Notes under the pieces: generated by a model
The model's database searches: none
What the model was told of the DNA's origin: nothing
The model's input: only the letters and a program-made list of their open reading frames with translations
Assembly: GCA_029263455.1 (NCBI GenBank)
Contig: JAJCXM010000004.1
Location: 1 to 64,000 of the forward strand
Source: Holophagae bacterium
GTDB taxonomy: Bacteria; Acidobacteriota; Holophagae; Acanthopleuribacterales; Acanthopleuribacteraceae
Reading direction: 5' to 3'
DNA: 64,000 nucleotides
In this document: piece by piece, positions 1 through 64,000 of the stretch
Layout: every line of letters starts with the position of its first letter
How positions within the stretch are numbered: the stretch's first letter is position 1
Translations under genes and position numbers: made by a program

Positions 1-107
1 CCCTCAAAGAAATATGGTTATTGGTGATGACTAAAACATGGGTCCCAAGACTTCATAAATCAAGGAGAAATGGCCGCCTTCGCCAAATTGTGTTTCAAGA
101 ACGGGTG

Positions 108-236
108 TTAAACTAGCTTTGTCGTGACGTGTCCCCAATTACCACTGATGTCTTCAATCCCCGTCGATGTGGCCGCAGCCGCTTCTTCAAGTCTTTTTGT
201 CGTTTGGTCGTCGACCTCAATGATCAATCGTGTCAT
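108..236 (-). CDS. Small ORF with ribbon-helix-helix antitoxin-like start (doubtful)
   Basis: A 42-codon reading frame starts at an ATG (236) about six bases after AGGTG. It begins MTRLIIEVDD and continues with a Lys/Arg-Glu-rich amphipathic stretch. That pattern resembles the N-terminal strand and first helix of ribbon-helix-helix antitoxins, but it is short and no toxin gene follows. After the stop, a shifted frame stays open to about position 31, so this may be the 5' part of a longer frameshifted gene. It sits directly beside the integrase remnant of a broken mobile element. The assignment is weak, and it could be a chance ORF. Confidence 0.25.
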   Translation of the reverse strand: MTRLIIEVDDQTTKRLEEAAAATSTGIEDISGNWGHVTTKLV

Positions 237-320
237 ACCTGCACCTTTTCTCCATTATAGACGTCCATCTTTCCTGCGCGGCAGGGTGGGTTCGTCGATG
301 CACCTCTTTAAGCGCTTTAG
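237..320 (-). pseudogene. Remnant of tyrosine integrase C-terminus
   Basis: The minus strand encodes SKALKEVHRRTHPA, almost identical to the last residues of the intact integrase at 4143-5087 (SIKALKDVHRRTHPAG). Only this C-terminal tail survives. The stop codon is absent, and the frame runs on into unrelated sequence. The fragment abuts, at about position 320, the 3' part of the XRE regulator. In the intact element those two segments lie about 4 kb apart. The simplest reading is one internal deletion that removed the integrase catalytic core, the primase and the XRE helix-turn-helix. Confidence 0.65.
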
Positions 321-535
321 ACACCGTAATTGAGATTGCCGATATCCTCCAAGTCGACATGGACGCGCTTGTTGGGCGTCGTCCACCTGACAAAGAGTTG
401 AAGATCCGCAACTATCAACTTCACTGTTTAGTCCAGGAAGTCGATCAACTCCCTGACGAAGACCAAAAAGCACTTGTGATTCTTATGGACAGCCTCATCA
501 AGAAGCAGAAATTTGCTCAGGTCATGGGCAGTTAA
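320..535 (+). pseudogene. Remnant of XRE regulator (C-terminal half)
   Basis: From position 320 the plus strand encodes the same C-terminal half as the intact XRE regulator at 8044-8460, from DTVIEIADILQVDMDALVG to the terminal KKQKFAQVMGS, with only synonymous differences apparent. The N-terminal DNA-recognition helices are missing and replaced by out-of-frame integrase tail. An ATG at 230 opens a hybrid frame through it, but the product would lack a functional helix-turn-helix. It marks a second, decayed copy of the integrase-primase-XRE element. Confidence 0.75.
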
Positions 536-706
536 TGCCACTACTTAGCCGCTAAAGAAAGCTCCTCTCTGATGTAAACAAGGTATACATCCATGGAATC
601 AGTAGTTTAGAGATTCAGCAGCGGCTATTCGTAAACAGCACGTCCCAGCCGCAAGCAACTGATCTACCTAGGGTTATAAATCCCCGTTAAAGCACTCAGT
701 GCGTCG
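320..706 (+). repeat. Direct repeat copy A (element right end)
   Basis: This 387-bp block is repeated in the same orientation at 8245-8632, with a handful of substitutions and one single-base indel just after the XRE stop codon. It covers the 3' half of the XRE gene plus about 170 bp of non-coding sequence. Similarity stops at GCGTCG (701-706), after which each copy is followed by a different immunity gene read towards it. Confidence 0.85.
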
Positions 707-776
707 TCTGTGGACAGCAACACAAGTCGAGTTTTGAGAGCGTAATCAGTTCGCAAGGCCGGATTTTTTGGTGCGA
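536..776. other. Non-coding gap, mostly repeat
   Basis: This is the non-coding right end of the decayed element (to 706) followed by about 70 bp before the stop of the immunity gene. It contains the 15-base motif TTAGCCGCTAAAGAA at 545-559, which also occurs at 8471-8485 and, with one change, at 3923-3937. No ORF or RNA gene was recognised. Confidence 0.6.
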
Positions 777-1244
777 TCAATCGATAGCGATATCTACCTT
801 TTCTGTTTTAAGCGTTTTGATCAACATGCCTTCGCATTCATCAGCCAGAGTTACAAACTGATGCTCATATGAATAATAGAGAAGCAAGGAGTATTTTCCA
901 GGACGTAATCGTGGTGTAAATTCATTCAATGGCACTTCCCACTCTTGAATAAACCTTTCGTCTGGATACAAGACAATCGAGTTATTACAATTCAGCGTTA
1001 TATCCGTTAAGTTCGCCATTGAGTTTTTGAAGACGAAATGCATCTCGTCACTCTCTTGGTCAACTAGCAAAACTTTCACTATTTGGAAAATCACATCGTT
1101 TAGATCGGGCCTACGAAAAATGACTTTATTATCGGCTTCATTCACAAACGAAAGAGAAAAAGTCGCTACAGTCGAATTCACCTCGACATTTTCGATGTTC
1201 ATTTGAAGATCGCCGCAAAAGAAGCATATCAATAGTATGGTCAT
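777..1244 (-). CDS. Probable exported immunity protein for RHS metallopeptidase tip
   Basis: A 155-residue protein with a short hydrophobic N-terminus (LLICFFCGDL, about residues 4-13), compatible with export; no good lipobox is visible. The rest is predicted beta-rich and matches no family I recognise. Its ATG overlaps the TGA of the upstream toxin reading frame (ATGA, 1241-1244), the usual coupling of a polymorphic toxin and its immunity gene. The function is inferred from position and size only. If it is exported, the partner toxin would act in the periplasm, which fits a zinc peptidase attacking envelope proteins. The immunity frame is undamaged although the toxin carries a stop codon. 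Confidence 0.55.
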   Translation of the reverse strand: MTILLICFFCGDLQMNIENVEVNSTVATFSLSFVNEADNKVIFRRPDLNDVIFQIVKVLLVDQESDEMHFVFKNSMANLTDITLNCNNSIVLYPDERFIQEWEVPLNEFTPRLRPGKYSLLLYYSYEHQFVTLADECEGMLIKTLKTEKVDIAID

Positions 1245-2056
1245 TTCTTGTCCTCTTCTTGATTACGTTTCACCTCGGCATCAAATATTCTAAATAAGTT
1301 GCCCCAAGATATTTTCTCCCCGAATGCCTCGATTTCAAACCTAACGCCTGTTTCTATGGGTCCTTGCTCATCCTTTTGAAGAACACCATCCGTTACAACA
1401 TCACCATAGTGCGTTAACTCATGAAATAGAACGGAATCAACAAAAAGATCTTCCGCTCCACTGTTGTCCGGGTCAGCAGTATCAAATAAACTGATGACGT
1501 TATCATCAATATGAATATTGGCTCCGTCCCTTTCAGCTATTCTTAATAAACCGTCCTCACCCTGTTCAGTATAAGTTACGCCAGCTGCAGTACTATCTGG
1601 ATTCTTTACCTTATCCTAAAGATCCTTTACGCCAATTATGGGGCCTGCCCCGGGCGTCAATATCGTACTAATTTGCTCGTCAGAAAGTTGACTGTATTTC
1701 TTAAATGCTTTCTTGAACTCAGCTGATTTAGATGCGTATCTCTCGCCAGCGGAATCGAAAAAAGCAGCTAAACGAGGATGATTCTTCTTAAGCTTTTCGT
1801 CGTATTGCAAATATCCAGTCGGATCCCATTTGTTAACCGGATCATTGCCGACATACTCATACAGATTAATCGTATGGGGAGCGAGCCAATTCCAGTCTCT
1901 TTGGGGGTCGGGTCGGTTGAACTTGGCTTGGTCGGGTAGTTGGAATCGGCCTTCCATACAACTTAACGTTTCCGCCCCACGCGAGAGTCTTAACTCGTAT
2001 AGATCATGCGTGTTAGGAGATGGGCGAAAAACGTTGGATTTTGATACATCCCCCAT
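1241..2056 (-). pseudogene. Orphan RHS-core toxin tip, HELTH metallopeptidase, with in-frame TAG
   Basis: Starting at ATG 2056 the frame carries the terminal RHS core signature (MEGRFQLP, FNRPDP, NLYEYVGNDP, WDPTG; about residues 34-80). A single TAG at 1616-1618 (codon 147) interrupts it. The same frame then continues without another stop to TGA at 1241-1243. The downstream half contains HELTHYGD (His212, Glu213, His216) followed by a Glu-rich FEIEAFG segment, the layout of Tox-MPTase3-like zincin toxins. A signal-like segment conserved with the cassette at 2814-3806 lies upstream of 2056 in frame but has lost its ATG. Either the toxin is inactivated by one nonsense mutation or the amber is suppressed. 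It is coupled to the immunity gene by a 4-base overlap. Confidence 0.75.
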
Positions 2057-2090
2057 GTGCGTTTCTAGGGATGTGACATCCAGAGGAACG
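1830..2090 (-). repeat. RHS-core repeat copy 1
   Basis: DNA encoding the leader-like segment and RHS core of cassette 1 closely matches 3507-3790 (cassette 2). A shorter part, the core only, matches 9813-9950 (cassette 3). Similarity ends abruptly after the WDP(T/S)G motif where the toxin tips diverge, as expected for tip replacement at the RHS core boundary. Confidence 0.8.
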
Positions 2091-2285
2091 AAACCAATGG
2101 TGAGCCATAGCAGCCCACTTAGATTAACTTACGCAAACTATATCTACAGAAATCGGCTGGCACCAATAGGTTTATTCACAATGTCCCCAGACTTCCCCAG
2201 TTCCCCAGACTTCACCCCCGTTGAACCGGCGTCTTAGAGGCTCAAATTATCGGTTCAATCGCTCAGCGCGACTATCGCTTTTTCA
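2057..2285. other. Inter-cassette spacer
   Basis: About 230 bp between the RHS tip of cassette 1 and the immunity gene of cassette 2. The first ~45 bp still encode a leader-like segment homologous to the N-terminus of cassette 2, without a start codon. It also holds a short tandem repeat (CCCCAGACTTC twice, about 2185-2215). No gene was seen. Confidence 0.5.
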
Positions 2286-2798
2286 CTACTGATTGCTCGA
2301 TACTACAACTATCTTTGTTGAATTGATGATTGAATCGTCACCACATTTCTCAGAATATGGGCGTGGACAAGTTATGCTAAGCCAACTCTGCAGATAGAAC
2401 TCTCCTGGATCCAACACAACAACCTGGAACGATTCTGTGTACTCGTAGTATGCGCCTGGTTCAAGCCTGATTTCCACTTCACAGTAGGTGTGGTCTGGTG
2501 TCAAGTATGCCCTTAATAAGGTTGCGCCGGAAGTCGAGGCCATTCTTATGTTTACGCCATTGCCGACACAAGCGCGAACAGGAACTTCACTTCTATTCCA
2601 TACTCGATACCGCACTGACACTTTAGAGCCGATGACTAGCGTCGTGTCTTCGAGAATTGCTTCCATCTCAAGACTTTCTGCGATCCGCTTGATCCGTGTA
2701 TCCATTTTCCAAAGACAACTGCTGCTCGCAATTGTGATAGCAGCAAACACAAATGGTAGAGCAGTACTTCGGCCTAGCCTTGTTCTCAGAATCGTCAA
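2286..2798 (-). CDS. Probable immunity lipoprotein of RHS cassette 2
   Basis: A 170-residue protein beginning at a TTG codon preceded by a GGAAGGGG ribosome-binding site. An N-terminal hydrophobic stretch (about residues 12-27) ends in a lipobox-like ASSSC, so it is probably an acylated periplasmic lipoprotein. The mature part looks like an all-beta domain with several cysteines; I do not recognise the family. It lies 15 bp downstream of the RHS zincin tip (2814-3806), which makes it the candidate immunity protein. Export of the immunity protein suggests the cognate toxin is active outside the cytoplasm. Confidence 0.55.
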   Translation of the reverse strand: MTILRTRLGRSTALPFVFAAITIASSSCLWKMDTRIKRIAESLEMEAILEDTTLVIGSKVSVRYRVWNRSEVPVRACVGNGVNIRMASTSGATLLRAYLTPDHTYCEVEIRLEPGAYYEYTESFQVVVLDPGEFYLQSWLSITCPRPYSEKCGDDSIINSTKIVVVSSNQ

Positions 2799-2813
2799 GG
2801 ACGTCGCCCCTTC

Positions 2814-3806
2814 CTATTGTTGACCGGACAAATTTGAACTTGGGAAATTCTTGAACAAAGGCAGGTCCTTTTTTGCCCTATAGCTGGGACCATCAATGAT
2901 TTTCCCAATATTATTGAGTAATTTGTTTCCACTGATACCCTTTCCTAGCTTCACAGTGCCACCTCTTGCTCGATATGATTGAGGCGGACCATTCCAAAGA
3001 TCTAGTATTCTGTCTGTGACTAAGAATGCCTCAGTTTCGGCTTGACCATGGGTGATATTCAACGAAGGATCTCCCTCAGGGAAATCAAATGAAATACTCG
3101 AAGCAAAAGTTTGACGTTGCCGAAGGTGGGCCCCTTCGTGACCACTAACTGCTTCTAGTTTGCCCCGATCACTAAACACTGATGGATCGATATTCACGAG
3201 AGCATAATCAAGACGTGCCTTCAAGTTACCGTCATTATCGATCGTTGTCTCAATGCTGTACTCCTCAACAGCGCCATCTGCTTCTGGATCGCTCGGACTC
3301 GCAAAAGCAACGACCACACCATTTTCTTCGCCCAAACCGCCATATGAAGCAACAGCCTTTTCCACTTCCCCACCTCGCTCAAGATTAACGGCTCTAGACG
3401 CTTCAAATGCCTCGATGCGTTGCTGATGTTGCTTGAGTATCTTTTCGTCTTTATCAACGTCTCCCGTTAGTTCAGGCTCGCGAACCACATACAGACCACT
3501 AGGGTCCCACGAGTTGATCGGATCATTGCCGACATACTCGTATAGATTAATCGTATGCGGCTGTAGCCAGTTCCAGTCCCTCATGGGATCAGGTCGGTTG
3601 AACTTGGCTTGGTCGGGAAGCTGGAATCGGCCTTCCATACAACTTAGCGTTTCGGCCCCACGCGAGAGACTTAACTCATATAGATCATGCGCGTTATGAG
3701 TTCGACTGAAAACGATGGATTTTGATACATCCCCGATGTGCGTTTCTAGGGATGTGACATCCAAAGGTACGAAGCCGATGGTGAGCCAGAGCAAGGTCGA
3801 GAGCAT
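2814..3806 (-). CDS. Orphan RHS-core toxin with HEGAH zincin tip
   Basis: A 330-residue protein. It has a hydrophobic N-terminus (LLWLTIGFVPL), an RHS core signature (MEGRFQLP, FNRPDP, NLYEYVGNDP, WDPSG; about residues 57-105), then a variable tip. The tip contains SGHEGAHLRQ (His223, Glu224, His227) and, about 35 residues later, an ETEAF segment that could supply the third zinc ligand. These are features of zinc metallopeptidase toxins. The full YD-repeat shell normally preceding an RHS core is missing, so this is a displaced orphan tip rather than a complete RHS protein. How it would be delivered is unclear: the hydrophobic start could be a signal peptide, or it could be a silent cassette used for tip exchange. 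Confidence 0.7.
   Translation of the reverse strand: MLSTLLWLTIGFVPLDVTSLETHIGDVSKSIVFSRTHNAHDLYELSLSRGAETLSCMEGRFQLPDQAKFNRPDPMRDWNWLQPHTINLYEYVGNDPINSWDPSGLYVVREPELTGDVDKDEKILKQHQQRIEAFEASRAVNLERGGEVEKAVASYGGLGEENGVVVAFASPSDPEADGAVEEYSIETTIDNDGNLKARLDYALVNIDPSVFSDRGKLEAVSGHEGAHLRQRQTFASSISFDFPEGDPSLNITHGQAETEAFLVTDRILDLWNGPPQSYRARGGTVKLGKGISGNKLLNNIGKIIDGPSYRAKKDLPLFKNFPSSNLSGQQ
3507..3790 (-). repeat. RHS-core repeat copy 2
   Basis: Homologous at DNA level to 1830-2090 across the leader-like segment and RHS core. The two copies differ by scattered substitutions but keep the reading frame. They diverge completely beyond the core. Confidence 0.8.
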
Positions 3807-3910
3807 GTCTCATTCTACCTGGCTTTAACTTTTAGTGGCTGTCGAAGCTCTGGTTTATCAGAGTCAATCACGCGTCCCTGGCACCACGTAAAGGACGTAC
3901 CAGTTCGCCC

Positions 3911-3933
3911 TTAGCTGCTAGGTTAGCAGCTAA
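3911..3933. repeat. Perfect hairpin, 10-bp arms
   Basis: Arms TTAGCTGCTA (3911-3920) and TAGCAGCTAA (3924-3933) are separated by GGT. The right arm is part of TTAGCAGCTAAAGAA (3923-3937), which recurs with one change at 8471-8485 and 545-559. It is a candidate recombination core or end structure. Confidence 0.6.
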
Positions 3934-4029
3934 AGAAGGAAGCCGCTTATGGCTTGAAACGCCTAGCATATCAGGGGCTCCGCCTCTTTCAGCCTTGGCT
4001 GCCCAAGTGGTTTCTTATCGCCTTACCAG

Positions 4030-4111
4030 AACGTTCGATAATCGCCCGCGTTATGTGATTGTGACGCCCAAAGGGACCACGTTCACATAATGATGATTAT
4101 CGCCGACGTTT
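4030..4111. repeat. Imperfect inverted repeat beside integrase
   Basis: Arms of about 29 bp (4030-4058 and 4083-4111) share CGATAATC...TTATGTGA and its complement, with a 24-bp spacer. It lies 30 bp beyond the integrase stop. This could be accessory recombinase or terminator structure for the minus-strand operon. Confidence 0.55.
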
Positions 4112-4142
4112 GCTCATGGTCGGCCGGCGTCTCGCGTATCCC

Positions 4143-5087
4143 CTACCCAGCTGGGTGTGTTCGCCGATGGACGTCTTTCAGTGCCTTAATGGAGACTTCC
4201 GTGTAGATCTGCGTGGTCTCGAGCTTGGCGTGGCCTAACATCTGCTGGATGTAACGGATGTCGGCTCCGTTTTCTAACATCAGCGTCGCAGCCGTGTGTC
4301 TAAATAGATGACAGGCGCCAGCTTTTATACCTGCCGCTTTGAGGTATTTGCGGGCCAGGGTGGATAAGTACTCGATCGAGAGCGGTCGCCCTGATTTGCT
4401 CACGAAGAGTAAGCCCTCATCGATGTCGCCTATTAGGAACGGACGCCCGGTTTGCAGGTAAAGACTGATCCATTGCAACGCGCTTTTACCGATGGGCACC
4501 ACTCGGTCTTTCATGCCCTTCCCTTGCCTTACGATCAGGGTCTCCTGCTCCATATAGAGGTCATACACTTTAAGGTTCGCTAGCTCCTGCCGGCGGATCC
4601 CTGTGACGTAAAAGGTCTCTAGGATCGCTCGATCTCGTAAACCTACCGGCTTTGTGAGATCGGGCTGACTCAGCACCTGTTTCATCTTGCTGGCTGTTAG
4701 CACGTGATGCGGTAAGTGCCGTTCCTTCTTCGGTAACTCCAACTCTGAAGCAGGGTTGATCACTAAGAGCCGTTGTTTGGTGAGCCAACGGAACAAGCCA
4801 CATACATGGGTTAAATGGTTCGCCTGGGTGCTCATCTTATAAGGACGCCCTTCTGGCGTTCGATAGGCGTAAATCCATTGCTGATAGCGTTCAAGCACCC
4901 GTCGTGAAACGTCTTTGGGTCGGGTAATCCCTCGCTCCCCACACCAGGCCGTAAACTTCCTCAACATAAGGTCGGCTCGATCCACCGAGCTATGGGCGTA
5001 ATTATGCACCCGCATCCAGTTGAGATAGGCGCAGATGAGGGTGATAAATCCATCGGGTTCGTGAAGGGGGATGACAGATCGGCTCAT
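4143..5087 (-). CDS. Tyrosine recombinase/integrase
   Basis: A 314-residue XerC/D-like recombinase. An N-terminal SAM-like core-binding domain (about residues 10-105) is followed by the catalytic domain. All catalytic residues are visible: Arg165 (TGIRRQEL), Lys190 (RQGKGMKDR), His260 and Arg263 (HLFRH), His286 (LGHAKLE) and Tyr295 (TQIYTEV). It would cut and rejoin DNA to integrate or excise the surrounding element. It is downstream of the primase gene, same strand, with a 37-bp gap, so the two probably share a transcript controlled by the divergent XRE regulator. The C-terminal tail is duplicated in the remnant at 237-320. Confidence 0.92.
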   Translation of the reverse strand: MSRSVIPLHEPDGFITLICAYLNWMRVHNYAHSSVDRADLMLRKFTAWCGERGITRPKDVSRRVLERYQQWIYAYRTPEGRPYKMSTQANHLTHVCGLFRWLTKQRLLVINPASELELPKKERHLPHHVLTASKMKQVLSQPDLTKPVGLRDRAILETFYVTGIRRQELANLKVYDLYMEQETLIVRQGKGMKDRVVPIGKSALQWISLYLQTGRPFLIGDIDEGLLFVSKSGRPLSIEYLSTLARKYLKAAGIKAGACHLFRHTAATLMLENGADIRYIQQMLGHAKLETTQIYTEVSIKALKDVHRRTHPAG

Positions 5088-5124
5088 GTTCCACCAGGCG
5101 TTGGACTTGTATTTTTAGACACCC

Positions 5125-7971
5125 CTAGTAAGCCATTTGGCGACGCTTCGGACCTTCGCTTGCGTAATCGTCGTGTTCTGAGTCGATTACGTCGTTTTGG
5201 GCCATGCTCGATGGACCCTCGATGGGGGCTCGTTGGATGCTCGATGAGGGCTCGAACTCTGGATTATCATGCTCGAAGTTGGATTCGTTCTCTTGTTTTT
5301 GGAGGTCGTTGACATCGATGAGGCCCATCACGAAACGATCACCTTCTTTCCCTTCGCCGGCATAGACCAGCTCATACAGGAAGCTTTGGCCGCGTCGGCC
5401 ACGGTGGGCTAGAACGTATTCCAGCGTGACCAGCTTCTCCATGTGGGTACGCACCTGGAAGTCACTCCAACCACAGAACTCGCGGATCTCTCGACGCGTA
5501 AAGCGAACGTCTTCACGATCCATGCTTTCGCGGTTGGCTTGGTCTAGCACCATGTCATCCAAGAGATCGAGGAAGCGCCTGGTCTGTGGGGTGAGTTCGT
5601 CTAAGCAACGACCTAAGGTGGCATTGATCAAGCGATTGGCTAGCCTGATGTCTTTCAGGGTGGCTTCGATATAGGGCAGTTTTTGACCTTGCTGTTCATC
5701 CACATGTACAGGCCTTTGGTACTGATGCAACATGGCTATGGCCCGGATTAAGGCCAAGTATTTCTTTTGGTCACGGCGGGTTCGCAGTTTTGTATCCAGG
5801 AAGGTGAGGTGTTGCGCATACGGGTTTACGACGTGGATCGGCCGTAACAGGCGCTGCATATTCTGGTGACGATGTTGGATGGTTTCACGTTCCCGCCGGC
5901 GTCGCCACCCGTTGAGGGTTTCGGCCTCCCTTTGGAGGAGATGGATGGCTCGGGTTTGCGCTCGGCTCTCGTCCACGGTGAGGATAATGCACCGATTCCG
6001 CAGTTCCTCATCCATATCGATGGCGGTGGTGGTCAGGATTAAAGCCACCGGCCCTTCCACGCGATAACGTTCCACGGATAGCTTGCCGGTCTTAGGGTCT
6101 TTGCCCGTACTGGCGATGTTGAGCTCGCCTTCGCTGACCAGCAGTTTTAGCGGGTAGGTCGCTCCTTCAGCGCCTTCCTCTTCCACAATGGCTAGCACCT
6201 TGTGTTTGAGATGGGTGGCATCCATGTAGAACAGCGATTTACCCGTCATGGCGGTATACTTCTCCACTTCTTCAGGGGGTGTGAACGAAAGGATCACATC
6301 CATTGTCGCTGTCTTGCCTGCCGATGAAGCGCTTTGGATGGCGATGGCAATGGGATCAGGGAGCAAGCGACTAATAGCGGCTAAGTAGCCAAGCAACTTA
6401 TTGGTTTCCTCCCCAACGATGCCACAGCTCTCGAAGTCATCCAGGATCCGATCTAACAGATGAGGGTCCCGTAATGAGGCCAAAGCTTCAGCCGTTTCTT
6501 GATCACTGAGCTGAGGACCGTCCGTTTCTTTGGTGATCTCATGGCTGTCCCGCCAGGCTTCTAATTGACCCATGAGATAGCGTAGATCCTCACGCAGGGT
6601 GGCTTCTTCGGTATAGAGTTCTCGGGCCGCTTCGTGGATGAAGGCAGTTCGCTGTTTGGCCGAATAGAGTTCCAGGATGTCCACGTGGATGTGGTCATCC
6701 CGCGTCACCATTAGGTTGATCTTCATGTGGGTCGGATCACCGGCTATGCCTCGAACACGGTAGTGACGATCGTCCCGCGTGATCCGGACTTCATCCCCTT
6801 CCCCCTTGCTTATAGCTTCTTCATTTAGCGGCTCTTCATGGGCCTTTTCAAGTTCACCACGTCTTATGGGAGCCACGATCTGGGCCGATTGGGGGCCCGC
6901 CATCCAGGTGGCTTGATCCACCAGGATACCTAAGGCTTTAGTCGCTGGGCTCACTTTCAGTGCAAAAACATTGGCGTCCATGCCTTTGGGGAAGCTGATC
7001 CGGTAACTGGCAATGGAAGCAGCGGCTAAACGAGCCGCTAGCTTATGGGCGGCTTCGTTGCCTGACTGATCGGCATCATAAGCGATCAGCACACGTCTGA
7101 CCCCTCTTTGGTTGAACGCGTGTAAATGGCTGTCGGTGAATCCGTTCGTCCCATAACTAGCGGTAACGTTGTGGAACCCATTCACCCAGAAGGTTAATCC
7201 ATCGATCAGCGATTCGCATAAGATCACGTCGGGTTCGTTGAGCCCGTCCAGGTTCCACACGCCACGGTGTGGCCCGGGCAAGTAGGTGTGGTTCGGGGTG
7301 CCTTGCCGCAGGTTAGCTAAGATCTTGCGGCCATAAAGGTCGGTCACGACACCGTTTGGATCGATCACTGGAATGACTAAGGACCCGGCAAAGTGTTCAT
7401 GTCCAGACGCACGAAACACGCCTAAGCTAATCAGTTTGGCCCGCAGATCCATGCCCTCCTGGCATTGACGGCTAGGGAGACGTTTCGAGAGTGAACGGTT
7501 GCTATACCCTAGCTTGAAGCGCTCGATCGCATTCGCGTCGTCAATGCCGCGTTGCTTGAGATACGCCATCGCTCGTTTCGAATCCTTCAGTGACGCGTGG
7601 TAGTCATCCACCACAAGATTCAGCAGCTCCTGGCGATCGGACTCGCCGACTTGGATCTGAGGGCGTTGAACCTCGATCTCTTCTACGCCCGCATAATGGC
7701 AGAGCCATGTATAGGCTTCGCGAAAGGTGCATGATTCGCGTTGCATCACCCAGGCAAAGACATCGCCTCCGCGATCACAAGCCCCAAGACAGTGCCACAG
7801 GTTCTTGGATGGTGTGATCACTAGCGAAGGCTCACGATCATCATGGAAGGGACAGAGCCCCAGGTAATTGGAACCCTGCTTCTCGAGCTTCGTTCCGGAT
7901 GATCGAACTAGGTCGTCTAAGTCCACCTCGCGCTTCATCCGTTCAATCGTGTCCTGGGGAATCCGTGCCAT
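5125..7971 (-). CDS. Element-encoded DNA primase/helicase-like protein (CHC2, TOPRIM, P-loop ATPase)
   Basis: A 948-residue protein. It carries an N-terminal CHC2 zinc finger (Cys40, His43, Cys61, Cys65), then a TOPRIM domain with the acidic signature CESLID and AYDADQSG (about residues 240-320). A P-loop ATPase domain follows, with Walker A SASSAGKTAT (about 548-557) and a Walker B-like AIVEEEG. The C-terminus is charged and winged-helix-like. This combination is typical of mobile-element replication proteins that prime and unwind their own DNA. I chose the ATG at 7971, ten bases after GGGAG, over the TTG at 7989. It is divergent from the XRE gene across a 72-bp promoter region and transcribed towards the integrase. 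Confidence 0.85.
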   Translation of the reverse strand: MARIPQDTIERMKREVDLDDLVRSSGTKLEKQGSNYLGLCPFHDDREPSLVITPSKNLWHCLGACDRGGDVFAWVMQRESCTFREAYTWLCHYAGVEEIEVQRPQIQVGESDRQELLNLVVDDYHASLKDSKRAMAYLKQRGIDDANAIERFKLGYSNRSLSKRLPSRQCQEGMDLRAKLISLGVFRASGHEHFAGSLVIPVIDPNGVVTDLYGRKILANLRQGTPNHTYLPGPHRGVWNLDGLNEPDVILCESLIDGLTFWVNGFHNVTASYGTNGFTDSHLHAFNQRGVRRVLIAYDADQSGNEAAHKLAARLAAASIASYRISFPKGMDANVFALKVSPATKALGILVDQATWMAGPQSAQIVAPIRRGELEKAHEEPLNEEAISKGEGDEVRITRDDRHYRVRGIAGDPTHMKINLMVTRDDHIHVDILELYSAKQRTAFIHEAARELYTEEATLREDLRYLMGQLEAWRDSHEITKETDGPQLSDQETAEALASLRDPHLLDRILDDFESCGIVGEETNKLLGYLAAISRLLPDPIAIAIQSASSAGKTATMDVILSFTPPEEVEKYTAMTGKSLFYMDATHLKHKVLAIVEEEGAEGATYPLKLLVSEGELNIASTGKDPKTGKLSVERYRVEGPVALILTTTAIDMDEELRNRCIILTVDESRAQTRAIHLLQREAETLNGWRRRRERETIQHRHQNMQRLLRPIHVVNPYAQHLTFLDTKLRTRRDQKKYLALIRAIAMLHQYQRPVHVDEQQGQKLPYIEATLKDIRLANRLINATLGRCLDELTPQTRRFLDLLDDMVLDQANRESMDREDVRFTRREIREFCGWSDFQVRTHMEKLVTLEYVLAHRGRRGQSFLYELVYAGEGKEGDRFVMGLIDVNDLQKQENESNFEHDNPEFEPSSSIQRAPIEGPSSMAQNDVIDSEHDDYASEGPKRRQMAY

Positions 7972-8004
7972 ATGCGTTCTCCCTCGCAAAACCTGTCAAT
8001 AGGC

Positions 8005-8034
8005 TTGTCAATTGATTAGTTTATAGACTATAGT
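8005..8034 (+). promoter_or_regulatory. Sigma-70-like promoter of XRE gene
   Basis: TTGTCA (8005-8010) and TATAGT (8029-8034) are spaced by 18 bp. The -10 hexamer is only nine bases before ATG 8044, so a transcript from here would be leaderless or nearly so. No Shine-Dalgarno precedes that ATG. Confidence 0.55.
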
Positions 8035-8040
8035 GTCTAT
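8023..8040. promoter_or_regulatory. Palindromic operator over the -10 box
   Basis: ATAGAC (8023-8028) and GTCTAT (8035-8040) form a perfect inverted repeat whose 6-bp centre is the TATAGT -10 hexamer. Binding here by the adjacent XRE protein would block its own promoter, and possibly that of the divergent primase operon. This is inference from position and symmetry. Confidence 0.55.
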
Positions 8041-8043
8041 ATC

Positions 8044-8460
8044 ATGCAAGCACAGAATCCAACCACCCCTAAAATTGACCCATCTTTAATGGGATGGACG
8101 GATTTTGCCATGGCTGGGTTACCCGAACGCCTGCGTAGTTTGAGAGAACAACGTAATCTCACCCAAGTGAGGCTCTCAGAGTTGTTACGTGTCAGCCCAA
8201 GGGTGTATAACCGTTGGGAGAAGGGCACCGCTGCACCTCACCTTGACACCGTGATTGAGATTGCCGATATCCTCCAGGTCGACATGGACGCGCTTGTTGG
8301 GCGTCGTCCACCAGACAAAGAGTTGAAGATCCGCAACTATCAACTTCACTGTTTAGTCCAGGAAGTCGATCAACTCCCTGACGAAGACCAAAAAGCCCTT
8401 GTGATTCTGATGGACAGTCTCATTAAAAAACAGAAGTTTGCCCAGGTCATGGGCAGCTAA
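8044..8460 (+). CDS. XRE-family transcriptional regulator
   Basis: A 138-residue protein with a helix-turn-helix of the Cro/CI type at about residues 27-80 (LRSLREQRNLTQ ... VYNRWEKG ... TVIEIADILQVDMDALVG). A charged C-terminal helix follows (VDQLPDEDQKALVILMDSL) that probably mediates dimerisation. It is divergent from the primase-integrase operon, with a palindrome in the shared promoter, so it most likely represses the element and itself. The ATG at 8044 lacks a ribosome-binding site and would be leaderless; in-frame ATGs at 8089 and 8110 are alternatives. Its 3' half is duplicated at 320-535. Confidence 0.88.
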   Translation: MQAQNPTTPKIDPSLMGWTDFAMAGLPERLRSLREQRNLTQVRLSELLRVSPRVYNRWEKGTAAPHLDTVIEIADILQVDMDALVGRRPPDKELKIRNYQLHCLVQEVDQLPDEDQKALVILMDSLIKKQKFAQVMGS

Positions 8461-8632
8461 ATGCCACTTCTTAGCCGCTAAAGAAAGCTGCTCTCTGATG
8501 TAAACAAGGTATACATCCATGGAATCAGTAGTTTAGAGATTCAGCAGCGGCTATTCGTAAACAGCACGGCCCGGCCGCAAGCAACTGACCTACCTAGGGT
8601 TATAAATCCCCGTTAAAGCACTCAGTGCGTCG
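8245..8632 (+). repeat. Direct repeat copy B (element right end)
   Basis: Partner of 320-706 in the same orientation. It covers the XRE 3' half and about 170 bp of downstream non-coding DNA. Homologous recombination between copies A and B would delete about 7.9 kb including two RHS cassettes. Confidence 0.85.
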
Positions 8633-8769
8633 CGTGTGCACAGCACCATATTTCGAGTTATGAAAGTGAATTTGAAAATCGGTTTGCGGACCGCATTTTC
8701 GCCACCTGTCCCCATTCTCCACCTTTTCCACCAAATTAACGGCGAAATATAGCTCGCCCAAGTTTTCAT
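8461..8769. other. Non-coding gap, element right end
   Basis: The first ~170 bp belong to the direct repeat. The remaining ~135 bp lead to the stop codon of the third immunity gene. It contains TTAGCCGCTAAAGAA at 8471-8485. No credible gene was seen. Confidence 0.5.
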
Positions 8770-9168
8770 TCAAACTGATATCGAACAAACGACACCCTTG
8801 CTTGTCCATATCTCCAATTCAAGTTCGTAGAATTCGTAGGGAGTTTGAACATCGCCATCTTGATACTCGATGGGTTCACCTATCTCATCAGGTTCAATGT
8901 CGAGCAATTGCAAGAAATCACCAATTGGCATGCCGATCAGTTCATGACCTTTGTAGGTGCAACTATCATAAACGGTGATGGCAACGACATTATGATCTTC
9001 AGTATACAAATATACTTTAGAATTGGCGTCCTTATAGCAACTCCAACCTGTCTGTGAGTCCTCCGTTCGGTGTAAAACTACACCATACCTTTCTTGATAC
9101 TCTTGTATATCACTACCCAATATATAGCGACCAAGACCTTTGTTTGGTAATAGCCGTAATGTATTCAT
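8770..9168 (-). CDS. Probable cytosolic immunity protein of RHS cassette 3
   Basis: A 132-residue acidic protein (MNTLRLLPNKG ... VVCSISV) with no signal peptide or membrane segment, and of no family I can name. The ATG at 9168 shares its A with the TGA of the upstream toxin gene (TGATG). This is the same coupling seen for cassette 1. Lack of an export signal distinguishes it from the two other immunity proteins and implies that toxin 3 acts in the cytoplasm. Its 3' end lies next to the element right end, exactly as immunity gene 1 lies next to the decayed element. Confidence 0.55.
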   Translation of the reverse strand: MNTLRLLPNKGLGRYILGSDIQEYQERYGVVLHRTEDSQTGWSCYKDANSKVYLYTEDHNVVAITVYDSCTYKGHELIGMPIGDFLQLLDIEPDEIGEPIEYQDGDVQTPYEFYELELEIWTSKGVVCSISV

Positions 9169-9965
9169 CAATTGCCCCTACCGGAACCCCTACCGTGCTC
9201 CGTCCCTGATCTTTTATCAAGAGCAGTTTCTCTAATGTTAGCCATCTTTTTCTTAATTCGTTTTTTCTCCTTCTTGGTTTTTGCATTATCGACTTGTTCC
9301 TGAAGCTCTTCCATTCTATCCTTGATTTTATCCAATTCTCGGCCATTATCGCCATGTTTTTCGTTCTTGCTGCTATCGCCCACTTTCTTTCTGCGTTCTT
9401 TTTTCTGAGTCTTACTTCTCTTTTTCCTGACTTTCTTCGCCTCGATTAACTCCGCTGTGACAACAGCACTTTCGACAGCCAATTCTGCGAGGTCTTCAGG
9501 ATTACCATTCGCGATAGTGTCGCCTGCTCCGGTAACGAAATCGCCTAACCCTTGGGCTTGCTCGGCTAATCCTTTTGTGCCTTGCAACTGATGCCAAACT
9601 AAATTGCCCCTGGTTCCAGCATATGTGAGTGGGCGGTCCACAGCTGTATTCACTTCTTCGCTTAAGTAGTCACCAACTCCTTTAACAAAGTCTTTGACCG
9701 CGTCTCCTGCCTTAAACGGCAACCAAGCAAGCGTTTGCGCAATGTTACTGTCGGGTGAAATCGCATTCACAAACATTCTTTGTGGGGAAGGTTGCCCACC
9801 AAACCCTGTCGGGTCCCAGGCGTTGATGGGGTCATTGCCGACGTATTCGTAGAGATTAATCGTATGGGGAGCGAGCCAGTTCCAGTCTCGTTGAGGGTCG
9901 GGTCGATTGAACTTGCCTTGGGCGGGTAGTTGGAATCGGCCTTCCATGTAGTTGCAATCACTCAA
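9168..9965 (-). CDS. Orphan RHS-core toxin, lysine-rich C-terminal tip
   Basis: A 265-residue protein. A very short N-terminus (MSDCNY) leads straight into the RHS core (MEGRFQLP, FNRPDP, NLYEYVGNDP, WDPTG; residues 7-55). Next comes a helical pretoxin-like linker (about 60-170). The C-terminal part is strongly basic and coiled-coil-like, ending GTEHGRGSGRGN. The basic tip and cytosolic immunity partner suggest a nucleic-acid-targeting toxin, but no catalytic motif is certain. The start is a TTG at 9965, or ATG 9947 just before the core. Upstream RHS repeats are absent, so it is a displaced tip. It ends 18 bp past the YCII-like gene, which reads in the same direction. Confidence 0.65.
   Translation of the reverse strand: MSDCNYMEGRFQLPAQGKFNRPDPQRDWNWLAPHTINLYEYVGNDPINAWDPTGFGGQPSPQRMFVNAISPDSNIAQTLAWLPFKAGDAVKDFVKGVGDYLSEEVNTAVDRPLTYAGTRGNLVWHQLQGTKGLAEQAQGLGDFVTGAGDTIANGNPEDLAELAVESAVVTAELIEAKKVRKKRSKTQKKERRKKVGDSSKNEKHGDNGRELDKIKDRMEELQEQVDNAKTKKEKKRIKKKMANIRETALDKRSGTEHGRGSGRGN
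9813..9950 (-). repeat. RHS-core repeat copy 3 (partial)
   Basis: This 138-bp stretch matches the core parts of 1830-2090 and 3507-3790 but lacks the leader-like segment. Similarity begins at the MEGRFQLP codons. Confidence 0.75.
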
Positions 9966-9982
9966 ACCGTCAAACTTGTGGA

Positions 9983-10657
9983 TTAATCTCCCCTATGTGA
10001 GCCGAGTTGTTCCAGCGCTTTTGTTCCGTACCAGCCATGTACCGTCCAATCACCGGTCCCTGCTAAACAGGCTTTGGCGGCTTCGTCGCTTTCTGCATCA
10101 AGGGCAACCAGCCACACATCTTCTCCCTGGGGTCCAAATCCATTCAATTGACCCTGGAAAAGCACCTTTTCATGGTTGATCGCTTCACTGGGTAAATTGA
10201 CACTGCTTGCCAATCTATAGGCCCGACCTTGCCATTCGTCGGGGATGTTTGGGTCAGCTTCTCGTTTCCGCTGAGCCAACTTCTCTAGTTCGGGCAGATC
10301 CCTTAATGGATCTGCTGTGCGAAACTCATGCAGCGTGAATTTAAACACGCCAGCCTTAACTCCAGGGTCGGTCTGCGCATGTTTTAAGGCTACATCCATG
10401 TCAGCAGTATTAAATACGAAGATGCCCCGATGACCTGGATCGGATCGCGGAGGACCCAACGGGCCCGCCAAAAGTAAGATTCCTTCCTCCGCAAGACGAC
10501 CCATATTGGAGAAATGGCCTGCCATCGCCTCACGGGTTACTGCTTCAGACAGATCCTGTGTGTCGCCCGTCTTCAGCAGCACCAAAACCAGCTGCGTATC
10601 ATCCGCGGCAGCCAGCATCTGAGTCACACAAATCGCAATTAACAACGGTCGAAACAT
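9983..10657 (-). CDS. Secreted YCII-related protein
   Basis: A 224-residue protein with a signal peptide (MFRPLLIAICVTQMLAAA). The body resembles the YCII dimeric alpha-beta-barrel fold: LVLLKTGD near the start, HFSNMGRLAEEGILLLAGPLG, then GIFVFNTADMDVALKHAQTDPGV. YCII domains are small-molecule enzymes or binding proteins of mostly unknown substrate. A second, weaker repeat of the fold may occupy the C-terminal half. I chose the ATG at 10657 because GGAGG lies seven bases upstream. It is probably periplasmic. It sits between the RHS island and a kinase receptor, with no obvious functional link. Confidence 0.7.
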   Translation of the reverse strand: MFRPLLIAICVTQMLAAADDTQLVLVLLKTGDTQDLSEAVTREAMAGHFSNMGRLAEEGILLLAGPLGPPRSDPGHRGIFVFNTADMDVALKHAQTDPGVKAGVFKFTLHEFRTADPLRDLPELEKLAQRKREADPNIPDEWQGRAYRLASSVNLPSEAINHEKVLFQGQLNGFGPQGEDVWLVALDAESDEAAKACLAGTGDWTVHGWYGTKALEQLGSHRGD

Positions 10658-10717
10658 AAATACACCCTCCATCAATTCTGCCTATTTGTAACACAAGCAG
10701 GTGCAACTACCCACGCC

Positions 10718-13486
10718 TCAAAGACCGGTTAACAGCAGATCAACGTCAGACACATGTTTGGCGTTATCTGTTGCTAGCCAAAATTCTCGGGCAGCAAGCA
10801 ACTGCGCGCGGGCTTGGGTTTGTTGACCCCCGGCAATTAAAGCACGTCCCAGCCAATAACAAATCTTGGCTCGATGGTCATCACTAACCTCAGACTTTTG
10901 GGATGCATCAAGCATCTTTTGCAGGAACAGCTCTGCCTCTGAGCTTTGGCCGCTGAGCAGTAAAAGTCGAGCCCGCTCAATACGAATATTCATTTCCATA
11001 AGTGGGTCTTGATTGTCACCTTTAACGCTTTGCTCCGCTGCAATCAGCGTTTCATCAGCTAATTCGAACTGACCACTATCCACAAGTTGACGGCCAAGCT
11101 TCCAAGCAAGCGTGGTGCTGAGTCGATGTTCACTGCCCAGATTTTCCACAAAAATGCGATGGGCTTCAGAATAATAGTCAAGGGCCAACGCCGACTGGTT
11201 TTCGTCACGAACCAAATCACCAAGGTTGGCGTAAGTTATGGCAACGTTGGGGTGCGACTCGCCCAAGAGTTCAGCGAATAAGTCAATGCTCTCTAAATAC
11301 ATTTGTTTGGCCTTATCGATCTGGCCCAATTGTGCGTAAACACGAGCCAAATTGTTCTTTGACCCGGCAACAAAGAAGTGCCGTTCACCAAAAGCCACGA
11401 CACTTCTTTCTAAAACATCTAAATAGACAAGCTCCGCTTCCTCAATTTCACCCATCTTGAGTAGATTACCGGCCAGATTATTAGAGAAGGTCAAGAGGCT
11501 GGGATGATTGGGTAATTCTTGAAGCAAGGATTCATTGATTTGCAATGCTTGACCAAACTGATCATTCGCCCGTTCGTAATTCCCAAGTTTGGAGGAGACC
11601 CTGGCCAAATAGTCCCAAGACACAGCCGTTAGATAGTGATTCTCACCCAAGGCAGCTTGAGTTAACGCTAGTGCCTCACTAAAAACCGTCTCTGCTTCCT
11701 GATACCGACCTTGCGCTTCTCGTAATTGGCCATGTCCCGTCAGGTAGACGGCCATATTCCGTGGTTTCACGTCAGACCGCGTACGAGCCTGCTCGATGAC
11801 ATCGTTAAAAAGGTCGTCTGCCGCTTGAAGGTCCGACTTCAAGGTCAACAACTCAGCCAGCTGGGCCTTGGCATTCAATACATCAATCACAATGTCTTCA
11901 TTCGATCGGCCGTAGAATTCTAGGCAGGCCCGCGCGTGAGGAATCCCACCCTCAAAATCGTTCTTGCCCAGATAGTATTGGGTTAGCGCGTGGTGGCATT
12001 GTGCTTTTTCTAGGTCTCCGGCATCGCTTTGCTCTCGTATTTCCAAAGCGCGATCCAAGAGCGGCTTTGCTTGGTCCATCAGGCCCATGTCACTGAACAC
12101 TCGGCCCATGGTTAAGAATAATTCACTCTGAATAACTGGGTTCTCTTGCCACTCGCCCTCAACTTTTGCAGCACCCAGCTCAAGGACGTCCTTAGCAGTA
12201 AACACACCCTCCTGAACACGAACTGGCGAGACTTCGCTGAAAATGCCAATCATGAAGTCCTTGACCGCTTCAGACTTGTCGCGTTCAGCCCGAATCTCTG
12301 CAGCCTGCCACAAAGTGGCAAGCGTGAAACTGGCGACCGCGAGTATGCCGCCGGCTACCAGGATAGCCATGGCCCAATTACGTCTCAAGAACTTACCACC
12401 TGTATATAGCCAGGTTCGTTTTCGGGCGGCAATCGGGCGACCTTCTTCAAATGACGTCAAATCTTGCATTAAACTCTGCACGGACGCATAACGATCGCTG
12501 GCCTTGGTAGCAATCGCCTTCATGCAAATGGCGTCTAGATCACCCTTAAGCCTATTCGCTTCGATAGCAACCAAGTTAGTCCGTTGACTAGGCAATCTAG
12601 CTGTCTCTTCGATGACTTGTTTCATCCAGGTAAATGGTGATCGTTCATCGGCGTCAAATGGGGTGTTACCCGTGATTAATTCGTAAAACAGCGTGCCAAG
12701 CGCAAAAATATCTGTCGCGGCCGATACGGCTCCACCGGTCAACTGTTCAGGTGCCGCGTATTTGGGTGTGAACCCTACTGTAGCAGTCTTATTAGGGCTC
12801 TCTGGGTCGACAAATTTTGAAATACCGAAGTCCAAGAGTTTCAAGACACCATCTCGCGTAACAAGTGTGTTTCCTGGTTTTAGATCACGGTGAATGACCA
12901 TGTTTCGATGCGCGAAATCAACGGCTTGGCACAAATCCAGGAAGAGGGCTATTCGTTGTCGAAGCGGTAGGTGATTTTCCTTGCAATACACATCAATGGC
13001 CAGTCCTTCGACGTACTCCATGATGAAGTAAGGCGTGCCACGCTCCGGCAGAATGCCAGCGTCCATGATGTGGGCGATATGGCTGTGTTTGAGTTGTGCG
13101 AGAATCTGTTGCTCACGCGCAAACCGAGCGTGATCACGCGGTGAGACCAGCTGGCTTGAGATGCACTTTATGGCTACATCTTGTTCAAATTGCCCATCGC
13201 TGCGCACACCCAAAAAGACAATGCCAGAGCCACCTTGACCAATCACGCGGTGAAGTTGGTAAGGCCCGACGCGGGTATCCAAGAGATCGGTATAAGTGAC
13301 GGTTGATTCTTGTGAAAAGGCGCCTGTGACCAAGGGTGATTCACTTTGGTCCGCCTCGAGCAGGGCCCAAACCTGATCAAACAGAGCTTGATTGCCTTCG
13401 GTTCTTGACTGCAAATACGCACGCCTAGTTGATGGGGGCTGTTCAATGCATGCTTGGAACAGCGACGCGACATTTTCCAAACTCAT
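10718..13486 (-). CDS. Membrane Ser/Thr protein kinase with periplasmic TPR domain
   Basis: A 922-residue protein. A short N-terminal helical region is followed by a Hanks-type kinase domain (about residues 70-340) with the glycine loop GQGGSGIVFLG, Lys in DVAIKCIS, HRDLKPGN and DFGISKF. One transmembrane helix follows (about 376-398, WAMAILVAGGILAVASFTL), then about 500 residues of TPR/FxxA-type repeats. This is the acidobacterial/planctomycete kinase-TPR receptor architecture: a cytosolic kinase with an external protein-binding solenoid. ATG 13486 follows GAGGAAATC. It is divergent from the secreted FGE-like gene. An ECF sigma gene lies 1.4 kb away, and the pairing recurs at 37616-41129. 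Confidence 0.92.
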   Translation of the reverse strand: MSLENVASLFQACIEQPPSTRRAYLQSRTEGNQALFDQVWALLEADQSESPLVTGAFSQESTVTYTDLLDTRVGPYQLHRVIGQGGSGIVFLGVRSDGQFEQDVAIKCISSQLVSPRDHARFAREQQILAQLKHSHIAHIMDAGILPERGTPYFIMEYVEGLAIDVYCKENHLPLRQRIALFLDLCQAVDFAHRNMVIHRDLKPGNTLVTRDGVLKLLDFGISKFVDPESPNKTATVGFTPKYAAPEQLTGGAVSAATDIFALGTLFYELITGNTPFDADERSPFTWMKQVIEETARLPSQRTNLVAIEANRLKGDLDAICMKAIATKASDRYASVQSLMQDLTSFEEGRPIAARKRTWLYTGGKFLRRNWAMAILVAGGILAVASFTLATLWQAAEIRAERDKSEAVKDFMIGIFSEVSPVRVQEGVFTAKDVLELGAAKVEGEWQENPVIQSELFLTMGRVFSDMGLMDQAKPLLDRALEIREQSDAGDLEKAQCHHALTQYYLGKNDFEGGIPHARACLEFYGRSNEDIVIDVLNAKAQLAELLTLKSDLQAADDLFNDVIEQARTRSDVKPRNMAVYLTGHGQLREAQGRYQEAETVFSEALALTQAALGENHYLTAVSWDYLARVSSKLGNYERANDQFGQALQINESLLQELPNHPSLLTFSNNLAGNLLKMGEIEEAELVYLDVLERSVVAFGERHFFVAGSKNNLARVYAQLGQIDKAKQMYLESIDLFAELLGESHPNVAITYANLGDLVRDENQSALALDYYSEAHRIFVENLGSEHRLSTTLAWKLGRQLVDSGQFELADETLIAAEQSVKGDNQDPLMEMNIRIERARLLLLSGQSSEAELFLQKMLDASQKSEVSDDHRAKICYWLGRALIAGGQQTQARAQLLAAREFWLATDNAKHVSDVDLLLTGL

Positions 13487-13600
13487 GATTTCCTCAATCA
13501 CATCATACCTCGGCGGCCAAAAGCTCGTGTGCAACGCAATCGGCCTTTTTACCCCTATTTAGCGAAATTATCGTAGGTAGGCATAGAAGCGAGGTGAACC

Positions 13601-14686
13601 ATGAAAGCTGCAGCGTTAGTCCTGTTGTGCCAACTTCTTTATCCAACAACCACCGTCAAAGGCGATGACTTAACGGAATGCCCGGCGTTGTTTAGAGCAT
13701 GGGATGTGGATCACCCCAGCGCTTGTACCGGCATGGACGCCTACTCGATTCTTGATTTCATTTCCTATATTGAAGACCTGTGTCCCTGCAACTTTCCAAT
13801 TCAAGTGCCCACAGTCAGTGACCTGATTATCGGCGATCAACGCCAGATAACAGTAGGCCCTTTCACACAAGGCTCACCGATAGCTGAGCCCTGTCGTGAC
13901 AACACCTATGAAGAGGCTTTTAGTCATACGCTGACCAAGGACTTCTATATCATGGAAACGGAAGTCAGCCGTCAGATGTGGCTCGACTTGAAGGCGCTAC
14001 AACCTTCGCTAGCGAGCGACCCAACCTGCTTGGCAACCACTGGTGGCTTGGACCATCCTGTTCAATGTTTAACATGGTCAGAGGCATTACTGTTTGCCAA
14101 TTTGCTCTCCATGCAACTGGGCTTCGATCCTTGTTACTTTAAAGATGAATTCTATCTGATCGTGCTAGATGGTTCCAACTACTCAGCTGGTCAACAGTAC
14201 TACGACGACAGCGCCGACGGGTTCAGGTTGCCAGTAGAAGGTGAATGGGAATACGCCGCTCGCGCCGACTCCATCACCCCGTTCTCAACCGCTGGCATCA
14301 ACTACAACGTCACTAACTGCGACACAGCTGGTTGTACGTTGGGGACATTGCCAATCCTTGAATCTATCGCTTGGTTTTGTGCGAATAAATTTGATGTTCA
14401 GGGCAATAACACCAGTAAACCAAGTGGACTGAAAGAGCCAAACCCGTGGGGGCTTAATGACATGCACGGGAATGTTTGGGAGTATTGTTGGGATGATTTT
14501 TCCGTTTATCCAGTCGGCGCGCAAACGGACTATCGATCGGATGGTAATCCATCATCTTCGCGGGCCATACGCGGCGGAAGCTGGTTCCACGGTGCCCACT
14601 TCTGCCGATCAGCAAGCCGAACTCCGGTAGGACCTGGAGCCCGCGGCGGGCTGTTAGGTTTTCGCCTTGTCAGAAACGTACCTTGA
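13601..14686 (+). CDS. Secreted FGE-sulfatase (SUMF1-like) domain protein
   Basis: A 361-residue exported protein (signal peptide about residues 1-21). After a short Cys-rich N-terminal motif (SACTG ... SILDFISYIEDLCPC) comes an SUMF1/C-type-lectin-fold domain: TVGPFTQGSP, MWLDL, FRLPVEGEWEYAAR, GLNDMHGNVWEYCWD, AIRGGSWF and GFRLVRNVP. True formylglycine-generating enzymes use a Cys pair near the C-terminus. Only one Cys (HFCRSAS) is in that region, so this is more likely a structural, binding or other-enzyme member of the superfamily. It is a paralogue of 28585-29652. ATG 13601 follows GAGGTG. Confidence 0.85.
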   Translation: MKAAALVLLCQLLYPTTTVKGDDLTECPALFRAWDVDHPSACTGMDAYSILDFISYIEDLCPCNFPIQVPTVSDLIIGDQRQITVGPFTQGSPIAEPCRDNTYEEAFSHTLTKDFYIMETEVSRQMWLDLKALQPSLASDPTCLATTGGLDHPVQCLTWSEALLFANLLSMQLGFDPCYFKDEFYLIVLDGSNYSAGQQYYDDSADGFRLPVEGEWEYAARADSITPFSTAGINYNVTNCDTAGCTLGTLPILESIAWFCANKFDVQGNNTSKPSGLKEPNPWGLNDMHGNVWEYCWDDFSVYPVGAQTDYRSDGNPSSSRAIRGGSWFHGAHFCRSASRTPVGPGARGGLLGFRLVRNVP

Positions 14687-14857
14687 GTTAAGGCGTACAT
14701 TCGACTTCAAATCAGAAGAACTCCCATACAAGAACAGCCACACGTGATCGTTTGTTTATTCCCAAAACAAGATGCTCGGCAGCCAACGACGAACGCCAAT
14801 TAATCGGCTATATCCTTAACCCACAGCGTCTCGACCTTGAGTGTTGTAGTATGGGAT

Positions 14858-15427
14858 ATGCCAGGAACGCCTAAACCTAACGACACCCGTTTGCTGGAGC
14901 CTGTTCCGCAAAACGTTAGACCAAAACTAGAAGCACTGCTTAATCAGTGCTATCCGGTCTTGCGCAAAATTGCGGGAGACCTTTTCAAACGGCAATCATC
15001 ACAACACACATTGCAACCCACCGCATTAGTGCACGAAGCTTATCTGTTGATGATGAAGAGTCAAAGCGAGTTGGAGAACGATAGCCACTTTTGTGCGGCC
15101 ATGGCCCTAACCATGCGGCGCGTGTTGATCGATCACGCTCGCGGCAAGAATCGAAAAAAGAGGGGCCAAGATTTCAAAAAAGTTCAGCTAGACGATATTA
15201 TGGCCCAGTCCCAGATGGACTTAGACGACCTGCTCAGCATAGATACAGCCATTGACATGTTGGCGGCCGAAGAACCTCGCAAAGCATTTGTAGTAACTCT
15301 GAAATTTTATGGCGGACTCACCAATGAGGAAGCTGGTGAGGTTTTAGGCGTTTCGAGCGAAACCATAAAGCTGGACTGGCGATTTGCGCGAGCATGGCTA
15401 AAAAGCGAGCTCGCCTCCGGTAGTTAG
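14858..15427 (+). CDS. ECF-type sigma-70 factor
   Basis: A 189-residue sigma factor of the group common in Acidobacteria and Planctomycetes (TIGR02999-like). Region 2 includes HTLQPTALVHEAYL and the MRRVLIDHARGKNRKK segment. Region 4 is LTNEEAGEVLGVSSETIKLDWRFARAWL. The ATG at 14858 is preferred over TTG 14837, although the ribosome-binding site is weak. No anti-sigma gene is adjacent. In this group control often runs through linked Ser/Thr kinases, and the kinase at 10718-13486 is one gene away on the opposite strand. Confidence 0.88.
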   Translation: MPGTPKPNDTRLLEPVPQNVRPKLEALLNQCYPVLRKIAGDLFKRQSSQHTLQPTALVHEAYLLMMKSQSELENDSHFCAAMALTMRRVLIDHARGKNRKKRGQDFKKVQLDDIMAQSQMDLDDLLSIDTAIDMLAAEEPRKAFVVTLKFYGGLTNEEAGEVLGVSSETIKLDWRFARAWLKSELASGS

Positions 15428-15442
15428 CTCTGACGATTATCA

Positions 15443-15457
15443 CCAGAGATCCTCTGG
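15443..15457. terminator. Short hairpin after sigma gene
   Basis: CCAGAG and CTCTGG are separated by ATC, 16 bp after the ECF stop. There is no clear U-tract, so it is only a possible terminator. Confidence 0.25.
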
Positions 15458-15634
15458 ATCTTAGACACCAAACACTGTTGATCCAGCAAAAAAACAGTCA
15501 GTAAGTCTGTTCAAAATACCCAAACTTTCGACGACCATCGTGGTTAAGGGTAACGACCGCAGTCATGGATACCGACAGCCGTCCATCTTGCTGTTACCAA
15601 CTGCTTGGTCGAACGTTAATTAGGAGGCATTTCC

Positions 15635-16321
15635 ATGAATGGAACGCCTTGTTCAAGAATCCCCCAATACCGACTGATTAAATACAGTTTATTGTGGCTG
15701 GTCCCTTGTCTAATCTATGCACAATCTGGAATTACGGGATCCGCGCCCATCACACTGGTGAGTGGTCCCAACGACTGTGGCGGAGCCTGTGCGACTGTGG
15801 ATATTTATGTTGATGTGACTGGACTAAGCGGGACAGGAGGCGATGCCGGGCTCAACGCCTATGTGCTTGTCTTTGACATCGACCGACCGGAAACATTCGC
15901 CTCCGTGCGAGCTGGGACAACGCCACTCAACCATTGGCAGCTCACATCCAGAAACCCAACTTTAGTGGGCTCTACGCAACGTTTTGCCATTGTAGGGTCA
16001 ACGCCAGACCCTAATGCGCCCAACCAGAGTTACCATGTGGCTAATCTCATTCTGTGCGGCGACGCTGGCAACGTCACACTTTCACTCGTGGTCGCCAGCT
16101 CATCGCTGGGGTCGCGACTCGTGTCTGGTGAAGGTCCCGATGCAATCGACCTCCTGGCGCCTCCCCTATTCACGACCCTTGTTCCGCTTGATTTTGAGCT
16201 CGAATGGACAATCGGCGTGGATTCATGGAGGCACAGCAGCCCGCTCTACGATTTGGTGATGCCTTTCGCTGAAGTGGATGTGCTGGACCTAGCTAAGTTA
16301 GTCAACTGTGGACTTCCCTAA
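15635..16321 (+). CDS. Secreted cohesin-like protein with dockerin-like tail
   Basis: A 228-residue exported protein. The hydrophobic signal region is at about residues 15-30 (SLLWLVPCLIYAQ). The mature part resembles a cohesin-type beta sandwich (VDIYVDVTGLSGTGGDAGLNAYVLVFDID ... FAIVGSTPDPN). It ends VDVLDLAKLVNCGLP, which looks like the second half of a dockerin or EF-hand repeat. Similar half-motifs occur in three other secreted proteins in this window. It may be a carbohydrate- or protein-binding surface module; no enzyme motif is visible. ATG 15635 has a strong AGGAGG. It converges on the S9 peptidase with a 27-bp gap. Confidence 0.6.
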   Translation: MNGTPCSRIPQYRLIKYSLLWLVPCLIYAQSGITGSAPITLVSGPNDCGGACATVDIYVDVTGLSGTGGDAGLNAYVLVFDIDRPETFASVRAGTTPLNHWQLTSRNPTLVGSTQRFAIVGSTPDPNAPNQSYHVANLILCGDAGNVTLSLVVASSSLGSRLVSGEGPDAIDLLAPPLFTTLVPLDFELEWTIGVDSWRHSSPLYDLVMPFAEVDVLDLAKLVNCGLP

Positions 16322-16348
16322 GGTAGGTTTACACATCCAGGCAGATCG

Positions 16349-18409
16349 CTACTCCTCGATATCCTTTTGCCGATACTTCTCAAACCAGGCAAGGATGTGT
16401 GCGACTTTGGTAATCAAGTTACTAGGCCGAGCTGCGATGCCGTGTGAGGCGTCGGGAATGCGTACCAGCGCGGCATCAACTTTAAGGATCTTTAGCGCGC
16501 TGTAAAATTGCTCAGACTCAGAAATAGGTGTTCGGTAGTCTGATTCACCCGTTAATAACATAGTCGGCGTTTTGACATTGCCCACATGGTGTAAGGGTGA
16601 GCGCTGCATATAGTGTTCAAGATGATCCCAGGGAAAGCCAGGAAACCAGTATTTATAGAAGAACTGCGGTCCGTCGGCGGTGAGCACAAAGCTATACCAA
16701 TTGATGACTGGTTTTTGTACGACGGCCGCCTTGAAGCGATCTGTGTGACCGACAATCCATGCCGATAGCACACCGCCACCACTGCCTCCGGTGACAAATA
16801 GTTGATCTTTGTTGACATAACCTTTGGCGATAACGGCATCCACGCCTGACATGAGATCGTCAAAATCTTCGCCAGGATAGTTGTGGTGGATAAGGTTACC
16901 GAACTCTTTACCGTAGCTGCTACTTCCGCGCGGATTGGTGTAGAGCACCACGTATCCAGCCGCAGCGTATAACTGACATTCGGCTGTGAATCGGTCACCG
17001 TAGTTGGCGAAGGGTCCGCCATGAATTTCCAAGATTAGCGGGTATTTTTTAGCAGGGTCAAAGCCAGGAGGTTTAACGATCCAGCCCTGTATGGCGCGTT
17101 GATCAAACGATGACTTGTACCAGATCTCTTCGACGGTACCCAGTTCCTTATAACTGAATAAGTCATCGTTTAAGTGGGTTAGGCGTTTCACGGTGCCATT
17201 CTTATGACGCACGGCCACATCGGCAGGATGGTCTGGTCTACCAAGGGTGAAGGCCAATCGACCATTTGCGGCTAATGAATAACTACCACCAGCATAAGGA
17301 CGCCCTAGGGACAAACCGCCCACATTGCCCGTCAGTGTTTCGACATTGCCATCCAAATCCACATGGCCTATTTTGGTATTGCCTTTATCGTCAAATTGGA
17401 AGAACAAGCTTTTGCCGTCGGCGCTCCAATGCGCACTTGCCACACTGCGATCGAATTTTTCTGTCAACACACGCACATTGCTGCCGTCACGATCCATCAG
17501 GTATAGCTTGCTTATGTTGTAGCCATGCAGCTGATCGTCAAAGCCGATGTAGGCAATCTTTTGGCCGTCGGGAGAAATGACGACACCCGTATCTGGTCCG
17601 TCGCGTTTGGTTAATGTTCTTAATTCACCGCTGATAATGTCGAATTGGTGGATTTCTGAATTGAGTGGGTTGTACTCCCAATCATCATGCCGATTGGCAG
17701 AAAAGAGTAGCTGCTTGCTATCCGGCGTCCAAGAGACAGGGCCGCCATGGTTGAAATCACCACTTGTTAACTGACGAGGAGTCCCTCCATCTGCTGATAA
17801 CAAGAAGAGATGACTATAACCATCTTCGAGATAGCCTGCGCCATCGGCACGATAATTCAGCTTGTCGATGTAGATCGCAGGCTTGGCCCATTCGGCCCCC
17901 TCCGGCTTGGCTGGCATGGATGCAAAATTCTTCGCCGTCTTGGGAACAAACAAAGAGAATGCGATCCAATTTCCATCAGGCGACCAGCTGATGTTACTGG
18001 GTGAGCGCGTCAGGTTACTTAATTTGGCGGTCTGTCCACTATCCATCCAGCGCAGATATATTTGTGACGATCCTTCTGCACTGGAGACATACAGTAGTTT
18101 CTTGCCGTCAGGTGACCAACGTGGCGAGCCATCGTGACGGATGCCACTGGTCACCGATCGATGATCCGAGCCGTCAAAATTGATGATCCAAAGATTAGCG
18201 CACGAACGGTCCGTCATGATGTCCATAAACGTTCGGGCATAGACAATGTGCTCACCATCGGGAGAAATCTGGGGATCGGCGGCGAATTCCAATTGGAAAA
18301 CGTCGGCTGGCTCAAATATTCTTGGGGCTGTTTCGTTGGTTCCGGCACCAAAAAGCATTGGCAAATTAAGCGTGCAGACGAGGCATAACAACTGGGCAGA
18401 ACGGATCAT
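16349..18409 (-). CDS. Secreted S9-family prolyl oligopeptidase-like serine peptidase
   Basis: A 686-residue exported protein with a signal peptide of about 22 residues. An N-terminal beta-propeller built from PD40-like repeats (PQISPDGEHIVYAR, PRWSPDGKKLLYVS, ISWSPDGNWIAFS) covers about residues 40-400. An alpha/beta-hydrolase domain follows: nucleophile in GGSGGG (about Ser543), Asp in GESDYRTP and His in DASHGIAA. It resembles S9C acylaminoacyl- or dipeptidyl-peptidases that trim short peptides in the periplasm. ATG 18409 follows AAGGAG. It is divergent from the MoxR operon. Confidence 0.92.
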   Translation of the reverse strand: MIRSAQLLCLVCTLNLPMLFGAGTNETAPRIFEPADVFQLEFAADPQISPDGEHIVYARTFMDIMTDRSCANLWIINFDGSDHRSVTSGIRHDGSPRWSPDGKKLLYVSSAEGSSQIYLRWMDSGQTAKLSNLTRSPSNISWSPDGNWIAFSLFVPKTAKNFASMPAKPEGAEWAKPAIYIDKLNYRADGAGYLEDGYSHLFLLSADGGTPRQLTSGDFNHGGPVSWTPDSKQLLFSANRHDDWEYNPLNSEIHQFDIISGELRTLTKRDGPDTGVVISPDGQKIAYIGFDDQLHGYNISKLYLMDRDGSNVRVLTEKFDRSVASAHWSADGKSLFFQFDDKGNTKIGHVDLDGNVETLTGNVGGLSLGRPYAGGSYSLAANGRLAFTLGRPDHPADVAVRHKNGTVKRLTHLNDDLFSYKELGTVEEIWYKSSFDQRAIQGWIVKPPGFDPAKKYPLILEIHGGPFANYGDRFTAECQLYAAAGYVVLYTNPRGSSSYGKEFGNLIHHNYPGEDFDDLMSGVDAVIAKGYVNKDQLFVTGGSGGGVLSAWIVGHTDRFKAAVVQKPVINWYSFVLTADGPQFFYKYWFPGFPWDHLEHYMQRSPLHHVGNVKTPTMLLTGESDYRTPISESEQFYSALKILKVDAALVRIPDASHGIAARPSNLITKVAHILAWFEKYRQKDIEE

Positions 18410-18783
18410 TAAGTTCTCCTTTTACTTTGCGCAATCGGTAAAGGTCACGAGCAGCGATCTTATCACTGAGTTTGGATCCGCGCGGACGACAATCAGCCAG
18501 CACCCGCCGAACTCTGACGCGTCATTGGGGCAGCGCATCCCTGGCCAGCCATTGACCAGATCTAATCACAGCGCAAATACCTGATGGACGCCGCGCCGCC
18601 CAAAGACTCATAAACAGCCATCGTGTTTAGAAAGGCGCGTTCTCTTGCCGACGCGAACGAATCTTGAGCACCACACTAAGTCAGCTCAATAACCCTAGCG
18701 TCGTGATCACTGTTCCCTCGCTAGATTCAAAACCAACAACTGAATAACTGGTGCTATTCTCGGGTTTTGAGGTGGAGGGGAAT
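18410..18783. other. Divergent promoter region, S9 peptidase / MoxR operon
   Basis: About 374 bp separate the two start codons. No ORF with coding character was seen, and I could not identify a convincing promoter or operator. The GGAGG at 18773 region is the ribosome-binding site of the MoxR gene. Confidence 0.4.
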
Positions 18784-19935
18784 ATGGACCTTAACGCAGT
18801 TGCAGAACACTTTCGTCAAGGCATCGCAGGAGCCATCGACGGTTTGGTGGATCGCGAAACGCTGGCCGAGCTCTTGATTCTAGGCGCTGTAGCGGGCGAA
18901 AACTTACTGGTCATAGGACCGCCAGGTACAGGAAAAAGCGAAGCGATACGCCGAATCGCCCACGTCATGGGCGGCAAGTATTTCGAGTACCTTTTGGGAC
19001 GGTTTACCGAGCCCAGTGAGATTTTTGGACCTGTCGACCTACAAAAACTACAGCTAGGGCGATTGGAAACTGATACAAGCGGCATGTTACCAGAGGCCGA
19101 CTTTGTATTCTTGGATGAAGTCTTTTTGGGTTCAACCGCTATTCTAAATAGTTTGCTCAGTATCCTCAACGAACGAAAGTTTCGCAGAGGACACTCGTTA
19201 ATCGATTGCCCACTTAAGATTTGCGTCGGGGCCTCCAATCAACTGCCACATGAAGAGCATTTGGCAGCTTTCTCCGACCGTTTCCTCATTCACCATTTCG
19301 TAGAGGGTGTTGCCGACCACCAGTTGGAATCTCTACTAGCGGGTGGTTGGTCGCTACGACAGCAACCACCCTCAAATACTCGATTACTTGAGGACCTAAG
19401 CTTACTTCGCGCGAGAGTGGACGAAGTCGACATGTCCATCGTTCGACCCCTACTTGGCGAGGCCATGCGCAGTCTCCGCAATGCAGGACTCTCGCTTAGT
19501 GATCGTCGCATGGTCAAATCCCAAAACTTAGTAGCTGCTGCCAGTTTACTTGACGGCCGAGTCGTCGCTGGAGCAAAAGATTTGTGGCCGATTATTTACG
19601 CATTGCCTGACGCCGAAAATCAAGAACAGGCAAGAGACATCCTAAAAGACGTCTTGTCACATTCTGAGAGTAGCGGGTTGCCGGCCGCCGCAGAGGAAGC
19701 ATCATTAGGCAAAAAGGCAAGACTAGTGAGGTGGCAGTCATTCGCGCAAACGCTGATCAAAGACGAGCCAGACACCGATGAACAACCGGAACTAATTCGC
19801 GCTTGGCATGCCAAGCTGGAGGCCATGTTACGAGAATTAGATGCAGCCTTTGACCCCGAAGAACTCGATGATTCCCAAACCATACTGCGCAAATTAATGG
19901 TCACCAAAGTAGAAACATGTCGTTCAACTGGATAA
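18784..19935 (+). CDS. MoxR-family AAA+ ATPase of a MoxR-vWA-propeller ternary system
   Basis: A 383-residue AAA+ protein. Walker A is GPPGTGKS (residues 45-52), Walker B FVFLDEVF (about 108-115), sensor 1 is in CVGASNQLP, and an arginine-containing AFSDRF follows. MoxR ATPases act as chaperone-like remodelers working with von Willebrand A proteins. The C-terminal third is charged and helical. ATG 18784 has GGAGG just upstream. It is the first gene of four overlapping genes and shares 19 bp with the next. The partner set (vWA-propeller and bpX6-like proteins) identifies the computationally described ternary system rather than classical methanol-oxidation or RavA-ViaA pairs. Confidence 0.9.
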   Translation: MDLNAVAEHFRQGIAGAIDGLVDRETLAELLILGAVAGENLLVIGPPGTGKSEAIRRIAHVMGGKYFEYLLGRFTEPSEIFGPVDLQKLQLGRLETDTSGMLPEADFVFLDEVFLGSTAILNSLLSILNERKFRRGHSLIDCPLKICVGASNQLPHEEHLAAFSDRFLIHHFVEGVADHQLESLLAGGWSLRQQPPSNTRLLEDLSLLRARVDEVDMSIVRPLLGEAMRSLRNAGLSLSDRRMVKSQNLVAAASLLDGRVVAGAKDLWPIIYALPDAENQEQARDILKDVLSHSESSGLPAAAEEASLGKKARLVRWQSFAQTLIKDEPDTDEQPELIRAWHAKLEAMLRELDAAFDPEELDDSQTILRKLMVTKVETCRSTG

Positions 19936-20276
19936 AACGCCAAAGCCCTTTGGCACCGGAAGCGGTGTTATTACCTTTTTCGGTTCAGGAACTGATGGCG
20001 CGTATACAACCCCTACCCGGTTGGCTTGTATTTGGGTCACCGGGCGAATGCGTCGTCAGATCACCCGAAAATGAGCTTCCATGGTTTGACGGTTGTGAAT
20101 ACTTGGGCATTGATCCACTTTGGCCCGGTCTCTTCTTGCCTACAAAATGGCAGCCTGTTCTGCCACAACGAGAATTGTTGGTGAAAGCGCTGCAAACTCA
20201 GGGCTTTTCATTGCCGGCCGTTTTGTCACGCCCTAATCGTCTTCTGACCCTCGGCCAACCAGCGGTGAAATTGTGA
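19917..20276 (+). CDS. Small bpX-type component of the ternary system
   Basis: A 119-residue protein rich in Pro, Trp and Leu (LPGWLVFGSPGE, WFDGCEYLGIDPLWPGLFLPTKWQPVLP). It lacks enzyme motifs and membrane segments. Small proteins at this position in MoxR-vWA-propeller operons are classed among the bpX domains. It might correspond to bpX5, but I am unsure of the number. It overlaps the MoxR gene by 19 bp, and its TGA overlaps the GTG start of the next gene (GTGA). The coupling implies stoichiometric production as an adaptor between ATPase and propeller subunits. Confidence 0.6.
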   Translation: MSFNWIKRQSPLAPEAVLLPFSVQELMARIQPLPGWLVFGSPGECVVRSPENELPWFDGCEYLGIDPLWPGLFLPTKWQPVLPQRELLVKALQTQGFSLPAVLSRPNRLLTLGQPAVKL

Positions 20277-21958
20277 CCGCGTTTTCTAGTCTCCATGGCG
20301 AACTTTCCAGTCTGTTCGACGACGGCCAGTGGCGTCAATTGACCGTCATTCTGAAGCAGATTCAACCGATGTTTCCACGCTTCTGGAGCACTAGCGCTGG
20401 CAGCGATTTCGAACCTGACGGCTATCAAGGAATCGGTCAAAGCGGAAACATCGATCAGCTTCTTCCAACCGAATTGGCCCTGGCCGGATTGATGCCGATG
20501 GAGTTTTTGCGCCGCTACAATATGTCAGAACTAAGTTACTTAAAGCGACACTTCAACCCCGTGCACTCAGGCGGCGGCTGTTTGCTTCTTTTAAACACAG
20601 GTCCCAGATACTGGGGAAACCCGAAACTCATACAGTTGGCTTTTTTGGTCGCTTTATATGCACGCAGTACCAAATTGGGTGTCGATTTCACCTGGTCATT
20701 GTTGAGCGAATGGAACCCAAACACCGGTTTAACGACCGACCCTATCAAACATTTCTTGTCAAACACAGAGAGCATCGATTCAGATGGTTCAGCCTGGCAA
20801 GAATTCCATCAACAATACGACGAAGTATGGGTGTTCGGTTCAAATCTCAAAGGCGAAGGCATTTGGCAAGTGCTGCTAGACGAAGACTGGCAACATGAGA
20901 ATTTAATGCACTTGAGTCTTCATCATGCAGAGCGCCGAAAGCGGACTCGTCCACTTATCTTGCCGCCACCGGCCGATCGTTTGTCAATCTTGAGGCGACC
21001 GCAGGAATTCACAAGACAAAGACATGACAACCCAGAACCCGATCTTAGCAGGCAGGCAGAATTACCCTTCGCTCCAGATTTTCTGCAGATTTCACCGAGA
21101 GGCACACGTTTGCTAATTGCCTGTTCTGAAAAGTTAGCATGGATACCAATACCCAACTCACAAAACGATCCGATCGGAAGATGGCGACACAGAATACGCC
21201 AGAATGGAAGCTGTCTATCGCTGGGATATTGGCAGAAATGCGTTCAAGACATTACTTGGCGAGACAACAAACTGCACATTTACCATCCATTCTTTATCAA
21301 TCAACCAACCGAAGCCATCGACCCACATTCCATCGTTCGTCTCAAGAATGCCTACCCATTGAGCGAGAAACCGCGTTTCATTTATCTACAATCAAAAGAT
21401 CAAATGGCCGCCATCGCAATCGAGCAGGAACCACCAAACATAAAAACTTTCCCCGGCGAGATCGTAGCCCATGCGCTCGGTCAACAGTCGTTTTGGATTT
21501 CGCGAATTAAAGGAACAAATTGGTTGTTCCTTGACGGCAAACAAGACAGGAGATTGATACATATAAGGGACGCCGAGCAAGTTTACTTCGACATTATCAA
21601 TGAAAGATTGGCATTGGCTTGGTGCATAGCCGACAAGTGGTTTCTTGGTTGGGAAAGACAGTCACCGCTAAGAATTAATGTTCCTCCAGAAGCACGAGTC
21701 TTGGGTTTTGTTAATGGTTCATCGAACTTAGAAATCTTGTGGGTAGAGGCCGACCGAATGACGCTCAGTCTATTCCATGAACGCCAGATCGTTTCTTTCT
21801 CCAAACTTCCCAGCCCTATCCGTCAGGTGGACGTTAATCCCAGGCGCTGTCTAGTGACCGTTTTAACCGAATGCGATTCAGTTTGGGTTTTCGATGCTTC
21901 ATTCAAGAAGAATAGAGATCATGCAGTTATTCGTTTCATAGGCCGGTTCCAGCCATGA
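20273..21958 (+). CDS. vWA-like plus beta-propeller subunit of the ternary system
   Basis: A 561-residue protein that starts at GTG 20273 within GTGA. The N-terminal part (about residues 90-215) has the strand-helix rhythm of a vWA domain (GGGCLLLLNTGPRY ... LIQLAFLVALYARSTKLGVDF). The metal-binding DxSxS motif is replaced by NTGPR, so metal-ion adhesion is probably lost. From about residue 270 onward the pattern of hydrophobic strands and Trp residues (LLIACSEKLAWIPI, ISRIKGTNWLFLDG) suggests a degenerate beta-propeller. It would be the substrate-recognition bridge to the MoxR ATPase. It ends in an ATGA overlap with the next gene. Confidence 0.7.
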   Translation: MTAFSSLHGELSSLFDDGQWRQLTVILKQIQPMFPRFWSTSAGSDFEPDGYQGIGQSGNIDQLLPTELALAGLMPMEFLRRYNMSELSYLKRHFNPVHSGGGCLLLLNTGPRYWGNPKLIQLAFLVALYARSTKLGVDFTWSLLSEWNPNTGLTTDPIKHFLSNTESIDSDGSAWQEFHQQYDEVWVFGSNLKGEGIWQVLLDEDWQHENLMHLSLHHAERRKRTRPLILPPPADRLSILRRPQEFTRQRHDNPEPDLSRQAELPFAPDFLQISPRGTRLLIACSEKLAWIPIPNSQNDPIGRWRHRIRQNGSCLSLGYWQKCVQDITWRDNKLHIYHPFFINQPTEAIDPHSIVRLKNAYPLSEKPRFIYLQSKDQMAAIAIEQEPPNIKTFPGEIVAHALGQQSFWISRIKGTNWLFLDGKQDRRLIHIRDAEQVYFDIINERLALAWCIADKWFLGWERQSPLRINVPPEARVLGFVNGSSNLEILWVEADRMTLSLFHERQIVSFSKLPSPIRQVDVNPRRCLVTVLTECDSVWVFDASFKKNRDHAVIRFIGRFQP

Positions 21959-24474
21959 ATCGAACAGAATTAGCGTTAACGGGTACACACTCATGGTCGG
22001 GTTTTCTGCTTTTCGGATCGGTCGAACAGCACCTCAACCTATTATTCGCAAACTGGGAGTCAGGCTGCCAGGTCCTTATTCATGGGGACCTCATTTGTTG
22101 TCTTTGGCGTCAGCCACGCCGTACACAACCCCCATATCCGACGTTTGGTTTGGTACAAGTGGGCCATGATTACTTTTCATTTCTAGCTACTGAAGACCGC
22201 GGCGACAAAGATCGTCCGGCCATTTGCTACCACCGATATGGCAAGCTACATGAGATACCCTTGACCGACTTACGGACGATCGAGTTGGCTAAATCGTTTG
22301 ATTGTTCCTTCTTACAGGTAACCGAACTGAAACTACATTCATGGGAACGCAAAAATAGTTTGGAGACATTGATTGTCCCAAAGGCGCAAAACAAACAGAA
22401 AATTTTCGAGGTTACAACTAATCCGGGAGTCAACCCCTTGTTGTCGTCTCATCACAAACCTCCTCCAGTTTGGTGGAAGAGACTTTTAAAATTAAGACAG
22501 GAAAAGTCAAGGCGCCTGTTAACACAGACCGCCCATCCGTCTGCCGTCGGGCAAGGATTCGACCGGATCTTGAACGCATTCATTGCTAAGACCGGACTTT
22601 GGATGGCACTTTCAAGGAGCCAACGCAAATATTACGAAAACATGATCGATCTTTTTCAACGTAATCTGTTTGATGAGGCATTGAAACACGCCATTCCTAT
22701 GTCTGATGGTGAAGGAACACAACCAAGTTACGTATCATGGACCCGTCCCAAACCGCTTCACGAACTAGGCTTTTCGCCTCCTGACAATGGACCGGCTAGT
22801 TTAGTTCCTTGGGGCGGCGTTTCGGAACAACTTACCTCAACCTATTTACGTGCGCTAGAGGTGTTAAAAAAGCAAAAGAAAGTGAAGCAAGCGGCGTATG
22901 TACTCTCCGAGCTTCTAAACAATGTGGACGGTGCCATTCACTATTTGGAAAGCGAGCAGCAGTTTGAGATGGCTGCTGAGTTAGCCGTCATCAAACAACG
23001 ACCTGCTGCCGTATTGGTTCGACTATATGTGCTGGCAGGGAATACGGATGCCGCCATCTCCCATGCGCGTCAACACCAAGCCTGGGAGGCTGCCATCTTA
23101 CAAATGGAGTCCAAGTATCCGTCGCAAGCGCAACTCTTACGCATGCACGCCGCACGTCACCATGCACACCTGGGCTATTACTTGAAGGCCATCCAATTTG
23201 CGAAGCCCGTAGCCTCGGCATCGAGGCTAGTAGAACGATGGATCGAACTAGGTATTGAAAATGATAGCGAAGATCTACCTGAACTTCTCGCTGAGCAATT
23301 CAAACTTTACCCACTTAGCTTTCATCATCCCCTGCTAGAAACATGGATCGCAAAACCGGAAATCGAGTACTTACAATCTTTTCTCAATCAGTTAGGGCAA
23401 CCATCGGCTAGCCAGATGGCCATGACAAGGCTTTGCCTTCGAGTCCTGCTGAGCAACCTCAACCGACTAACCATTCCCGAAAACAATCTGAAGGTACTTA
23501 TCCGTGACCTAAACGATCCCATCTTGACATGGGACAGTCCCAGAAGGATCGCGTTGGGCCACCTAAACGCGATAGCGGAAAAGGTCCATGTCTTCGAGAA
23601 AGAGGGTTTTCTGACTTCGTCGAAGGTGATCGACATGTTACCGCTCGCCCACCAGAAATGGTTGGTCTCCATCGAAGATTCAGGATTCGGTCAGTGGAAT
23701 CAAAGGGGAGAACTACTGGGTTTTCATGCCATCCCGATGCATCGATTTGTTGCTGGCGACCGTGTTCATCTCATTTTGTCACTCCATGGACAAAGTGTGG
23801 AAGTCAGAAAGTGGAGCACGGCTGGTTTGTCTAAACCACGCCCTATGCTTCAAATTGACCAAGCCGCATTGAGTTTCGATAACGAGTTCTGGGTGGTAGC
23901 TGAGGACAGTGTACTTGTCATGCTTGACACGCAGGAACCGCAATGGAACGTACTCTGGCGCATTGATTTAGAAGCAAGTATCGCCCAAATCGCTCATCAC
24001 CAATCTAACTTGATGCTGTTGGTTCTATTTGAGCAACCGGAAGTATGGCTATATGAGATGCCGACTGCGGTATTGCGTATCCGCATACCTATCAATTTGG
24101 CGGGAATGTCTGTCTTGAGCCCTCGTACCAAGTCCATCATATTGGCCGAACAAAAGTGCGATATGCTGACTCTAAGCGCTACTCAACTAAGTAACGAACA
24201 AACTAAATCTGCGCAAATAGCCATTAGTGGTCAGCTACAAGAACTGATATGTCCGCTCTCCATTTGGGCCGTGTGTGTCAACGACACCGACATTACCGCC
24301 CATCGATTCCACGCAAGCAGCCTAGTCTTTCGTCAAAGTTTTTGTATTAAGAATAGTCAAAGACTCTTCATTCGAGAGGATGACAAGGGGTTCTCCATCA
24401 TGAATGAATGGGGCTATGGCATACAATTCGACGCTAACGGCCATATTCTCTGTGAGAGTCAGTTGACGATCTAA
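21955..24474 (+). CDS. bpX6-like TPR/beta-propeller subunit of the ternary system
   Basis: An 839-residue protein. The N-terminal domain (about 1-260) includes RKYYENMIDLFQRNLFDEALKHAIPM, a signature I associate with bpX6 proteins. An alpha-solenoid of TPR-like helices follows (about 280-500, KQAAYVLSELLNNVDGAIHYL, AAELAVIKQRPAAVLVRLYVLAG). A C-terminal propeller-like region (about 560-839) includes WVVAEDSVLVMLDTQEPQW. No signal peptide or membrane helix is present, so the complex is cytosolic. It is the last gene of the operon, followed by a hairpin. The propellers are presumed sensors that trigger MoxR remodeling. No separate effector gene is obvious nearby. Confidence 0.7.
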   Translation: MNRTELALTGTHSWSGFLLFGSVEQHLNLLFANWESGCQVLIHGDLICCLWRQPRRTQPPYPTFGLVQVGHDYFSFLATEDRGDKDRPAICYHRYGKLHEIPLTDLRTIELAKSFDCSFLQVTELKLHSWERKNSLETLIVPKAQNKQKIFEVTTNPGVNPLLSSHHKPPPVWWKRLLKLRQEKSRRLLTQTAHPSAVGQGFDRILNAFIAKTGLWMALSRSQRKYYENMIDLFQRNLFDEALKHAIPMSDGEGTQPSYVSWTRPKPLHELGFSPPDNGPASLVPWGGVSEQLTSTYLRALEVLKKQKKVKQAAYVLSELLNNVDGAIHYLESEQQFEMAAELAVIKQRPAAVLVRLYVLAGNTDAAISHARQHQAWEAAILQMESKYPSQAQLLRMHAARHHAHLGYYLKAIQFAKPVASASRLVERWIELGIENDSEDLPELLAEQFKLYPLSFHHPLLETWIAKPEIEYLQSFLNQLGQPSASQMAMTRLCLRVLLSNLNRLTIPENNLKVLIRDLNDPILTWDSPRRIALGHLNAIAEKVHVFEKEGFLTSSKVIDMLPLAHQKWLVSIEDSGFGQWNQRGELLGFHAIPMHRFVAGDRVHLILSLHGQSVEVRKWSTAGLSKPRPMLQIDQAALSFDNEFWVVAEDSVLVMLDTQEPQWNVLWRIDLEASIAQIAHHQSNLMLLVLFEQPEVWLYEMPTAVLRIRIPINLAGMSVLSPRTKSIILAEQKCDMLTLSATQLSNEQTKSAQIAISGQLQELICPLSIWAVCVNDTDITAHRFHASSLVFRQSFCIKNSQRLFIREDDKGFSIMNEWGYGIQFDANGHILCESQLTI

Positions 24475-24508
24475 AACCATAGGCCACGATTATTAGTCCG
24501 TGACTCAT

Positions 24509-24535
24509 GGCTGGTACATGCCAGACTTGCCAGCC
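24509..24535. terminator. Hairpin between convergent genes
   Basis: GGCTGG (24509-24514) and CCAGCC (24530-24535) flank a 15-bp loop in the 86-bp gap between the ternary operon and the convergent sensor kinase. There is no U-tract. It is also framed by a 10-bp direct repeat ACGATTATTA. Confidence 0.35.
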
Positions 24536-24560
24536 CCGTGACCAACGATTATTAACTTTG

Positions 24561-27500
24561 TTAGATCGCCGTGACGGGTAGCACAATTCGGCAGCATGCA
24601 CCTTTGTCGACACCTTCGCTTAGTAACTCGATGGATCCACCTAGGCTTTGAACCATATTGGCGCTGTGGTGGAGACCTGCTCCAATACCAGATTCATCCT
24701 GCGAATAGCCATACTCAAACGCACGCGCTAGCTGTGTTTCATTCAATCCGCAGCCGTTGTCGCGCACCTCGATTTGAACCCGATCCTCAACGCATTGAAT
24801 ATCAATTTCCAACTGAGCGTGTTTAGGCGTTAGGTTTGCCATGGCTGTCCTGGCGTTGCGTAGCACTTCACGCATGACACGAATCAACGGCACGCGAGGC
24901 AAATTCACTTGGATTTCGGCTTCATTTGCGATCAATTGAATTTGCCCTTCAAATTCTCCTAACTGGCGGATTTCGATCTCTACCAGGTGACGTAAGTCAG
25001 CAACAAGATCAAATGGTTCGTGAACGACGGCTGGTTGTACGCGTCGCTGTTGGTCTTGAAGTAGCTTATCCAAATCGTCAACCGAGCTTTGCAGGTCATC
25101 TAATTCGCCTTCGGTTTTAGCTAGGCGAGATTGCCGAATCTCGATCACGCGTTGAACGCCATCTAACTGTTGTTGTGCGGTTTTATCTTGAAGTCCCTGC
25201 AAAATCCGTTTTTCGCGCGTATGGGCCATTGATGTTCGCAAAGAATCAAGCGTTACACGCAGGCTCGTCATGGCGTTACCCACAACATGCAGAACTTCGC
25301 GGGCCGCTTCAGCTAAGCCTTCATGGTGGGCTATTTCCACCAAACGTGTTTGTAACTGAATCAGCTCGCTATTGGTTCGGCGTAACGAATTGGTTCTTAC
25401 GGCTACTTCATGTTCCAGCTCATCACGTCGAATTTGTATGGCCTTCAAGCGCCATCGTAAGTAAGCAAAGAAGGCCGCCACGAGCAATGCAGTCACAACG
25501 AGTTTGAATGGCCACTGTTCCCACAATGCCGGCGTAATCACAAATGCAAAGCCGGCAACCTCACTCTGGCTAGGCTGATCAGTCAGTGCCATGACCTGGA
25601 ATTCATATTGGCCAGGAGCAAGACTTGCATAGGTCACTTTTAGGCTTGATGTGGGTTCGCTCCAATCGGTAGACAAGCCCAGCAGACGGTAGCGATAGGT
25701 GATGTCTTGGCTCAATTGGATGCCACTGTAATGAGCCGTTATCTGGTTTAGATGTCGTGGAACCTGTTCGTTTGCCATCAAGGCACCTTGGCTGTGGCGC
25801 AAACCGTCTATTTGCACTTTCGGCGGTTGGTGTTTGAGTCGCGAAAGATCGGAGGCAAACCGCGTCAATCCGCGGCTAGAGCCAAACCACAAATGACCTT
25901 GCGCATCTTGGATGCAGGCGGTCGCGGTGCCCTCCAAATCAGCTAGACCATCAGCTAATCCGTAGTGTTTCCAAACCTCATCTTGTCTTCGTGAGATGCC
26001 GTAATTGTGGGCGGCCCAAACCTCATTTCCATGGCACAGTACTTGCCAAAAATAATCATCCAGCAGTCCAGAATCCTTATCAAAGAAATCGACTTGATCG
26101 CCGTCTACACATGCCAAGCCTAGTCCATTTGTCGCCAACCAAATTCGTCCTTGGTCATCTTCGTCTAAAGACCAGATTGTGGCGGGCACCTGATCAAACC
26201 ATTCACGAATCTCGAGGTCTTGATTGATGACCAATGGACCGCGAGATGTTCCCACCCAAAGCCGATCATCGCGATCATGCAGCATGGTAACCACACTGCC
26301 TGCAAGTTGAGAACTTGAAATCACAGTTTCGATGGACCCCGCTTGCCACAAATAGAGACCTAACCCGCCTAACCAGACACGTTGGTATCGATCCACGTAC
26401 ACACTTTGCAAAAAGTGGTCCGGGAGTCCTGCATTCTGATCGATCAAGCGCGGTTCGCCTTTATTGAACAGAATCAGACCACGACTGGTCGCAAGGTACA
26501 TTTGACCCTGTTCGTCTTGCGCTTGTCCGTAGATATTGACATCTTCAAAACCTGACAGCGGTACGAGCTCAAAGTGCTGCCCATCCCACTTTGCCACACC
26601 ATTGCGGGTGCCAACCCAAAGTTGATCATTGCGATCCAGGAATAGTGACCGCGTAAAAGCATGAGGCAAGCCTTCAGCTGTGGAAAATACTTGAAATGGG
26701 CCTGGAGAAAAACGATCGAGAGTGTCGTAGGTTCCGATCCAAATGTTTCCGCCTCGATCGGCAATCAGCGTATTGACATGATTAGAACTCATGCCACTGT
26801 CGCGGGTCACGTTATGCCAACGCAAGCCATCCCAACCCAGTAAGCCATGGTTGCGGGTGCCTAGCCACACAATACCGCCGACATCGATGGCGCCTTTCTC
26901 AATCTTGACTGAGCTAATGGGATACTTGACAGGCAAGATTTCGCCATTCACATCAACATAAAGTCTTTCATTTGTGGCTGCAATAACACGTCCGTCGCCA
27001 TCAATACCAACAAAGCTGGCTATCTCTGGACTCATTTGATTCGCTGCTTCAGATGTCAAATGTAACAAACCATCGCTCGTTGAAATCCACAATTCATCGC
27101 CCTGGGTCAATACAAACTTGACTGATGTTCCCGCCCATTGACCCATCCGTGAATTCTCATCTGTCACCTTACCTTGGTGCCACTTGAATAGGCCGTTACC
27201 AGCACCAATCCATAGATTTCCATAGTCATCAGACGCCAAATGATTGACCGTGGAGCCAGGAAGTCCTAGGTCTGATTCCTTGCGCCAATGATCCTGATGC
27301 AAACGCCAAAGTCCTTCAAATTCGAAACCGGCGAACATGGTGCCCAAACTATCTTGTCCCAGACAGGTACCACGTGTGACAGGAATGCCTTGACGACGGG
27401 AATAGGTTTTCCAGTCGTGGCCATTGAAACTCGTAATCCCAGCATAAGTCACCACCCAAAGGCGCCCATCATGGTCTTGAAACAGGGCGAGCGGCTGACT

Positions 27501-27683
27501 TTGAGGCAGACCGTCTTGCACACCATAGCTACGGATGTTCAGTTGTTGCGCAACGACGAAGGTTGGCAGAAGACTCAGTATCAGACAGACGACAAATGAA
27601 CAGCGGCCAAAAACACAAGCACAGGCGCTTCCTGAGCGATCCACCTGTATCGAAAGGGAATCTGGGCGCCTGGGGTTCTTCAT
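24561..27683 (-). CDS. Two-component-regulator-propeller sensor histidine kinase
   Basis: A 1040-residue protein. A signal-anchor or signal peptide (about 28-46) is followed by two seven-bladed Reg_prop propellers (repeats such as LFQDHDGRLWVVTYAGI, LASDDYGNLWIGAGNGL, LIADRGGNIWIGTYDTL). A Y_Y_Y domain lies at about 645-720, and a transmembrane helix at about 733-755. Then come a coiled-coil, an H-box (EVLHVVGN, His near 798) and a HATPase domain (EVLRNARTAMANL, DNGCGLNE, GIGAGLHHSANMV). It is an envelope sensor of probably polysaccharide or other external ligands. No receiver domain or response-regulator gene is nearby. ATG 27683 follows GAGGAAA. Confidence 0.92.
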   Translation of the reverse strand: MKNPRRPDSLSIQVDRSGSACACVFGRCSFVVCLILSLLPTFVVAQQLNIRSYGVQDGLPQSQPLALFQDHDGRLWVVTYAGITSFNGHDWKTYSRRQGIPVTRGTCLGQDSLGTMFAGFEFEGLWRLHQDHWRKESDLGLPGSTVNHLASDDYGNLWIGAGNGLFKWHQGKVTDENSRMGQWAGTSVKFVLTQGDELWISTSDGLLHLTSEAANQMSPEIASFVGIDGDGRVIAATNERLYVDVNGEILPVKYPISSVKIEKGAIDVGGIVWLGTRNHGLLGWDGLRWHNVTRDSGMSSNHVNTLIADRGGNIWIGTYDTLDRFSPGPFQVFSTAEGLPHAFTRSLFLDRNDQLWVGTRNGVAKWDGQHFELVPLSGFEDVNIYGQAQDEQGQMYLATSRGLILFNKGEPRLIDQNAGLPDHFLQSVYVDRYQRVWLGGLGLYLWQAGSIETVISSSQLAGSVVTMLHDRDDRLWVGTSRGPLVINQDLEIREWFDQVPATIWSLDEDDQGRIWLATNGLGLACVDGDQVDFFDKDSGLLDDYFWQVLCHGNEVWAAHNYGISRRQDEVWKHYGLADGLADLEGTATACIQDAQGHLWFGSSRGLTRFASDLSRLKHQPPKVQIDGLRHSQGALMANEQVPRHLNQITAHYSGIQLSQDITYRYRLLGLSTDWSEPTSSLKVTYASLAPGQYEFQVMALTDQPSQSEVAGFAFVITPALWEQWPFKLVVTALLVAAFFAYLRWRLKAIQIRRDELEHEVAVRTNSLRRTNSELIQLQTRLVEIAHHEGLAEAAREVLHVVGNAMTSLRVTLDSLRTSMAHTREKRILQGLQDKTAQQQLDGVQRVIEIRQSRLAKTEGELDDLQSSVDDLDKLLQDQQRRVQPAVVHEPFDLVADLRHLVEIEIRQLGEFEGQIQLIANEAEIQVNLPRVPLIRVMREVLRNARTAMANLTPKHAQLEIDIQCVEDRVQIEVRDNGCGLNETQLARAFEYGYSQDESGIGAGLHHSANMVQSLGGSIELLSEGVDKGACCRIVLPVTAI

Positions 27684-27840
27684 GGGTTTCCTCGAACTGG
27701 TGCGCTGCGTATGAATTTATGAATGAAGGTATAGGTACTCTACCGCAAAGCTGAGAGATTGCGAGCGGAATATCACGCTTAGTGGGCGTACACTTCACCG
27801 CCAACACGCCGAACAGATCACTTAGCCAAACCATGCACAG

Positions 27841-28425
27841 CTAATCGCTGTGATAGGTGTCACACCAAGATTTATGGATCTGTTTCAAAAGCGATGGATA
27901 AACAATCCAGTGCCGAAACGGTTTGATGAGCGCCATGTACAGGGCGGTTAAAGCGCCTGTGGGTTTGACGTAAATGGCCCATAACAGTCGGTACCCTTCA
28001 GGCTTGGGAATTAAGACCCAGACAAGCGCCGCATGCACCGTTCGATTCACAATTTCACTCATGCTTTCATTTGCTGTCTGGTAGAGCAATGTAAATGGAC
28101 CGTCTTTGGTGCCACACGGAATGCTGGATGCGGATCGATCCGAGTCACTTAGTCGCGCCTCAAACATCAAGGTGCGTTTAACTGGAACACGATCCCACCC
28201 TAACAAGACACCTAACCTACGGCGAAGGGCGAACAAGCCCTTCACTGCGCCATTGGGCGAACCCACGGTTGACAGCCTTCGTACATCTTCGATCGTTTTT
28301 CCTGGGCCGCCAGCGGGCAAATCGACTTGCCAAACTTCGTAGGGGCGCAAATCGTTCAAGATTCGATGCGCGATCAAATCTTGCTGGAGATATTCGACTT
28401 GATCCGTCTTCAACCAAGCTTTCAA
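27841..28425 (-). CDS. DUF2867 family protein
   Basis: A 194-residue protein that matches the DUF2867 pattern: FALRRRLGVLLGWD in the first half and YVKPTGALTALYMALIKPFRHWIVYPSLLKQIH at the C-terminus. The family is often fused to or linked with nucleoside-diphosphate-sugar epimerases and has no proven function. No epimerase is near here. It probably starts at TTG 28425, with GAAGGG eight bases upstream, since no ATG is available in the N-terminal part. It is soluble apart from a mildly hydrophobic C-terminal stretch. It is transcribed with the sensor kinase downstream, but the 157-bp gap argues against tight coupling. Confidence 0.8.
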   Translation of the reverse strand: MKAWLKTDQVEYLQQDLIAHRILNDLRPYEVWQVDLPAGGPGKTIEDVRRLSTVGSPNGAVKGLFALRRRLGVLLGWDRVPVKRTLMFEARLSDSDRSASSIPCGTKDGPFTLLYQTANESMSEIVNRTVHAALVWVLIPKPEGYRLLWAIYVKPTGALTALYMALIKPFRHWIVYPSLLKQIHKSWCDTYHSD

Positions 28426-28584
28426 GTTAGGTCCCTTCGATTAAGCTAATCTCAAAGCGATGTGATCGCCAGTTTCATTCTAACCCCACTCGACCTGACT
28501 CGACGAGCTGGTTCACCTGATTGATTCAAGGTTGACGATCGTCTTTTTCTGCCTTAGGTTTGAAAGCAGGAATTCATCAATAAC

Positions 28585-29652
28585 ATGAACAATTTATTCA
28601 ATAAAAAAGCCATCACATTGATTTTGGTTGCATGCTCATTCGCGCCTGGCATCCACGCAGACGTGGGCTTTCTATGCGCTACATTCCACCATTTCTGGGG
28701 CCAGACTCAGCCAAGCGACTGTACAGGTGAACAAACGATCACCGTGATTGATTATATCTCGTTTGTGAACGGTGTCTGTGGTTGCCTGTTTGAGGACCCG
28801 ATTGTTGGCACGATGGCTGTCGTTGAGCCACGCTCATTCATGCAGGGATCTCCTGTTGGTGAACCCTGCCGAAGTTCCTTTTCAGAAAATGAGTTCCACC
28901 ACACCATTACTCGTCGGATCTTAGCCATGCAGAGTGAAGTGACGCGAGGCATGTGGGCGGATCTCTTAACGGCTCAGCCAACTTTACCAGCTGATCCCAC
29001 CAACGTTGCGCTTGGTGGTGGTATGAATCAACCGGCACAAAGGATGTGGTGGTACGAAGCTGTGTTTTTTGCCAATCTACTGAGCGAGGAACGTGGCTTT
29101 CAGCCAGCCTACTTCAAGGATCCTCAGTTTTCGATTCCGCTGACCGAATTCAATTTTGATTCACAACCCATTTATTGTGATTGGGATGCTAACGGTTTTC
29201 GGCTGCCGTTTGAAGGTGAGTGGGAACATATGGCGCGCGGGAACACCTTTTCAGCTTTTTCATTTTATGAACCACAGTTTGCGGTTACGCCCGGTTGTAC
29301 CAGTTGTCCAAACCCGGGAGATCTTCCGTTCATGGAGAATCACGCACTTTTTTGCGTCAATAATGCGGGTGAAAGTAGCCCAGTATGCAGTAAACTTCCC
29401 AACCCCAACGGCCTTTTTGATATCCATGGAAACGTGGGTGAATGGTGCTGGGATGTCTTCGTTGTCGACTATCCTGTTTCACCACAGGTCGACTTCATTC
29501 AAAGTGGAAGTCTAGCTCGAGTCTATCGCGGCGGTACCTGGGCATTAGAGCCTGGCAAGCTTCGTTCAGCGAGACGCTTCTCTCAAGATGCAGATGTTCG
29601 CTACTCGTTTGTGGGCTTTAGGTTAGTGCGCACTTTTCCTACCCCTAACTGA
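28585..29652 (+). CDS. Secreted FGE-sulfatase (SUMF1-like) domain protein, second copy
   Basis: A 355-residue exported paralogue of 13601-14686, with the same order of parts. A signal peptide (to about residue 25) is followed by a Cys-containing N-terminal motif (PSDCTG ... TVIDYISFVNGVCGC) and then the SUMF1 fold (PRSFMQGSP, TRGMWADLL, FRLPFEGEWEHMARG, GLFDIHGNVGEWCWD, VYRGGTWAL, FVGFRLVRTFP). The Cys pair needed for formylglycine generation is absent from the C-terminal active-site region, so sulfatase activation is unlikely. Copies of this kind in Acidobacteria are usually uncharacterised surface proteins. It converges on the SGNH hydrolase gene 18 bp downstream. Confidence 0.85.
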   Translation: MNNLFNKKAITLILVACSFAPGIHADVGFLCATFHHFWGQTQPSDCTGEQTITVIDYISFVNGVCGCLFEDPIVGTMAVVEPRSFMQGSPVGEPCRSSFSENEFHHTITRRILAMQSEVTRGMWADLLTAQPTLPADPTNVALGGGMNQPAQRMWWYEAVFFANLLSEERGFQPAYFKDPQFSIPLTEFNFDSQPIYCDWDANGFRLPFEGEWEHMARGNTFSAFSFYEPQFAVTPGCTSCPNPGDLPFMENHALFCVNNAGESSPVCSKLPNPNGLFDIHGNVGEWCWDVFVVDYPVSPQVDFIQSGSLARVYRGGTWALEPGKLRSARRFSQDADVRYSFVGFRLVRTFPTPN

Positions 29653-29670
29653 GCGAATTCAGATAAATAT

Positions 29671-30363
29671 TCAATCCACCAAGCTTGCGGCTTGTTGAGC
29701 CCAACTCTGGTAGATCAAATGACCTGGGTGAAAACCGTCGCTGGCCATTTGGCTCGGTTCACCCTTTGCATCAAAGCGAAGGAAGCGAACGTCCGACTCC
29801 GCTTCCACATCGCTAGCTAACGCTTCGCTGAACTGACGGGCACGACGGCCCAAATACCAGCGTAAAGGTTGGGGCAACGCTGGGAAGGTCGCCACCGGCG
29901 GCAATCCAGACACGATGATACGTGAGACCGAAAACAAGTTTCGTAGCTGAGCGCGCAATCGACGTTGCTGGCTGATCCAACGAGAAATTGATAGCGATGA
30001 AACCACGTCGTTGACACCCAGCGAAGTGATTGCCAAATCAAATGAAGTTGCGTCGGTAGCCTTCAACGTTTCTAAGGTCGAGGCGGTCGTAGCACCGGTC
30101 TTAGCAATTAGTCGCCAAGTGACTCGATAACGGGTTGCCAAAAGCGAAACTAGCTGTCCCAATAAAGCCTGATCCAAATGTGACACGCCAACGCCAGCAG
30201 CCGCCGAATCTCCAACCACTAGTAATTTGAGCTGGGAATCCGTGCCTCTTTCTCCGTGCCTGGGCCCTTTTGCCTCAGGCAAGATAGGTGTGCGTTTTCG
30301 GACCCAAAGTCCTTGGACCACTAACAGCGGCCCCATGGTCCATGTCGCAAATTGGTGGCCCAT
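29671..30363 (-). CDS. SGNH/GDSL-family hydrolase
   Basis: A 230-residue protein with the SGNH blocks. Block I is LLVVGDSAAAGVG (nucleophile Ser near residue 53), block III SLGVNDV, and block V SDGFHPG with the catalytic Asp and His. It lacks a clear signal peptide; the N-terminal 40 residues contain a weakly hydrophobic stretch (MGPLLVVQGLWV) that could be a membrane anchor. Family members are esterases or lipases of broad specificity, often acting on acylated polysaccharide or peptidoglycan. It is divergent from the secreted paralogue pair at 30495-32515. Confidence 0.85.
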   Translation of the reverse strand: MGHQFATWTMGPLLVVQGLWVRKRTPILPEAKGPRHGERGTDSQLKLLVVGDSAAAGVGVSHLDQALLGQLVSLLATRYRVTWRLIAKTGATTASTLETLKATDATSFDLAITSLGVNDVVSSLSISRWISQQRRLRAQLRNLFSVSRIIVSGLPPVATFPALPQPLRWYLGRRARQFSEALASDVEAESDVRFLRFDAKGEPSQMASDGFHPGHLIYQSWAQQAASLVD

Positions 30364-30494
30364 CTCTAATCACCCCTGAGAAAGAATGTATCGCGTTCCT
30401 TGACTTCATGATCTTCAGTCATAATGTTTCATTAGACAATTGCAAATTAAAAAACAACTCAGTCTCTTTTGATTTGCTCAAAAATGGAGGGCAC

Positions 30495-31478
30495 ATGAGA
30501 ATCACAGCTGCTTTATGCATTATCGCATCATGCTATTTCGGTTCGGCCCAAAAGAGCATGATCTTGCACGTTACCAATGCGAATGGTGGTTTTTCGACGG
30601 ATGTGATCCTGCGAAACAATTTTGCCGCAAGCCTTCCCTATCATTTAGTCGCTCTGGATGCCCAAGGCCAAATAGTCGCGGACGTGAATGGCACGATCGA
30701 AGCACTATCGAGCACAAGAATTGACAGCAATGAGTTGTTTAACGTCAACACGGTCTCTCACTTCTACAAGTCGGACGAGACCTTTGTAACTGTTGGCGTT
30801 TCGTACCAGGCCAATATCGCTAATGCTGGCGTCGCCAACGTGCTTGAATCCAGCGATCGATCCGATCTTTGGATTGTACAACCGGGCCTTCAGTCCCTAT
30901 CTTGGGACGGGCTAGCGATCGTGAACCGGAGCGATGAATCGATACCCATTTACGTCGATCAGCGTGATGAACAGGGTGAACTCATCAAAACGATGCAAAT
31001 CCACCCGGGTCTTGCACCAAACGCAAAAACACTCTATGTATTATCTACTGATTTCGATCTGACCTATAACAATGCTCTGTTCAATATTCGATCTGATCAA
31101 GCCATAGGCGTCATTGCGCTTCGCGGTACCCATAGTAACGCTGTCTTGTGGCAAAACTTAGCGCTGCCATTGCCGTCAGACGAGGCACCGGACACGCAAT
31201 TATTTGGCGAGCAACGTATCTCTTTTCGCTCTGACATGTCCGTCGACACGGAATGGGCGTTCTCTGGCGGAGCGACCGGCAATGCGCGCAATGTGGACAC
31301 GGGCCAAATTGCCCCTTACAGCTACGAGAAATTGGGCCGAAACAGCATGTCCATCCAAGTCGATTCGCAAACGCCTCGTTTATTCAGACTGGGACTCACG
31401 GATGAGTTAACCGGTCTTTATCAAGAGCTCGTCGATGGTGCGATTGTGACACAGGGCTCATTCTGGATGTATCCATGA
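30495..31478 (+). CDS. Secreted beta-rich protein, tandem paralogue 1
   Basis: A 327-residue exported protein, family unknown to me. The signal peptide is MRITAALCIIASCYFGSAQ. The mature part starts ILHVTNANGGFSTDVILRNN and has a second similar block, WIVQPGLQSLSWDGLAIVNRSDESIPIYVDQRDEQGELI. Both read like immunoglobulin-like beta sandwiches of about 100-120 residues. The downstream gene has the same layout and overlaps by four bases (ATGA), so the two products are probably made together and may form a surface complex. ATG 30495 follows GGAGG. No enzyme motif or anchor is visible. Confidence 0.65.
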   Translation: MRITAALCIIASCYFGSAQKSMILHVTNANGGFSTDVILRNNFAASLPYHLVALDAQGQIVADVNGTIEALSSTRIDSNELFNVNTVSHFYKSDETFVTVGVSYQANIANAGVANVLESSDRSDLWIVQPGLQSLSWDGLAIVNRSDESIPIYVDQRDEQGELIKTMQIHPGLAPNAKTLYVLSTDFDLTYNNALFNIRSDQAIGVIALRGTHSNAVLWQNLALPLPSDEAPDTQLFGEQRISFRSDMSVDTEWAFSGGATGNARNVDTGQIAPYSYEKLGRNSMSIQVDSQTPRLFRLGLTDELTGLYQELVDGAIVTQGSFWMYP

Positions 31479-32515
31479 GCAACCTCAACATGTGGCGTAT
31501 TAAAACCTTCGCTCCAATAACTATAACAACCATCTTGCTGATGTTCTTGACCAGTACAGTCATGGCGCAAGGCACGCTTCACGTTACTGGCATGAATGGT
31601 GGTTTTGACACGGGCATTATCATCGACAATCCATTATCGATGGATTGGACCATTACATTGACCGGCACCTACCCTGATGGAACCGTGATTGAACATAGCG
31701 AAACGATTGCTGGATTTGGTCGCTTCGTGGGATCTGCTCAACAACTGTTTCCAGACCGCATGGGTGCAGGCGGTCAACTGATGCGCGTGTCGCACATCTC
31801 TGTTCCCATAAGCCTGCTATTGATCACGGCCACCTATCTGAGGCCGGGCTCTACCCAAACAACGGTGGCACCAGTGGCGGACGGAGAGCAGTGGATTATT
31901 CGGCCATCGGGAGAGACATACACCGACGGAATTGCATTCGTAAACACAGGATCCGAGCCGGTGACTGTGGTCATTGAACACTACGACGAAGACGGGAATG
32001 TGATCAAAACCGATACCATCGCTGTCGACCTTGCGCCAGGGGGCAAAGTGCTCCATGTAATCCAGCGTGCCGAAGGAACTGCTTATTACAGAGTTAAATC
32101 TACCGGTAAAGGTGCGACGGTTTCTTTGAGTTTTGCCAACGACGGATCTGTCATCATGGAAAACGAAGCACAACCACTTGAAGAGAATGCGCCGACGGAA
32201 GAAAGCCTCGAAGATGAACAGGGCTGCATACAAATTGAAGGCGAGAATTTCGCGCTCAATATCATGTCGGGAAACATGTTCCAGTACGTGGGGTCCGGAC
32301 CACCTTCATGGGGCGATTATCAACTCATCCAATCGATCTATAACGTGACCAGCCTGCAACTGACGGTGCTTGGCGGGCCCGCAATCGACGACAACCTCGT
32401 CGATATCATTTGGCAAAGCTATTGGGGTGGCATGGCGACGTTCTATAGAGCAGATATCCCGACGGTAGAGCGACTCTACCAATTGTTCGATCGCAATTCG
32501 GGTGGCTGCAAATAG
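31475..32515 (+). CDS. Secreted beta-rich protein, tandem paralogue 2
   Basis: A 346-residue exported protein with a signal peptide to about residue 31 (TILLMFLTSTVMAQ). It is paralogous to the previous gene: TLHVTGMNGGFDTGIIIDNP matches its N-terminal block and WIIRPSGETYTDGIAFVNTGSEPVTVVIEHYDEDGNVI its second block. It differs by an additional C-terminal region after an acidic linker (EENAPTEESLEDE) that ends DRNSGGCK. Function is unknown. Duplication followed by acquisition of the C-terminal extension is the likely history. It ends convergent to the YpfJ-like peptidase. Confidence 0.65.
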   Translation: MSNLNMWRIKTFAPITITTILLMFLTSTVMAQGTLHVTGMNGGFDTGIIIDNPLSMDWTITLTGTYPDGTVIEHSETIAGFGRFVGSAQQLFPDRMGAGGQLMRVSHISVPISLLLITATYLRPGSTQTTVAPVADGEQWIIRPSGETYTDGIAFVNTGSEPVTVVIEHYDEDGNVIKTDTIAVDLAPGGKVLHVIQRAEGTAYYRVKSTGKGATVSLSFANDGSVIMENEAQPLEENAPTEESLEDEQGCIQIEGENFALNIMSGNMFQYVGSGPPSWGDYQLIQSIYNVTSLQLTVLGGPAIDDNLVDIIWQSYWGGMATFYRADIPTVERLYQLFDRNSGGCK

Positions 32516-32546
32516 GCGAACGGAAACACGGGCAATTTGTAGCCCT

Positions 32547-32564
32547 CAAGTTTATAAAAACTTG
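32547..32564. terminator. Hairpin between convergent genes
   Basis: CAAGTTT and AAACTTG around ATAA form an AT-rich hairpin. It lies midway in the 108-bp gap between convergent genes and is a plausible bidirectional terminator. Confidence 0.4.
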
Positions 32565-32623
32565 GCCAAAGGTGTTGTTCGAGCAACATCAATTTGGCTG
32601 AATCAAAAATCGATTACTGGCCA

Positions 32624-33466
32624 CTAAAGGTTATTAGCGGCAAAAGTATCGCCTTGGTTGAGGTCGCCGCTCTCGAATCCACGCTGGAACCAGCGCATTC
32701 TTTGTGCCGAGGTTCCATGTGTGAATGCGTCGGGTACCACATAACCACGAGATCTCTTTTGCAAACGGTCATCTCCGATGGCGCTAGCTGCATTGATCGC
32801 TTCTTCCAGGTCGCCTCGTTCGAGTAAGTTGCGGGCTGTTTGAGCGTGGTGGGCCCAAACTCCGGCGTAAAAATCGGCTTGCAGCTCCAATCTCACCGAC
32901 AGACGGTTGTATTCGGATTCGCTCACCTGGGACCTCATTTGCTGGACCTGACGGCTGACGCCCAATAGGTTTTGCACGTGATGGCCAACTTCGTGGGCAA
33001 TAACGTAGGCCTGGGCGAAATCGCCCGGTGCGCCCAGTTTTCGCTCCAAGTCATCAAAAAAACTTAAGTCCAGGTACAACTTGTAATCCGCCGGGCAATA
33101 AAAGGGACCTGTTGAAGATTGTGCCGATCCACAGGCTGATTGCACGCCATCACGAAAAAGCACAAGTGCGGGTTCCTGATACGTGCGCGACTGCTCTGCA
33201 AAGATGCGGTGCCACGTATCTTCCGTATCCGCCAGGATGACGGAAACGAAATCTGCGCGTTCTGATTCCTCTGCTGAAACGCTTGCAGCTGGTTGGCGAG
33301 CTTGTGGTTCGGAGTCTAGCAATCCCATTATTTGTTTGGGGTCAGCGCCCATGAACAGAGCGATGAGGACAATGATGATCGTGCCTATCCCCAGTTTGGG
33401 TATTGCCCCAGATTTGCCTCTACGATCCTCAACATTTTGGCTACGACGACCTGATTTCCAACGCAT
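32624..33466 (-). CDS. ypfJ: YpfJ-family neutral zinc metallopeptidase
   Basis: A 280-residue member of the YpfJ/zinc_peptidase family. A single N-terminal transmembrane helix (about residues 25-40, LGIGTIIIVLIALFMG) is followed by a periplasmic domain. That domain carries ACGSAQSSTGPFYCPAD, the HEVGHHVQNLLG zinc motif (about 157-168) and a later Glu in ELQADFYAGVWAHHA. The C-terminal DAFTHGTSAQRMRWFQRGFESGD is the hallmark of the family. Its substrate in the cell envelope is unknown. The gene is divergent from the large propeller protein. Confidence 0.93.
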   Translation of the reverse strand: MRWKSGRRSQNVEDRRGKSGAIPKLGIGTIIIVLIALFMGADPKQIMGLLDSEPQARQPAASVSAEESERADFVSVILADTEDTWHRIFAEQSRTYQEPALVLFRDGVQSACGSAQSSTGPFYCPADYKLYLDLSFFDDLERKLGAPGDFAQAYVIAHEVGHHVQNLLGVSRQVQQMRSQVSESEYNRLSVRLELQADFYAGVWAHHAQTARNLLERGDLEEAINAASAIGDDRLQKRSRGYVVPDAFTHGTSAQRMRWFQRGFESGDLNQGDTFAANNL

Positions 33467-33766
33467 GCTGCCCCCTTCGATGGCTTGATCTCACTATTCG
33501 GCGGACATCGACCATACCTTAAGTCCAAAGCGATTGTTAGTCAGGCAGATAGCGATACCTTTAATCGTTCTGAAAGGCCTTATTGAACGTCGGCGAATGG
33601 CTACCGTTGCAGCTTAACCCATTTATGCCATACCCACATATTTCCCCGACGTCAATAAAGCATGATGCAAGTGAGATTGTCTTGTTTCTGCTTGTCCACT
33701 TGATTCGCAAAAGGTCTGACGTTAGATTGGATAAACCTTCTGTAATAACCAAAAAAGGATTCTACA
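33467..33766. other. Intergenic region, divergent promoters
   Basis: About 300 bp without a credible gene between the YpfJ-like peptidase and the propeller protein. Short ORFs on both strands lack ribosome-binding sites. AAGGA just before 33767 serves the downstream gene. No structured RNA was recognised. Confidence 0.4.
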
Positions 33767-36580
33767 ATGATGAAAATTGGTTGGCTGCTGCTGTGTAGTT
33801 CCGGCTTACTGCAGGCGCAAAGCTGGCGTTGGGACAATCCGCGCCCCCAAGGCGAGACCCTTTACGGGCTACACGGCACTGCCGGTATTGTTGCAGCGAC
33901 GGGCGCGAATAGTGCCGCCGTGGCCCAGCTGGGTAGTTCAAGTTGGCGCAATTTCGATCTAGATTTTGGCGTCACTTTTGCCGACGTTTGGGCCAACCAT
34001 GAAACGGAAGTCTTTGCCGTTGCTGGTGATTTTCAGAATGGCGGAACCATCTTCTTTTATGATGGCGCTAATTGGACGCAAATGACCGAAAACGAATTCC
34101 GTTACTTTTCCTCTGTTTGGGGAACGTCGGCATCCAACGTATTTGCTGTTGGCCATTCACCGGCCATAGGTGGATTCACCATTCGTCGTTTTGATGGGGC
34201 AGACTGGAACCCGATGACCGCGCCGATCAACCCTAACGGCTTGTATGGTGTTTCCGGCTGGGGACCCGATGACGCTATAGCTGTTGGTGGTGACGGAATC
34301 TTGATTTATGACGGTGATGGCGACAACAACGGCATGCCTGACGAAATTTGGGAGGACGACACGCCAGGTTTTTTGACCAGCCCTTATTTCTTGTGGGACG
34401 TTTGGGCATCAGGAGGTGCGGAAGCCGTTGCGGTGGGTTGGGATAACTTGGGACAAGGCATGATCTTGCAGCGAGCCTCTGGCGTGTGGACGCAAGCGGA
34501 GATCCCAGATTCACCCAAACTACGGGCTGTGTGGGGTGCCGACCCCAACTTCATCTTCGCCGTCGGTGACAATGGTGTCATCTTCTTTTACGACGGCAAC
34601 TGGTCTCAATACGATTCAGGTACCCATCTCGACTTGTTCGGGATTTGGGGCCGCTCTGCCAGCGAAATTTACGCGGTCGGCGAAGAAGGCAGCCTGCTGC
34701 GTTTTGACGGAGAATTTTGGCGCTCTGTATTCCCAAGACCCGGAGCCCGTGAAAATCTAGGCGATGTGTGGGCCCTTGATGATCAAGCCTTCGTTAGCGC
34801 GCAGGGTTCAACCTCAGGGCTTTTTCGCTTTGACGGTCAAACTTGGATTAGTAATCGTAGAGCCACGACGACAGGTCCATTGTGGGCAGCGGACAGCGAG
34901 CATGTTTTTTCGGTAGCAAATAGCGGCAAAGCGCAAATGTTCAATGGTCAAGCTTGGTTGGAGATGAACACGCAAACCACCGTCAACTTAACTGATGTGT
35001 GGGGACAAAGTGAAACCAGCGTTTTTGCGGTGGGTAATTTTGGCGGCTCCACAGGAACGCTCTTATTTTACGACGGCAATGCCAGTTTGGATTGGCAGGT
35101 GTTAGACGACGATTTTGCTTCCAGCATCAACGCCATTTGGGGTGTAAGCCCCAATAATATGATCCTATCTGCGGGTGGGGTAAAGAAATTGTTCCAATGG
35201 GATGGAGCTAACATTACTGAAATCACGCCTGCTGGCATGGTGTATTACGCCAATATTTGGGGCCCAAGTGATGGCCATTATTTTGTGGCAGGCAGCGGCC
35301 CAATCATGCGCTACCTAGGTGGCTGGACAACGATGAATTCACCTAACATCTTATATCGACACATTTGGGGCACCTCGGGCTCGAACGTCTATGCTGTAGG
35401 TGATGATGGCTCGCTTTATCACTACAATGGCAATATGTCGGATACCTGGTCCGCTATTGATACTGGCGTAAGTGGTGGACTAAATGCCGGCGCCTCATTC
35501 AGCAATGGTGACGTGGTTTTGGTAGGACAAGCGGGCACCATCATTCGTTCTCAAGGAGTTCCTGCAAAACGCTTCGGAATGACAAATTGGATGCCACAAT
35601 CCATTCCTTCAGAGTCGACACCTTTTCTGTTTGGCAGCCATGCGCGCAGCTGGTCCGATATGGACGCAGTCGGCCAGAGCGCACTGCTTATGCACTCCAA
35701 TGGTTACCAGTGGATCAACGAGTTGGTCACCTTCGATACCGACATCACCTTTCGCTGGATCGAAGGTTTTGATGACGGCAGCAAAATAATCGTTGGCGGA
35801 AAGGGATCAGAAGGCAGTAGCACTTATGGGCGCGCATTCCGATTCGACGGCTCCGTCTGGGAGCAAATGAACATCATCGTGCCCAGTCCTATGTTACTGG
35901 GCGCACATGCCACAGGCCCCAATGATGTGGTGGCTGTTGGTTGGCTGGGCAATATTCGTCATTATGATGGCAATCTAAGCCTAGATTGGTCGCAAATCAC
36001 CACAGATACCACAAAAAAACTCTACGCCGTGGTAAGCGACGGTGCAGGCGGATTGGCAGTTGGCGAGAACGGAACTGTGGTTACTTTCAACCTTGTTTCT
36101 GGAACCGCATCGACCATCGCCGGTGCAGATGTTTTGTCTTCGGTCACACAAATCAATAGTGAGTATTTTGTTGGTGGTCGCACGTCGGGCGATTTGGACG
36201 GCATTATCTATCGTGGTGGTCCGGGCAATTGGACAGCCATGACCTTTGACACCAGTCGCTCAACCATCTCTCTGTTCAGGTCGATCTGGGGTGACACGGC
36301 CGGCAACCTTTGGGCCGTCGAGGGACAAGTGAGTGATAGTTCAGGTGGCGGCGATATTTACCATTACGATGGCAATGCCAGCAATATGTGGGTCAAACAA
36401 CCGTCTCCGACCACAAAATCCTTACGTTCTATCCAAAATGTAGGCACGGATCCAGACCATCTTATAGTCGTCGGCGGTGACGGGCTGGTTCTCAAAAAGG
36501 ACCAAGTCCTTGAGTATTTTGACGCTTTGGCTACGTGGCCTCAGACTTCGGTTTTGGACCTTATTTTGAACTTACCTTAG
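33767..36580 (+). CDS. Large secreted beta-propeller repeat protein
   Basis: A 937-residue exported protein with a signal peptide MMKIGWLLLCSSGLLQA. Nearly all of the mature chain is built from about 18-20 repeats of 40-50 residues following (I/V)WG-x5-(I/V)(F/Y)AVG-x2-G-x4-(F/Y)DG-x2-W, for example VWGTSASNVFAVG, IWGRSASEIYAVGEEG and IWGTSGSNVYAVGDDG. The pattern predicts two or more tandem beta-propellers. It is common in Myxococcota and Acidobacteriota surface proteins of unknown function, probably adhesive or ligand-binding. The C-terminus WPQTSVLDLILNLP resembles the dockerin-like tail at 16321. There is no catalytic motif. Confidence 0.8.
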   Translation: MMKIGWLLLCSSGLLQAQSWRWDNPRPQGETLYGLHGTAGIVAATGANSAAVAQLGSSSWRNFDLDFGVTFADVWANHETEVFAVAGDFQNGGTIFFYDGANWTQMTENEFRYFSSVWGTSASNVFAVGHSPAIGGFTIRRFDGADWNPMTAPINPNGLYGVSGWGPDDAIAVGGDGILIYDGDGDNNGMPDEIWEDDTPGFLTSPYFLWDVWASGGAEAVAVGWDNLGQGMILQRASGVWTQAEIPDSPKLRAVWGADPNFIFAVGDNGVIFFYDGNWSQYDSGTHLDLFGIWGRSASEIYAVGEEGSLLRFDGEFWRSVFPRPGARENLGDVWALDDQAFVSAQGSTSGLFRFDGQTWISNRRATTTGPLWAADSEHVFSVANSGKAQMFNGQAWLEMNTQTTVNLTDVWGQSETSVFAVGNFGGSTGTLLFYDGNASLDWQVLDDDFASSINAIWGVSPNNMILSAGGVKKLFQWDGANITEITPAGMVYYANIWGPSDGHYFVAGSGPIMRYLGGWTTMNSPNILYRHIWGTSGSNVYAVGDDGSLYHYNGNMSDTWSAIDTGVSGGLNAGASFSNGDVVLVGQAGTIIRSQGVPAKRFGMTNWMPQSIPSESTPFLFGSHARSWSDMDAVGQSALLMHSNGYQWINELVTFDTDITFRWIEGFDDGSKIIVGGKGSEGSSTYGRAFRFDGSVWEQMNIIVPSPMLLGAHATGPNDVVAVGWLGNIRHYDGNLSLDWSQITTDTTKKLYAVVSDGAGGLAVGENGTVVTFNLVSGTASTIAGADVLSSVTQINSEYFVGGRTSGDLDGIIYRGGPGNWTAMTFDTSRSTISLFRSIWGDTAGNLWAVEGQVSDSSGGGDIYHYDGNASNMWVKQPSPTTKSLRSIQNVGTDPDHLIVVGGDGLVLKKDQVLEYFDALATWPQTSVLDLILNLP

Positions 36581-36685
36581 CTGTTGACATCACAAACGTT
36601 CAGCACGGGTGAGTGACTGATTTATATAGCAATAGGTGAACGATGAGGAACAGCAAGACGTTTGAATCGCAAATCCATTTGCAAA

Positions 36686-36843
36686 GGAGAGCGGACATTC
36701 TTGTCCGCTTTCTTAATCATGGCGGGTTGGAAAACCCACCCTCCTTTACATAGGAGAGTGGACATTCCTGTCCGCTTTCTTAATCATGGCGGGTTGGAAA
36801 ACCCACCCTCCTTTACACAGGAGAGTGGACATTCTTGTCCGCC
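36686..36843. repeat. REP palindrome array, left
   Basis: Two 59-bp units (36686-36744 and 36753-36811) and a truncated third (36820-36843) are spaced by 8 bp. Each full unit holds two hairpins, GCGGACA...TGTCCGC and GGGTT...AACCC, and is bounded by GGAGAG and CTCC. This is the form of a REP/BIME array beside a REP-associated transposase. Confidence 0.85.
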
Positions 36844-36863
36844 TTTTCCCCCGATCACTCGGG

Positions 36864-37461
36864 TTAGAAGCCCTCCAGTATGAATTGCCCTTTACACAAT
36901 CTCGCCTTGGTAGGGTTCTCCCGTATATACTCCGCCACCTTGAAATAATGCCTCTCATTGCGGATTAAGCGATCCCAATATTCATCTTGCCAAAGTGGAC
37001 CTGAGTGCCCGATACGTTGATTGATCTTTCGAGCCATAAATCCCTTCCATGACTTCATGATCTGGGGCAAGCAGTTGTTGGCCAGAGGACGGAACAACAC
37101 ATGTACATGATTCGGCATAACCACAAAACAAGCCAACTGATAGCGTATTCCGTCAAAGTGGTGTAAGACGTCGGCAACTATCTTTGAATTCGCTGGGTCC
37201 TACGCATGAGCCGCTGCCCTGATCCAGCCAATCGTCAATCTGCTTGGAAAAGAGGTCATGATACTCGGCTTCTGCCTCCTCGTTCCAAGGTTTCGGGTGG
37301 TGCATGACCCAGCTCGTCCGCTCTTTTCTCCATTGATCAAGCTTCGCTTTTGGAAGAGAGTCTCCAAGTCGCCATGTCACGAATACCCATACTTCACCCT
37401 ATTGCCAATGAGGGAGATGGTGGATCGTCGTGTTGATTTTTCCTTTCGGCTCAAAAAATGA
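36864..37461 (-). pseudogene. REP-associated tyrosine transposase (RAYT), decayed
   Basis: Translated in pieces, this covers a full RAYT of about 200 residues. The N-terminal LPHWQ(stop)GEVWVFVTWRLGDSLP leads to HPKPWNEEAEAEYHDLF, DVLHHFDGIRYQLACF, the HUH-type VVMPNHVHVL and the catalytic-Tyr region YFKVAEYIRENP. Three lesions are visible: no start codon before the SFFEPKG segment, a TAG at 37399-37401 within the LPHWQQG motif, and a one-base frameshift near 37170-37185. Inverted REP units flank it on both sides, so it once mobilised or maintained them. It is almost certainly inactive now. Confidence 0.85.
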
Positions 37462-37481
37462 CTGCGAGGTTTTCAATTCGC

Positions 37482-37518
37482 CATGATCTGAAAGGCGGAC
37501 AGGAATGTCCGCTCTCCT
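37482..37518. repeat. REP palindrome, right, inverted
   Basis: A single partial unit containing GCGGACAGGAATGTCCGC, in reverse orientation to the left array and ending in CTCTCC. With the left array it brackets the RAYT pseudogene. Confidence 0.8.
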
Positions 37519-37615
37519 CTTTTGTGTTCTTTCCCGGTTGCGAGCTTGATCGTCATGGTGTTCGGAAGGTAAAGACATTGTCGACTCTGAAATTTGATAA
37601 ACCTGCACAAGGCAC

Positions 37616-40594
37616 TCAGTTGAGAGCCAGTTCTCGTTGGGTCTCAAATCGGTTTAGGTTAGTCTTGATACGGTCTGCAAATGGATGGCTTGTGCTTGCC
37701 AGTCCATCCAACGCAGCTAATAACGCTTCGCGAGCCTCTTGCTTGCGGCCCTGATCAAACCAAACCATGGCAAGGTAATTGAGCGCCAGGGCGGTACGCG
37801 CGTGGCCCGGCTGAAAGTACAAATCCGCATGGTTGAGCGCTATACGTGCAAGCGATTCGGCTTCGTCTAACTGACCGCTTAGGCGAAGCACATCGACCAA
37901 ATTAATTTCGGTACAGATCGTATAAAAATGGGTTGGTCCTGTACCCAGCCGGTGAGCCTGCAGACAATCTTTAAACAGTTGTTCCGATTGCGCGAACTCA
38001 CCTTGTTCTTTTAAGCCCATGGCTAAATTGTTCATCGCCACCAAGACACCCGGATCGGATTCATATTCACAGAGTAATTGATCTAGGACCTCGCTTTTGA
38101 TGAGTACAGCTTGATCAATAGACCCTTCATTCTGGAGCACAGTCGCCAGATTCGCCATTGAACGAATGACGCGTCGATCTGTTGGCCCATACAACTCCCT
38201 TTTCACTAGTAAAGTCTTTTCAATTTGACGGCGTGCTTCCCCGGTACGTCCCAAATCGAGCAAAAACGAAGCCACCTGATCCATGGCAAGAATCGTATAT
38301 GGGTGCAGTTTTCCAACCACTTCGGATTGCAAACGTTCGGTGTTTTTGGCCACTTCCAATGCTTCTTCGAAGCGGCCCGCATGTCTCAGAATATTGGCAT
38401 ACAAGCTTTGACAAGCCAGTGAACCTGGATGTCTTTCACCCAAAATTTCGCGCTTAGCCTGCAAACACGAAGTCACCAGTAATAGGGCATCTTGATTGCG
38501 GTCCATCAGATCGAAAAGACGAGCCAGATTCTGTTCTGCAGCCAACGTTTTTGGATGCCTTAAGCCGTACACATTGCGATGTGCTTCGACGGCTTGTGAC
38601 AGATACTTGTCGGCTTCAACAAGTTGGTTCTGGTTCATAAGTTCTGCCCCGAGGTTAACCGAGGCAGAAAGCGTCAAAGGACTATTCGCACCCAGGACAT
38701 CTGACTTCAACTGAAACGCTTCGCGAAGGTGACGCAAGCCTTGTTCTTCGTGTCCGGCTCGTGTCTCGTATCTACCCAAGTTTTCAAGGGCGCCCATGAA
38801 TCCCTGATCTCTTTCGCCAAATTCTGAACGTAGCGCGTTCGCGATAGGATCGAGCATGGCGCGAGCCTCGTCGTAGCGACCCTGCTCCCCAACAAGGACA
38901 GCTAGCAGCTGGCGAGCCATCATGGTGTCATGATGGTCGGCACCATTCGCTTTAACTCGCTTCGATATCAATTCCTGGGCACGAAGCTCGGCCTGCTTTG
39001 TTTTTCCGAGTCGCAGCTCGATAATCGCCAGGACTTGTTCTGAGAATAGTGTGTCTTCATGACTTGAACCCAAGATACGCGCTTGGATAGCAAGTGCTTG
39101 AGTGACCAACTTATTGGCGTCTGAATACAGGCCTAAATTTTCGTAAGATTCACCGACGATAGATAAAATTTTGGCCTTGGTTTGCGAATCAGGTTCGAGT
39201 TCAAGTTCCGAGGAGAAAGCGCTTAAAACCTCCGCGAATCGCACGTCACTTCCTGCCTGATCCGGATCCGATGAGTGCAAGAGCTTAGTCAGTTGAGCCG
39301 TAACAGCTTGGTATCGATCACGTTCCATACGGATCTTAATTGACTGATCCCATGAAACGATCAGAAAGCCAATGACTAATACAGCAACCGCGGTAGCGGT
39401 GGCAACGCCAGCCCAATGACGACGCACAAATTTACCTGTTCGATAGACCCACGAATCGCCGCGAACCGATATCGGGCGACCGTTCATGACACACGAAAGG
39501 TCCTGTCTAAATGCCTCCGCTGTGGCGTAACGGCGTGCCACTTCAGGATGCAATGCTTTAAGCACCAAACAGTCCAAATCGCCTTTCAGTTGCGAACGGA
39601 AACGCTTGGAGCCAGGACCCGAATCAACCGCAGCCTCCAAACTGCTGGGCCGAGCGGCAAACCGGTGCCCCATCACAACTGGCGGCAAACCCATTCGCGT
39701 CACAGGGAAAGGTCGTTGTTGCGTCAGCAGTTCAAATAGCAGGATGCCTAAACCATAAACATCCGATGCAGTCGTCAACTCTAATCCCAACAATTGTTCG
39801 GGGCTGGCGTATCCGGGTGAGAACATCTGCATACCGGTCTGTGTTGATGGGGCGTCGTCTTGCAGAAACTTTGCAATCCCAAAATCCAATAACTTGACCT
39901 GTCCATCATGGTTTACAAGCACATTGGATGGTTTGAGGTCGCGGTGTAAGACCAAATTGCGATGCGCGTATTGAACGGCTTCAAGCACCTGTTCAAATAG
40001 ATTTAGACGGGCTTTCAAGTCCAATTCCTGTTCGTTACAGAATTGGTCAATGGGAACGCCCCGCACCAGCTCCATCACTAAATAGGATGAGCCTGCTTCA
40101 TCAACGCCACTGTCCATAAGACGTGCAATATGTGGGTGCTCTAGACCAGCTTGTAAGCGGCACTCGCGACGAAAACGCGCTTCATCGACTGGGTCAGGGA
40201 CCGCCCAGCGAATAATTTTGATGGCCACCTGTTTGTCAAAGGCACCATCGGCCCGTTCAGCGAGATAAACAGTACCCATGCCACCCCGACCTAAGGTGTG
40301 CAATAACCGATAGGATCCGATAAATCGCTCTTTTTTGTCAGATAGTTCGGTTTCATTTGTACAGGACCGGATCGGTCCAGCTGTGGTCGGGACCGCTTCG
40401 GCTGCCGTGGACCGCAGCTCATCAAAATAACCGTCAGCCTTCTCCTGATCCTCCAACAGTCGCGCAACATCACCGGCAAGTTCCGGCTGAGTCCGCGCCA
40501 GGCGTGCTAAGAACAGCGGACGTTTGTGTTCAGCGAGTTCCAATACATGCTGGTAGGTCGCATCTATCTCGCGAAGTCGCTCTAAATTCATCAT
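37616..40594 (-). CDS. Membrane Ser/Thr protein kinase with periplasmic TPR domain, second copy
   Basis: A 992-residue protein with the same plan as 10718-13486. A helical N-terminal segment (about 1-85) precedes the kinase domain (about 93-370): GRGGMGTVYLA, VAIKIIRW, HRDLKPSN, DFGIAKF and SPGYASPEQL. A transmembrane helix follows (about 395-417, GVATATAVAVLVIGFLIVSW), then about 560 residues of TPR repeats facing the periplasm. ATG 40594 follows AGAGGAAACA. It lies 28 bp downstream of an ECF sigma gene on the same strand, so the two are co-transcribed and the kinase likely gates the sigma factor. Divergent position to the lanthipeptide cluster suggests, but does not prove, control of it. 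Confidence 0.93.
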   Translation of the reverse strand: MMNLERLREIDATYQHVLELAEHKRPLFLARLARTQPELAGDVARLLEDQEKADGYFDELRSTAAEAVPTTAGPIRSCTNETELSDKKERFIGSYRLLHTLGRGGMGTVYLAERADGAFDKQVAIKIIRWAVPDPVDEARFRRECRLQAGLEHPHIARLMDSGVDEAGSSYLVMELVRGVPIDQFCNEQELDLKARLNLFEQVLEAVQYAHRNLVLHRDLKPSNVLVNHDGQVKLLDFGIAKFLQDDAPSTQTGMQMFSPGYASPEQLLGLELTTASDVYGLGILLFELLTQQRPFPVTRMGLPPVVMGHRFAARPSSLEAAVDSGPGSKRFRSQLKGDLDCLVLKALHPEVARRYATAEAFRQDLSCVMNGRPISVRGDSWVYRTGKFVRRHWAGVATATAVAVLVIGFLIVSWDQSIKIRMERDRYQAVTAQLTKLLHSSDPDQAGSDVRFAEVLSAFSSELELEPDSQTKAKILSIVGESYENLGLYSDANKLVTQALAIQARILGSSHEDTLFSEQVLAIIELRLGKTKQAELRAQELISKRVKANGADHHDTMMARQLLAVLVGEQGRYDEARAMLDPIANALRSEFGERDQGFMGALENLGRYETRAGHEEQGLRHLREAFQLKSDVLGANSPLTLSASVNLGAELMNQNQLVEADKYLSQAVEAHRNVYGLRHPKTLAAEQNLARLFDLMDRNQDALLLVTSCLQAKREILGERHPGSLACQSLYANILRHAGRFEEALEVAKNTERLQSEVVGKLHPYTILAMDQVASFLLDLGRTGEARRQIEKTLLVKRELYGPTDRRVIRSMANLATVLQNEGSIDQAVLIKSEVLDQLLCEYESDPGVLVAMNNLAMGLKEQGEFAQSEQLFKDCLQAHRLGTGPTHFYTICTEINLVDVLRLSGQLDEAESLARIALNHADLYFQPGHARTALALNYLAMVWFDQGRKQEAREALLAALDGLASTSHPFADRIKTNLNRFETQRELALN

Positions 40595-40622
40595 TGTTTC
40601 CTCTTAAATGAACCGTCCACCA

Positions 40623-41129
40623 TCATGTCAACATGGCATGTAAATAGGACTTGGCGCGAGTCCAGTCTCTTTCGACCGTTCTCAGAGAAACCCCCATCAA
40701 TTCCGCCGTCTCGTTGTTCGATAAGCCTCCATAAAATCGACATTCCACCAGTTGCACAAGTCGTGGGTCCATCTCTCCCAAAGACTTGAGTGCTTCGTCA
40801 ACTGCCAATAGGTCCGTATTGAAGACGGATCCTGGAATCACGGGCGACTTATCCATCTGACGCTTTTGCGCCACCTTGCGGCGAGCGTAATCGACTAACA
40901 CTTGTCGCATGGCCCTACAAGAAAGCGCCATGAGGTGATTGCGGTCAGATACATTCAAGTCCTGGCCCTTGACGAGCTTGATATATACCTCGTTGACCAA
41001 AGCCGTGGTCGACAATGTGTGACTTCTGCAACCGTACAGTTTCCGGTGTGCCAATCTCTTCAGCTCCTGATAGATCTCGTCCCAGGTCCGTTCTGAGACC
41101 GGGCCTAAGACAGGCTGGATCGCGTTCAT
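40623..41129 (-). CDS. ECF-type sigma-70 factor, kinase-linked
   Basis: A 168-residue sigma factor of the same group as 14858-15427. Region 2 has HTLSTTALVNEVYIKLVKG and MRQVLVDYARRKVAQKR. Region 4 has LSNNETAELMGVSLRTVERDWTRAKSYL. I prefer ATG 41129 over the upstream start at 41183 because GGGAC precedes it and homologous proteins start near this point. It is followed at 28 bp by the kinase-TPR gene and has no anti-sigma gene. The upstream region of about 400 bp is shared with the lanthipeptide precursor gene. Confidence 0.88.
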   Translation of the reverse strand: MNAIQPVLGPVSERTWDEIYQELKRLAHRKLYGCRSHTLSTTALVNEVYIKLVKGQDLNVSDRNHLMALSCRAMRQVLVDYARRKVAQKRQMDKSPVIPGSVFNTDLLAVDEALKSLGEMDPRLVQLVECRFYGGLSNNETAELMGVSLRTVERDWTRAKSYLHAMLT

Positions 41130-41536
41130 GATTTGTCCCGCATTGTAATTGTGTTGGTGGAGGCAACCAATATAACCCAACACCCATGCGAGTGCAAATT
41201 CAGTCGAAATATCGATTGAATCGACCTATTTCGAAAAAAATGGACGTCAAACTAAAAATGTTTGGCGGCTATCCGCCTTGGTTTGCGTTGACCTCTCTAC
41301 ACAGACCCCAGTTACGAGTCAACCTCGCCATCTCAGTCATTGAGTGTGCCGTTCAGGTTGGTGTGTGTTCGGTACGGTCAACCCGTGTTGGTTCGTGGAG
41401 AAGCGACTTAATACCGAGCTTACGCCTCACCTTAGCGACACTTCAGGATCTGCCTGATCGCTGTTGTCACGTTGCAGGGTCTAAGGGGGAGTTTGGATCC
41501 TATCCACTCCGACAACCAATCCAATAAGGAGAAAAA
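41130..41536. other. Shared promoter region, sigma factor / lanthipeptide precursor
   Basis: About 407 bp between divergent genes. It contains a small hairpin GGCGG-CTAT-CCGCC (41264-41277). A plus-strand ORF here has low-complexity translation and no ribosome-binding site, so I do not call it. The AAGGAG at about 41527 belongs to the precursor gene. Confidence 0.45.
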
Positions 41537-41803
41537 ATGAAAAAGGACATTCTTAGAGCATGGAAAGACGAAGCCTACCGCGAAACAGCTGGTGATGTTC
41601 CTGAAAACCCAGCAGGTCTTCAGGAACTTACTCGTGAAGAAGCGGAGCAGGTGAATGCGGCCGGTGGCTTCCTAAGTCGATCGGGCTGTTTGACAAAACC
41701 TTGGATATGTACCGGTAACTGTACGCCACTGTGTGCGTCATCACAGTGCTGGTCAGCCAACCACACAGTCTGTGACTGTGTCTATTCTGCCGTGGCCTGT
41801 TAG
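41537..41803 (+). CDS. lanA: Class II lanthipeptide precursor, mersacidin/lichenicidin-type leader
   Basis: An 88-residue precursor. The leader (residues 1-44) begins MKKDILRAWKDEAYRE and continues PENPAGLQEL, matching the mersacidin/lichenicidin-type leader pattern. It ends in Gly43-Gly44, the double-glycine site cut by C39 peptidases. The 44-residue core has 8 Cys and 10 Ser/Thr (motifs SGCLT, CTGNC, CTPLC, ASSQC, TVCDC, and a terminal Cys), enough for up to eight lanthionine-type rings. A strong ribosome-binding site (AAGGAG) precedes ATG 41537. A hairpin follows, then LanM and the export genes. A role as antimicrobial or signal is not decided by sequence. Confidence 0.93.
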   Translation: MKKDILRAWKDEAYRETAGDVPENPAGLQELTREEAEQVNAAGGFLSRSGCLTKPWICTGNCTPLCASSQCWSANHTVCDCVYSAVAC

Positions 41804-41824
41804 TCGGAGTTCAGTGCATGGGTA

Positions 41825-41850
41825 GGACGAGAGGTGGAGGCCTCTCGTCC
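41825..41850 (+). terminator. Attenuator-like hairpin between precursor and LanM
   Basis: Perfect 10-bp GC-rich arms GGACGAGAGG and CCTCTCGTCC surround a TGGAGG loop, 21 bp after the precursor stop. No long U-tract follows, so it may be a partial terminator or a 3' stabiliser that raises precursor over enzyme expression. Confidence 0.65.
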
Positions 41851-42013
41851 GGTCCCTTCCTTAAAAAACCAGACAGTTCTTCAAAAATGAGACTTAACCA
41901 TTCTAATACGCGCGAGCGTCGTAAACCTGCGATCGCGCACAAAAAATACACATCATTGGTCCATAACCTCATTGATATATGACCCGAAATGAACAACCAG
42001 GAGCCCACGAACC

Positions 42014-45000
42014 ATGACATCACAGACGACTCAATTGCATCCATTCCAACGTGCCTTATTCCCACATGAGTGCGCTCACCCAAGCCAGTGCGCGCAAGAA
42101 GGCGATTCCGCTAAGCACGTCAATCAGTTTCGCGAGCATTGGTGCAAGAGAGCGCACCTGCCCTTGCAGACACTTGAGCAAAAATTCCAATTTGAATGTT
42201 CTGCTCAGCAATTTGATTCGTTGGCTGCTCATTGGCATGCGACACGTTGGCAATACGACAATTTCGAACCGGAAATTAGCTGGCGCGAACATAGCGACGA
42301 ATCGGCCTGGTTCAATCGCCTATGCCAGATATTCGATGACTGGCAGCCAGCTCCAGATATCGCCATTTTGGACAAAGACGCAAGTTTTGCGCCCGCCTTT
42401 GTACCGTTCATGAATTGGGCCTGGCGCCAACTAGACAACCAATGGCGTGCTTCAGATTCATGCATCGATCAAAATAAACTAAAACCACAGTTATTGGATG
42501 ATCTGTGCAACAAACTCGGGATGTTATGTCACCGTGTGCTCGTGTTGGAGTTGAATGTCGCCCGCATGGAAGAGCGTCTCAACGGCGACACGCCCAAATT
42601 GAGGTTTCTCGATTTCAGAAAAAGAATATTGGGTAAAGCCAATGGATGGCAACGGTTATTCACAGAATACCAAGTCTTAGCGCGACTGGTGTCAGGGACG
42701 CTGGATCATTGGGTGAAAACGACCACCGACCTGATTACACGAACAACAGCCGACCTCTCTGAATTGGATAACCATTTCCTTGGAGGTTCCGAATACTCGT
42801 GGGTGGCCGCAAAAGGAGGCGTTTCTGATCCACATTGCGGTGGCCAAGGCGTTTGGATACTTGGCTTTGAGAACGGAGAAGGTGAGCGTCAGCAGCTCGT
42901 TTACAAACCAAAATCCATGGCAATCGATGATCGCTTCCATGACCTGCTACGGTGGTTAAACAACAAAGCAGCCACTCATCAAATGCCAGGGCTAATGGAT
43001 ATGCAAGGGCAATCCCTTTTTGAGTTCCCGATCACGTTGAATCGAGGTGACTACGGGTGGAGCTCTTTCGTGAATCGGCAAGATGTCGTCTCAACGCAAG
43101 CCGCAGAGAGATTCTACTTTAGGCAAGGAGCCTTTCTAGCCATCTTGCATCTCTTAGGTGCAACCGATTTCCACCACGAAAACCTCATCGCGGATGGCGA
43201 ATTCCCCGTGCTTGTTGACTTGGAGACGCTACTCCATCCAGCTCCAGATTTTGTGGAAGTGAAGTCGGCTCGCGATAAGGCCAACGCATGGCTCTCAAGA
43301 TCGGTGATGCACACCGGCATGCTGCCTAGAAGATTGTGGGGCGATAACCAACGATCCGGCGTTAACTTGGCTGGTCTAGGCTCGGACAAATCACAGGTTC
43401 TGCCAAATCCCGTCCCCGATTGGGAAGGTACAGGCACCGACCAAATGCGGCAAGTGCGCACAGCCAAGGAATTGAAGAAGTCAGACAATCTGCCTGGCAA
43501 AGACGGCAAGCCTATTTCGGTAACAAACCATATTTCCGATCTGCTTACCGGATTCCAAACCATGTATCGATTCGTGCAGACCCACGCCCAAGAACTGACG
43601 CAAATGCACGGTCCCCTTATGGCATTCAGCGGTGTAAAAACGCGTGTTGTATTACGCGGCACCAAACTATACTCAAGCCTGCTCTACGACGGTCTCCACC
43701 CAGACCACATGCGTCATGCCTTTGATCGTGACAATCTAATGGAACATCTATGGAGTCAAAGCCAAGGGTCCAACATCCACATGCAATTGGTGGCTCATGA
43801 GAAGCGTGATTTGAGCTTCGGCGATGTGCCCTACTTTTCCGTGCTGACAAACAGTACCCAGCTAAGGAACAGTCGCGGAGAGCCTGTCTGCGAAATTGAT
43901 CGCCACTCAGCTTTTGACAATATGCTTTTTCGCCTGCAATCCATGAGTGAAAAGGATTTAGAGGACCAGTGCTTTGTCATTCAAGGTTCGGTAGGAACGA
44001 TCATGGGCAATCATATATCCGCTAACAGCCAGGAAAGCAAAGCGGGCGAAATCGAAGCGCCCGCAAAGCTCGCACATCAATTAGGTCAACATTTATTGGA
44101 CACTGCTTTTCATGGCGACAATGACGTGAGCTGGCTCAGCATGGACATCATGCCTGATGGTGCCTGGTCCTTTAATCCAACAGCAACAGATCTATACGGC
44201 GGTAACGCTGGCATAGGTTGGTTCCTCAGCCTGCTGGCCCGCGACTCTGGAAATAGACAAGTCGCACAGATGGCGAAACAGATTTACAACGAATTGGAGG
44301 GTGCGCTGCAGATCCCTGAATTCGCGATCCACGGCGGTTACATAGGAAGCTGCTCCATCTTTTACGCGATGGTGCAAATGAATGCGGCACTGCCATCGTT
44401 GGGTCCGCTACCCGATTTCGGCGAAAACCTAAATCAGCTAATCCTCAACGTTAGTGAAGACACGCACTACGATGTCATTGCAGGCGCTGCAGGCACACTC
44501 CTGCACGCGCTGGCGATCCACAAACTCACTGGCTCAATTGAAGCCTTGAGCTTAATTGAAGCCTGCGCCAAACACCTGGTTGATTCCGCATGCACCACAG
44601 AGCGAGGTTGCTACTGGCCATTTTCACAGAGCCCAGCTGGGCTGCTCGGCTTCTCACATGGAAATGCGGGCATCGCATGCGCACTCGCGCGGGCATCGGA
44701 ACGACTAAAAGTAACAGGTAACACGGGTCCGATCATTGACAGCATTGAAAGCACAATTACCGCAGCCTTAGCTTATGAGCGCACACATTTCGACTCGAAC
44801 GCCAATAATTGGCCCGACCTGCGAGAATTTGACGACCAACCAAACGACCTTCATTTTGAGAGTCAGTGGTGTCATGGCGCTCCAGGCGTCGGATTGGGTC
44901 GATCTATGTTGCCCGACAAATATCTGGACAGTGTAGCCATCAACGAAATCGAGATATCGCTGCACACGATGTTGAGTCAGCCCATGATCGGCAATCATTG

Positions 45001-45310
45001 TTTGTGCCACGGCCTATTGGGCAACTTACTTGTGGCTCGCCAACTTGAAAAACGACTTACACAGCTCAGCCCGAAACATGCACAATCCAAAAACAACGCC
45101 ACACAGGTCTTGGCTGCATGGAAACGCACAGCACAATCACAAATCCAAAACCAAGGTCCCTTATGTGGTATTGAACTTCCGATAAAGATTCCTGGATTGA
45201 TGTCAGGACTCTCAGGCATTGGTCTGGCCTTGCTCTACCTCGACGACAAGCAGAACATCTGCAATCCCATGAGCTTGGAATACCCGAAAACGTTAGCGAT
45301 AGGCCAATGA
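42014..45310 (+). CDS. lanM: Class II lanthionine synthetase LanM
   Basis: A 1098-residue bifunctional enzyme. The N-terminal dehydratase (DUF4135-type, about residues 140-640) shows LVYKPKSMAID, GATDFHHENLIADGEFPVLVDLETLLHP and a kinase-like active site. It phosphorylates and eliminates Ser/Thr of the precursor core. The C-terminal LanC-like cyclase (about 725-1095) has GGNAGIGWFL, SHGNAGIACAL, and zinc ligands Cys953 (WCHGAPG), Cys998 and His999 (CLCHGLLGN), which add Cys thiols to form rings. The length is normal for LanM. It lies 210 bp after the precursor and overlaps the HlyD gene by ATGA. Confidence 0.96.
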   Translation: MTSQTTQLHPFQRALFPHECAHPSQCAQEGDSAKHVNQFREHWCKRAHLPLQTLEQKFQFECSAQQFDSLAAHWHATRWQYDNFEPEISWREHSDESAWFNRLCQIFDDWQPAPDIAILDKDASFAPAFVPFMNWAWRQLDNQWRASDSCIDQNKLKPQLLDDLCNKLGMLCHRVLVLELNVARMEERLNGDTPKLRFLDFRKRILGKANGWQRLFTEYQVLARLVSGTLDHWVKTTTDLITRTTADLSELDNHFLGGSEYSWVAAKGGVSDPHCGGQGVWILGFENGEGERQQLVYKPKSMAIDDRFHDLLRWLNNKAATHQMPGLMDMQGQSLFEFPITLNRGDYGWSSFVNRQDVVSTQAAERFYFRQGAFLAILHLLGATDFHHENLIADGEFPVLVDLETLLHPAPDFVEVKSARDKANAWLSRSVMHTGMLPRRLWGDNQRSGVNLAGLGSDKSQVLPNPVPDWEGTGTDQMRQVRTAKELKKSDNLPGKDGKPISVTNHISDLLTGFQTMYRFVQTHAQELTQMHGPLMAFSGVKTRVVLRGTKLYSSLLYDGLHPDHMRHAFDRDNLMEHLWSQSQGSNIHMQLVAHEKRDLSFGDVPYFSVLTNSTQLRNSRGEPVCEIDRHSAFDNMLFRLQSMSEKDLEDQCFVIQGSVGTIMGNHISANSQESKAGEIEAPAKLAHQLGQHLLDTAFHGDNDVSWLSMDIMPDGAWSFNPTATDLYGGNAGIGWFLSLLARDSGNRQVAQMAKQIYNELEGALQIPEFAIHGGYIGSCSIFYAMVQMNAALPSLGPLPDFGENLNQLILNVSEDTHYDVIAGAAGTLLHALAIHKLTGSIEALSLIEACAKHLVDSACTTERGCYWPFSQSPAGLLGFSHGNAGIACALARASERLKVTGNTGPIIDSIESTITAALAYERTHFDSNANNWPDLREFDDQPNDLHFESQWCHGAPGVGLGRSMLPDKYLDSVAINEIEISLHTMLSQPMIGNHCLCHGLLGNLLVARQLEKRLTQLSPKHAQSKNNATQVLAAWKRTAQSQIQNQGPLCGIELPIKIPGLMSGLSGIGLALLYLDDKQNICNPMSLEYPKTLAIGQ

Positions 45311-46227
45311 GTCGACTAAGTGTTTTTGCTACAGCTTCGGCAGCAGGCTTGCTACTCGTTCTCCTGATCATCGTTTTTCTTGTGCAGAACAAGGCCACCA
45401 CGGAGGATACGGCGACAAAAGTACCTACTAATATTCGCGATCAAGTCCAACTAAGTCAACATGATACACACGATGATGGGTTCTTAGGCGTGGTGTTAGC
45501 CGATGAACTTGAGCATGTAGTTTGCCCTTTTGATGCGTTCATCGAAAGGCTCTTGATTCGAGAAGGCAATGGGGTTTCGCTTGGCCAGCCACTCATTCAA
45601 CTCAAAGCAACCCACCTAGATGAAGACTTAGACATAGCGCGGGCAGCTTTGGTTGCGGCACGCGTTAACGCGGAGGAAGCAAGGCTTAATCGAACCCAAG
45701 CTCAAGAGAAGCTCGAACGAATGGACAAAGCACCCAGCGTCTATTCTCAGGTAGACCATCGCGAAGCCGAACTTGAGCTAGCTCGTGTCAACCAACGCCT
45801 TCTTTCTGAGCAATCGGCGTTGAAGCAGGCGCACATCAGGTTAACGGCTCTTGAGGAACGCATGGGGAAGTCAGTCATAGAAGCGCCCTTTTCTGGAACC
45901 ATTCGCTCTTTGCGAATCATGCAAGGACAACAAGTTTCAGAAGGTCAGGATCTATTAACCCTTATAGCACCATCGCAAGGAGTCATACGCTTTGCGGTTC
46001 CGCCGGATAAAGTTATTGGCGTGCAAAATGGAACGCCCGTTCGCATGCAGATTGAAGGCACAGACCTAGACTATACGGGCACGGTAACTTCGATCAACCA
46101 GCAACGAGACGAATCAAGTCAGTTAATCTTCTGTTTAGCGCAACTGCTCGTTGAACCCAATTCCACACCACCGGCTGGCGGTAGTGGCAACGTCTTTATC
46201 GCGGAACAACTTCGTGTCGAACCTTGA
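45307..46227 (+). CDS. HlyD-family periplasmic adaptor
   Basis: A 306-residue membrane fusion protein. It has one N-terminal transmembrane helix (about 7-27, ASAAGLLLVLLIIVFLV), a first biotinyl-lipoyl half (EHVVCPFDAFIERLLIREGNGVSLGQPLIQL), an alpha-hairpin coiled coil (about 105-180), and a second lipoyl half (IEAPFSGTIRSLRIMQGQQVSEGQDLL). A beta-barrel region (VPPDKVIGVQNGTPVRMQIEG) completes it. Such adaptors bridge an inner-membrane ABC exporter to an outer-membrane channel. Its presence fits lanthipeptide export across two membranes. It is translationally coupled to LanM upstream and overlaps the next gene. Confidence 0.88.
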   Translation: MSRLSVFATASAAGLLLVLLIIVFLVQNKATTEDTATKVPTNIRDQVQLSQHDTHDDGFLGVVLADELEHVVCPFDAFIERLLIREGNGVSLGQPLIQLKATHLDEDLDIARAALVAARVNAEEARLNRTQAQEKLERMDKAPSVYSQVDHREAELELARVNQRLLSEQSALKQAHIRLTALEERMGKSVIEAPFSGTIRSLRIMQGQQVSEGQDLLTLIAPSQGVIRFAVPPDKVIGVQNGTPVRMQIEGTDLDYTGTVTSINQQRDESSQLIFCLAQLLVEPNSTPPAGGSGNVFIAEQLRVEP

Positions 46228-48451
46228 AGGCCTGGAGTTGACGCGCGTGGATGGCGCGGAAGTGCATGAGACTCATTGCGTCCAAACCTCCATGCCCATC
46301 GGTCATTATCCCACTCTAGGCCAAGTATTGCTTGCCGGAACTTGGTGTAACGTCCAGATTAGGCATCTTAGCGAACGTGGCATCCTCGCTCTTTATGATC
46401 ATCCCCATCAAATGGCGTTTCGACCAGGCGACCATATCTTGTTGTCGGGCAAGTTCAGTGCGCACAAGTCGTTGGAACAGGTCTGGTGTCAGATACGAAC
46501 CGTTTCGCCCATGCATCGCAAACTGGATGGGTCGGATGTTGGAATTTTGGGACTGACGTTTTTAGAATCAGACCCAATCACCCATCGATTGCGCAGTAAT
46601 CACGGTTTGCTGCCTCACCATACCTTGGTCGTCAGGCTTGGTTCCGCTGCTGCAATCGAAATAAGCAATCATTCTCGAGTGATCGAGGTGGATAGTTGCG
46701 AAAATGCACTTTCAGCCTTAGAAGAGTATGAAATGGCAACGGTTTTGATCCTTGCTGACGGTGACCGAACACCCACTCAACATGAGTGGACGGCACTGCG
46801 GTGGACGTTTCCGGCCCAGTTCTCCAATTTGATTGTGATTTCGTCAAAAATTCCAGAATTGAGTTCAAGTAGTTTGTTTTTCCGAGCTTGCCAGCGACTC
46901 AACGCCAGTGATCTTCACCAACTCATAAATGCGGCCCATACGGCGTATGAAAATTCGATGACGGCTAGGCTCGATGGTGGTTTGCGTTTCATGCTGCAGT
47001 CAGAGAACCTAACTAAAGTGCAAGCGGTCACTAGCAAGTTAGCCATTCAAAGAGACATCAACGAAGCGATCCGATTCGTGACTCATTCGATAAAAGAGTT
47101 GACCCATTCGTCAAACGCATCCTGTTTGTTAATCAGCCGTTTCGACAGCACCGCAACTTGTGTTGCCAGCCATATCAACGTTACAAACCAGGATGTTGAG
47201 ACCGGCATCACAGGCTATGTGCTGGCCACAAGGAAAGCCATACACCTTGATCGCATCGCCACATCAAGATGTTATGAAACCCAAACGGATCTGCACCTCG
47301 GCAACCCAAACGATCGCGCGATTGTGCATCCTATCCTAGCGGATTCCGACTCGATGGGTCTTATCGCCGTTTCACGGTCAAGGAACGATCCGCCCTTTGG
47401 TGAACAAGAGGTACAAATCGTCGCTTTGGCGGCTGATCTTTTTGCTTCCTCATTGCTGGCCCTGAACCTCAGGGCATCGTTTGCCAAAGCATGTCAGCAG
47501 GATCGATCAAAACAGTTAGGTATTTACCGGGAAGAAGCTTTGAATCATCACGCAAAGTCGATTTTGTCAGAAGGCAGCGTCCTGCCCTTCTCTCCTTTCT
47601 GGGAAAAGTGGGCCTTTGGTAGCGTGGCTTTGCTGATATTGGCAGGGGTCGTTTTTGCCATCTTTGGCCGCATTGGCGAATACGCGGCGGGACCCGCGAT
47701 TGTGCAAGCCGATCAGGCGACCAGCGTGAGCACCGTCCGAGTTGGTACGATTGCCTCGGTCGAAGTCAAACCAGGTCAACAAGTTACACAGGGTCAGGTG
47801 CTGTTTAGAATTGCGTCCCAAGAACAGAATGATCAATTGCAGAACATTGAAGAGGGGTGGCGGGCCCATTTGGTTTCGCGGATGCTTGATCCAACGGACA
47901 CGGGCGCCCAACAGGCGCTAAGACAGATCCGCATTGAAAGGGATGCTCTTTTACAGGCACTACGCATGAACGACGTGCGTGCGCCACACGATGGCATTGT
48001 CGGCGATTTGCGCATCCATTCCGGGGAACTCCTTCAGGTGGGTCAAACAGCTCTCTTGCTGACACGATCTCAACCTACCTATTCGTTGGTCGCATTCTTG
48101 CCCGGGCGATTTGCTCCTCAAATAACGGTTGACCAACCCTTCAGATTCAAACTGCGTGGTTACCAAGACCAGTACATGGAACTCGTCGTTGAACGGCTGA
48201 GTCAAGGCGTCGTCAGTCCTACCGACGCCCGTCGCGTGATCGGTTTCGAGGCTCAAGACATGTTTCAAATTGAAGGTCCAGTCGTACTGGTCTATGCACG
48301 CGTAGAAACAGCCACGATACAGGTAGAGGGACAAAGCCTGAGCCTTCTAAACGGCATGATCGGAGACGCAGAATTCAAATTAAGATCCCAATCGATCCTA
48401 AGTAGCATGCTGCCAGCGCTAAAGAAATCAGTGGGAGTAGAACATGAATGA
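46214..48451 (+). CDS. Cytosolic sensor fused to HlyD adaptor (PilZ-like, receiver-like, GAF, TM, lipoyl)
   Basis: About 745 residues from GTG 46214; GTG 46247, better spaced after GGAG, and TTG 46151 are alternatives. Domains in order: a PilZ-like beta barrel (about 30-115, CNVQIRHLSERGILALYD), with the DxSxxG motif reading HLSERG; a receiver-like alpha/beta domain (about 135-245) without a convincing phosphoacceptor Asp; a GAF domain (about 275-415, ASCLLISRFDSTATCVA ... GITGYVLATRKAIHL); one transmembrane helix (about 463-485); and an HlyD-type periplasmic part (about 508-730, VASVEVKPGQQVTQGQVLFRI and RAPHDGIVGDLRIHSGELLQVG). It appears to be an exporter adaptor controlled from the cytosol. 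It overlaps both neighbours. Confidence 0.75.
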   Translation: MSNLEGLELTRVDGAEVHETHCVQTSMPIGHYPTLGQVLLAGTWCNVQIRHLSERGILALYDHPHQMAFRPGDHILLSGKFSAHKSLEQVWCQIRTVSPMHRKLDGSDVGILGLTFLESDPITHRLRSNHGLLPHHTLVVRLGSAAAIEISNHSRVIEVDSCENALSALEEYEMATVLILADGDRTPTQHEWTALRWTFPAQFSNLIVISSKIPELSSSSLFFRACQRLNASDLHQLINAAHTAYENSMTARLDGGLRFMLQSENLTKVQAVTSKLAIQRDINEAIRFVTHSIKELTHSSNASCLLISRFDSTATCVASHINVTNQDVETGITGYVLATRKAIHLDRIATSRCYETQTDLHLGNPNDRAIVHPILADSDSMGLIAVSRSRNDPPFGEQEVQIVALAADLFASSLLALNLRASFAKACQQDRSKQLGIYREEALNHHAKSILSEGSVLPFSPFWEKWAFGSVALLILAGVVFAIFGRIGEYAAGPAIVQADQATSVSTVRVGTIASVEVKPGQQVTQGQVLFRIASQEQNDQLQNIEEGWRAHLVSRMLDPTDTGAQQALRQIRIERDALLQALRMNDVRAPHDGIVGDLRIHSGELLQVGQTALLLTRSQPTYSLVAFLPGRFAPQITVDQPFRFKLRGYQDQYMELVVERLSQGVVSPTDARRVIGFEAQDMFQIEGPVVLVYARVETATIQVEGQSLSLLNGMIGDAEFKLRSQSILSSMLPALKKSVGVEHE

Positions 48452-50654
48452 TGACCCAAATAATGGGAATTGGTATGGGTTCCGCTCTCTGAATCGAATC
48501 AAATGGAAGCGCAAAACGCAGGAGATTCCAGTCATTCAGCAAATGGAGGCTGTCGAATGCGGTGCGGCCTGTTTGACAATGGTACTTGCCTATTTCGGCA
48601 AGTCTTTGCGATTGAGCGAAGTGCGTGAGGTGGTGGGCATTGGCAGGGACGGGACATCTGTTATGTCGCTTTTACAAGCGGCCCACCATTTCGGACTTCG
48701 TGGACGAGCCGTAAAAGCTGACATAAAAGACATTGGACACTTACCAAAAGCCTCAATATTACACTGGGAATTTAATCACTTTGTCTTGCTTGAATCCGTG
48801 GCAGACGAAGACGTCACCATCATTGATCCGGCCTTTGGACGCCGAAAAATATCGATGACTCATTTCAAGCAAGGATACACAGGGGTTGCTATCAGCTTTG
48901 AACCCACTGAGTCCTTCAACCACAAGAGTGGCTCCGAATTCAGTAAAAACAGGATTGGCATATATCTCGCCAAAGTCTTACAGGCAAAAGGCTGGATCTT
49001 AAGAATCGTGGCATTAGCATTCATGATTCAGCTATTAGCCCTTTCATTGCCTATCCTTACTGGGGCGTTGGTCGATCGTGTCGTTCCTCACCATGATCGT
49101 CAGTTATTGACGTTAATGGGTATCGGCTTCGCTGCCATCGTGGCGTTCAGATTCCTTTCGGGGCTAATTCGTGCGCATCTACTGCTCTTCCTGCAAAGCA
49201 AATTGGACATTCAATTCAGCTTCGATTTCATTGATCACCTGGTACGTTTGCCATTTTCGTTTTTTCAGCGGCGCGGCGCGGGTGACTTACTTATGCGGCT
49301 TAACTCGAACGCAACTATCCGTGATTTGCTGACGTCCTCAACGCTCTCGACCTTGATGGATGGTGTCTTGGTCGTCTTCTATTTGATTGCACTATTTATG
49401 ATCAGCAGCGCCATTGGACTTTTAGTGCTTGTATTAGGCGTCATTCGCTTGACCATTTTTGGGCTGGCCCGTCGACGAATTCGTGATTTGGTGGCGGAGA
49501 GTCTCAAGGCTGAAGCGGATTCTCAAAGTTATCAGGTACAAATGTTAGGCGGAATGCAGACCTTAAAGACGTGTGGCGCAGAATTCCATGCGGTGGATCG
49601 CTGGTCAAATCTATTTGTTGATGTGGTCAACATTAGTCTTCGAAAAGGCCGTTTGATGGCCTGGACCGACTCTGCAATGGACGCCACGCGCATGGCGTCG
49701 CCGCTAGTGCTGCTTCTTTTCGGAGGTAGCATGGTCCTCAACGGCGAGCTCAGCTTAGGCACGATGCTTGCCCTAAGCGCCCTGGCTGAAGGCTTTCTTG
49801 GTCCGCTTTCTTCTTTAGTAGACATGGCTTTGAGGTTGCAAGAACTTGGTGCCTTAGTAGATCGAATCGATGATGTTGTTCAGACACCTCACGAACAACA
49901 CGCTGAACAAGTTGCCGCACCGGGGCAAATGAAGGGTCATGTACGCATTGAAAATCTTCACTTCAGGTACGACCCGCAGGCAAAAAAAGTGCTCAAGTCG
50001 ATCGATCTCGAGGTACCGATAGGGCAGACATTGGCGGTTGTAGGTGCATCTGGATCTGGGAAATCAACCTTGGGCAGCTTAATGGCAGGGCTATTTAAAC
50101 CCGTGGAAGGTCGCATACTGTTCGATGATCGCGACATCCACGAACTGGATCTGAGAATGCTTCGCAAACAAATGGGCATCGTATTACAACACCCATTTCT
50201 GTTTCCGGGCACGATTCGCGAAAACCTTTTGTTGGCCAAGCCAGATGCTCCATTTGAGCGTGTTGTGCGTGCCTGTAAAATTGCGGAGATCCACACCACT
50301 ATTCTGGAAATGCCGCTTGGTTATGATTCCATTCTTGTCGATGAAGGTTCAACGCTGTCGGGCGGCCAACGCCAACGTTTGGCCTTGGCTCGCGCATTAG
50401 TGCAGGAACCTGCCATTCTCATCCTGGATGAGGCATCAAGTGCATTAGACACGGTCACTGAACGTCGCATCCAAGAAAACCTCAAGCGCATAGATTGCAC
50501 CAAAATCATCATCGCGCAGCGCCTTAGTACCATTGAGCACGCCGATCAAATCGCTGTCTTAAAGGACGGTCACATCGTTGAAAGAGGCAGCCACGCCGAG
50601 CTACTTTCGCGCATGGGCGCCTATCATGAGTTAGTGGCGGCACAAGTTAGTTAA
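48444..50654 (+). CDS. lanT: C39-peptidase ABC exporter for the lanthipeptide (LanT)
   Basis: A 736-residue exporter. The N-terminal C39 peptidase has Cys39 (VECGAAC), His112 (FNHFVLL) and Asp128 (IIDPAFG), which cut after the double glycine of the leader. Six transmembrane helices follow (about 180-460), then the ABC ATPase: Walker A GASGSGKST, signature LSGGQRQRLALARAL, Walker B ILILDEASS and the switch in IIAQRLSTIEH. It removes the leader and exports the modified peptide, presumably with the two upstream HlyD-type proteins. ATG 48444 overlaps the previous stop by 8 bp. No TolC-like outer-membrane gene or immunity transporter is in the cluster. Confidence 0.95.
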   Translation: MNDDPNNGNWYGFRSLNRIKWKRKTQEIPVIQQMEAVECGAACLTMVLAYFGKSLRLSEVREVVGIGRDGTSVMSLLQAAHHFGLRGRAVKADIKDIGHLPKASILHWEFNHFVLLESVADEDVTIIDPAFGRRKISMTHFKQGYTGVAISFEPTESFNHKSGSEFSKNRIGIYLAKVLQAKGWILRIVALAFMIQLLALSLPILTGALVDRVVPHHDRQLLTLMGIGFAAIVAFRFLSGLIRAHLLLFLQSKLDIQFSFDFIDHLVRLPFSFFQRRGAGDLLMRLNSNATIRDLLTSSTLSTLMDGVLVVFYLIALFMISSAIGLLVLVLGVIRLTIFGLARRRIRDLVAESLKAEADSQSYQVQMLGGMQTLKTCGAEFHAVDRWSNLFVDVVNISLRKGRLMAWTDSAMDATRMASPLVLLLFGGSMVLNGELSLGTMLALSALAEGFLGPLSSLVDMALRLQELGALVDRIDDVVQTPHEQHAEQVAAPGQMKGHVRIENLHFRYDPQAKKVLKSIDLEVPIGQTLAVVGASGSGKSTLGSLMAGLFKPVEGRILFDDRDIHELDLRMLRKQMGIVLQHPFLFPGTIRENLLLAKPDAPFERVVRACKIAEIHTTILEMPLGYDSILVDEGSTLSGGQRQRLALARALVQEPAILILDEASSALDTVTERRIQENLKRIDCTKIIIAQRLSTIEHADQIAVLKDGHIVERGSHAELLSRMGAYHELVAAQVS

Positions 50655-51015
50655 GTGGTCAGGCGCGAATTTGGATAGCAAATTTTTGCAGTACACAGCA
50701 AGCCTCATAACCACCTGACCAGTATTTTCTTGAATTAGCTAAACGTTCCTAACAGTTCGGGCGTTCCTCGGTCTACGTGCCGCTTTGTCTATTGGTAATA
50801 ACGCTAAAATGTAGCGGGAACCACCACGCTGATTTCGTACGAGGGACAATAATATTCTTTCTGACGCAACACATGCTCCGTAAACATCTAATAATGAACA
50901 TGTTATACGCGAACCGCGATCGCGACCAATGATGGCATGGAGTCTGCTGAAGTACGGCAGCGTCGACGTCTTTGAATAATACAATCGATAAATGAGTCAC
51001 ACACGGGAGTTGGAT
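50655..51015. other. Intergenic region after exporter
   Basis: About 360 bp. GGTCAGG (50657) and CCTGACC (50714) could pair across about 50 bp, but this is not a convincing terminator. Minus-strand ORFs have no ribosome-binding site. GGAG at about 51005 serves the next gene. Confidence 0.4.
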
Positions 51016-52758
51016 ATGAACCAGGAACACGCGAATAGAGCCATCAGACGAATAAGGATTTGGCCCGCATTGGTTTTGCTCACCTTATTACTTGTCGCCA
51101 GGTACATGGTGCCATTCTTCGCGCCGGAGGCCTTTGCCTATGGCGTCATGGGCAGCATGGCCGCAAGCCTTTTGATCATTGTATGGTGGCTCTTTTTCAG
51201 TCGCGCGCCCTGGTCAGAACGGCTCGGAGCCATCGCGCTGATGGCTGTGGCGGTGGTAATAACTTCAAAGCTTGTTCACGTCTCCATTGCAACGGGCGCA
51301 ATGGGAATGTTGCTAATCATTCAGATGATTCCACCTTTATGTGCCAGTTTTGTGATCTGGGCTTGGGCAAGTGGCAAGCTCAACCATTCCATGCGCTGGC
51401 TCTCGATGGGTGCGACTATCCTCATCGCTTGTGGCGTTTGGACATTGGTTCGAACTGCTGGATTCACTGGCTCCGGTGATTCTGATTTCGCTTTTCGCTG
51501 GTCACAGACCGCCGAGGATCGCCTGTTAGCCGAAACGGATAGCCAACCAGCACATAACGCAACCGCAACCTTGTCTCCAGACACAGAAATCGAGTGGTCT
51601 GGATTTCGAGGACGTGAACGCGACAGTATCGTACTGGGCTCTTTGATAAAAAGTGATTGGACAAAATCACCGCCCACTGAAATATGGCGCCAACCCGTGG
51701 GGCCTGGATGGTCATCATTCGCGGTACGGGGCGACTTCTTCTTTACCCAAGAACAGCGTGGCGATGATGAAGTGGTCTCTTGTTATTCGGTGACGAGTGG
51801 CGATCCGGTGTGGCGGCACAGCGACGAGACCAGGTTCTGGGAGTCAAACGCAGGAGCCGGACCGCGAGGCACTCCAACAATACATGGCGACCTAGTAATC
51901 AGCTTCGGAGCGACAGGGATCCTAAACGTATTAGCTGCTAGTGACGGCACACTGGTGTGGTCTCGTGACGCAGTTGCTGATACAGGCGCGAAGCTCCCGA
52001 CGTGGGGCTTTTCCAGTTCACCTTTGGTGGTTGATGATTTAGTGATCCTAGCCGCTTCTGGCGCATTGATTGCCTACGACTTGGCCTCTGGTGAAATCCG
52101 TTGGTCGGGCCCCAAAGGGGGCACAAGTTATAGTTCTCCCCAGTTGTTTACCATTGCTGACGTGTCGCAAGTCTTGCAACTTAATGGCGATGGCCTGTGC
52201 TCAGTTTCGCCAGACGACGGCTCAACCCTCTGGCAGCACTCATGGGAAGGCTATCCGATCGTGCAGCCAGCTATAACCGACGAAGGAGATATTCTCATTA
52301 GTGTTGATGCCGAAAGTGGTACGCGCCGTTTAGCTATAACCCAACAGGAAAGCCAGTGGCAGGTCCAGGAGCAGTGGACATCCAAGCAACTGAAGTCGTA
52401 CTTTAACGACTTTGTGGTTCACAAAGGCCACGCCTATGGTTTTGATGGCCGAATCATGGCCTGCATCGACCTGGCTGACGGAAAGCGTCGATGGAAAGGT
52501 GGCCGTTACGGAAACGGTCAGTTGATCCTGTTAGCAGATCAAGATCTGATGCTGGTACTTTCCGAGTCAGGTGACTTAGCTCTTGTCTCTGCCACGTCTC
52601 AGAGTTTCGATGAGCTGGCTAAAGTGGAAGCCATCAATGGTAAAACTTGGAATCACCCAGTGTTGGCCGACGACATATTGCTGGTCCGAAATGCACAGGA
52701 AATGGCTGCTTTCAAACTGGCCACATCGGGCGGATCGGGGCTAGCTCAAACCAACTAG
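51016..52758 (+). CDS. Membrane-anchored PQQ-like beta-propeller protein
   Basis: A 580-residue protein. Four to five N-terminal transmembrane helices (about 10-150) are followed by a periplasmic PQQ/quinoprotein-type propeller (about 185-570) with repeats such as VVSCYSVTSGDPVWRHSDE, LNVLAASDGTLVWSRD, LIAYDLASGEIRWSGPKGG and ACIDLADGKRRWKGG. The first blade has the FRGRERDS motif seen in acidobacterial outer-membrane-assembly-like PQQ proteins. Calcium and PQQ ligands of true dehydrogenases are not evident, so it is probably a scaffold or binding protein. The ATG at 51016 has GGGAG nearby. Its TAG stop shares the palindrome CTAG with the stop of the convergent next gene. Confidence 0.8.
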   Translation: MNQEHANRAIRRIRIWPALVLLTLLLVARYMVPFFAPEAFAYGVMGSMAASLLIIVWWLFFSRAPWSERLGAIALMAVAVVITSKLVHVSIATGAMGMLLIIQMIPPLCASFVIWAWASGKLNHSMRWLSMGATILIACGVWTLVRTAGFTGSGDSDFAFRWSQTAEDRLLAETDSQPAHNATATLSPDTEIEWSGFRGRERDSIVLGSLIKSDWTKSPPTEIWRQPVGPGWSSFAVRGDFFFTQEQRGDDEVVSCYSVTSGDPVWRHSDETRFWESNAGAGPRGTPTIHGDLVISFGATGILNVLAASDGTLVWSRDAVADTGAKLPTWGFSSSPLVVDDLVILAASGALIAYDLASGEIRWSGPKGGTSYSSPQLFTIADVSQVLQLNGDGLCSVSPDDGSTLWQHSWEGYPIVQPAITDEGDILISVDAESGTRRLAITQQESQWQVQEQWTSKQLKSYFNDFVVHKGHAYGFDGRIMACIDLADGKRRWKGGRYGNGQLILLADQDLMLVLSESGDLALVSATSQSFDELAKVEAINGKTWNHPVLADDILLVRNAQEMAAFKLATSGGSGLAQTN

Positions 52759-53747
52759 GCCCTTTGTCTAGGGTAACCGTGTGCGTACAGGAGTTCCTGT
52801 TCGAGTTCTAAAAGGACATCGTGCAATAGGTCTTCATCGGTAAAGGTGAAGATCAGGTCGTCTAGCCGTTGTGATCGTCCCACCAACGTCATAAGCGAAT
52901 CACAGAAACCTTTGTTTCTGTGCTCTTCAATGCGTGCGATACATGACTTAACCGTTTTCAAGTCGTATTCGATCAGTTCTTCTCGACGATTGATTTCCAT
53001 CAACAATTGAACCGTAAACCTAATGTCATCAAATAGGTGTTTACCGCTTCTTTCTTCATGTTCGCCTGAAAACCAGGCGCGCAGCCGCGACTTAATATCA
53101 AGTAGCTGCCGACGATCGTGAAACCTAAAATACTCATAGGCGTCAAGACGCATCATCTTGGCGATACCTAAGCCTGCGCAGCGTAGTGCTTGCTCCACAT
53201 CCACGTTGCTGCGTTCCGCTTCTTCCAATTCGAAACGCAACTCACCGTACAGGCGTCGCACGGTAATGCCTTTTTGGGTTTCCGAATAATAATCCAAGTT
53301 AGAATTCACGCCAGCCAAGTCCGAGACACAACGTTCTAGTGCGATTAATGTTTTTAATACACAACGCCGAGCACTGGCCATCGCTTCCAAGATATCTAAC
53401 CAATCAATGTGAATATTGAGCGATTCAATGCGCTCGACTTTACTTCGCAACATACCAGCGGAAAGACTCTTCAAAAATTCTAGCCGTTCTTGTGCGTCGG
53501 AACGATCCATCAGCTGGTCCACGCCACGTTTAAACTGTATGGAATCATCACTATTGTCGAGCGCTTCCAATGGTTCGCGAGACACGCGTTCCAATAATCT
53601 TAATGTCTTTTCTATGAAGATATGTAGCTCATGCTTCAGCTGCTTTACGATCGGTTCTGAAGCCTGAGTTTCAAAAGCATGCAGATCTAGTAAACGAAGA
53701 TCGGCACAAATGGATACACAAGATTGTTGAATAGCCAGATACTGCAA
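52755..53747 (-). CDS. Hypothetical helical cytosolic protein
   Basis: A 330-residue, charged, almost entirely alpha-helical protein with many Leu/Arg/Glu heptad-like stretches (LKHELHIFIEKTLRLLERV, RLYGELRFELEEAERSN, DDLIFTFTDEDLLHDVLLELEQEL). It has no signal peptide, membrane helix or recognised motif. It starts at TTG 53747, with GGGGGA about ten bases upstream, since the first ATG is far inside. The gene converges with the PQQ-like gene so that both TAG stops come from one CTAG. I do not recognise the family; a scaffold or regulatory helical bundle is possible. Confidence 0.6.
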   Translation of the reverse strand: MQYLAIQQSCVSICADLRLLDLHAFETQASEPIVKQLKHELHIFIEKTLRLLERVSREPLEALDNSDDSIQFKRGVDQLMDRSDAQERLEFLKSLSAGMLRSKVERIESLNIHIDWLDILEAMASARRCVLKTLIALERCVSDLAGVNSNLDYYSETQKGITVRRLYGELRFELEEAERSNVDVEQALRCAGLGIAKMMRLDAYEYFRFHDRRQLLDIKSRLRAWFSGEHEERSGKHLFDDIRFTVQLLMEINRREELIEYDLKTVKSCIARIEEHRNKGFCDSLMTLVGRSQRLDDLIFTFTDEDLLHDVLLELEQELLYAHGYPRQRA

Positions 53748-53924
53748 ACTCGGAATTCCCCCTTTGGGATGAGTCAGCTATATGAATCATTCATCGGCCA
53801 TCTGCATATGAGCCTTAAGCCTAATTCGGCATTCTTTACATAAATGGCACAATATGTTGGGCTCACCATCGTTAAACGCAGGAACCAACAGGACGCGTAA
53901 AACCAATACAAAACTGAAAGCGGA

Positions 53925-54488
53925 TTATTCTAGTAGGTGGCAGCCCGTTTGAGAGCCTGATGGTACCAGCGGACCATCGCCTTCTTCACACCAAATCTTG
54001 ATCCCAGCGGGGGCCACTACCAAACACAGTGTTTGACCTCCTCCATATACAAGAATGTCCAGAAAGGATTCTGTGGCCCGCAACTCAAGCGTGTACGGCA
54101 CTGGCACCAGCGGCCCAAAATAATCATTTAGCTGTTCTAAAGTCAGCCAGCGAAACGTCTTATCGTCGAATTCATCTCTCGCGTATTGAGCGCAGAGCTG
54201 GGCGGATGCGACCTCAATCGCCGCTAACAACCCGGTTTCGCTCCGAATTCGCTGGATACTTTCCTGCCGAATCGTTGTCAACTTCGCCAGTAACTCTGAC
54301 ATAGCATCGTAGTCTTGTTTCCGCGTCGCAAATTGCTGAGCACGCTCGACAGCTCTTGCATACACAAGTAAATCCTCGCGACGCCCCAATTGCGATAGCA
54401 CCTCGACCCGATTCATCAACGAGGCGCTCTGAGCCGGTCTTACCTTCAATGGCTCGCCAAGAATGATAGTCAAAATCAAAATGCACAT
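53925..54488 (-). CDS. Secreted hypothetical protein
   Basis: A 187-residue protein with a hydrophobic N-terminus MCILILTIILGEPL that looks like a short signal peptide. A helical, coiled-coil-like region (about 25-110) follows, then a beta-rich C-terminal part (FLDILVYGGGQTLCLVVAPAGIKIWCEE). I cannot assign it to a family. ATG 54488 follows GGTGAGG. The neighbours give no functional hint. It is divergent from the YHS-domain protein. Confidence 0.55.
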   Translation of the reverse strand: MCILILTIILGEPLKVRPAQSASLMNRVEVLSQLGRREDLLVYARAVERAQQFATRKQDYDAMSELLAKLTTIRQESIQRIRSETGLLAAIEVASAQLCAQYARDEFDDKTFRWLTLEQLNDYFGPLVPVPYTLELRATESFLDILVYGGGQTLCLVVAPAGIKIWCEEGDGPLVPSGSQTGCHLLE

Positions 54489-54589
54489 ATATACCTCACC
54501 AAATAACCTAAGATTCTATGCAAATCATTGGAATGTCGTGTAGGTTTTAAATGTTGGATGGCTGACACTCTCTTTCGCGGAGGCATGAT

Positions 54590-55021
54590 TTGTTAGTAAG
54601 AAGTCTAGTTATTTTGTCTATTTCTGTGTCGGTTTTTGGCACCAACCCAGTAAATACCACCATCTGGGGTGTTGCCGTTAAAGGCTACGATACCGTTGCT
54701 TACTTTCAACTACACAAAGCCGTCAAAGGCAATAAATCGTTTCAATACGAATGGAATGGCGCTAAATGGTATTTCAGTAGCCAAACTCATCTTGATCAAT
54801 TCAAAAAGTCACCGCAAGAATTTGCACCTCAATTCGGTGGTTATTGCGCCTGGGCAGTCAGCCAGGGATACACCGCGAACATCGATCCGAAAGCATGGAA
54901 AATTGTCGATGGAAAACTCTACCTAAACTACGATCACGACGTTCAGGCTAAGTGGGAATTGGACATGGTCAATCTCATTGCACAAGCCTTAACGAATTGG
55001 CCAGCCATCGTGGCCAAGTAG
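54590..55021 (+). CDS. Secreted YHS-domain protein
   Basis: A 143-residue exported protein that starts at TTG 54590 after GGAGG. The signal peptide spans about residues 1-17 (SLVILSISVSVFG). The YHS domain (about 28-110) is clear: VAVKGYDTVAYFQ, YEWNGAKWYFSSQTHLDQFKKSP and GGYCAWAVSQGYTANIDPKAWKIVDGKLYLNY. YHS domains bind or sense metals or small ligands and are common as stand-alone secreted proteins next to oxidoreductases. No such partner is here. The Cys in GGYCAW is retained. Confidence 0.85.
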   Translation: MLVRSLVILSISVSVFGTNPVNTTIWGVAVKGYDTVAYFQLHKAVKGNKSFQYEWNGAKWYFSSQTHLDQFKKSPQEFAPQFGGYCAWAVSQGYTANIDPKAWKIVDGKLYLNYDHDVQAKWELDMVNLIAQALTNWPAIVAK

Positions 55022-55132
55022 GTTATTTCTGTGCGTTTAGACAACCCGCAACCGCATTGAAAACGAACAATCACTGTCATTTGGCCGTGCGCTCCTTTAA
55101 TATTTGATTTAGTCGACTATGAAGGAATGAAC

Positions 55133-55792
55133 ATGAGTTTTGAAGGCATGCATGAGGATGGCTGGAAGTTTCTGGTTGAGTTGACTCACCAGAACGAAAG
55201 AAGCTGGTTTGAGAGTCAGAAAGCCCGTTACCAAGCACACCTGAAAAAGCCAGCCGAAGCATTAATGGCCCAGCTTTGCGATTCGTTGCAAGCCATAACC
55301 AAAAAGGAAATGTCAGGCAAAATCTTCCGCATTTATCGCGACGTTCGTTTCTCAAAAGATAAGACCCCATACAACACCCACCTACGCATGGGTTTAACAG
55401 CGGCGTCAGCGCCAGCACCCAATCCTGCCTTTTTCTTTTCATTAGAACCGGACAAATTGGTGCTTGGAGCGGGCGTTTTTGATTTCGACAAACCAAGTCT
55501 GGATGCGTTTCGCCAAGCTGTCGTGAGTGCAAAAGGCGAAAAGTTCGACGGCATCATCAAGGGTCTAAAGTCGAGCGGATACCACATGTATGAGCCTGTC
55601 TTAAAGAAAATTCCCAAGGGCTATCCTGCAGATCATCCACGTGCCCATTGGCTCCGTCACAAGAGCATTACCAGTTGGTGGGAAGACCGGGTTCCTAAAG
55701 AAATATTCACACCCGACGCGGCTGAGTTTTGCATGAAGCATTTCAGGAAATTGGCGCCCCTGAACGCGTGGCTCACCGACTTACAGCCCTAG
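55133..55792 (+). CDS. DUF2461 family protein
   Basis: A 219-residue protein with the DUF2461/TIGR02453 signature. It has FLVELTHQNERSWFESQKARYQ at the start, RIYRDVRFSKDKTPYNTHLRM, LEPDKLVLGAGVFDFDKPSLDAFRQAV in the middle and HWLRHKSITSWW near the end. The family is widespread in bacteria and yeast with no established biochemical role. GAAGGA seven bases upstream favours ATG 55133 over ATG 55127. It is followed by an ABC exporter 40 bp downstream on the same strand; co-transcription is possible. Confidence 0.9.
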   Translation: MSFEGMHEDGWKFLVELTHQNERSWFESQKARYQAHLKKPAEALMAQLCDSLQAITKKEMSGKIFRIYRDVRFSKDKTPYNTHLRMGLTAASAPAPNPAFFFSLEPDKLVLGAGVFDFDKPSLDAFRQAVVSAKGEKFDGIIKGLKSSGYHMYEPVLKKIPKGYPADHPRAHWLRHKSITSWWEDRVPKEIFTPDAAEFCMKHFRKLAPLNAWLTDLQP

Positions 55793-55832
55793 CCATAGTC
55801 CGTCACCTCGTGACTTATATTGGAGCAGGAGT

Positions 55833-57608
55833 ATGCATAGCTTAATGCGCTTATGGCGATATGGGCGACGATGGCGCGCCAAGATCTTATTGGCGTCACT
55901 ATATTCATTTCTCAACAAGCTCTTTGATATTGCTCCGGAGATATTGATTGGGGTCGCCGTTGATGTTGTTGTCAAACGCGAACAGAGTTTTGTGGCCGGT
56001 CTCGGGATCCCCGACCTTAAAGACCAAATCATTGCCTTAGGCGTGGTGACCTTTTTCATATGGTTCTTCGAATCTCTATTTGAGTACCTGTATAGCGTCA
56101 CGTGGCGTGGCCTCGCACAATCAATCCAACATGACTTGCGCTTGGATACCTATGATCAAGTTCAAAGCCTGGATATGGGATGGTTTGAGAATCAAAGCAT
56201 CGGCAACGTGCAAGCCATTCTCAACGACGACATCAATCAACTAGAGCGCTTTCTGGACAGCGGCGCCAACGAACTCATTCAGCTAACGGTCTCGACCGTC
56301 GTCATCGGCGCTATCTTCTTTTTCTTGGAACCGCATATCGCCATTATCGCCGTCATACCCGTACCGATCATATTTATTGGCAGTCGCGGATTTCAGAAGA
56401 ACCTGGCCCCGCTCTATTCTCAGGTACGCGAATCCGCCGGTCTATTAGGCGGCACTCTGGCAAATAATCTCAGCGGTATCGCCACCATAAAGAGTTTTAC
56501 GTCTGAGTCAACGGAACATGACCGCATTGCTCAAATGAGCCAGGCTTATCAGCAAGCCAATGCACAAGCCATTCGACTGAGCTCAGCTTTTATTCCTGTT
56601 ATTCGCATGGCAATCCTGGCCGGATTTCTAGGCACAATGGTTTGGGGCGGATTGAAGACATTTGATGGCACCCTCGAAGTCAGTGCCTATAGCATCCTCA
56701 TATTCTTGACGCAGAGATTCCTATGGCCATTTACTCGCTTAGGCCAAACGATTGATCTCTTCGAACGCGCCATGGCATCAACGAGGCGGATCCTTAATTT
56801 ACTGGAAACGCCATATCAGGTCCGCGACCCTGAAAACGCCGTCGAGCTGAATGCCGATCGATATGACGTTCGATTCAAGAACATCGGCTTCGCGTATGCC
56901 AATGGCACGGATGTGTTTCGTCATTTGGATTTGGATATCGAAAGCAAAACGACCGTTGCTCTAGTCGGCGGAACCGGCTCTGGCAAAACAAGTCTTATGA
57001 AGTTGCTACTTCGTTTTTATGATCCACAAGAAGGGACCATTACCGTAGGTGGTCAGGATATCCGGCAGTTGAGACTCCAAGATTTACGGCGTCATATTGC
57101 CTTGGTAAGCCAGGACGTTTTTCTGTTTCAAGGAAGCATTCGAGACAATATTGCTTATGGAAGTTTGCAAGCGAGCGATGATGAGGTTGAAGTGGCAGCC
57201 AGGGCCGCAGAAGCACATGAGTTCATCGCCGTTCTTCCAGATGGCTATCAAACACAGGTCGGCGAGCGAGGACAAAAGTTAAGTGGCGGCCAAAGGCAAC
57301 GACTATCTATTGCACGGGCCTTGCTAAAAAAAGCGCCCATTCTCATATTAGATGAGGCGACTTCTGCCGTTGACAACGAAACGGAAGAGGCCATTCAACG
57401 ATCGCTGCAACATTTGGCACACAATCGAACGTTTGTGGTCATCGCTCACCGACTAAGCACCATCCGTCACGCTGACCAAATTCTTGTCCTAGATAAGGGC
57501 AAAATCATCGAAGTAGGCACCCACGAGGATCTGGTCATAGCGGGCGGACAATACGCCAATCTTTGGCGTATCCAAACGGGCATGACACCCGATGTGCAAG
57601 CCAGCTAA
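55833..57608 (+). CDS. MsbA-like ABC exporter (permease-ATPase fusion)
   Basis: A 591-residue half-transporter. Six transmembrane helices (about 20-320) precede a nucleotide-binding domain with Walker A GGTGSGKTS (about 382-390), Q-loop LVSQDVFLFQG, signature LSGGQRQRLSIARAL, Walker B ILILDEATSA and switch VIAHRLSTIRH. It functions as a dimer exporting lipids or hydrophobic molecules. There is no peptidase domain, so it is not a second LanT. ATG 55833 follows GGAG. A strong hairpin after the stop separates it from the convergent RND gene. Confidence 0.93.
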   Translation: MHSLMRLWRYGRRWRAKILLASLYSFLNKLFDIAPEILIGVAVDVVVKREQSFVAGLGIPDLKDQIIALGVVTFFIWFFESLFEYLYSVTWRGLAQSIQHDLRLDTYDQVQSLDMGWFENQSIGNVQAILNDDINQLERFLDSGANELIQLTVSTVVIGAIFFFLEPHIAIIAVIPVPIIFIGSRGFQKNLAPLYSQVRESAGLLGGTLANNLSGIATIKSFTSESTEHDRIAQMSQAYQQANAQAIRLSSAFIPVIRMAILAGFLGTMVWGGLKTFDGTLEVSAYSILIFLTQRFLWPFTRLGQTIDLFERAMASTRRILNLLETPYQVRDPENAVELNADRYDVRFKNIGFAYANGTDVFRHLDLDIESKTTVALVGGTGSGKTSLMKLLLRFYDPQEGTITVGGQDIRQLRLQDLRRHIALVSQDVFLFQGSIRDNIAYGSLQASDDEVEVAARAAEAHEFIAVLPDGYQTQVGERGQKLSGGQRQRLSIARALLKKAPILILDEATSAVDNETEEAIQRSLQHLAHNRTFVVIAHRLSTIRHADQILVLDKGKIIEVGTHEDLVIAGGQYANLWRIQTGMTPDVQAS

Positions 57609-57691
57609 TTCCCAATGTATTTTAGGAGCGGTCCTCTTATTAGTCTATTACTGCGAGATTACAGAAATCTAAGATCGATTGTTAAAGTGGG

Positions 57692-57727
57692 AAAGCTAAC
57701 CCAAGCCCGAGGGCCCAGGTTAGCTTT
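57692..57727. terminator. Strong bidirectional hairpin
   Basis: AAAGCTAACC (57692-57701) pairs perfectly with GGTTAGCTTT (57718-57727), and an inner GCCC/GGGC extends the stem. The A and T runs at the ends serve both directions between the convergent ABC and RND genes. Confidence 0.8.
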
Positions 57728-57785
57728 AGACGAATCCGAACTTAGGCAGGTAACTCTTCCGCCGTGAGGCAGGCAACCGCTGCCT

Positions 57786-60173
57786 TCAGGCAGGCAGCTG
57801 CTGCGCATCACTTAACACAGGCGAGCTTTCTTCTTGTTTCACGCGTTTAAGCAGCAAGGCCGGCAACAAGGTGAAATCGGTAATAAGCGCGGTGGTCAGA
57901 ATGATGGCAGTCATGATGCCGAAGTTGATATTGGGTACAAAAGAAGCGAAGGCGAATGTGCCAAAGCCAGCGACCAGAATCACGGTCGTGACTGCCAACG
58001 CAGGGCCAGTATGCGTGACAACCTGAGCCACCGCGGACATCGGGTCGGCACCCGCTTTTCGCCAGCGATTGTAGTTTGAAAGGAAGTGAATGGTGTCATC
58101 GACGGCAATACCCAGGCACACACTACCGACAATGACGGTCCCGATGTCGAGTGGCTTCGCCAGCAACGTCATGACAGCACCCCCAAAAATTAGCGGGACT
58201 GTGTTTGGTATCATCGAAAGCAAGCCCAAAGAAAACGAGCGAAAGACGATAACCATCAGGATTGAAACCAAAATCAACGCCAACGAAATTGAAACGATGA
58301 ATGTGCCCACCACATAAGGATTGAGACCATGCCACAGCGGTGTCTTACCCGTGACATAGGCATCGAGTCCCAACTCTGCCGCTTTAGCTTCGATCTTCTT
58401 CATTTCAACCAGCGACGTTCTTGATTCATGTAGCGTCCACATGGCCGTCATGCGAAGCATGTCGTTATCCAACGTCATGCGGTCACTTAGTTCCATGCCT
58501 TGTGGCAAGCTCATGGTGTAAAGGAACAATTCCTGGGCAATCAGTTCTCGATTGTCAGGTATTACATAGGCCGCAGGATCATCATTATGCAGCGAACGAT
58601 TGATCTGCTTTATGACGTCCGTGATGGCGACTGTTTTGGTGACGTAGGGTAGTTCATCGATCCAAGCTTGGAATGTCTCTACCTTGGCGAGGAATGCGGG
58701 ATCATAGATACCGTCCTTTTCTCCGCTATTGACTGTTATCTCGAGACCCATGGACCCGCCCAATTCGGATTCGATGAATTCATTGGCAACGCGTGTGTGC
58801 ACAGAGGGTGCAAAATATTTGAAAGGGTCAGAATTGACCACATTTTGCAGTGCCGTATACACAGCAAATACGGCGACAATCGAGAACGAAACTAAAATCG
58901 GAACACGATATTTCTGCAACCATCTTGCATACGCCAACCCAAAGGACGAAGGCTCAAAGCTATTTTCATCTTTGGATCCATTTGTCTTTTTGATACGTAT
59001 CGGTATCAATACCAGCATCGGGCTCAGTACCAGAATCGTCACCAGCCAGGCGATGAGTGTGCCCATTCCTGCCAAGATTCCCATCGACATAATGGGTGTG
59101 ATTTTAGCTGTCGCAAAGCTAAAGAAACCGATCGACGTGGAAATAGACGTCAAGAGCGTCGGTTGCAAGTTCTTCAACAAGGTGCCGCGCACGGCGGCGA
59201 CGCGTTCAAGGCCCTTCCTGCGAAACTGAAAGAAAGTCACCATAATATGCACTGAATCGGCTATGGCAATCGCAATCAGAATGTGGGGCACGATGGCAGT
59301 TAAGTTGTTGATCTTAATTCCCATCCATCCAGATATACCCATCGTGATTGATATACTAAAAATGATGACGGCCAGTGGCATGAGCACGCCACCAAAACTG
59401 CGGAAAAAGATGAGGAGAAACAGAAGGATAACAGCCAATAGCGTGGGAACCATGATGGCCATGTCTGACTGTGTCACTTCTTTGAACGTGTGCGTAACAG
59501 CCGCATTTCCTGTGAGGTAAAACTCATGATCGCCAATGCCACGGTAACGGTCAATCACATCTCGTGTGCCAAACATCACTTTTTCGAAGTCTGGTGACCC
59601 ACCTATGGCAGGTTTCAGGCGGGCAAAAATGACTGCGGTCTTGCCGTCTTCGCTGACCAGATAGCCCGGAATGACTTCATGATTAACCGCAATCTCGCGT
59701 CGCTCAGCAAGGAGTTCAGGTGTCAGTACTGTGTCTTCAGGATCGGGAATAAGCGGATCGACCAATAATTCGTCTTCGGTACTGCCATCGTCAAAGGTGG
59801 TCACCTCAGCATGGGTCCAATTGTAGTTGGTCAAGGACTCTACGCGGATAATCTCAGCCACGGTCCACATATCATTGGTGAGATCCCGCAACAATTGCGT
59901 GGACTCCATATCAAAAATACCGGATTCGCTATGAACCACTACGGCGATGGCTTCATCATTGCCAAACCGTCGTTCAAAGCGATCAAATTGTTCTAATAGC
60001 GGATCGCCTTGGCGAAACCAGATTCGATAGGTAAAGTCCGATTGCAGGCGCATCACGCCTGGCACAGAAAGCACGGCAATCAAAATGCCTAAGAGCAGGC
60101 TGGACTTAGGGAATCGAATAATAAGATCAGTTACTGCGTGGGAAAGAGTACGTTTTTCAGCTTGCGGCGTCAT
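57786..60173 (-). CDS. MMPL/RND-superfamily exporter
   Basis: A 795-residue RND transporter of the MMPL/HpnN type. Twelve transmembrane helices form two repeats, each starting with one helix (SSLLLGILIAVLSVPGVM; VPILVSFSIVAVFAVYTAL), then a large periplasmic loop, then five helices. Conserved segments include GISGWMGIKINNLTAIVPHILIAIAIADSVHIMV and GSVCLGIAVDDTIHFLSNYNRW, holding the Asp residues used in proton relay. Substrates of relatives are lipids or hopanoids. It is the last gene of a TetR / LolA-like / barrel / RND operon, suggesting movement of a lipidic molecule to the outer membrane. Tandem CAG-CTG-CCT-GCC-like repeats lie at and beyond its 3' end. Confidence 0.93.
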   Translation of the reverse strand: MTPQAEKRTLSHAVTDLIIRFPKSSLLLGILIAVLSVPGVMRLQSDFTYRIWFRQGDPLLEQFDRFERRFGNDEAIAVVVHSESGIFDMESTQLLRDLTNDMWTVAEIIRVESLTNYNWTHAEVTTFDDGSTEDELLVDPLIPDPEDTVLTPELLAERREIAVNHEVIPGYLVSEDGKTAVIFARLKPAIGGSPDFEKVMFGTRDVIDRYRGIGDHEFYLTGNAAVTHTFKEVTQSDMAIMVPTLLAVILLFLLIFFRSFGGVLMPLAVIIFSISITMGISGWMGIKINNLTAIVPHILIAIAIADSVHIMVTFFQFRRKGLERVAAVRGTLLKNLQPTLLTSISTSIGFFSFATAKITPIMSMGILAGMGTLIAWLVTILVLSPMLVLIPIRIKKTNGSKDENSFEPSSFGLAYARWLQKYRVPILVSFSIVAVFAVYTALQNVVNSDPFKYFAPSVHTRVANEFIESELGGSMGLEITVNSGEKDGIYDPAFLAKVETFQAWIDELPYVTKTVAITDVIKQINRSLHNDDPAAYVIPDNRELIAQELFLYTMSLPQGMELSDRMTLDNDMLRMTAMWTLHESRTSLVEMKKIEAKAAELGLDAYVTGKTPLWHGLNPYVVGTFIVSISLALILVSILMVIVFRSFSLGLLSMIPNTVPLIFGGAVMTLLAKPLDIGTVIVGSVCLGIAVDDTIHFLSNYNRWRKAGADPMSAVAQVVTHTGPALAVTTVILVAGFGTFAFASFVPNINFGIMTAIILTTALITDFTLLPALLLKRVKQEESSPVLSDAQQLPA

Positions 60174-60193
60174 GTTTAGCTCCTGACGTTTAG

Positions 60194-61423
60194 TTAGAAA
60201 TAGCGTCTGAGATTCACAAATATTTGATTGGCCCCATCCAGACTCTCAAGGCCAACTGCAGTTTGGTTTTTGACTGGCGCATCAACCAGACGAAACCCTG
60301 TCTCAATGGACCAGGTATCGTTTAATCTTTGGCTGTAGCGCATGTTTATGAGGAATTCGTGATCGCGTTCTAAATCAGCGATCCAAGTGACTAAAAGTTC
60401 TCGACCCAACATATCGTTGAATGCGTGGCGATAACCCAATAAAAGATCTCGTTGGAAGATACCGAGCGCGGCGCGTTCATGTTCCGCTACGCCAAAATAA
60501 TTTTGTGCTTCAGCAATGAAGGTGGCTTGAGCACCATTTCCTACAACCCAGCCATATTCATAACCCAATGCCACTTGAGTATGGTCCTTTTGCGCATCCG
60601 TTTTGAAGTCTTTGTGGCCCACTTCGAGTTTGACCAAGGAACCACCGAGGATATGTAAATAAGTAGCTCCCACATCTACAACGGGCGCGTAACTAGGGCT
60701 CAGTCCGATAGCAGGATCAAACACAATGACTGGCTGTTGACGGTCCTGATGGTCTAGCACATGAAGCGAAATATCCGCATCACCTAGAACTGCCGCCCAG
60801 CGAACGCCCCATTGCAGGCGCCAGTTGGATTCATGTGTGAGGCCGTCCTCGTCCAACCAACGAGGCGTACCCAGTTCTACGCCCGGGGGAGCAAAGGACA
60901 GTCGTGACCTTGATCCAGGCAGTTTGGGGCGCTCCATGCGCGGTAATAGATAAGCTTCGACTGAGCCAAGACCGATTCGACGTCTAAGAGAGACCATCAA
61001 TTCGCCTAGCTTTTCAGGGTTCTCGATATGGCTGTCGAAGTTGCGCGAATTGACCACATCAGCCGGGTGAAAGGCCTCAGTTGCAGTCCAATTCAACATC
61101 TGATAACCGGCGCGAATACGCCACTGGCTACGCTCCCATGAAACAAATAATTCTTCGAAGGCAGACAGATCGCGTTCATGGTCTTGCGGGTCAACGCGGG
61201 TAAAGGCGCGAAGTGCAAACTTCAACGAGCCTTTTGACAGAACAGTATCCACCCTGGCAAAAAGAGACGTGCCTGTGTCTTCTGTAAGTGCATCATTGTC
61301 ATCATCAAATTGCCGCGATTCCAAAGCCACTTCGGCCTTAAACTTGATGTCTACGGAATTTGCGTATGCGGGAATTTGACACAACAAGGCCACCACAACA
61401 CAAACCAAGGTACGTAGATTCAT
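60194..61423 (-). CDS. Outer-membrane beta-barrel protein of the RND operon
   Basis: A 409-residue exported protein. A signal peptide (to about residue 21, LVCVVVALLCQIPAYA) is followed by alternating amphipathic strands, ending in NLRRYF, the terminal-Phe beta-signal of outer-membrane barrels. The segment WRIRAGYQMLNWTATEAFHPADVVN is typical of the DUF1302/alginate-exporter-like barrels that accompany MMPL exporters. Probably the outer-membrane receptor or channel for the substrate of the adjacent RND pump. It is 20 bp upstream of the RND gene and 28 bp downstream of the LolA-like gene. Confidence 0.8.
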   Translation of the reverse strand: MNLRTLVCVVVALLCQIPAYANSVDIKFKAEVALESRQFDDDNDALTEDTGTSLFARVDTVLSKGSLKFALRAFTRVDPQDHERDLSAFEELFVSWERSQWRIRAGYQMLNWTATEAFHPADVVNSRNFDSHIENPEKLGELMVSLRRRIGLGSVEAYLLPRMERPKLPGSRSRLSFAPPGVELGTPRWLDEDGLTHESNWRLQWGVRWAAVLGDADISLHVLDHQDRQQPVIVFDPAIGLSPSYAPVVDVGATYLHILGGSLVKLEVGHKDFKTDAQKDHTQVALGYEYGWVVGNGAQATFIAEAQNYFGVAEHERAALGIFQRDLLLGYRHAFNDMLGRELLVTWIADLERDHEFLINMRYSQRLNDTWSIETGFRLVDAPVKNQTAVGLESLDGANQIFVNLRRYF

Positions 61424-61451
61424 GGCTACCGTCCTTTTCGATTCGTGACCG

Positions 61452-62204
61452 TTACTCGGCTAAGGCATCGCTTAAGAAGCTAGAGTCGTCGTAGGTCTTA
61501 CCTAAGGTTCGTGCTGACCAGGTAATGACCGAAGACTTGAGCGTCTGCACGTTTTTCGTCTCTATTTCGTGGGCACGGTTAAAGCCATCCACCTTGCGGT
61601 AATCGCGGAATTCAGCGACCTTTAATAGCTCTTCTTTGCGATCGTAATATTCGATGCGGACCGGGTTAAGAATATCTTTCGCCATCCATACGATCTGTTT
61701 GCTGTAACCACTCTTACTTGAAACCGGAATACGTTCTAATCGGTAGCAGTCATAGCCTTCAATCTGCTCATCACCTAAATAGCGATAGCTGTATTTTTCG
61801 ACTTCCTGACTACCCAAATCCTCATAGGCAAACTCACTACCCATGAAAGAGCCTGACTTGTTTTTAGAACTAATGCGTTTGACACGTTTGAGCGACGGTA
61901 AATAGAGCCATTGATCATCGTCATCTGTTTTGTGCGTCCAGGTCAGTATTTTTGTGCCTTTCACATCAGCGGGCCACAAGAACATACTTACTGAACGATC
62001 GCCATCATCTGCAGTCTCGGCCGTATCTGTCACAAATTTACGTGTTGTGCGATCGCCGTGGGCATTGATAAGGACCATTTCCATTTCGGAATATTCGCCC
62101 ACGTAGCCGTTGTTGGCGCTGTCAGACGCCTGGGCAATTTCGAGTCCTTTGGCGATAGCATTGGCGTCATTCCACAGGGCTGTTAAGGTCAAAAAGAGAA
62201 TCAT
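61452..62204 (-). CDS. LolA-like outer-membrane lipoprotein-sorting protein
   Basis: A 250-residue exported protein of the LolA superfamily branch found beside MMPL transporters. It has a short hydrophobic N-terminus (MILFLTLTALWND), then a half-barrel pattern: SEMEMVLINAHGDRTTRKFV, VKGTKILTWTHK, QWLYLPSLKRVKRISSKNKSGSFMGSEFAYEDLG and the C-terminal WSARTLGKTYDDSSF. The SxxFMGSDF-like motif (FMGSEF) is diagnostic. It would carry a lipid or lipoprotein between the RND pump and the outer-membrane barrel. GAGGAGA precedes ATG 62204. Confidence 0.88.
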   Translation of the reverse strand: MILFLTLTALWNDANAIAKGLEIAQASDSANNGYVGEYSEMEMVLINAHGDRTTRKFVTDTAETADDGDRSVSMFLWPADVKGTKILTWTHKTDDDDQWLYLPSLKRVKRISSKNKSGSFMGSEFAYEDLGSQEVEKYSYRYLGDEQIEGYDCYRLERIPVSSKSGYSKQIVWMAKDILNPVRIEYYDRKEELLKVAEFRDYRKVDGFNRAHEIETKNVQTLKSSVITWSARTLGKTYDDSSFLSDALAE

Positions 62205-62235
62205 TTTTCGGTCTCCTCAGTGTTGGGAATTAAGA

Positions 62236-62253
62236 AAGTAAGCATTCACTAAC
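62236..62253. promoter_or_regulatory. Candidate TetR operator before export genes
   Basis: AAGTAAGCATTCACTAAC lies between the TetR stop and the LolA-like start. It shares AAGTAAG and ACTAAC with the box upstream of the TetR gene, with a wider spacing. Confidence 0.5.
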
Positions 62254-62275
62254 ATTGGTAATACGCAAAAAAAGG

Positions 62276-62992
62276 TTAAGGGTTTAGTGCTTTAAAGAAT
62301 TTTTGCGTAAAAAGTTGGATAGCCTTTGGATTGTAGTGACTGGCTATCGCCTTTTCCGTTAAGCCCATGCCTCGTAAACAGAACAACACAGCTTCATCAC
62401 ATAAGTTATATGACTTGTTCGGGTACGGGATGACATCTCGTTCTGGCAAATGCGTAACCGCCATCATGACGGCCAAATGATGGGTGAACCAGAGCTTGTT
62501 AGCGGGCGTAACCCCCTCAGCTAACATGTCGCCTTCGGCAACCGCCGTAGCCACACATGCCTTCCAGAGATCGAGCCACGGCATCACCTGATCGGCAATA
62601 AACATGCGTGCAAAGTCGCCATCATCCAACAAACTCGTCATCATCAAACGGCAGAAATGCACATTATTTACATTATTTTCTGGATCTGTCTGTTTATGCA
62701 GAAAGATAGTGATCTGCATAAAATAGACAGAATGAACCAGCGTCGAAGTACTAGGCGTTAAGTTATCGATGAAGCGAGCAAAAACATCCGTATTGGCACA
62801 GCAAAACTCATGTAGTGCCACGTAAAGATCTTCTTTGCTAGGGAAGTGACGGTACATAAGTGCTTCAGAGACACCAGCCGCATCAGCGATCTGGCGCGTG
62901 GTGGTCCCGTTAAAGCCTCGATTGGCGAACAAAGGCAGTGCTGCAGCTAGGATGGTCTGCCTGCGTTCGTCAGCGGTTAATCTGGGTACCAT
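62276..62992 (-). CDS. TetR-family transcriptional regulator
   Basis: A 238-residue regulator. The N-terminal TetR DNA-binding domain (about 8-55) reads RRQTILAAALPLFANRGFNGTTTRQIADAAGVSEALMYRHFPSKEDLY. The C-terminal ligand domain is helical and unassigned. It is the first gene of the export operon, 71 bp before the LolA-like gene. It has a near-palindrome 18 bp upstream of its start and a related box before the export genes, so it likely represses itself and the pump until a lipophilic ligand binds. Confidence 0.92.
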   Translation of the reverse strand: MVPRLTADERRQTILAAALPLFANRGFNGTTTRQIADAAGVSEALMYRHFPSKEDLYVALHEFCCANTDVFARFIDNLTPSTSTLVHSVYFMQITIFLHKQTDPENNVNNVHFCRLMMTSLLDDGDFARMFIADQVMPWLDLWKACVATAVAEGDMLAEGVTPANKLWFTHHLAVMMAVTHLPERDVIPYPNKSYNLCDEAVLFCLRGMGLTEKAIASHYNPKAIQLFTQKFFKALNP

Positions 62993-63009
62993 AACGCCTC
63001 CAGCATCAT

Positions 63010-63025
63010 AAGTTAGTACTTACTT
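63010..63025. promoter_or_regulatory. Candidate TetR autoregulatory operator
   Basis: AAGTTAGTACTTACTT is a 16-bp near-palindrome (one mismatch) located 18 bp before the TetR start codon. The spacing and form are those of TetR-family operators. Confidence 0.55.
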
Positions 63026-63070
63026 ACATCGTTGTCAAGAAGAACATGCTCGCTAAGTACACCGATAAAA

Positions 63071-64000
63071 CTAAATGAGGCGGGTCACCAACATGGTTGC
63101 GCCTGCCATGGCGATGACCCATGAGCCAGACCACTTTAGACGCTGCATGTGTACTGGGTTTTTGATCAATTGGCGGGTTAATAAGTAGGCCACAAATAGG
63201 ACGGCCAGTTGACCAAGCTCCACGCCCACATTAAATGCCAGCAACCCGGACACTTGTTCAGACTTAGGCGTCCAGCCGTGCAGAATGATTCCCGCAAATC
63301 CCATTCCGTGCAACAAGCCAAAAGCAAATACGAATGCTAAACGTCGTCTCTTTACTTTGTTGACCCTGAGGTTCTCGACGCCGATATAGACCAAACTAGC
63401 TGCTATGAGTGTTTCCACCCAGCGATCGGAGAGTCTGACGACACCAAAAACAGCTAAAGCTAAGCTAAATGTATGCGCCAGGGTGAAGGCTGTCACTTGT
63501 GAAATGAGCGGACGGATATGGGGTGTCAAAAGGAAGAGGCCCAATACAAAGAGGATGTGGTCTAAGCCCCTGGGAATGATATGCAAAAAGCCCAACACCA
63601 CATAATTCCTAATTACATGCAGCACACCACCACCTGGCGCAACGGCGGGGCTTTCTATACCTTTGGGAACGATTCCGCCCCAGAGCGTTGCCCCGTCGCA
63701 TATGACTTGTAGGTCCAAAGCTGGTAGGGCGCGCGAAGCAAATACGGTTACGGCCTGCCAGTTGGCAGGAACCACGGCCCTAAATTCAGCTCTGATGCCA
63801 AAGAAACTGTCCTGATTGGCTCTGTGATTGTTGGGCAGCAATTCAAGCGGAACCGGTTCGCCATCAAATCTCAGGCGGATCCTACGTTCCAGGTAGTCTT
63901 CAACTTGCTGCCAACATTGCGCCTGTTCCTGAGCACTGAGCGCAGCCAGTTGCTTAGCCAGTTCCCTTGAGTCAGCACTAGGACTCGTACCGAGCGCGAT
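63071..64000 (-). CDS. HupE/UreJ-family membrane protein (5' part beyond window)
   Basis: The frame stays open to the right edge, so only the C-terminal 309 residues are seen. The N-terminal part is extracytoplasmic and hydrophilic (residues upstream of GGVLHVIRNY). Then come six to seven transmembrane helices with FLHIIPRGLDHILFVLGLFLL, the conserved HupE/UreJ_2 signature, followed by TAFTLAHTFSLALA and FGLLHGMGFAG. The family includes nickel/cobalt permease-like proteins, but this branch, with a periplasmic N-terminal domain, has no proven substrate. The internal TTG at 63841 is not the start. Confidence 0.88.
   Translation of the reverse strand: MALGTSPSADSRELAKQLAALSAQEQAQCWQQVEDYLERRIRLRFDGEPVPLELLPNNHRANQDSFFGIRAEFRAVVPANWQAVTVFASRALPALDLQVICDGATLWGGIVPKGIESPAVAPGGGVLHVIRNYVVLGFLHIIPRGLDHILFVLGLFLLTPHIRPLISQVTAFTLAHTFSLALAVFGVVRLSDRWVETLIAASLVYIGVENLRVNKVKRRRLAFVFAFGLLHGMGFAGIILHGWTPKSEQVSGLLAFNVGVELGQLAVLFVAYLLTRQLIKNPVHMQRLKWSGSWVIAMAGATMLVTRLI

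Follow-up and report, generated by a model that had tools for sequence, protein, structure and literature searches.

Why should the adaptor of a peptide exporter carry some 460 residues ahead of its sole clear hydrophobic segment, and could a signal inside the cell act through them on export? The question is raised by HlyD2 (46214..48451, + strand; 745 aa, GTG start), encoded in a 64,000-nucleotide stretch of Holophagae bacterium DNA (hereafter the window, meaning the whole stretch analysed), in which PilZ-like, receiver-like and GAF parts precede a membrane helix and an HlyD adaptor half. We suggest, with a probability of about one half, that HlyD2 is a signal-responsive periplasmic adaptor of a C39-peptidase ABC (C39-ABC) peptide exporter that tunes peptide export.

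Operon context and the adaptor half

Genes for making and exporting a lanthipeptide surround HlyD2 on the + strand, beginning with LanA (41537..41803), a precursor of the mersacidin/lichenicidin family with a double-glycine leader (NCBIfam TIGR03898, E 5.7e-11), and LanM (42014..45310), a class II lanthipeptide synthetase (NCBIfam TIGR03897, 798 bits; Pfam DUF4135 and LANC_like). HlyD1 (45307..46227), HlyD2 and the C39-ABC exporter (48444..50654; Pfam Peptidase_C39 1.3e-34, ABC_membrane and ABC_tran) follow in that order, with HlyD2 sharing 14 nt with HlyD1 at its upstream end and 8 nt with the C39-ABC gene at its downstream end. By this gene content (LanA with a GG leader, LanM and C39-ABC), the locus is a class II lanthipeptide operon; the initial annotation had correctly placed the adaptor in a lanthipeptide operon. 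Divergent from it on the - strand lie genes for an ECF sigma factor (40623..41183; Pfam PF07638 1.8e-34) and a Ser/Thr kinase with TPR repeats (37616..40594; Pfam Pkinase 6.7e-45).

HlyD1 is an ordinary adaptor of 306 aa (Pfam HlyD_3 7.3e-16) with an N-terminal membrane helix, its hydropathy peaking at residue 8, and without a sensory module. The window operon thus holds two adaptors, HlyD1 (45307-46227) lying ahead of the sensor-bearing HlyD2; at three related loci described below (L085, L086 and L088) an HlyD1-like gene is found directly after the ABC gene instead. The occurrence of HlyD1-like genes beside the sensor adaptor suggests a two-adaptor exporter. The operon is followed by a gene for a PQQ/BamB-propeller membrane protein (50992-52758); the sister locus shows no counterpart immediately behind its ABC gene.

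The C-terminal part of HlyD2 has the build of a periplasmic adaptor. Its single membrane helix (47603..47671, +; about residues 464-486; hydropathy 2.45), part of a hydrophobic segment that extends over residues 464-492 in the hydropathy scan, is followed by a periplasmic half with a barrel-sandwich and a short helical hairpin (47678..48433, +; Pfam HlyD_3 and HlyD_D23), in which HlyD_3 matches residues 588-675 (E 2.7e-9) and Biotin_lipoyl is also matched (3.4e-5). The hairpin, at about residues 536-584, appears as helices in the full-length AlphaFold model and is the sole domain claim drawn from that model, which is poor (pLDDT 35). With a barrel-sandwich and HlyD_3 after one membrane helix and an ABC gene adjacent, HlyD2 can be assigned by its domains to the HlyD/MFP periplasmic adaptors. 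The NHLM-type HlyD model TIGR03794 scores it at 33.6 bits, below the cut-off of 156.2; the C39-ABC protein likewise scores 621 bits with the NHLM_micro_ABC1 model (TIGR03796), below the cut-off of 853. Homology to HlyD would place the N-terminus of HlyD2 inside the cell. Ahead of the membrane helix, the family alignment reveals a conserved [F/Y]REEALxHH segment (47525..47551, +), which is also present in apparently sensor-less homologues (the L077, L078 and L090 frames).

Three parts ahead of the membrane helix

The initial annotation described an HlyD adaptor fused to about 460 cytosolic-side residues before a single helix, and this description holds, as GAF and HlyD_3 both fall within the intact 745-aa frame. 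The GAF domain (47051..47452, +; residues 280-413) passes the Pfam gathering cut-offs for PF01590 (5.5e-7; 30.6 bits, cut-off 22.4) and PF13185 (3.5e-7; 30.9 bits, cut-off 28.6), and the closest solved structure to it is the GAF of 4mcw. In the HlyD2 of the sister genome, GAF similarity is weak in Pfam (E 0.14).

The first of the three parts is a PilZ-like barrel (46307..46573, +; about residues 32-120). Pfam PilZ (PF07238) has no match in the window HlyD2, and the fold emerges from profile and structure comparison. The window and sister N-termini, combined into one profile and aligned by HHalign to 30 PilZ domains of related genomes, gave a match with a probability of 79% and an E value of 1.6e-5. 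None of 200 column shuffles reached its score (31.0 observed, against a shuffle maximum of 15.0), and E was at least 0.1 when this region was compared with receivers instead or when PilZ was compared with other regions. An AlphaFold model of residues 25-262, built from two input sequences, forms a six-strand barrel at a pLDDT of about 63-74, and its best 16 Foldseek matches (E <= 0.001) are all PilZ structures or PilZ-containing complexes, led by the PilZ domain of E. coli YcgR (5.2e-6) and including that of Alg44 (1.1e-4), whose structures 4rt0 and 4rt1 are among the best. A distant homologue, L059, has a Pfam PilZ match at the same position (24.1 bits, cut-off 22.5). These comparisons support a PilZ fold for the N-terminus of HlyD2, with moderate model confidence.

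Canonical PilZ domains bind cyclic-di-GMP (c-di-GMP) through the motifs RxxxR and [D/N]xSxxG (PMC11800159). In HlyD2 the altered second motif, HLSERG, had been recognised from the outset and aligns in register with [D/N]xSxxG in HHalign; RxxxR is absent as well. The sister reads YMDDHG in the same place, so that neither member of the pair has either motif, while L059 retains NxSxxG. The nucleotide itself is probably present in the cell, because the window genome has 15 PilZ and 23 GGDEF matches. Gating by a nucleotide second messenger through the PilZ-like barrel was one suggestion of the initial annotation; for c-di-GMP and this protein it was set aside, as both binding motifs are lost and PilZ itself is missing in 9 of the 12 family members. 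From its motifs, the window PilZ is unlikely to bind c-di-GMP, and the barrel is most likely a protein-interaction module rather than a receptor for this nucleotide.

Between the barrel and the GAF domain lies a receiver-like, or pseudo-receiver, region (46619..46948, +; about residues 136-245), delimited by position and family alignment. No receiver Pfam match was found in this region of HlyD2. Against a receiver profile, HHalign gives E 4.9e-5 for the family core, a score reached by none of 150 shuffles, compared with E 0.011 and 2 of 150 shuffles for the window pair alone. Strands and helices alternate through the region in a low-confidence AlphaFold model, and on inspection of the family alignment we saw no conserved Asp that could accept a phosphate where strand 3 ends; the initial annotation had likewise noted the lack of an obvious phosphoacceptor. 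Of the three folds originally read from the sequence, GAF (by Pfam) and PilZ (by HHalign and Foldseek) are thus upheld, while the middle part of HlyD2 appears receiver-like in a way that is convincing only at the family level.

A PilZ barrel and a pseudo-receiver without ligand or phosphorylation residues are what would be expected of interaction modules, and they raise the main rival to a signal-responsive adaptor, namely that the cytosolic domains are a docking scaffold, which would bring the synthetase, the precursor or the C39 domain to the place of export, much as the HlyD tail in the cytosol aids recognition of the substrate, and would sense no small signal. A 2021 review in Chem. Rev. 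(PMC8277102) states that type I secretion adaptors cannot do without their cytoplasmic parts in recognising substrates and assembling the complex, and it is for this reason that a docking role stays the main rival. It has against it that GAF domains are most often sensory, and we consider it rather unlikely.

A recurrent family beside C39-ABC genes

The fusion recurs in other Acidobacteriota. A sister genome (G001, locus L027), a MAG of Acidobacteria bacterium isolate HKST-UBA04, carries the whole lan operon in the same gene order, with identities to the window of 46% for HlyD2, 72% for the ABC protein and 77% for LanA, which lies in the same place; its HlyD2 has the same architecture. Searches across the phylum, made genome by genome, yielded ten further GAF-HlyD homologues, in G108 (L059), G280 (L058), G523 (L082), G522 (L083), G524 (L070), G525 (L084), G474 (L085), G472 (L086), G521 (L087) and G469 (L088). 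An assembly or sequencing error joining two genes, which the initial annotation had named as one of the outcomes that would refute it, is ruled out by the 46%-identical fusion in the same operon of the sister and by those in 10 other genomes; nothing was found in its favour, and its probability is negligible.

In all 12 members the GAF-HlyD gene stands directly before a C39-ABC gene of the same direction. PilZ occurs only in the window pair and L059 and, since the other nine members are without it, GAF and the pseudo-receiver can be taken as the family core. Lan enzymes are close by in 5 of the 12: LanM in the window and L027, and LanB with LanC in L059, L086 and L087. A partial LanB lies about 5 kb from the gene in L082, on the opposite strand, and no lan enzymes were found around L084, L085 and L088 within the stretch examined; L083 and L070 are short contigs.

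This distribution bears on the docking scaffold from both sides. The module recurs beside lan enzymes, as docking would have it, yet it accompanies unrelated synthetases (LanM, LanB/LanC, and loci with none found nearby), which leaves the C39-ABC protein as the only conserved candidate for a docking partner. The same set of sequences speaks to the idea that the fused module is an evolutionary leftover, its function lost and its retention due to chance. Degenerate PilZ motifs and a barely recognisable receiver-like region in the window would fit such decay, whereas the 12 homologues have intact frames without stops and cores conserved at identities down to 22-27%, and we give this explanation only a very slim chance.

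Several loci have features of their own. Near the GAF-HlyD and C39-ABC genes of L058, small frames at 6820-7050 and 7134-7496 have class I-like leaders (KLKLNRETLRNLSGDEL...GG) and are possibly lanthipeptide precursors without a synthetase on a short contig. LanB is apparently split in L086 (10568-15960) into a Lant_dehydr_N protein, LanC and a separate Lant_dehydr_C protein. The sigma factor-kinase pair of the window (37616-41183, -) also adjoins the sister operon L027, and in L087, a class I locus, a sigma factor and a shorter kinase are encoded directly upstream of the sensor-adaptor.

The placement of this pair, divergent in the window and sister and directly upstream of the sensor-adaptor in L087, would suit a signal running in reverse, with the adaptor informing the cytosol about the state of export or about conditions in the periplasm, and the sigma factor and kinase acting on this input as controllers of the operon. 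We regard such reverse signalling as improbable, given that most other members have no such pair nearby, that GAF and PilZ are typically inputs, and that no output enzyme is present.

L089, and apparently also L077, L078 and L090, have the same adaptor core without the sensory module but with a short tail retained before the helix. L089, L090 and L077 adjoin the same type of C39-ABC gene, L089 with LanB/LanC in addition, so the sensory module is not essential to export. Strong matches occurred in 6 of 396 genomes in an even sample of the phylum (window and sister included) and, with some partial or sensor-less matches counted, in 14 of 149 genomes of the class to which G280 belongs, while in the class of G108 the only full-length match was in G108 itself; the architecture is by these counts uncommon but recurrent. 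A single-sequence pattern scan of genome contigs gave no match, an alignment-based scan of genome contigs returned the sister MAG only, and a plasmid tblastn found no match. The adaptor-core tree, which has no row for the window, is poorly resolved and does not decide for a single gain of the module.

Proposed gating at the adaptor and known systems

Domain order and its conservation, a single membrane helix, obligate C39-ABC pairing and lanthipeptide context are established at the level of sequence; gating at the adaptor is plausible. In the signal-responsive adaptor that we propose, the cytosolic GAF domain would be the core input, probably binding a small cytosolic ligand; it is kept in every sensory member and is a likelier input than PilZ. 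Stacked on the pseudo-receiver, and in some lineages joined by a PilZ-like barrel, GAF would change its conformation or dimer state. By way of a helix and the conserved REEALxHH segment, the change would reach the membrane helix of the adaptor, which would then promote or block either the assembly of a complex with the C39-ABC transporter encoded alongside or the opening of that complex, such that mature lanthipeptide is exported only when the signal is right. The role of GAF as input, ligand binding, transmission through REEALxHH and control of the C39-ABC complex are the steps that we infer.

In lanthipeptide producers, control of production is generally taken to be transcriptional. Somewhat short of even odds, we tentatively extend the proposal to an Acidobacteriota family of ligand-gated adaptors in which GAF and the pseudo-receiver, with a non-canonical PilZ in some members, control lanthipeptide C39-ABC export post-translationally, at the adaptor. 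If true, the class I and class II systems of a single phylum would share adaptors with built-in sensors, and control would act on export, a layer not yet described for lanthipeptides. PilZ and receiver folds would appear to be reused in HlyD2 without their usual ligands, and residues 1-430 offer a defined soluble fragment for the study of ligands and gating.

How far does HlyD2 depart from known systems? Like the type I secretion adaptors HlyD and CvaA, it has a membrane helix followed by a barrel-sandwich adaptor and is paired with an ABC exporter; we know of no 460-residue three-domain cytosolic module in adaptors of that kind. Export of NHLP/NHLM bacteriocins (TIGR03794/03796/03797; PMC2887384) shares with the window an HlyD adaptor and a C39-ABC protein for ribosomal peptides. 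The window differs in scoring below the curated cut-offs and in its mersacidin-type leader, and the NHLP/NHLM adaptor, in the passages of that paper considered here, is not described as having a sensory module.

GAF, HlyD and biotin_lipoyl domains have been reported together in proteins of SecA_DEAD/Peptidase_M50 loci in Planctomycetes, Verrucomicrobia, Proteobacteria and others, where the passages on these loci suggest a regulatory and sensory role (PMC4452313, 2015). Compared by described domains, these proteins and HlyD2 both have GAF fused to an HlyD adaptor. Unlike at the HlyD2 locus, the authors could identify no homologue of an ABC transporter there, and the same passages make no mention of lanthipeptide enzymes, PilZ or receiver-like parts (PMC4452313). 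Alg44 of Pseudomonas aeruginosa combines PilZ with a membrane fusion domain, an adaptor-type domain, in one protein as HlyD2 does, and mutating residues of its PilZ c-di-GMP motifs abolishes both binding and alginate production (PMC12564702). Alg44 is thus an earlier example of a machine with an adaptor that is under the control of a PilZ domain. Its motifs are intact, it binds cyclic-di-GMP and it acts in alginate synthesis (PMC12564702), whereas HlyD2 has lost these motifs, adds GAF and receiver-like parts, and has a C39-ABC peptide exporter as its partner.

The initial annotation knew of no described lanthipeptide exporter of this form; for lanthipeptides this stands in the papers searched, none of which has a GAF domain, HlyD and lanthipeptide together. 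Because GAF-HlyD and PilZ-adaptor fusions have already been described, HlyD2 is best seen as a variation on them in a new context. What is new is that these domains are combined in one protein and that its gene is invariably paired with a C39 exporter of lanthipeptide type.
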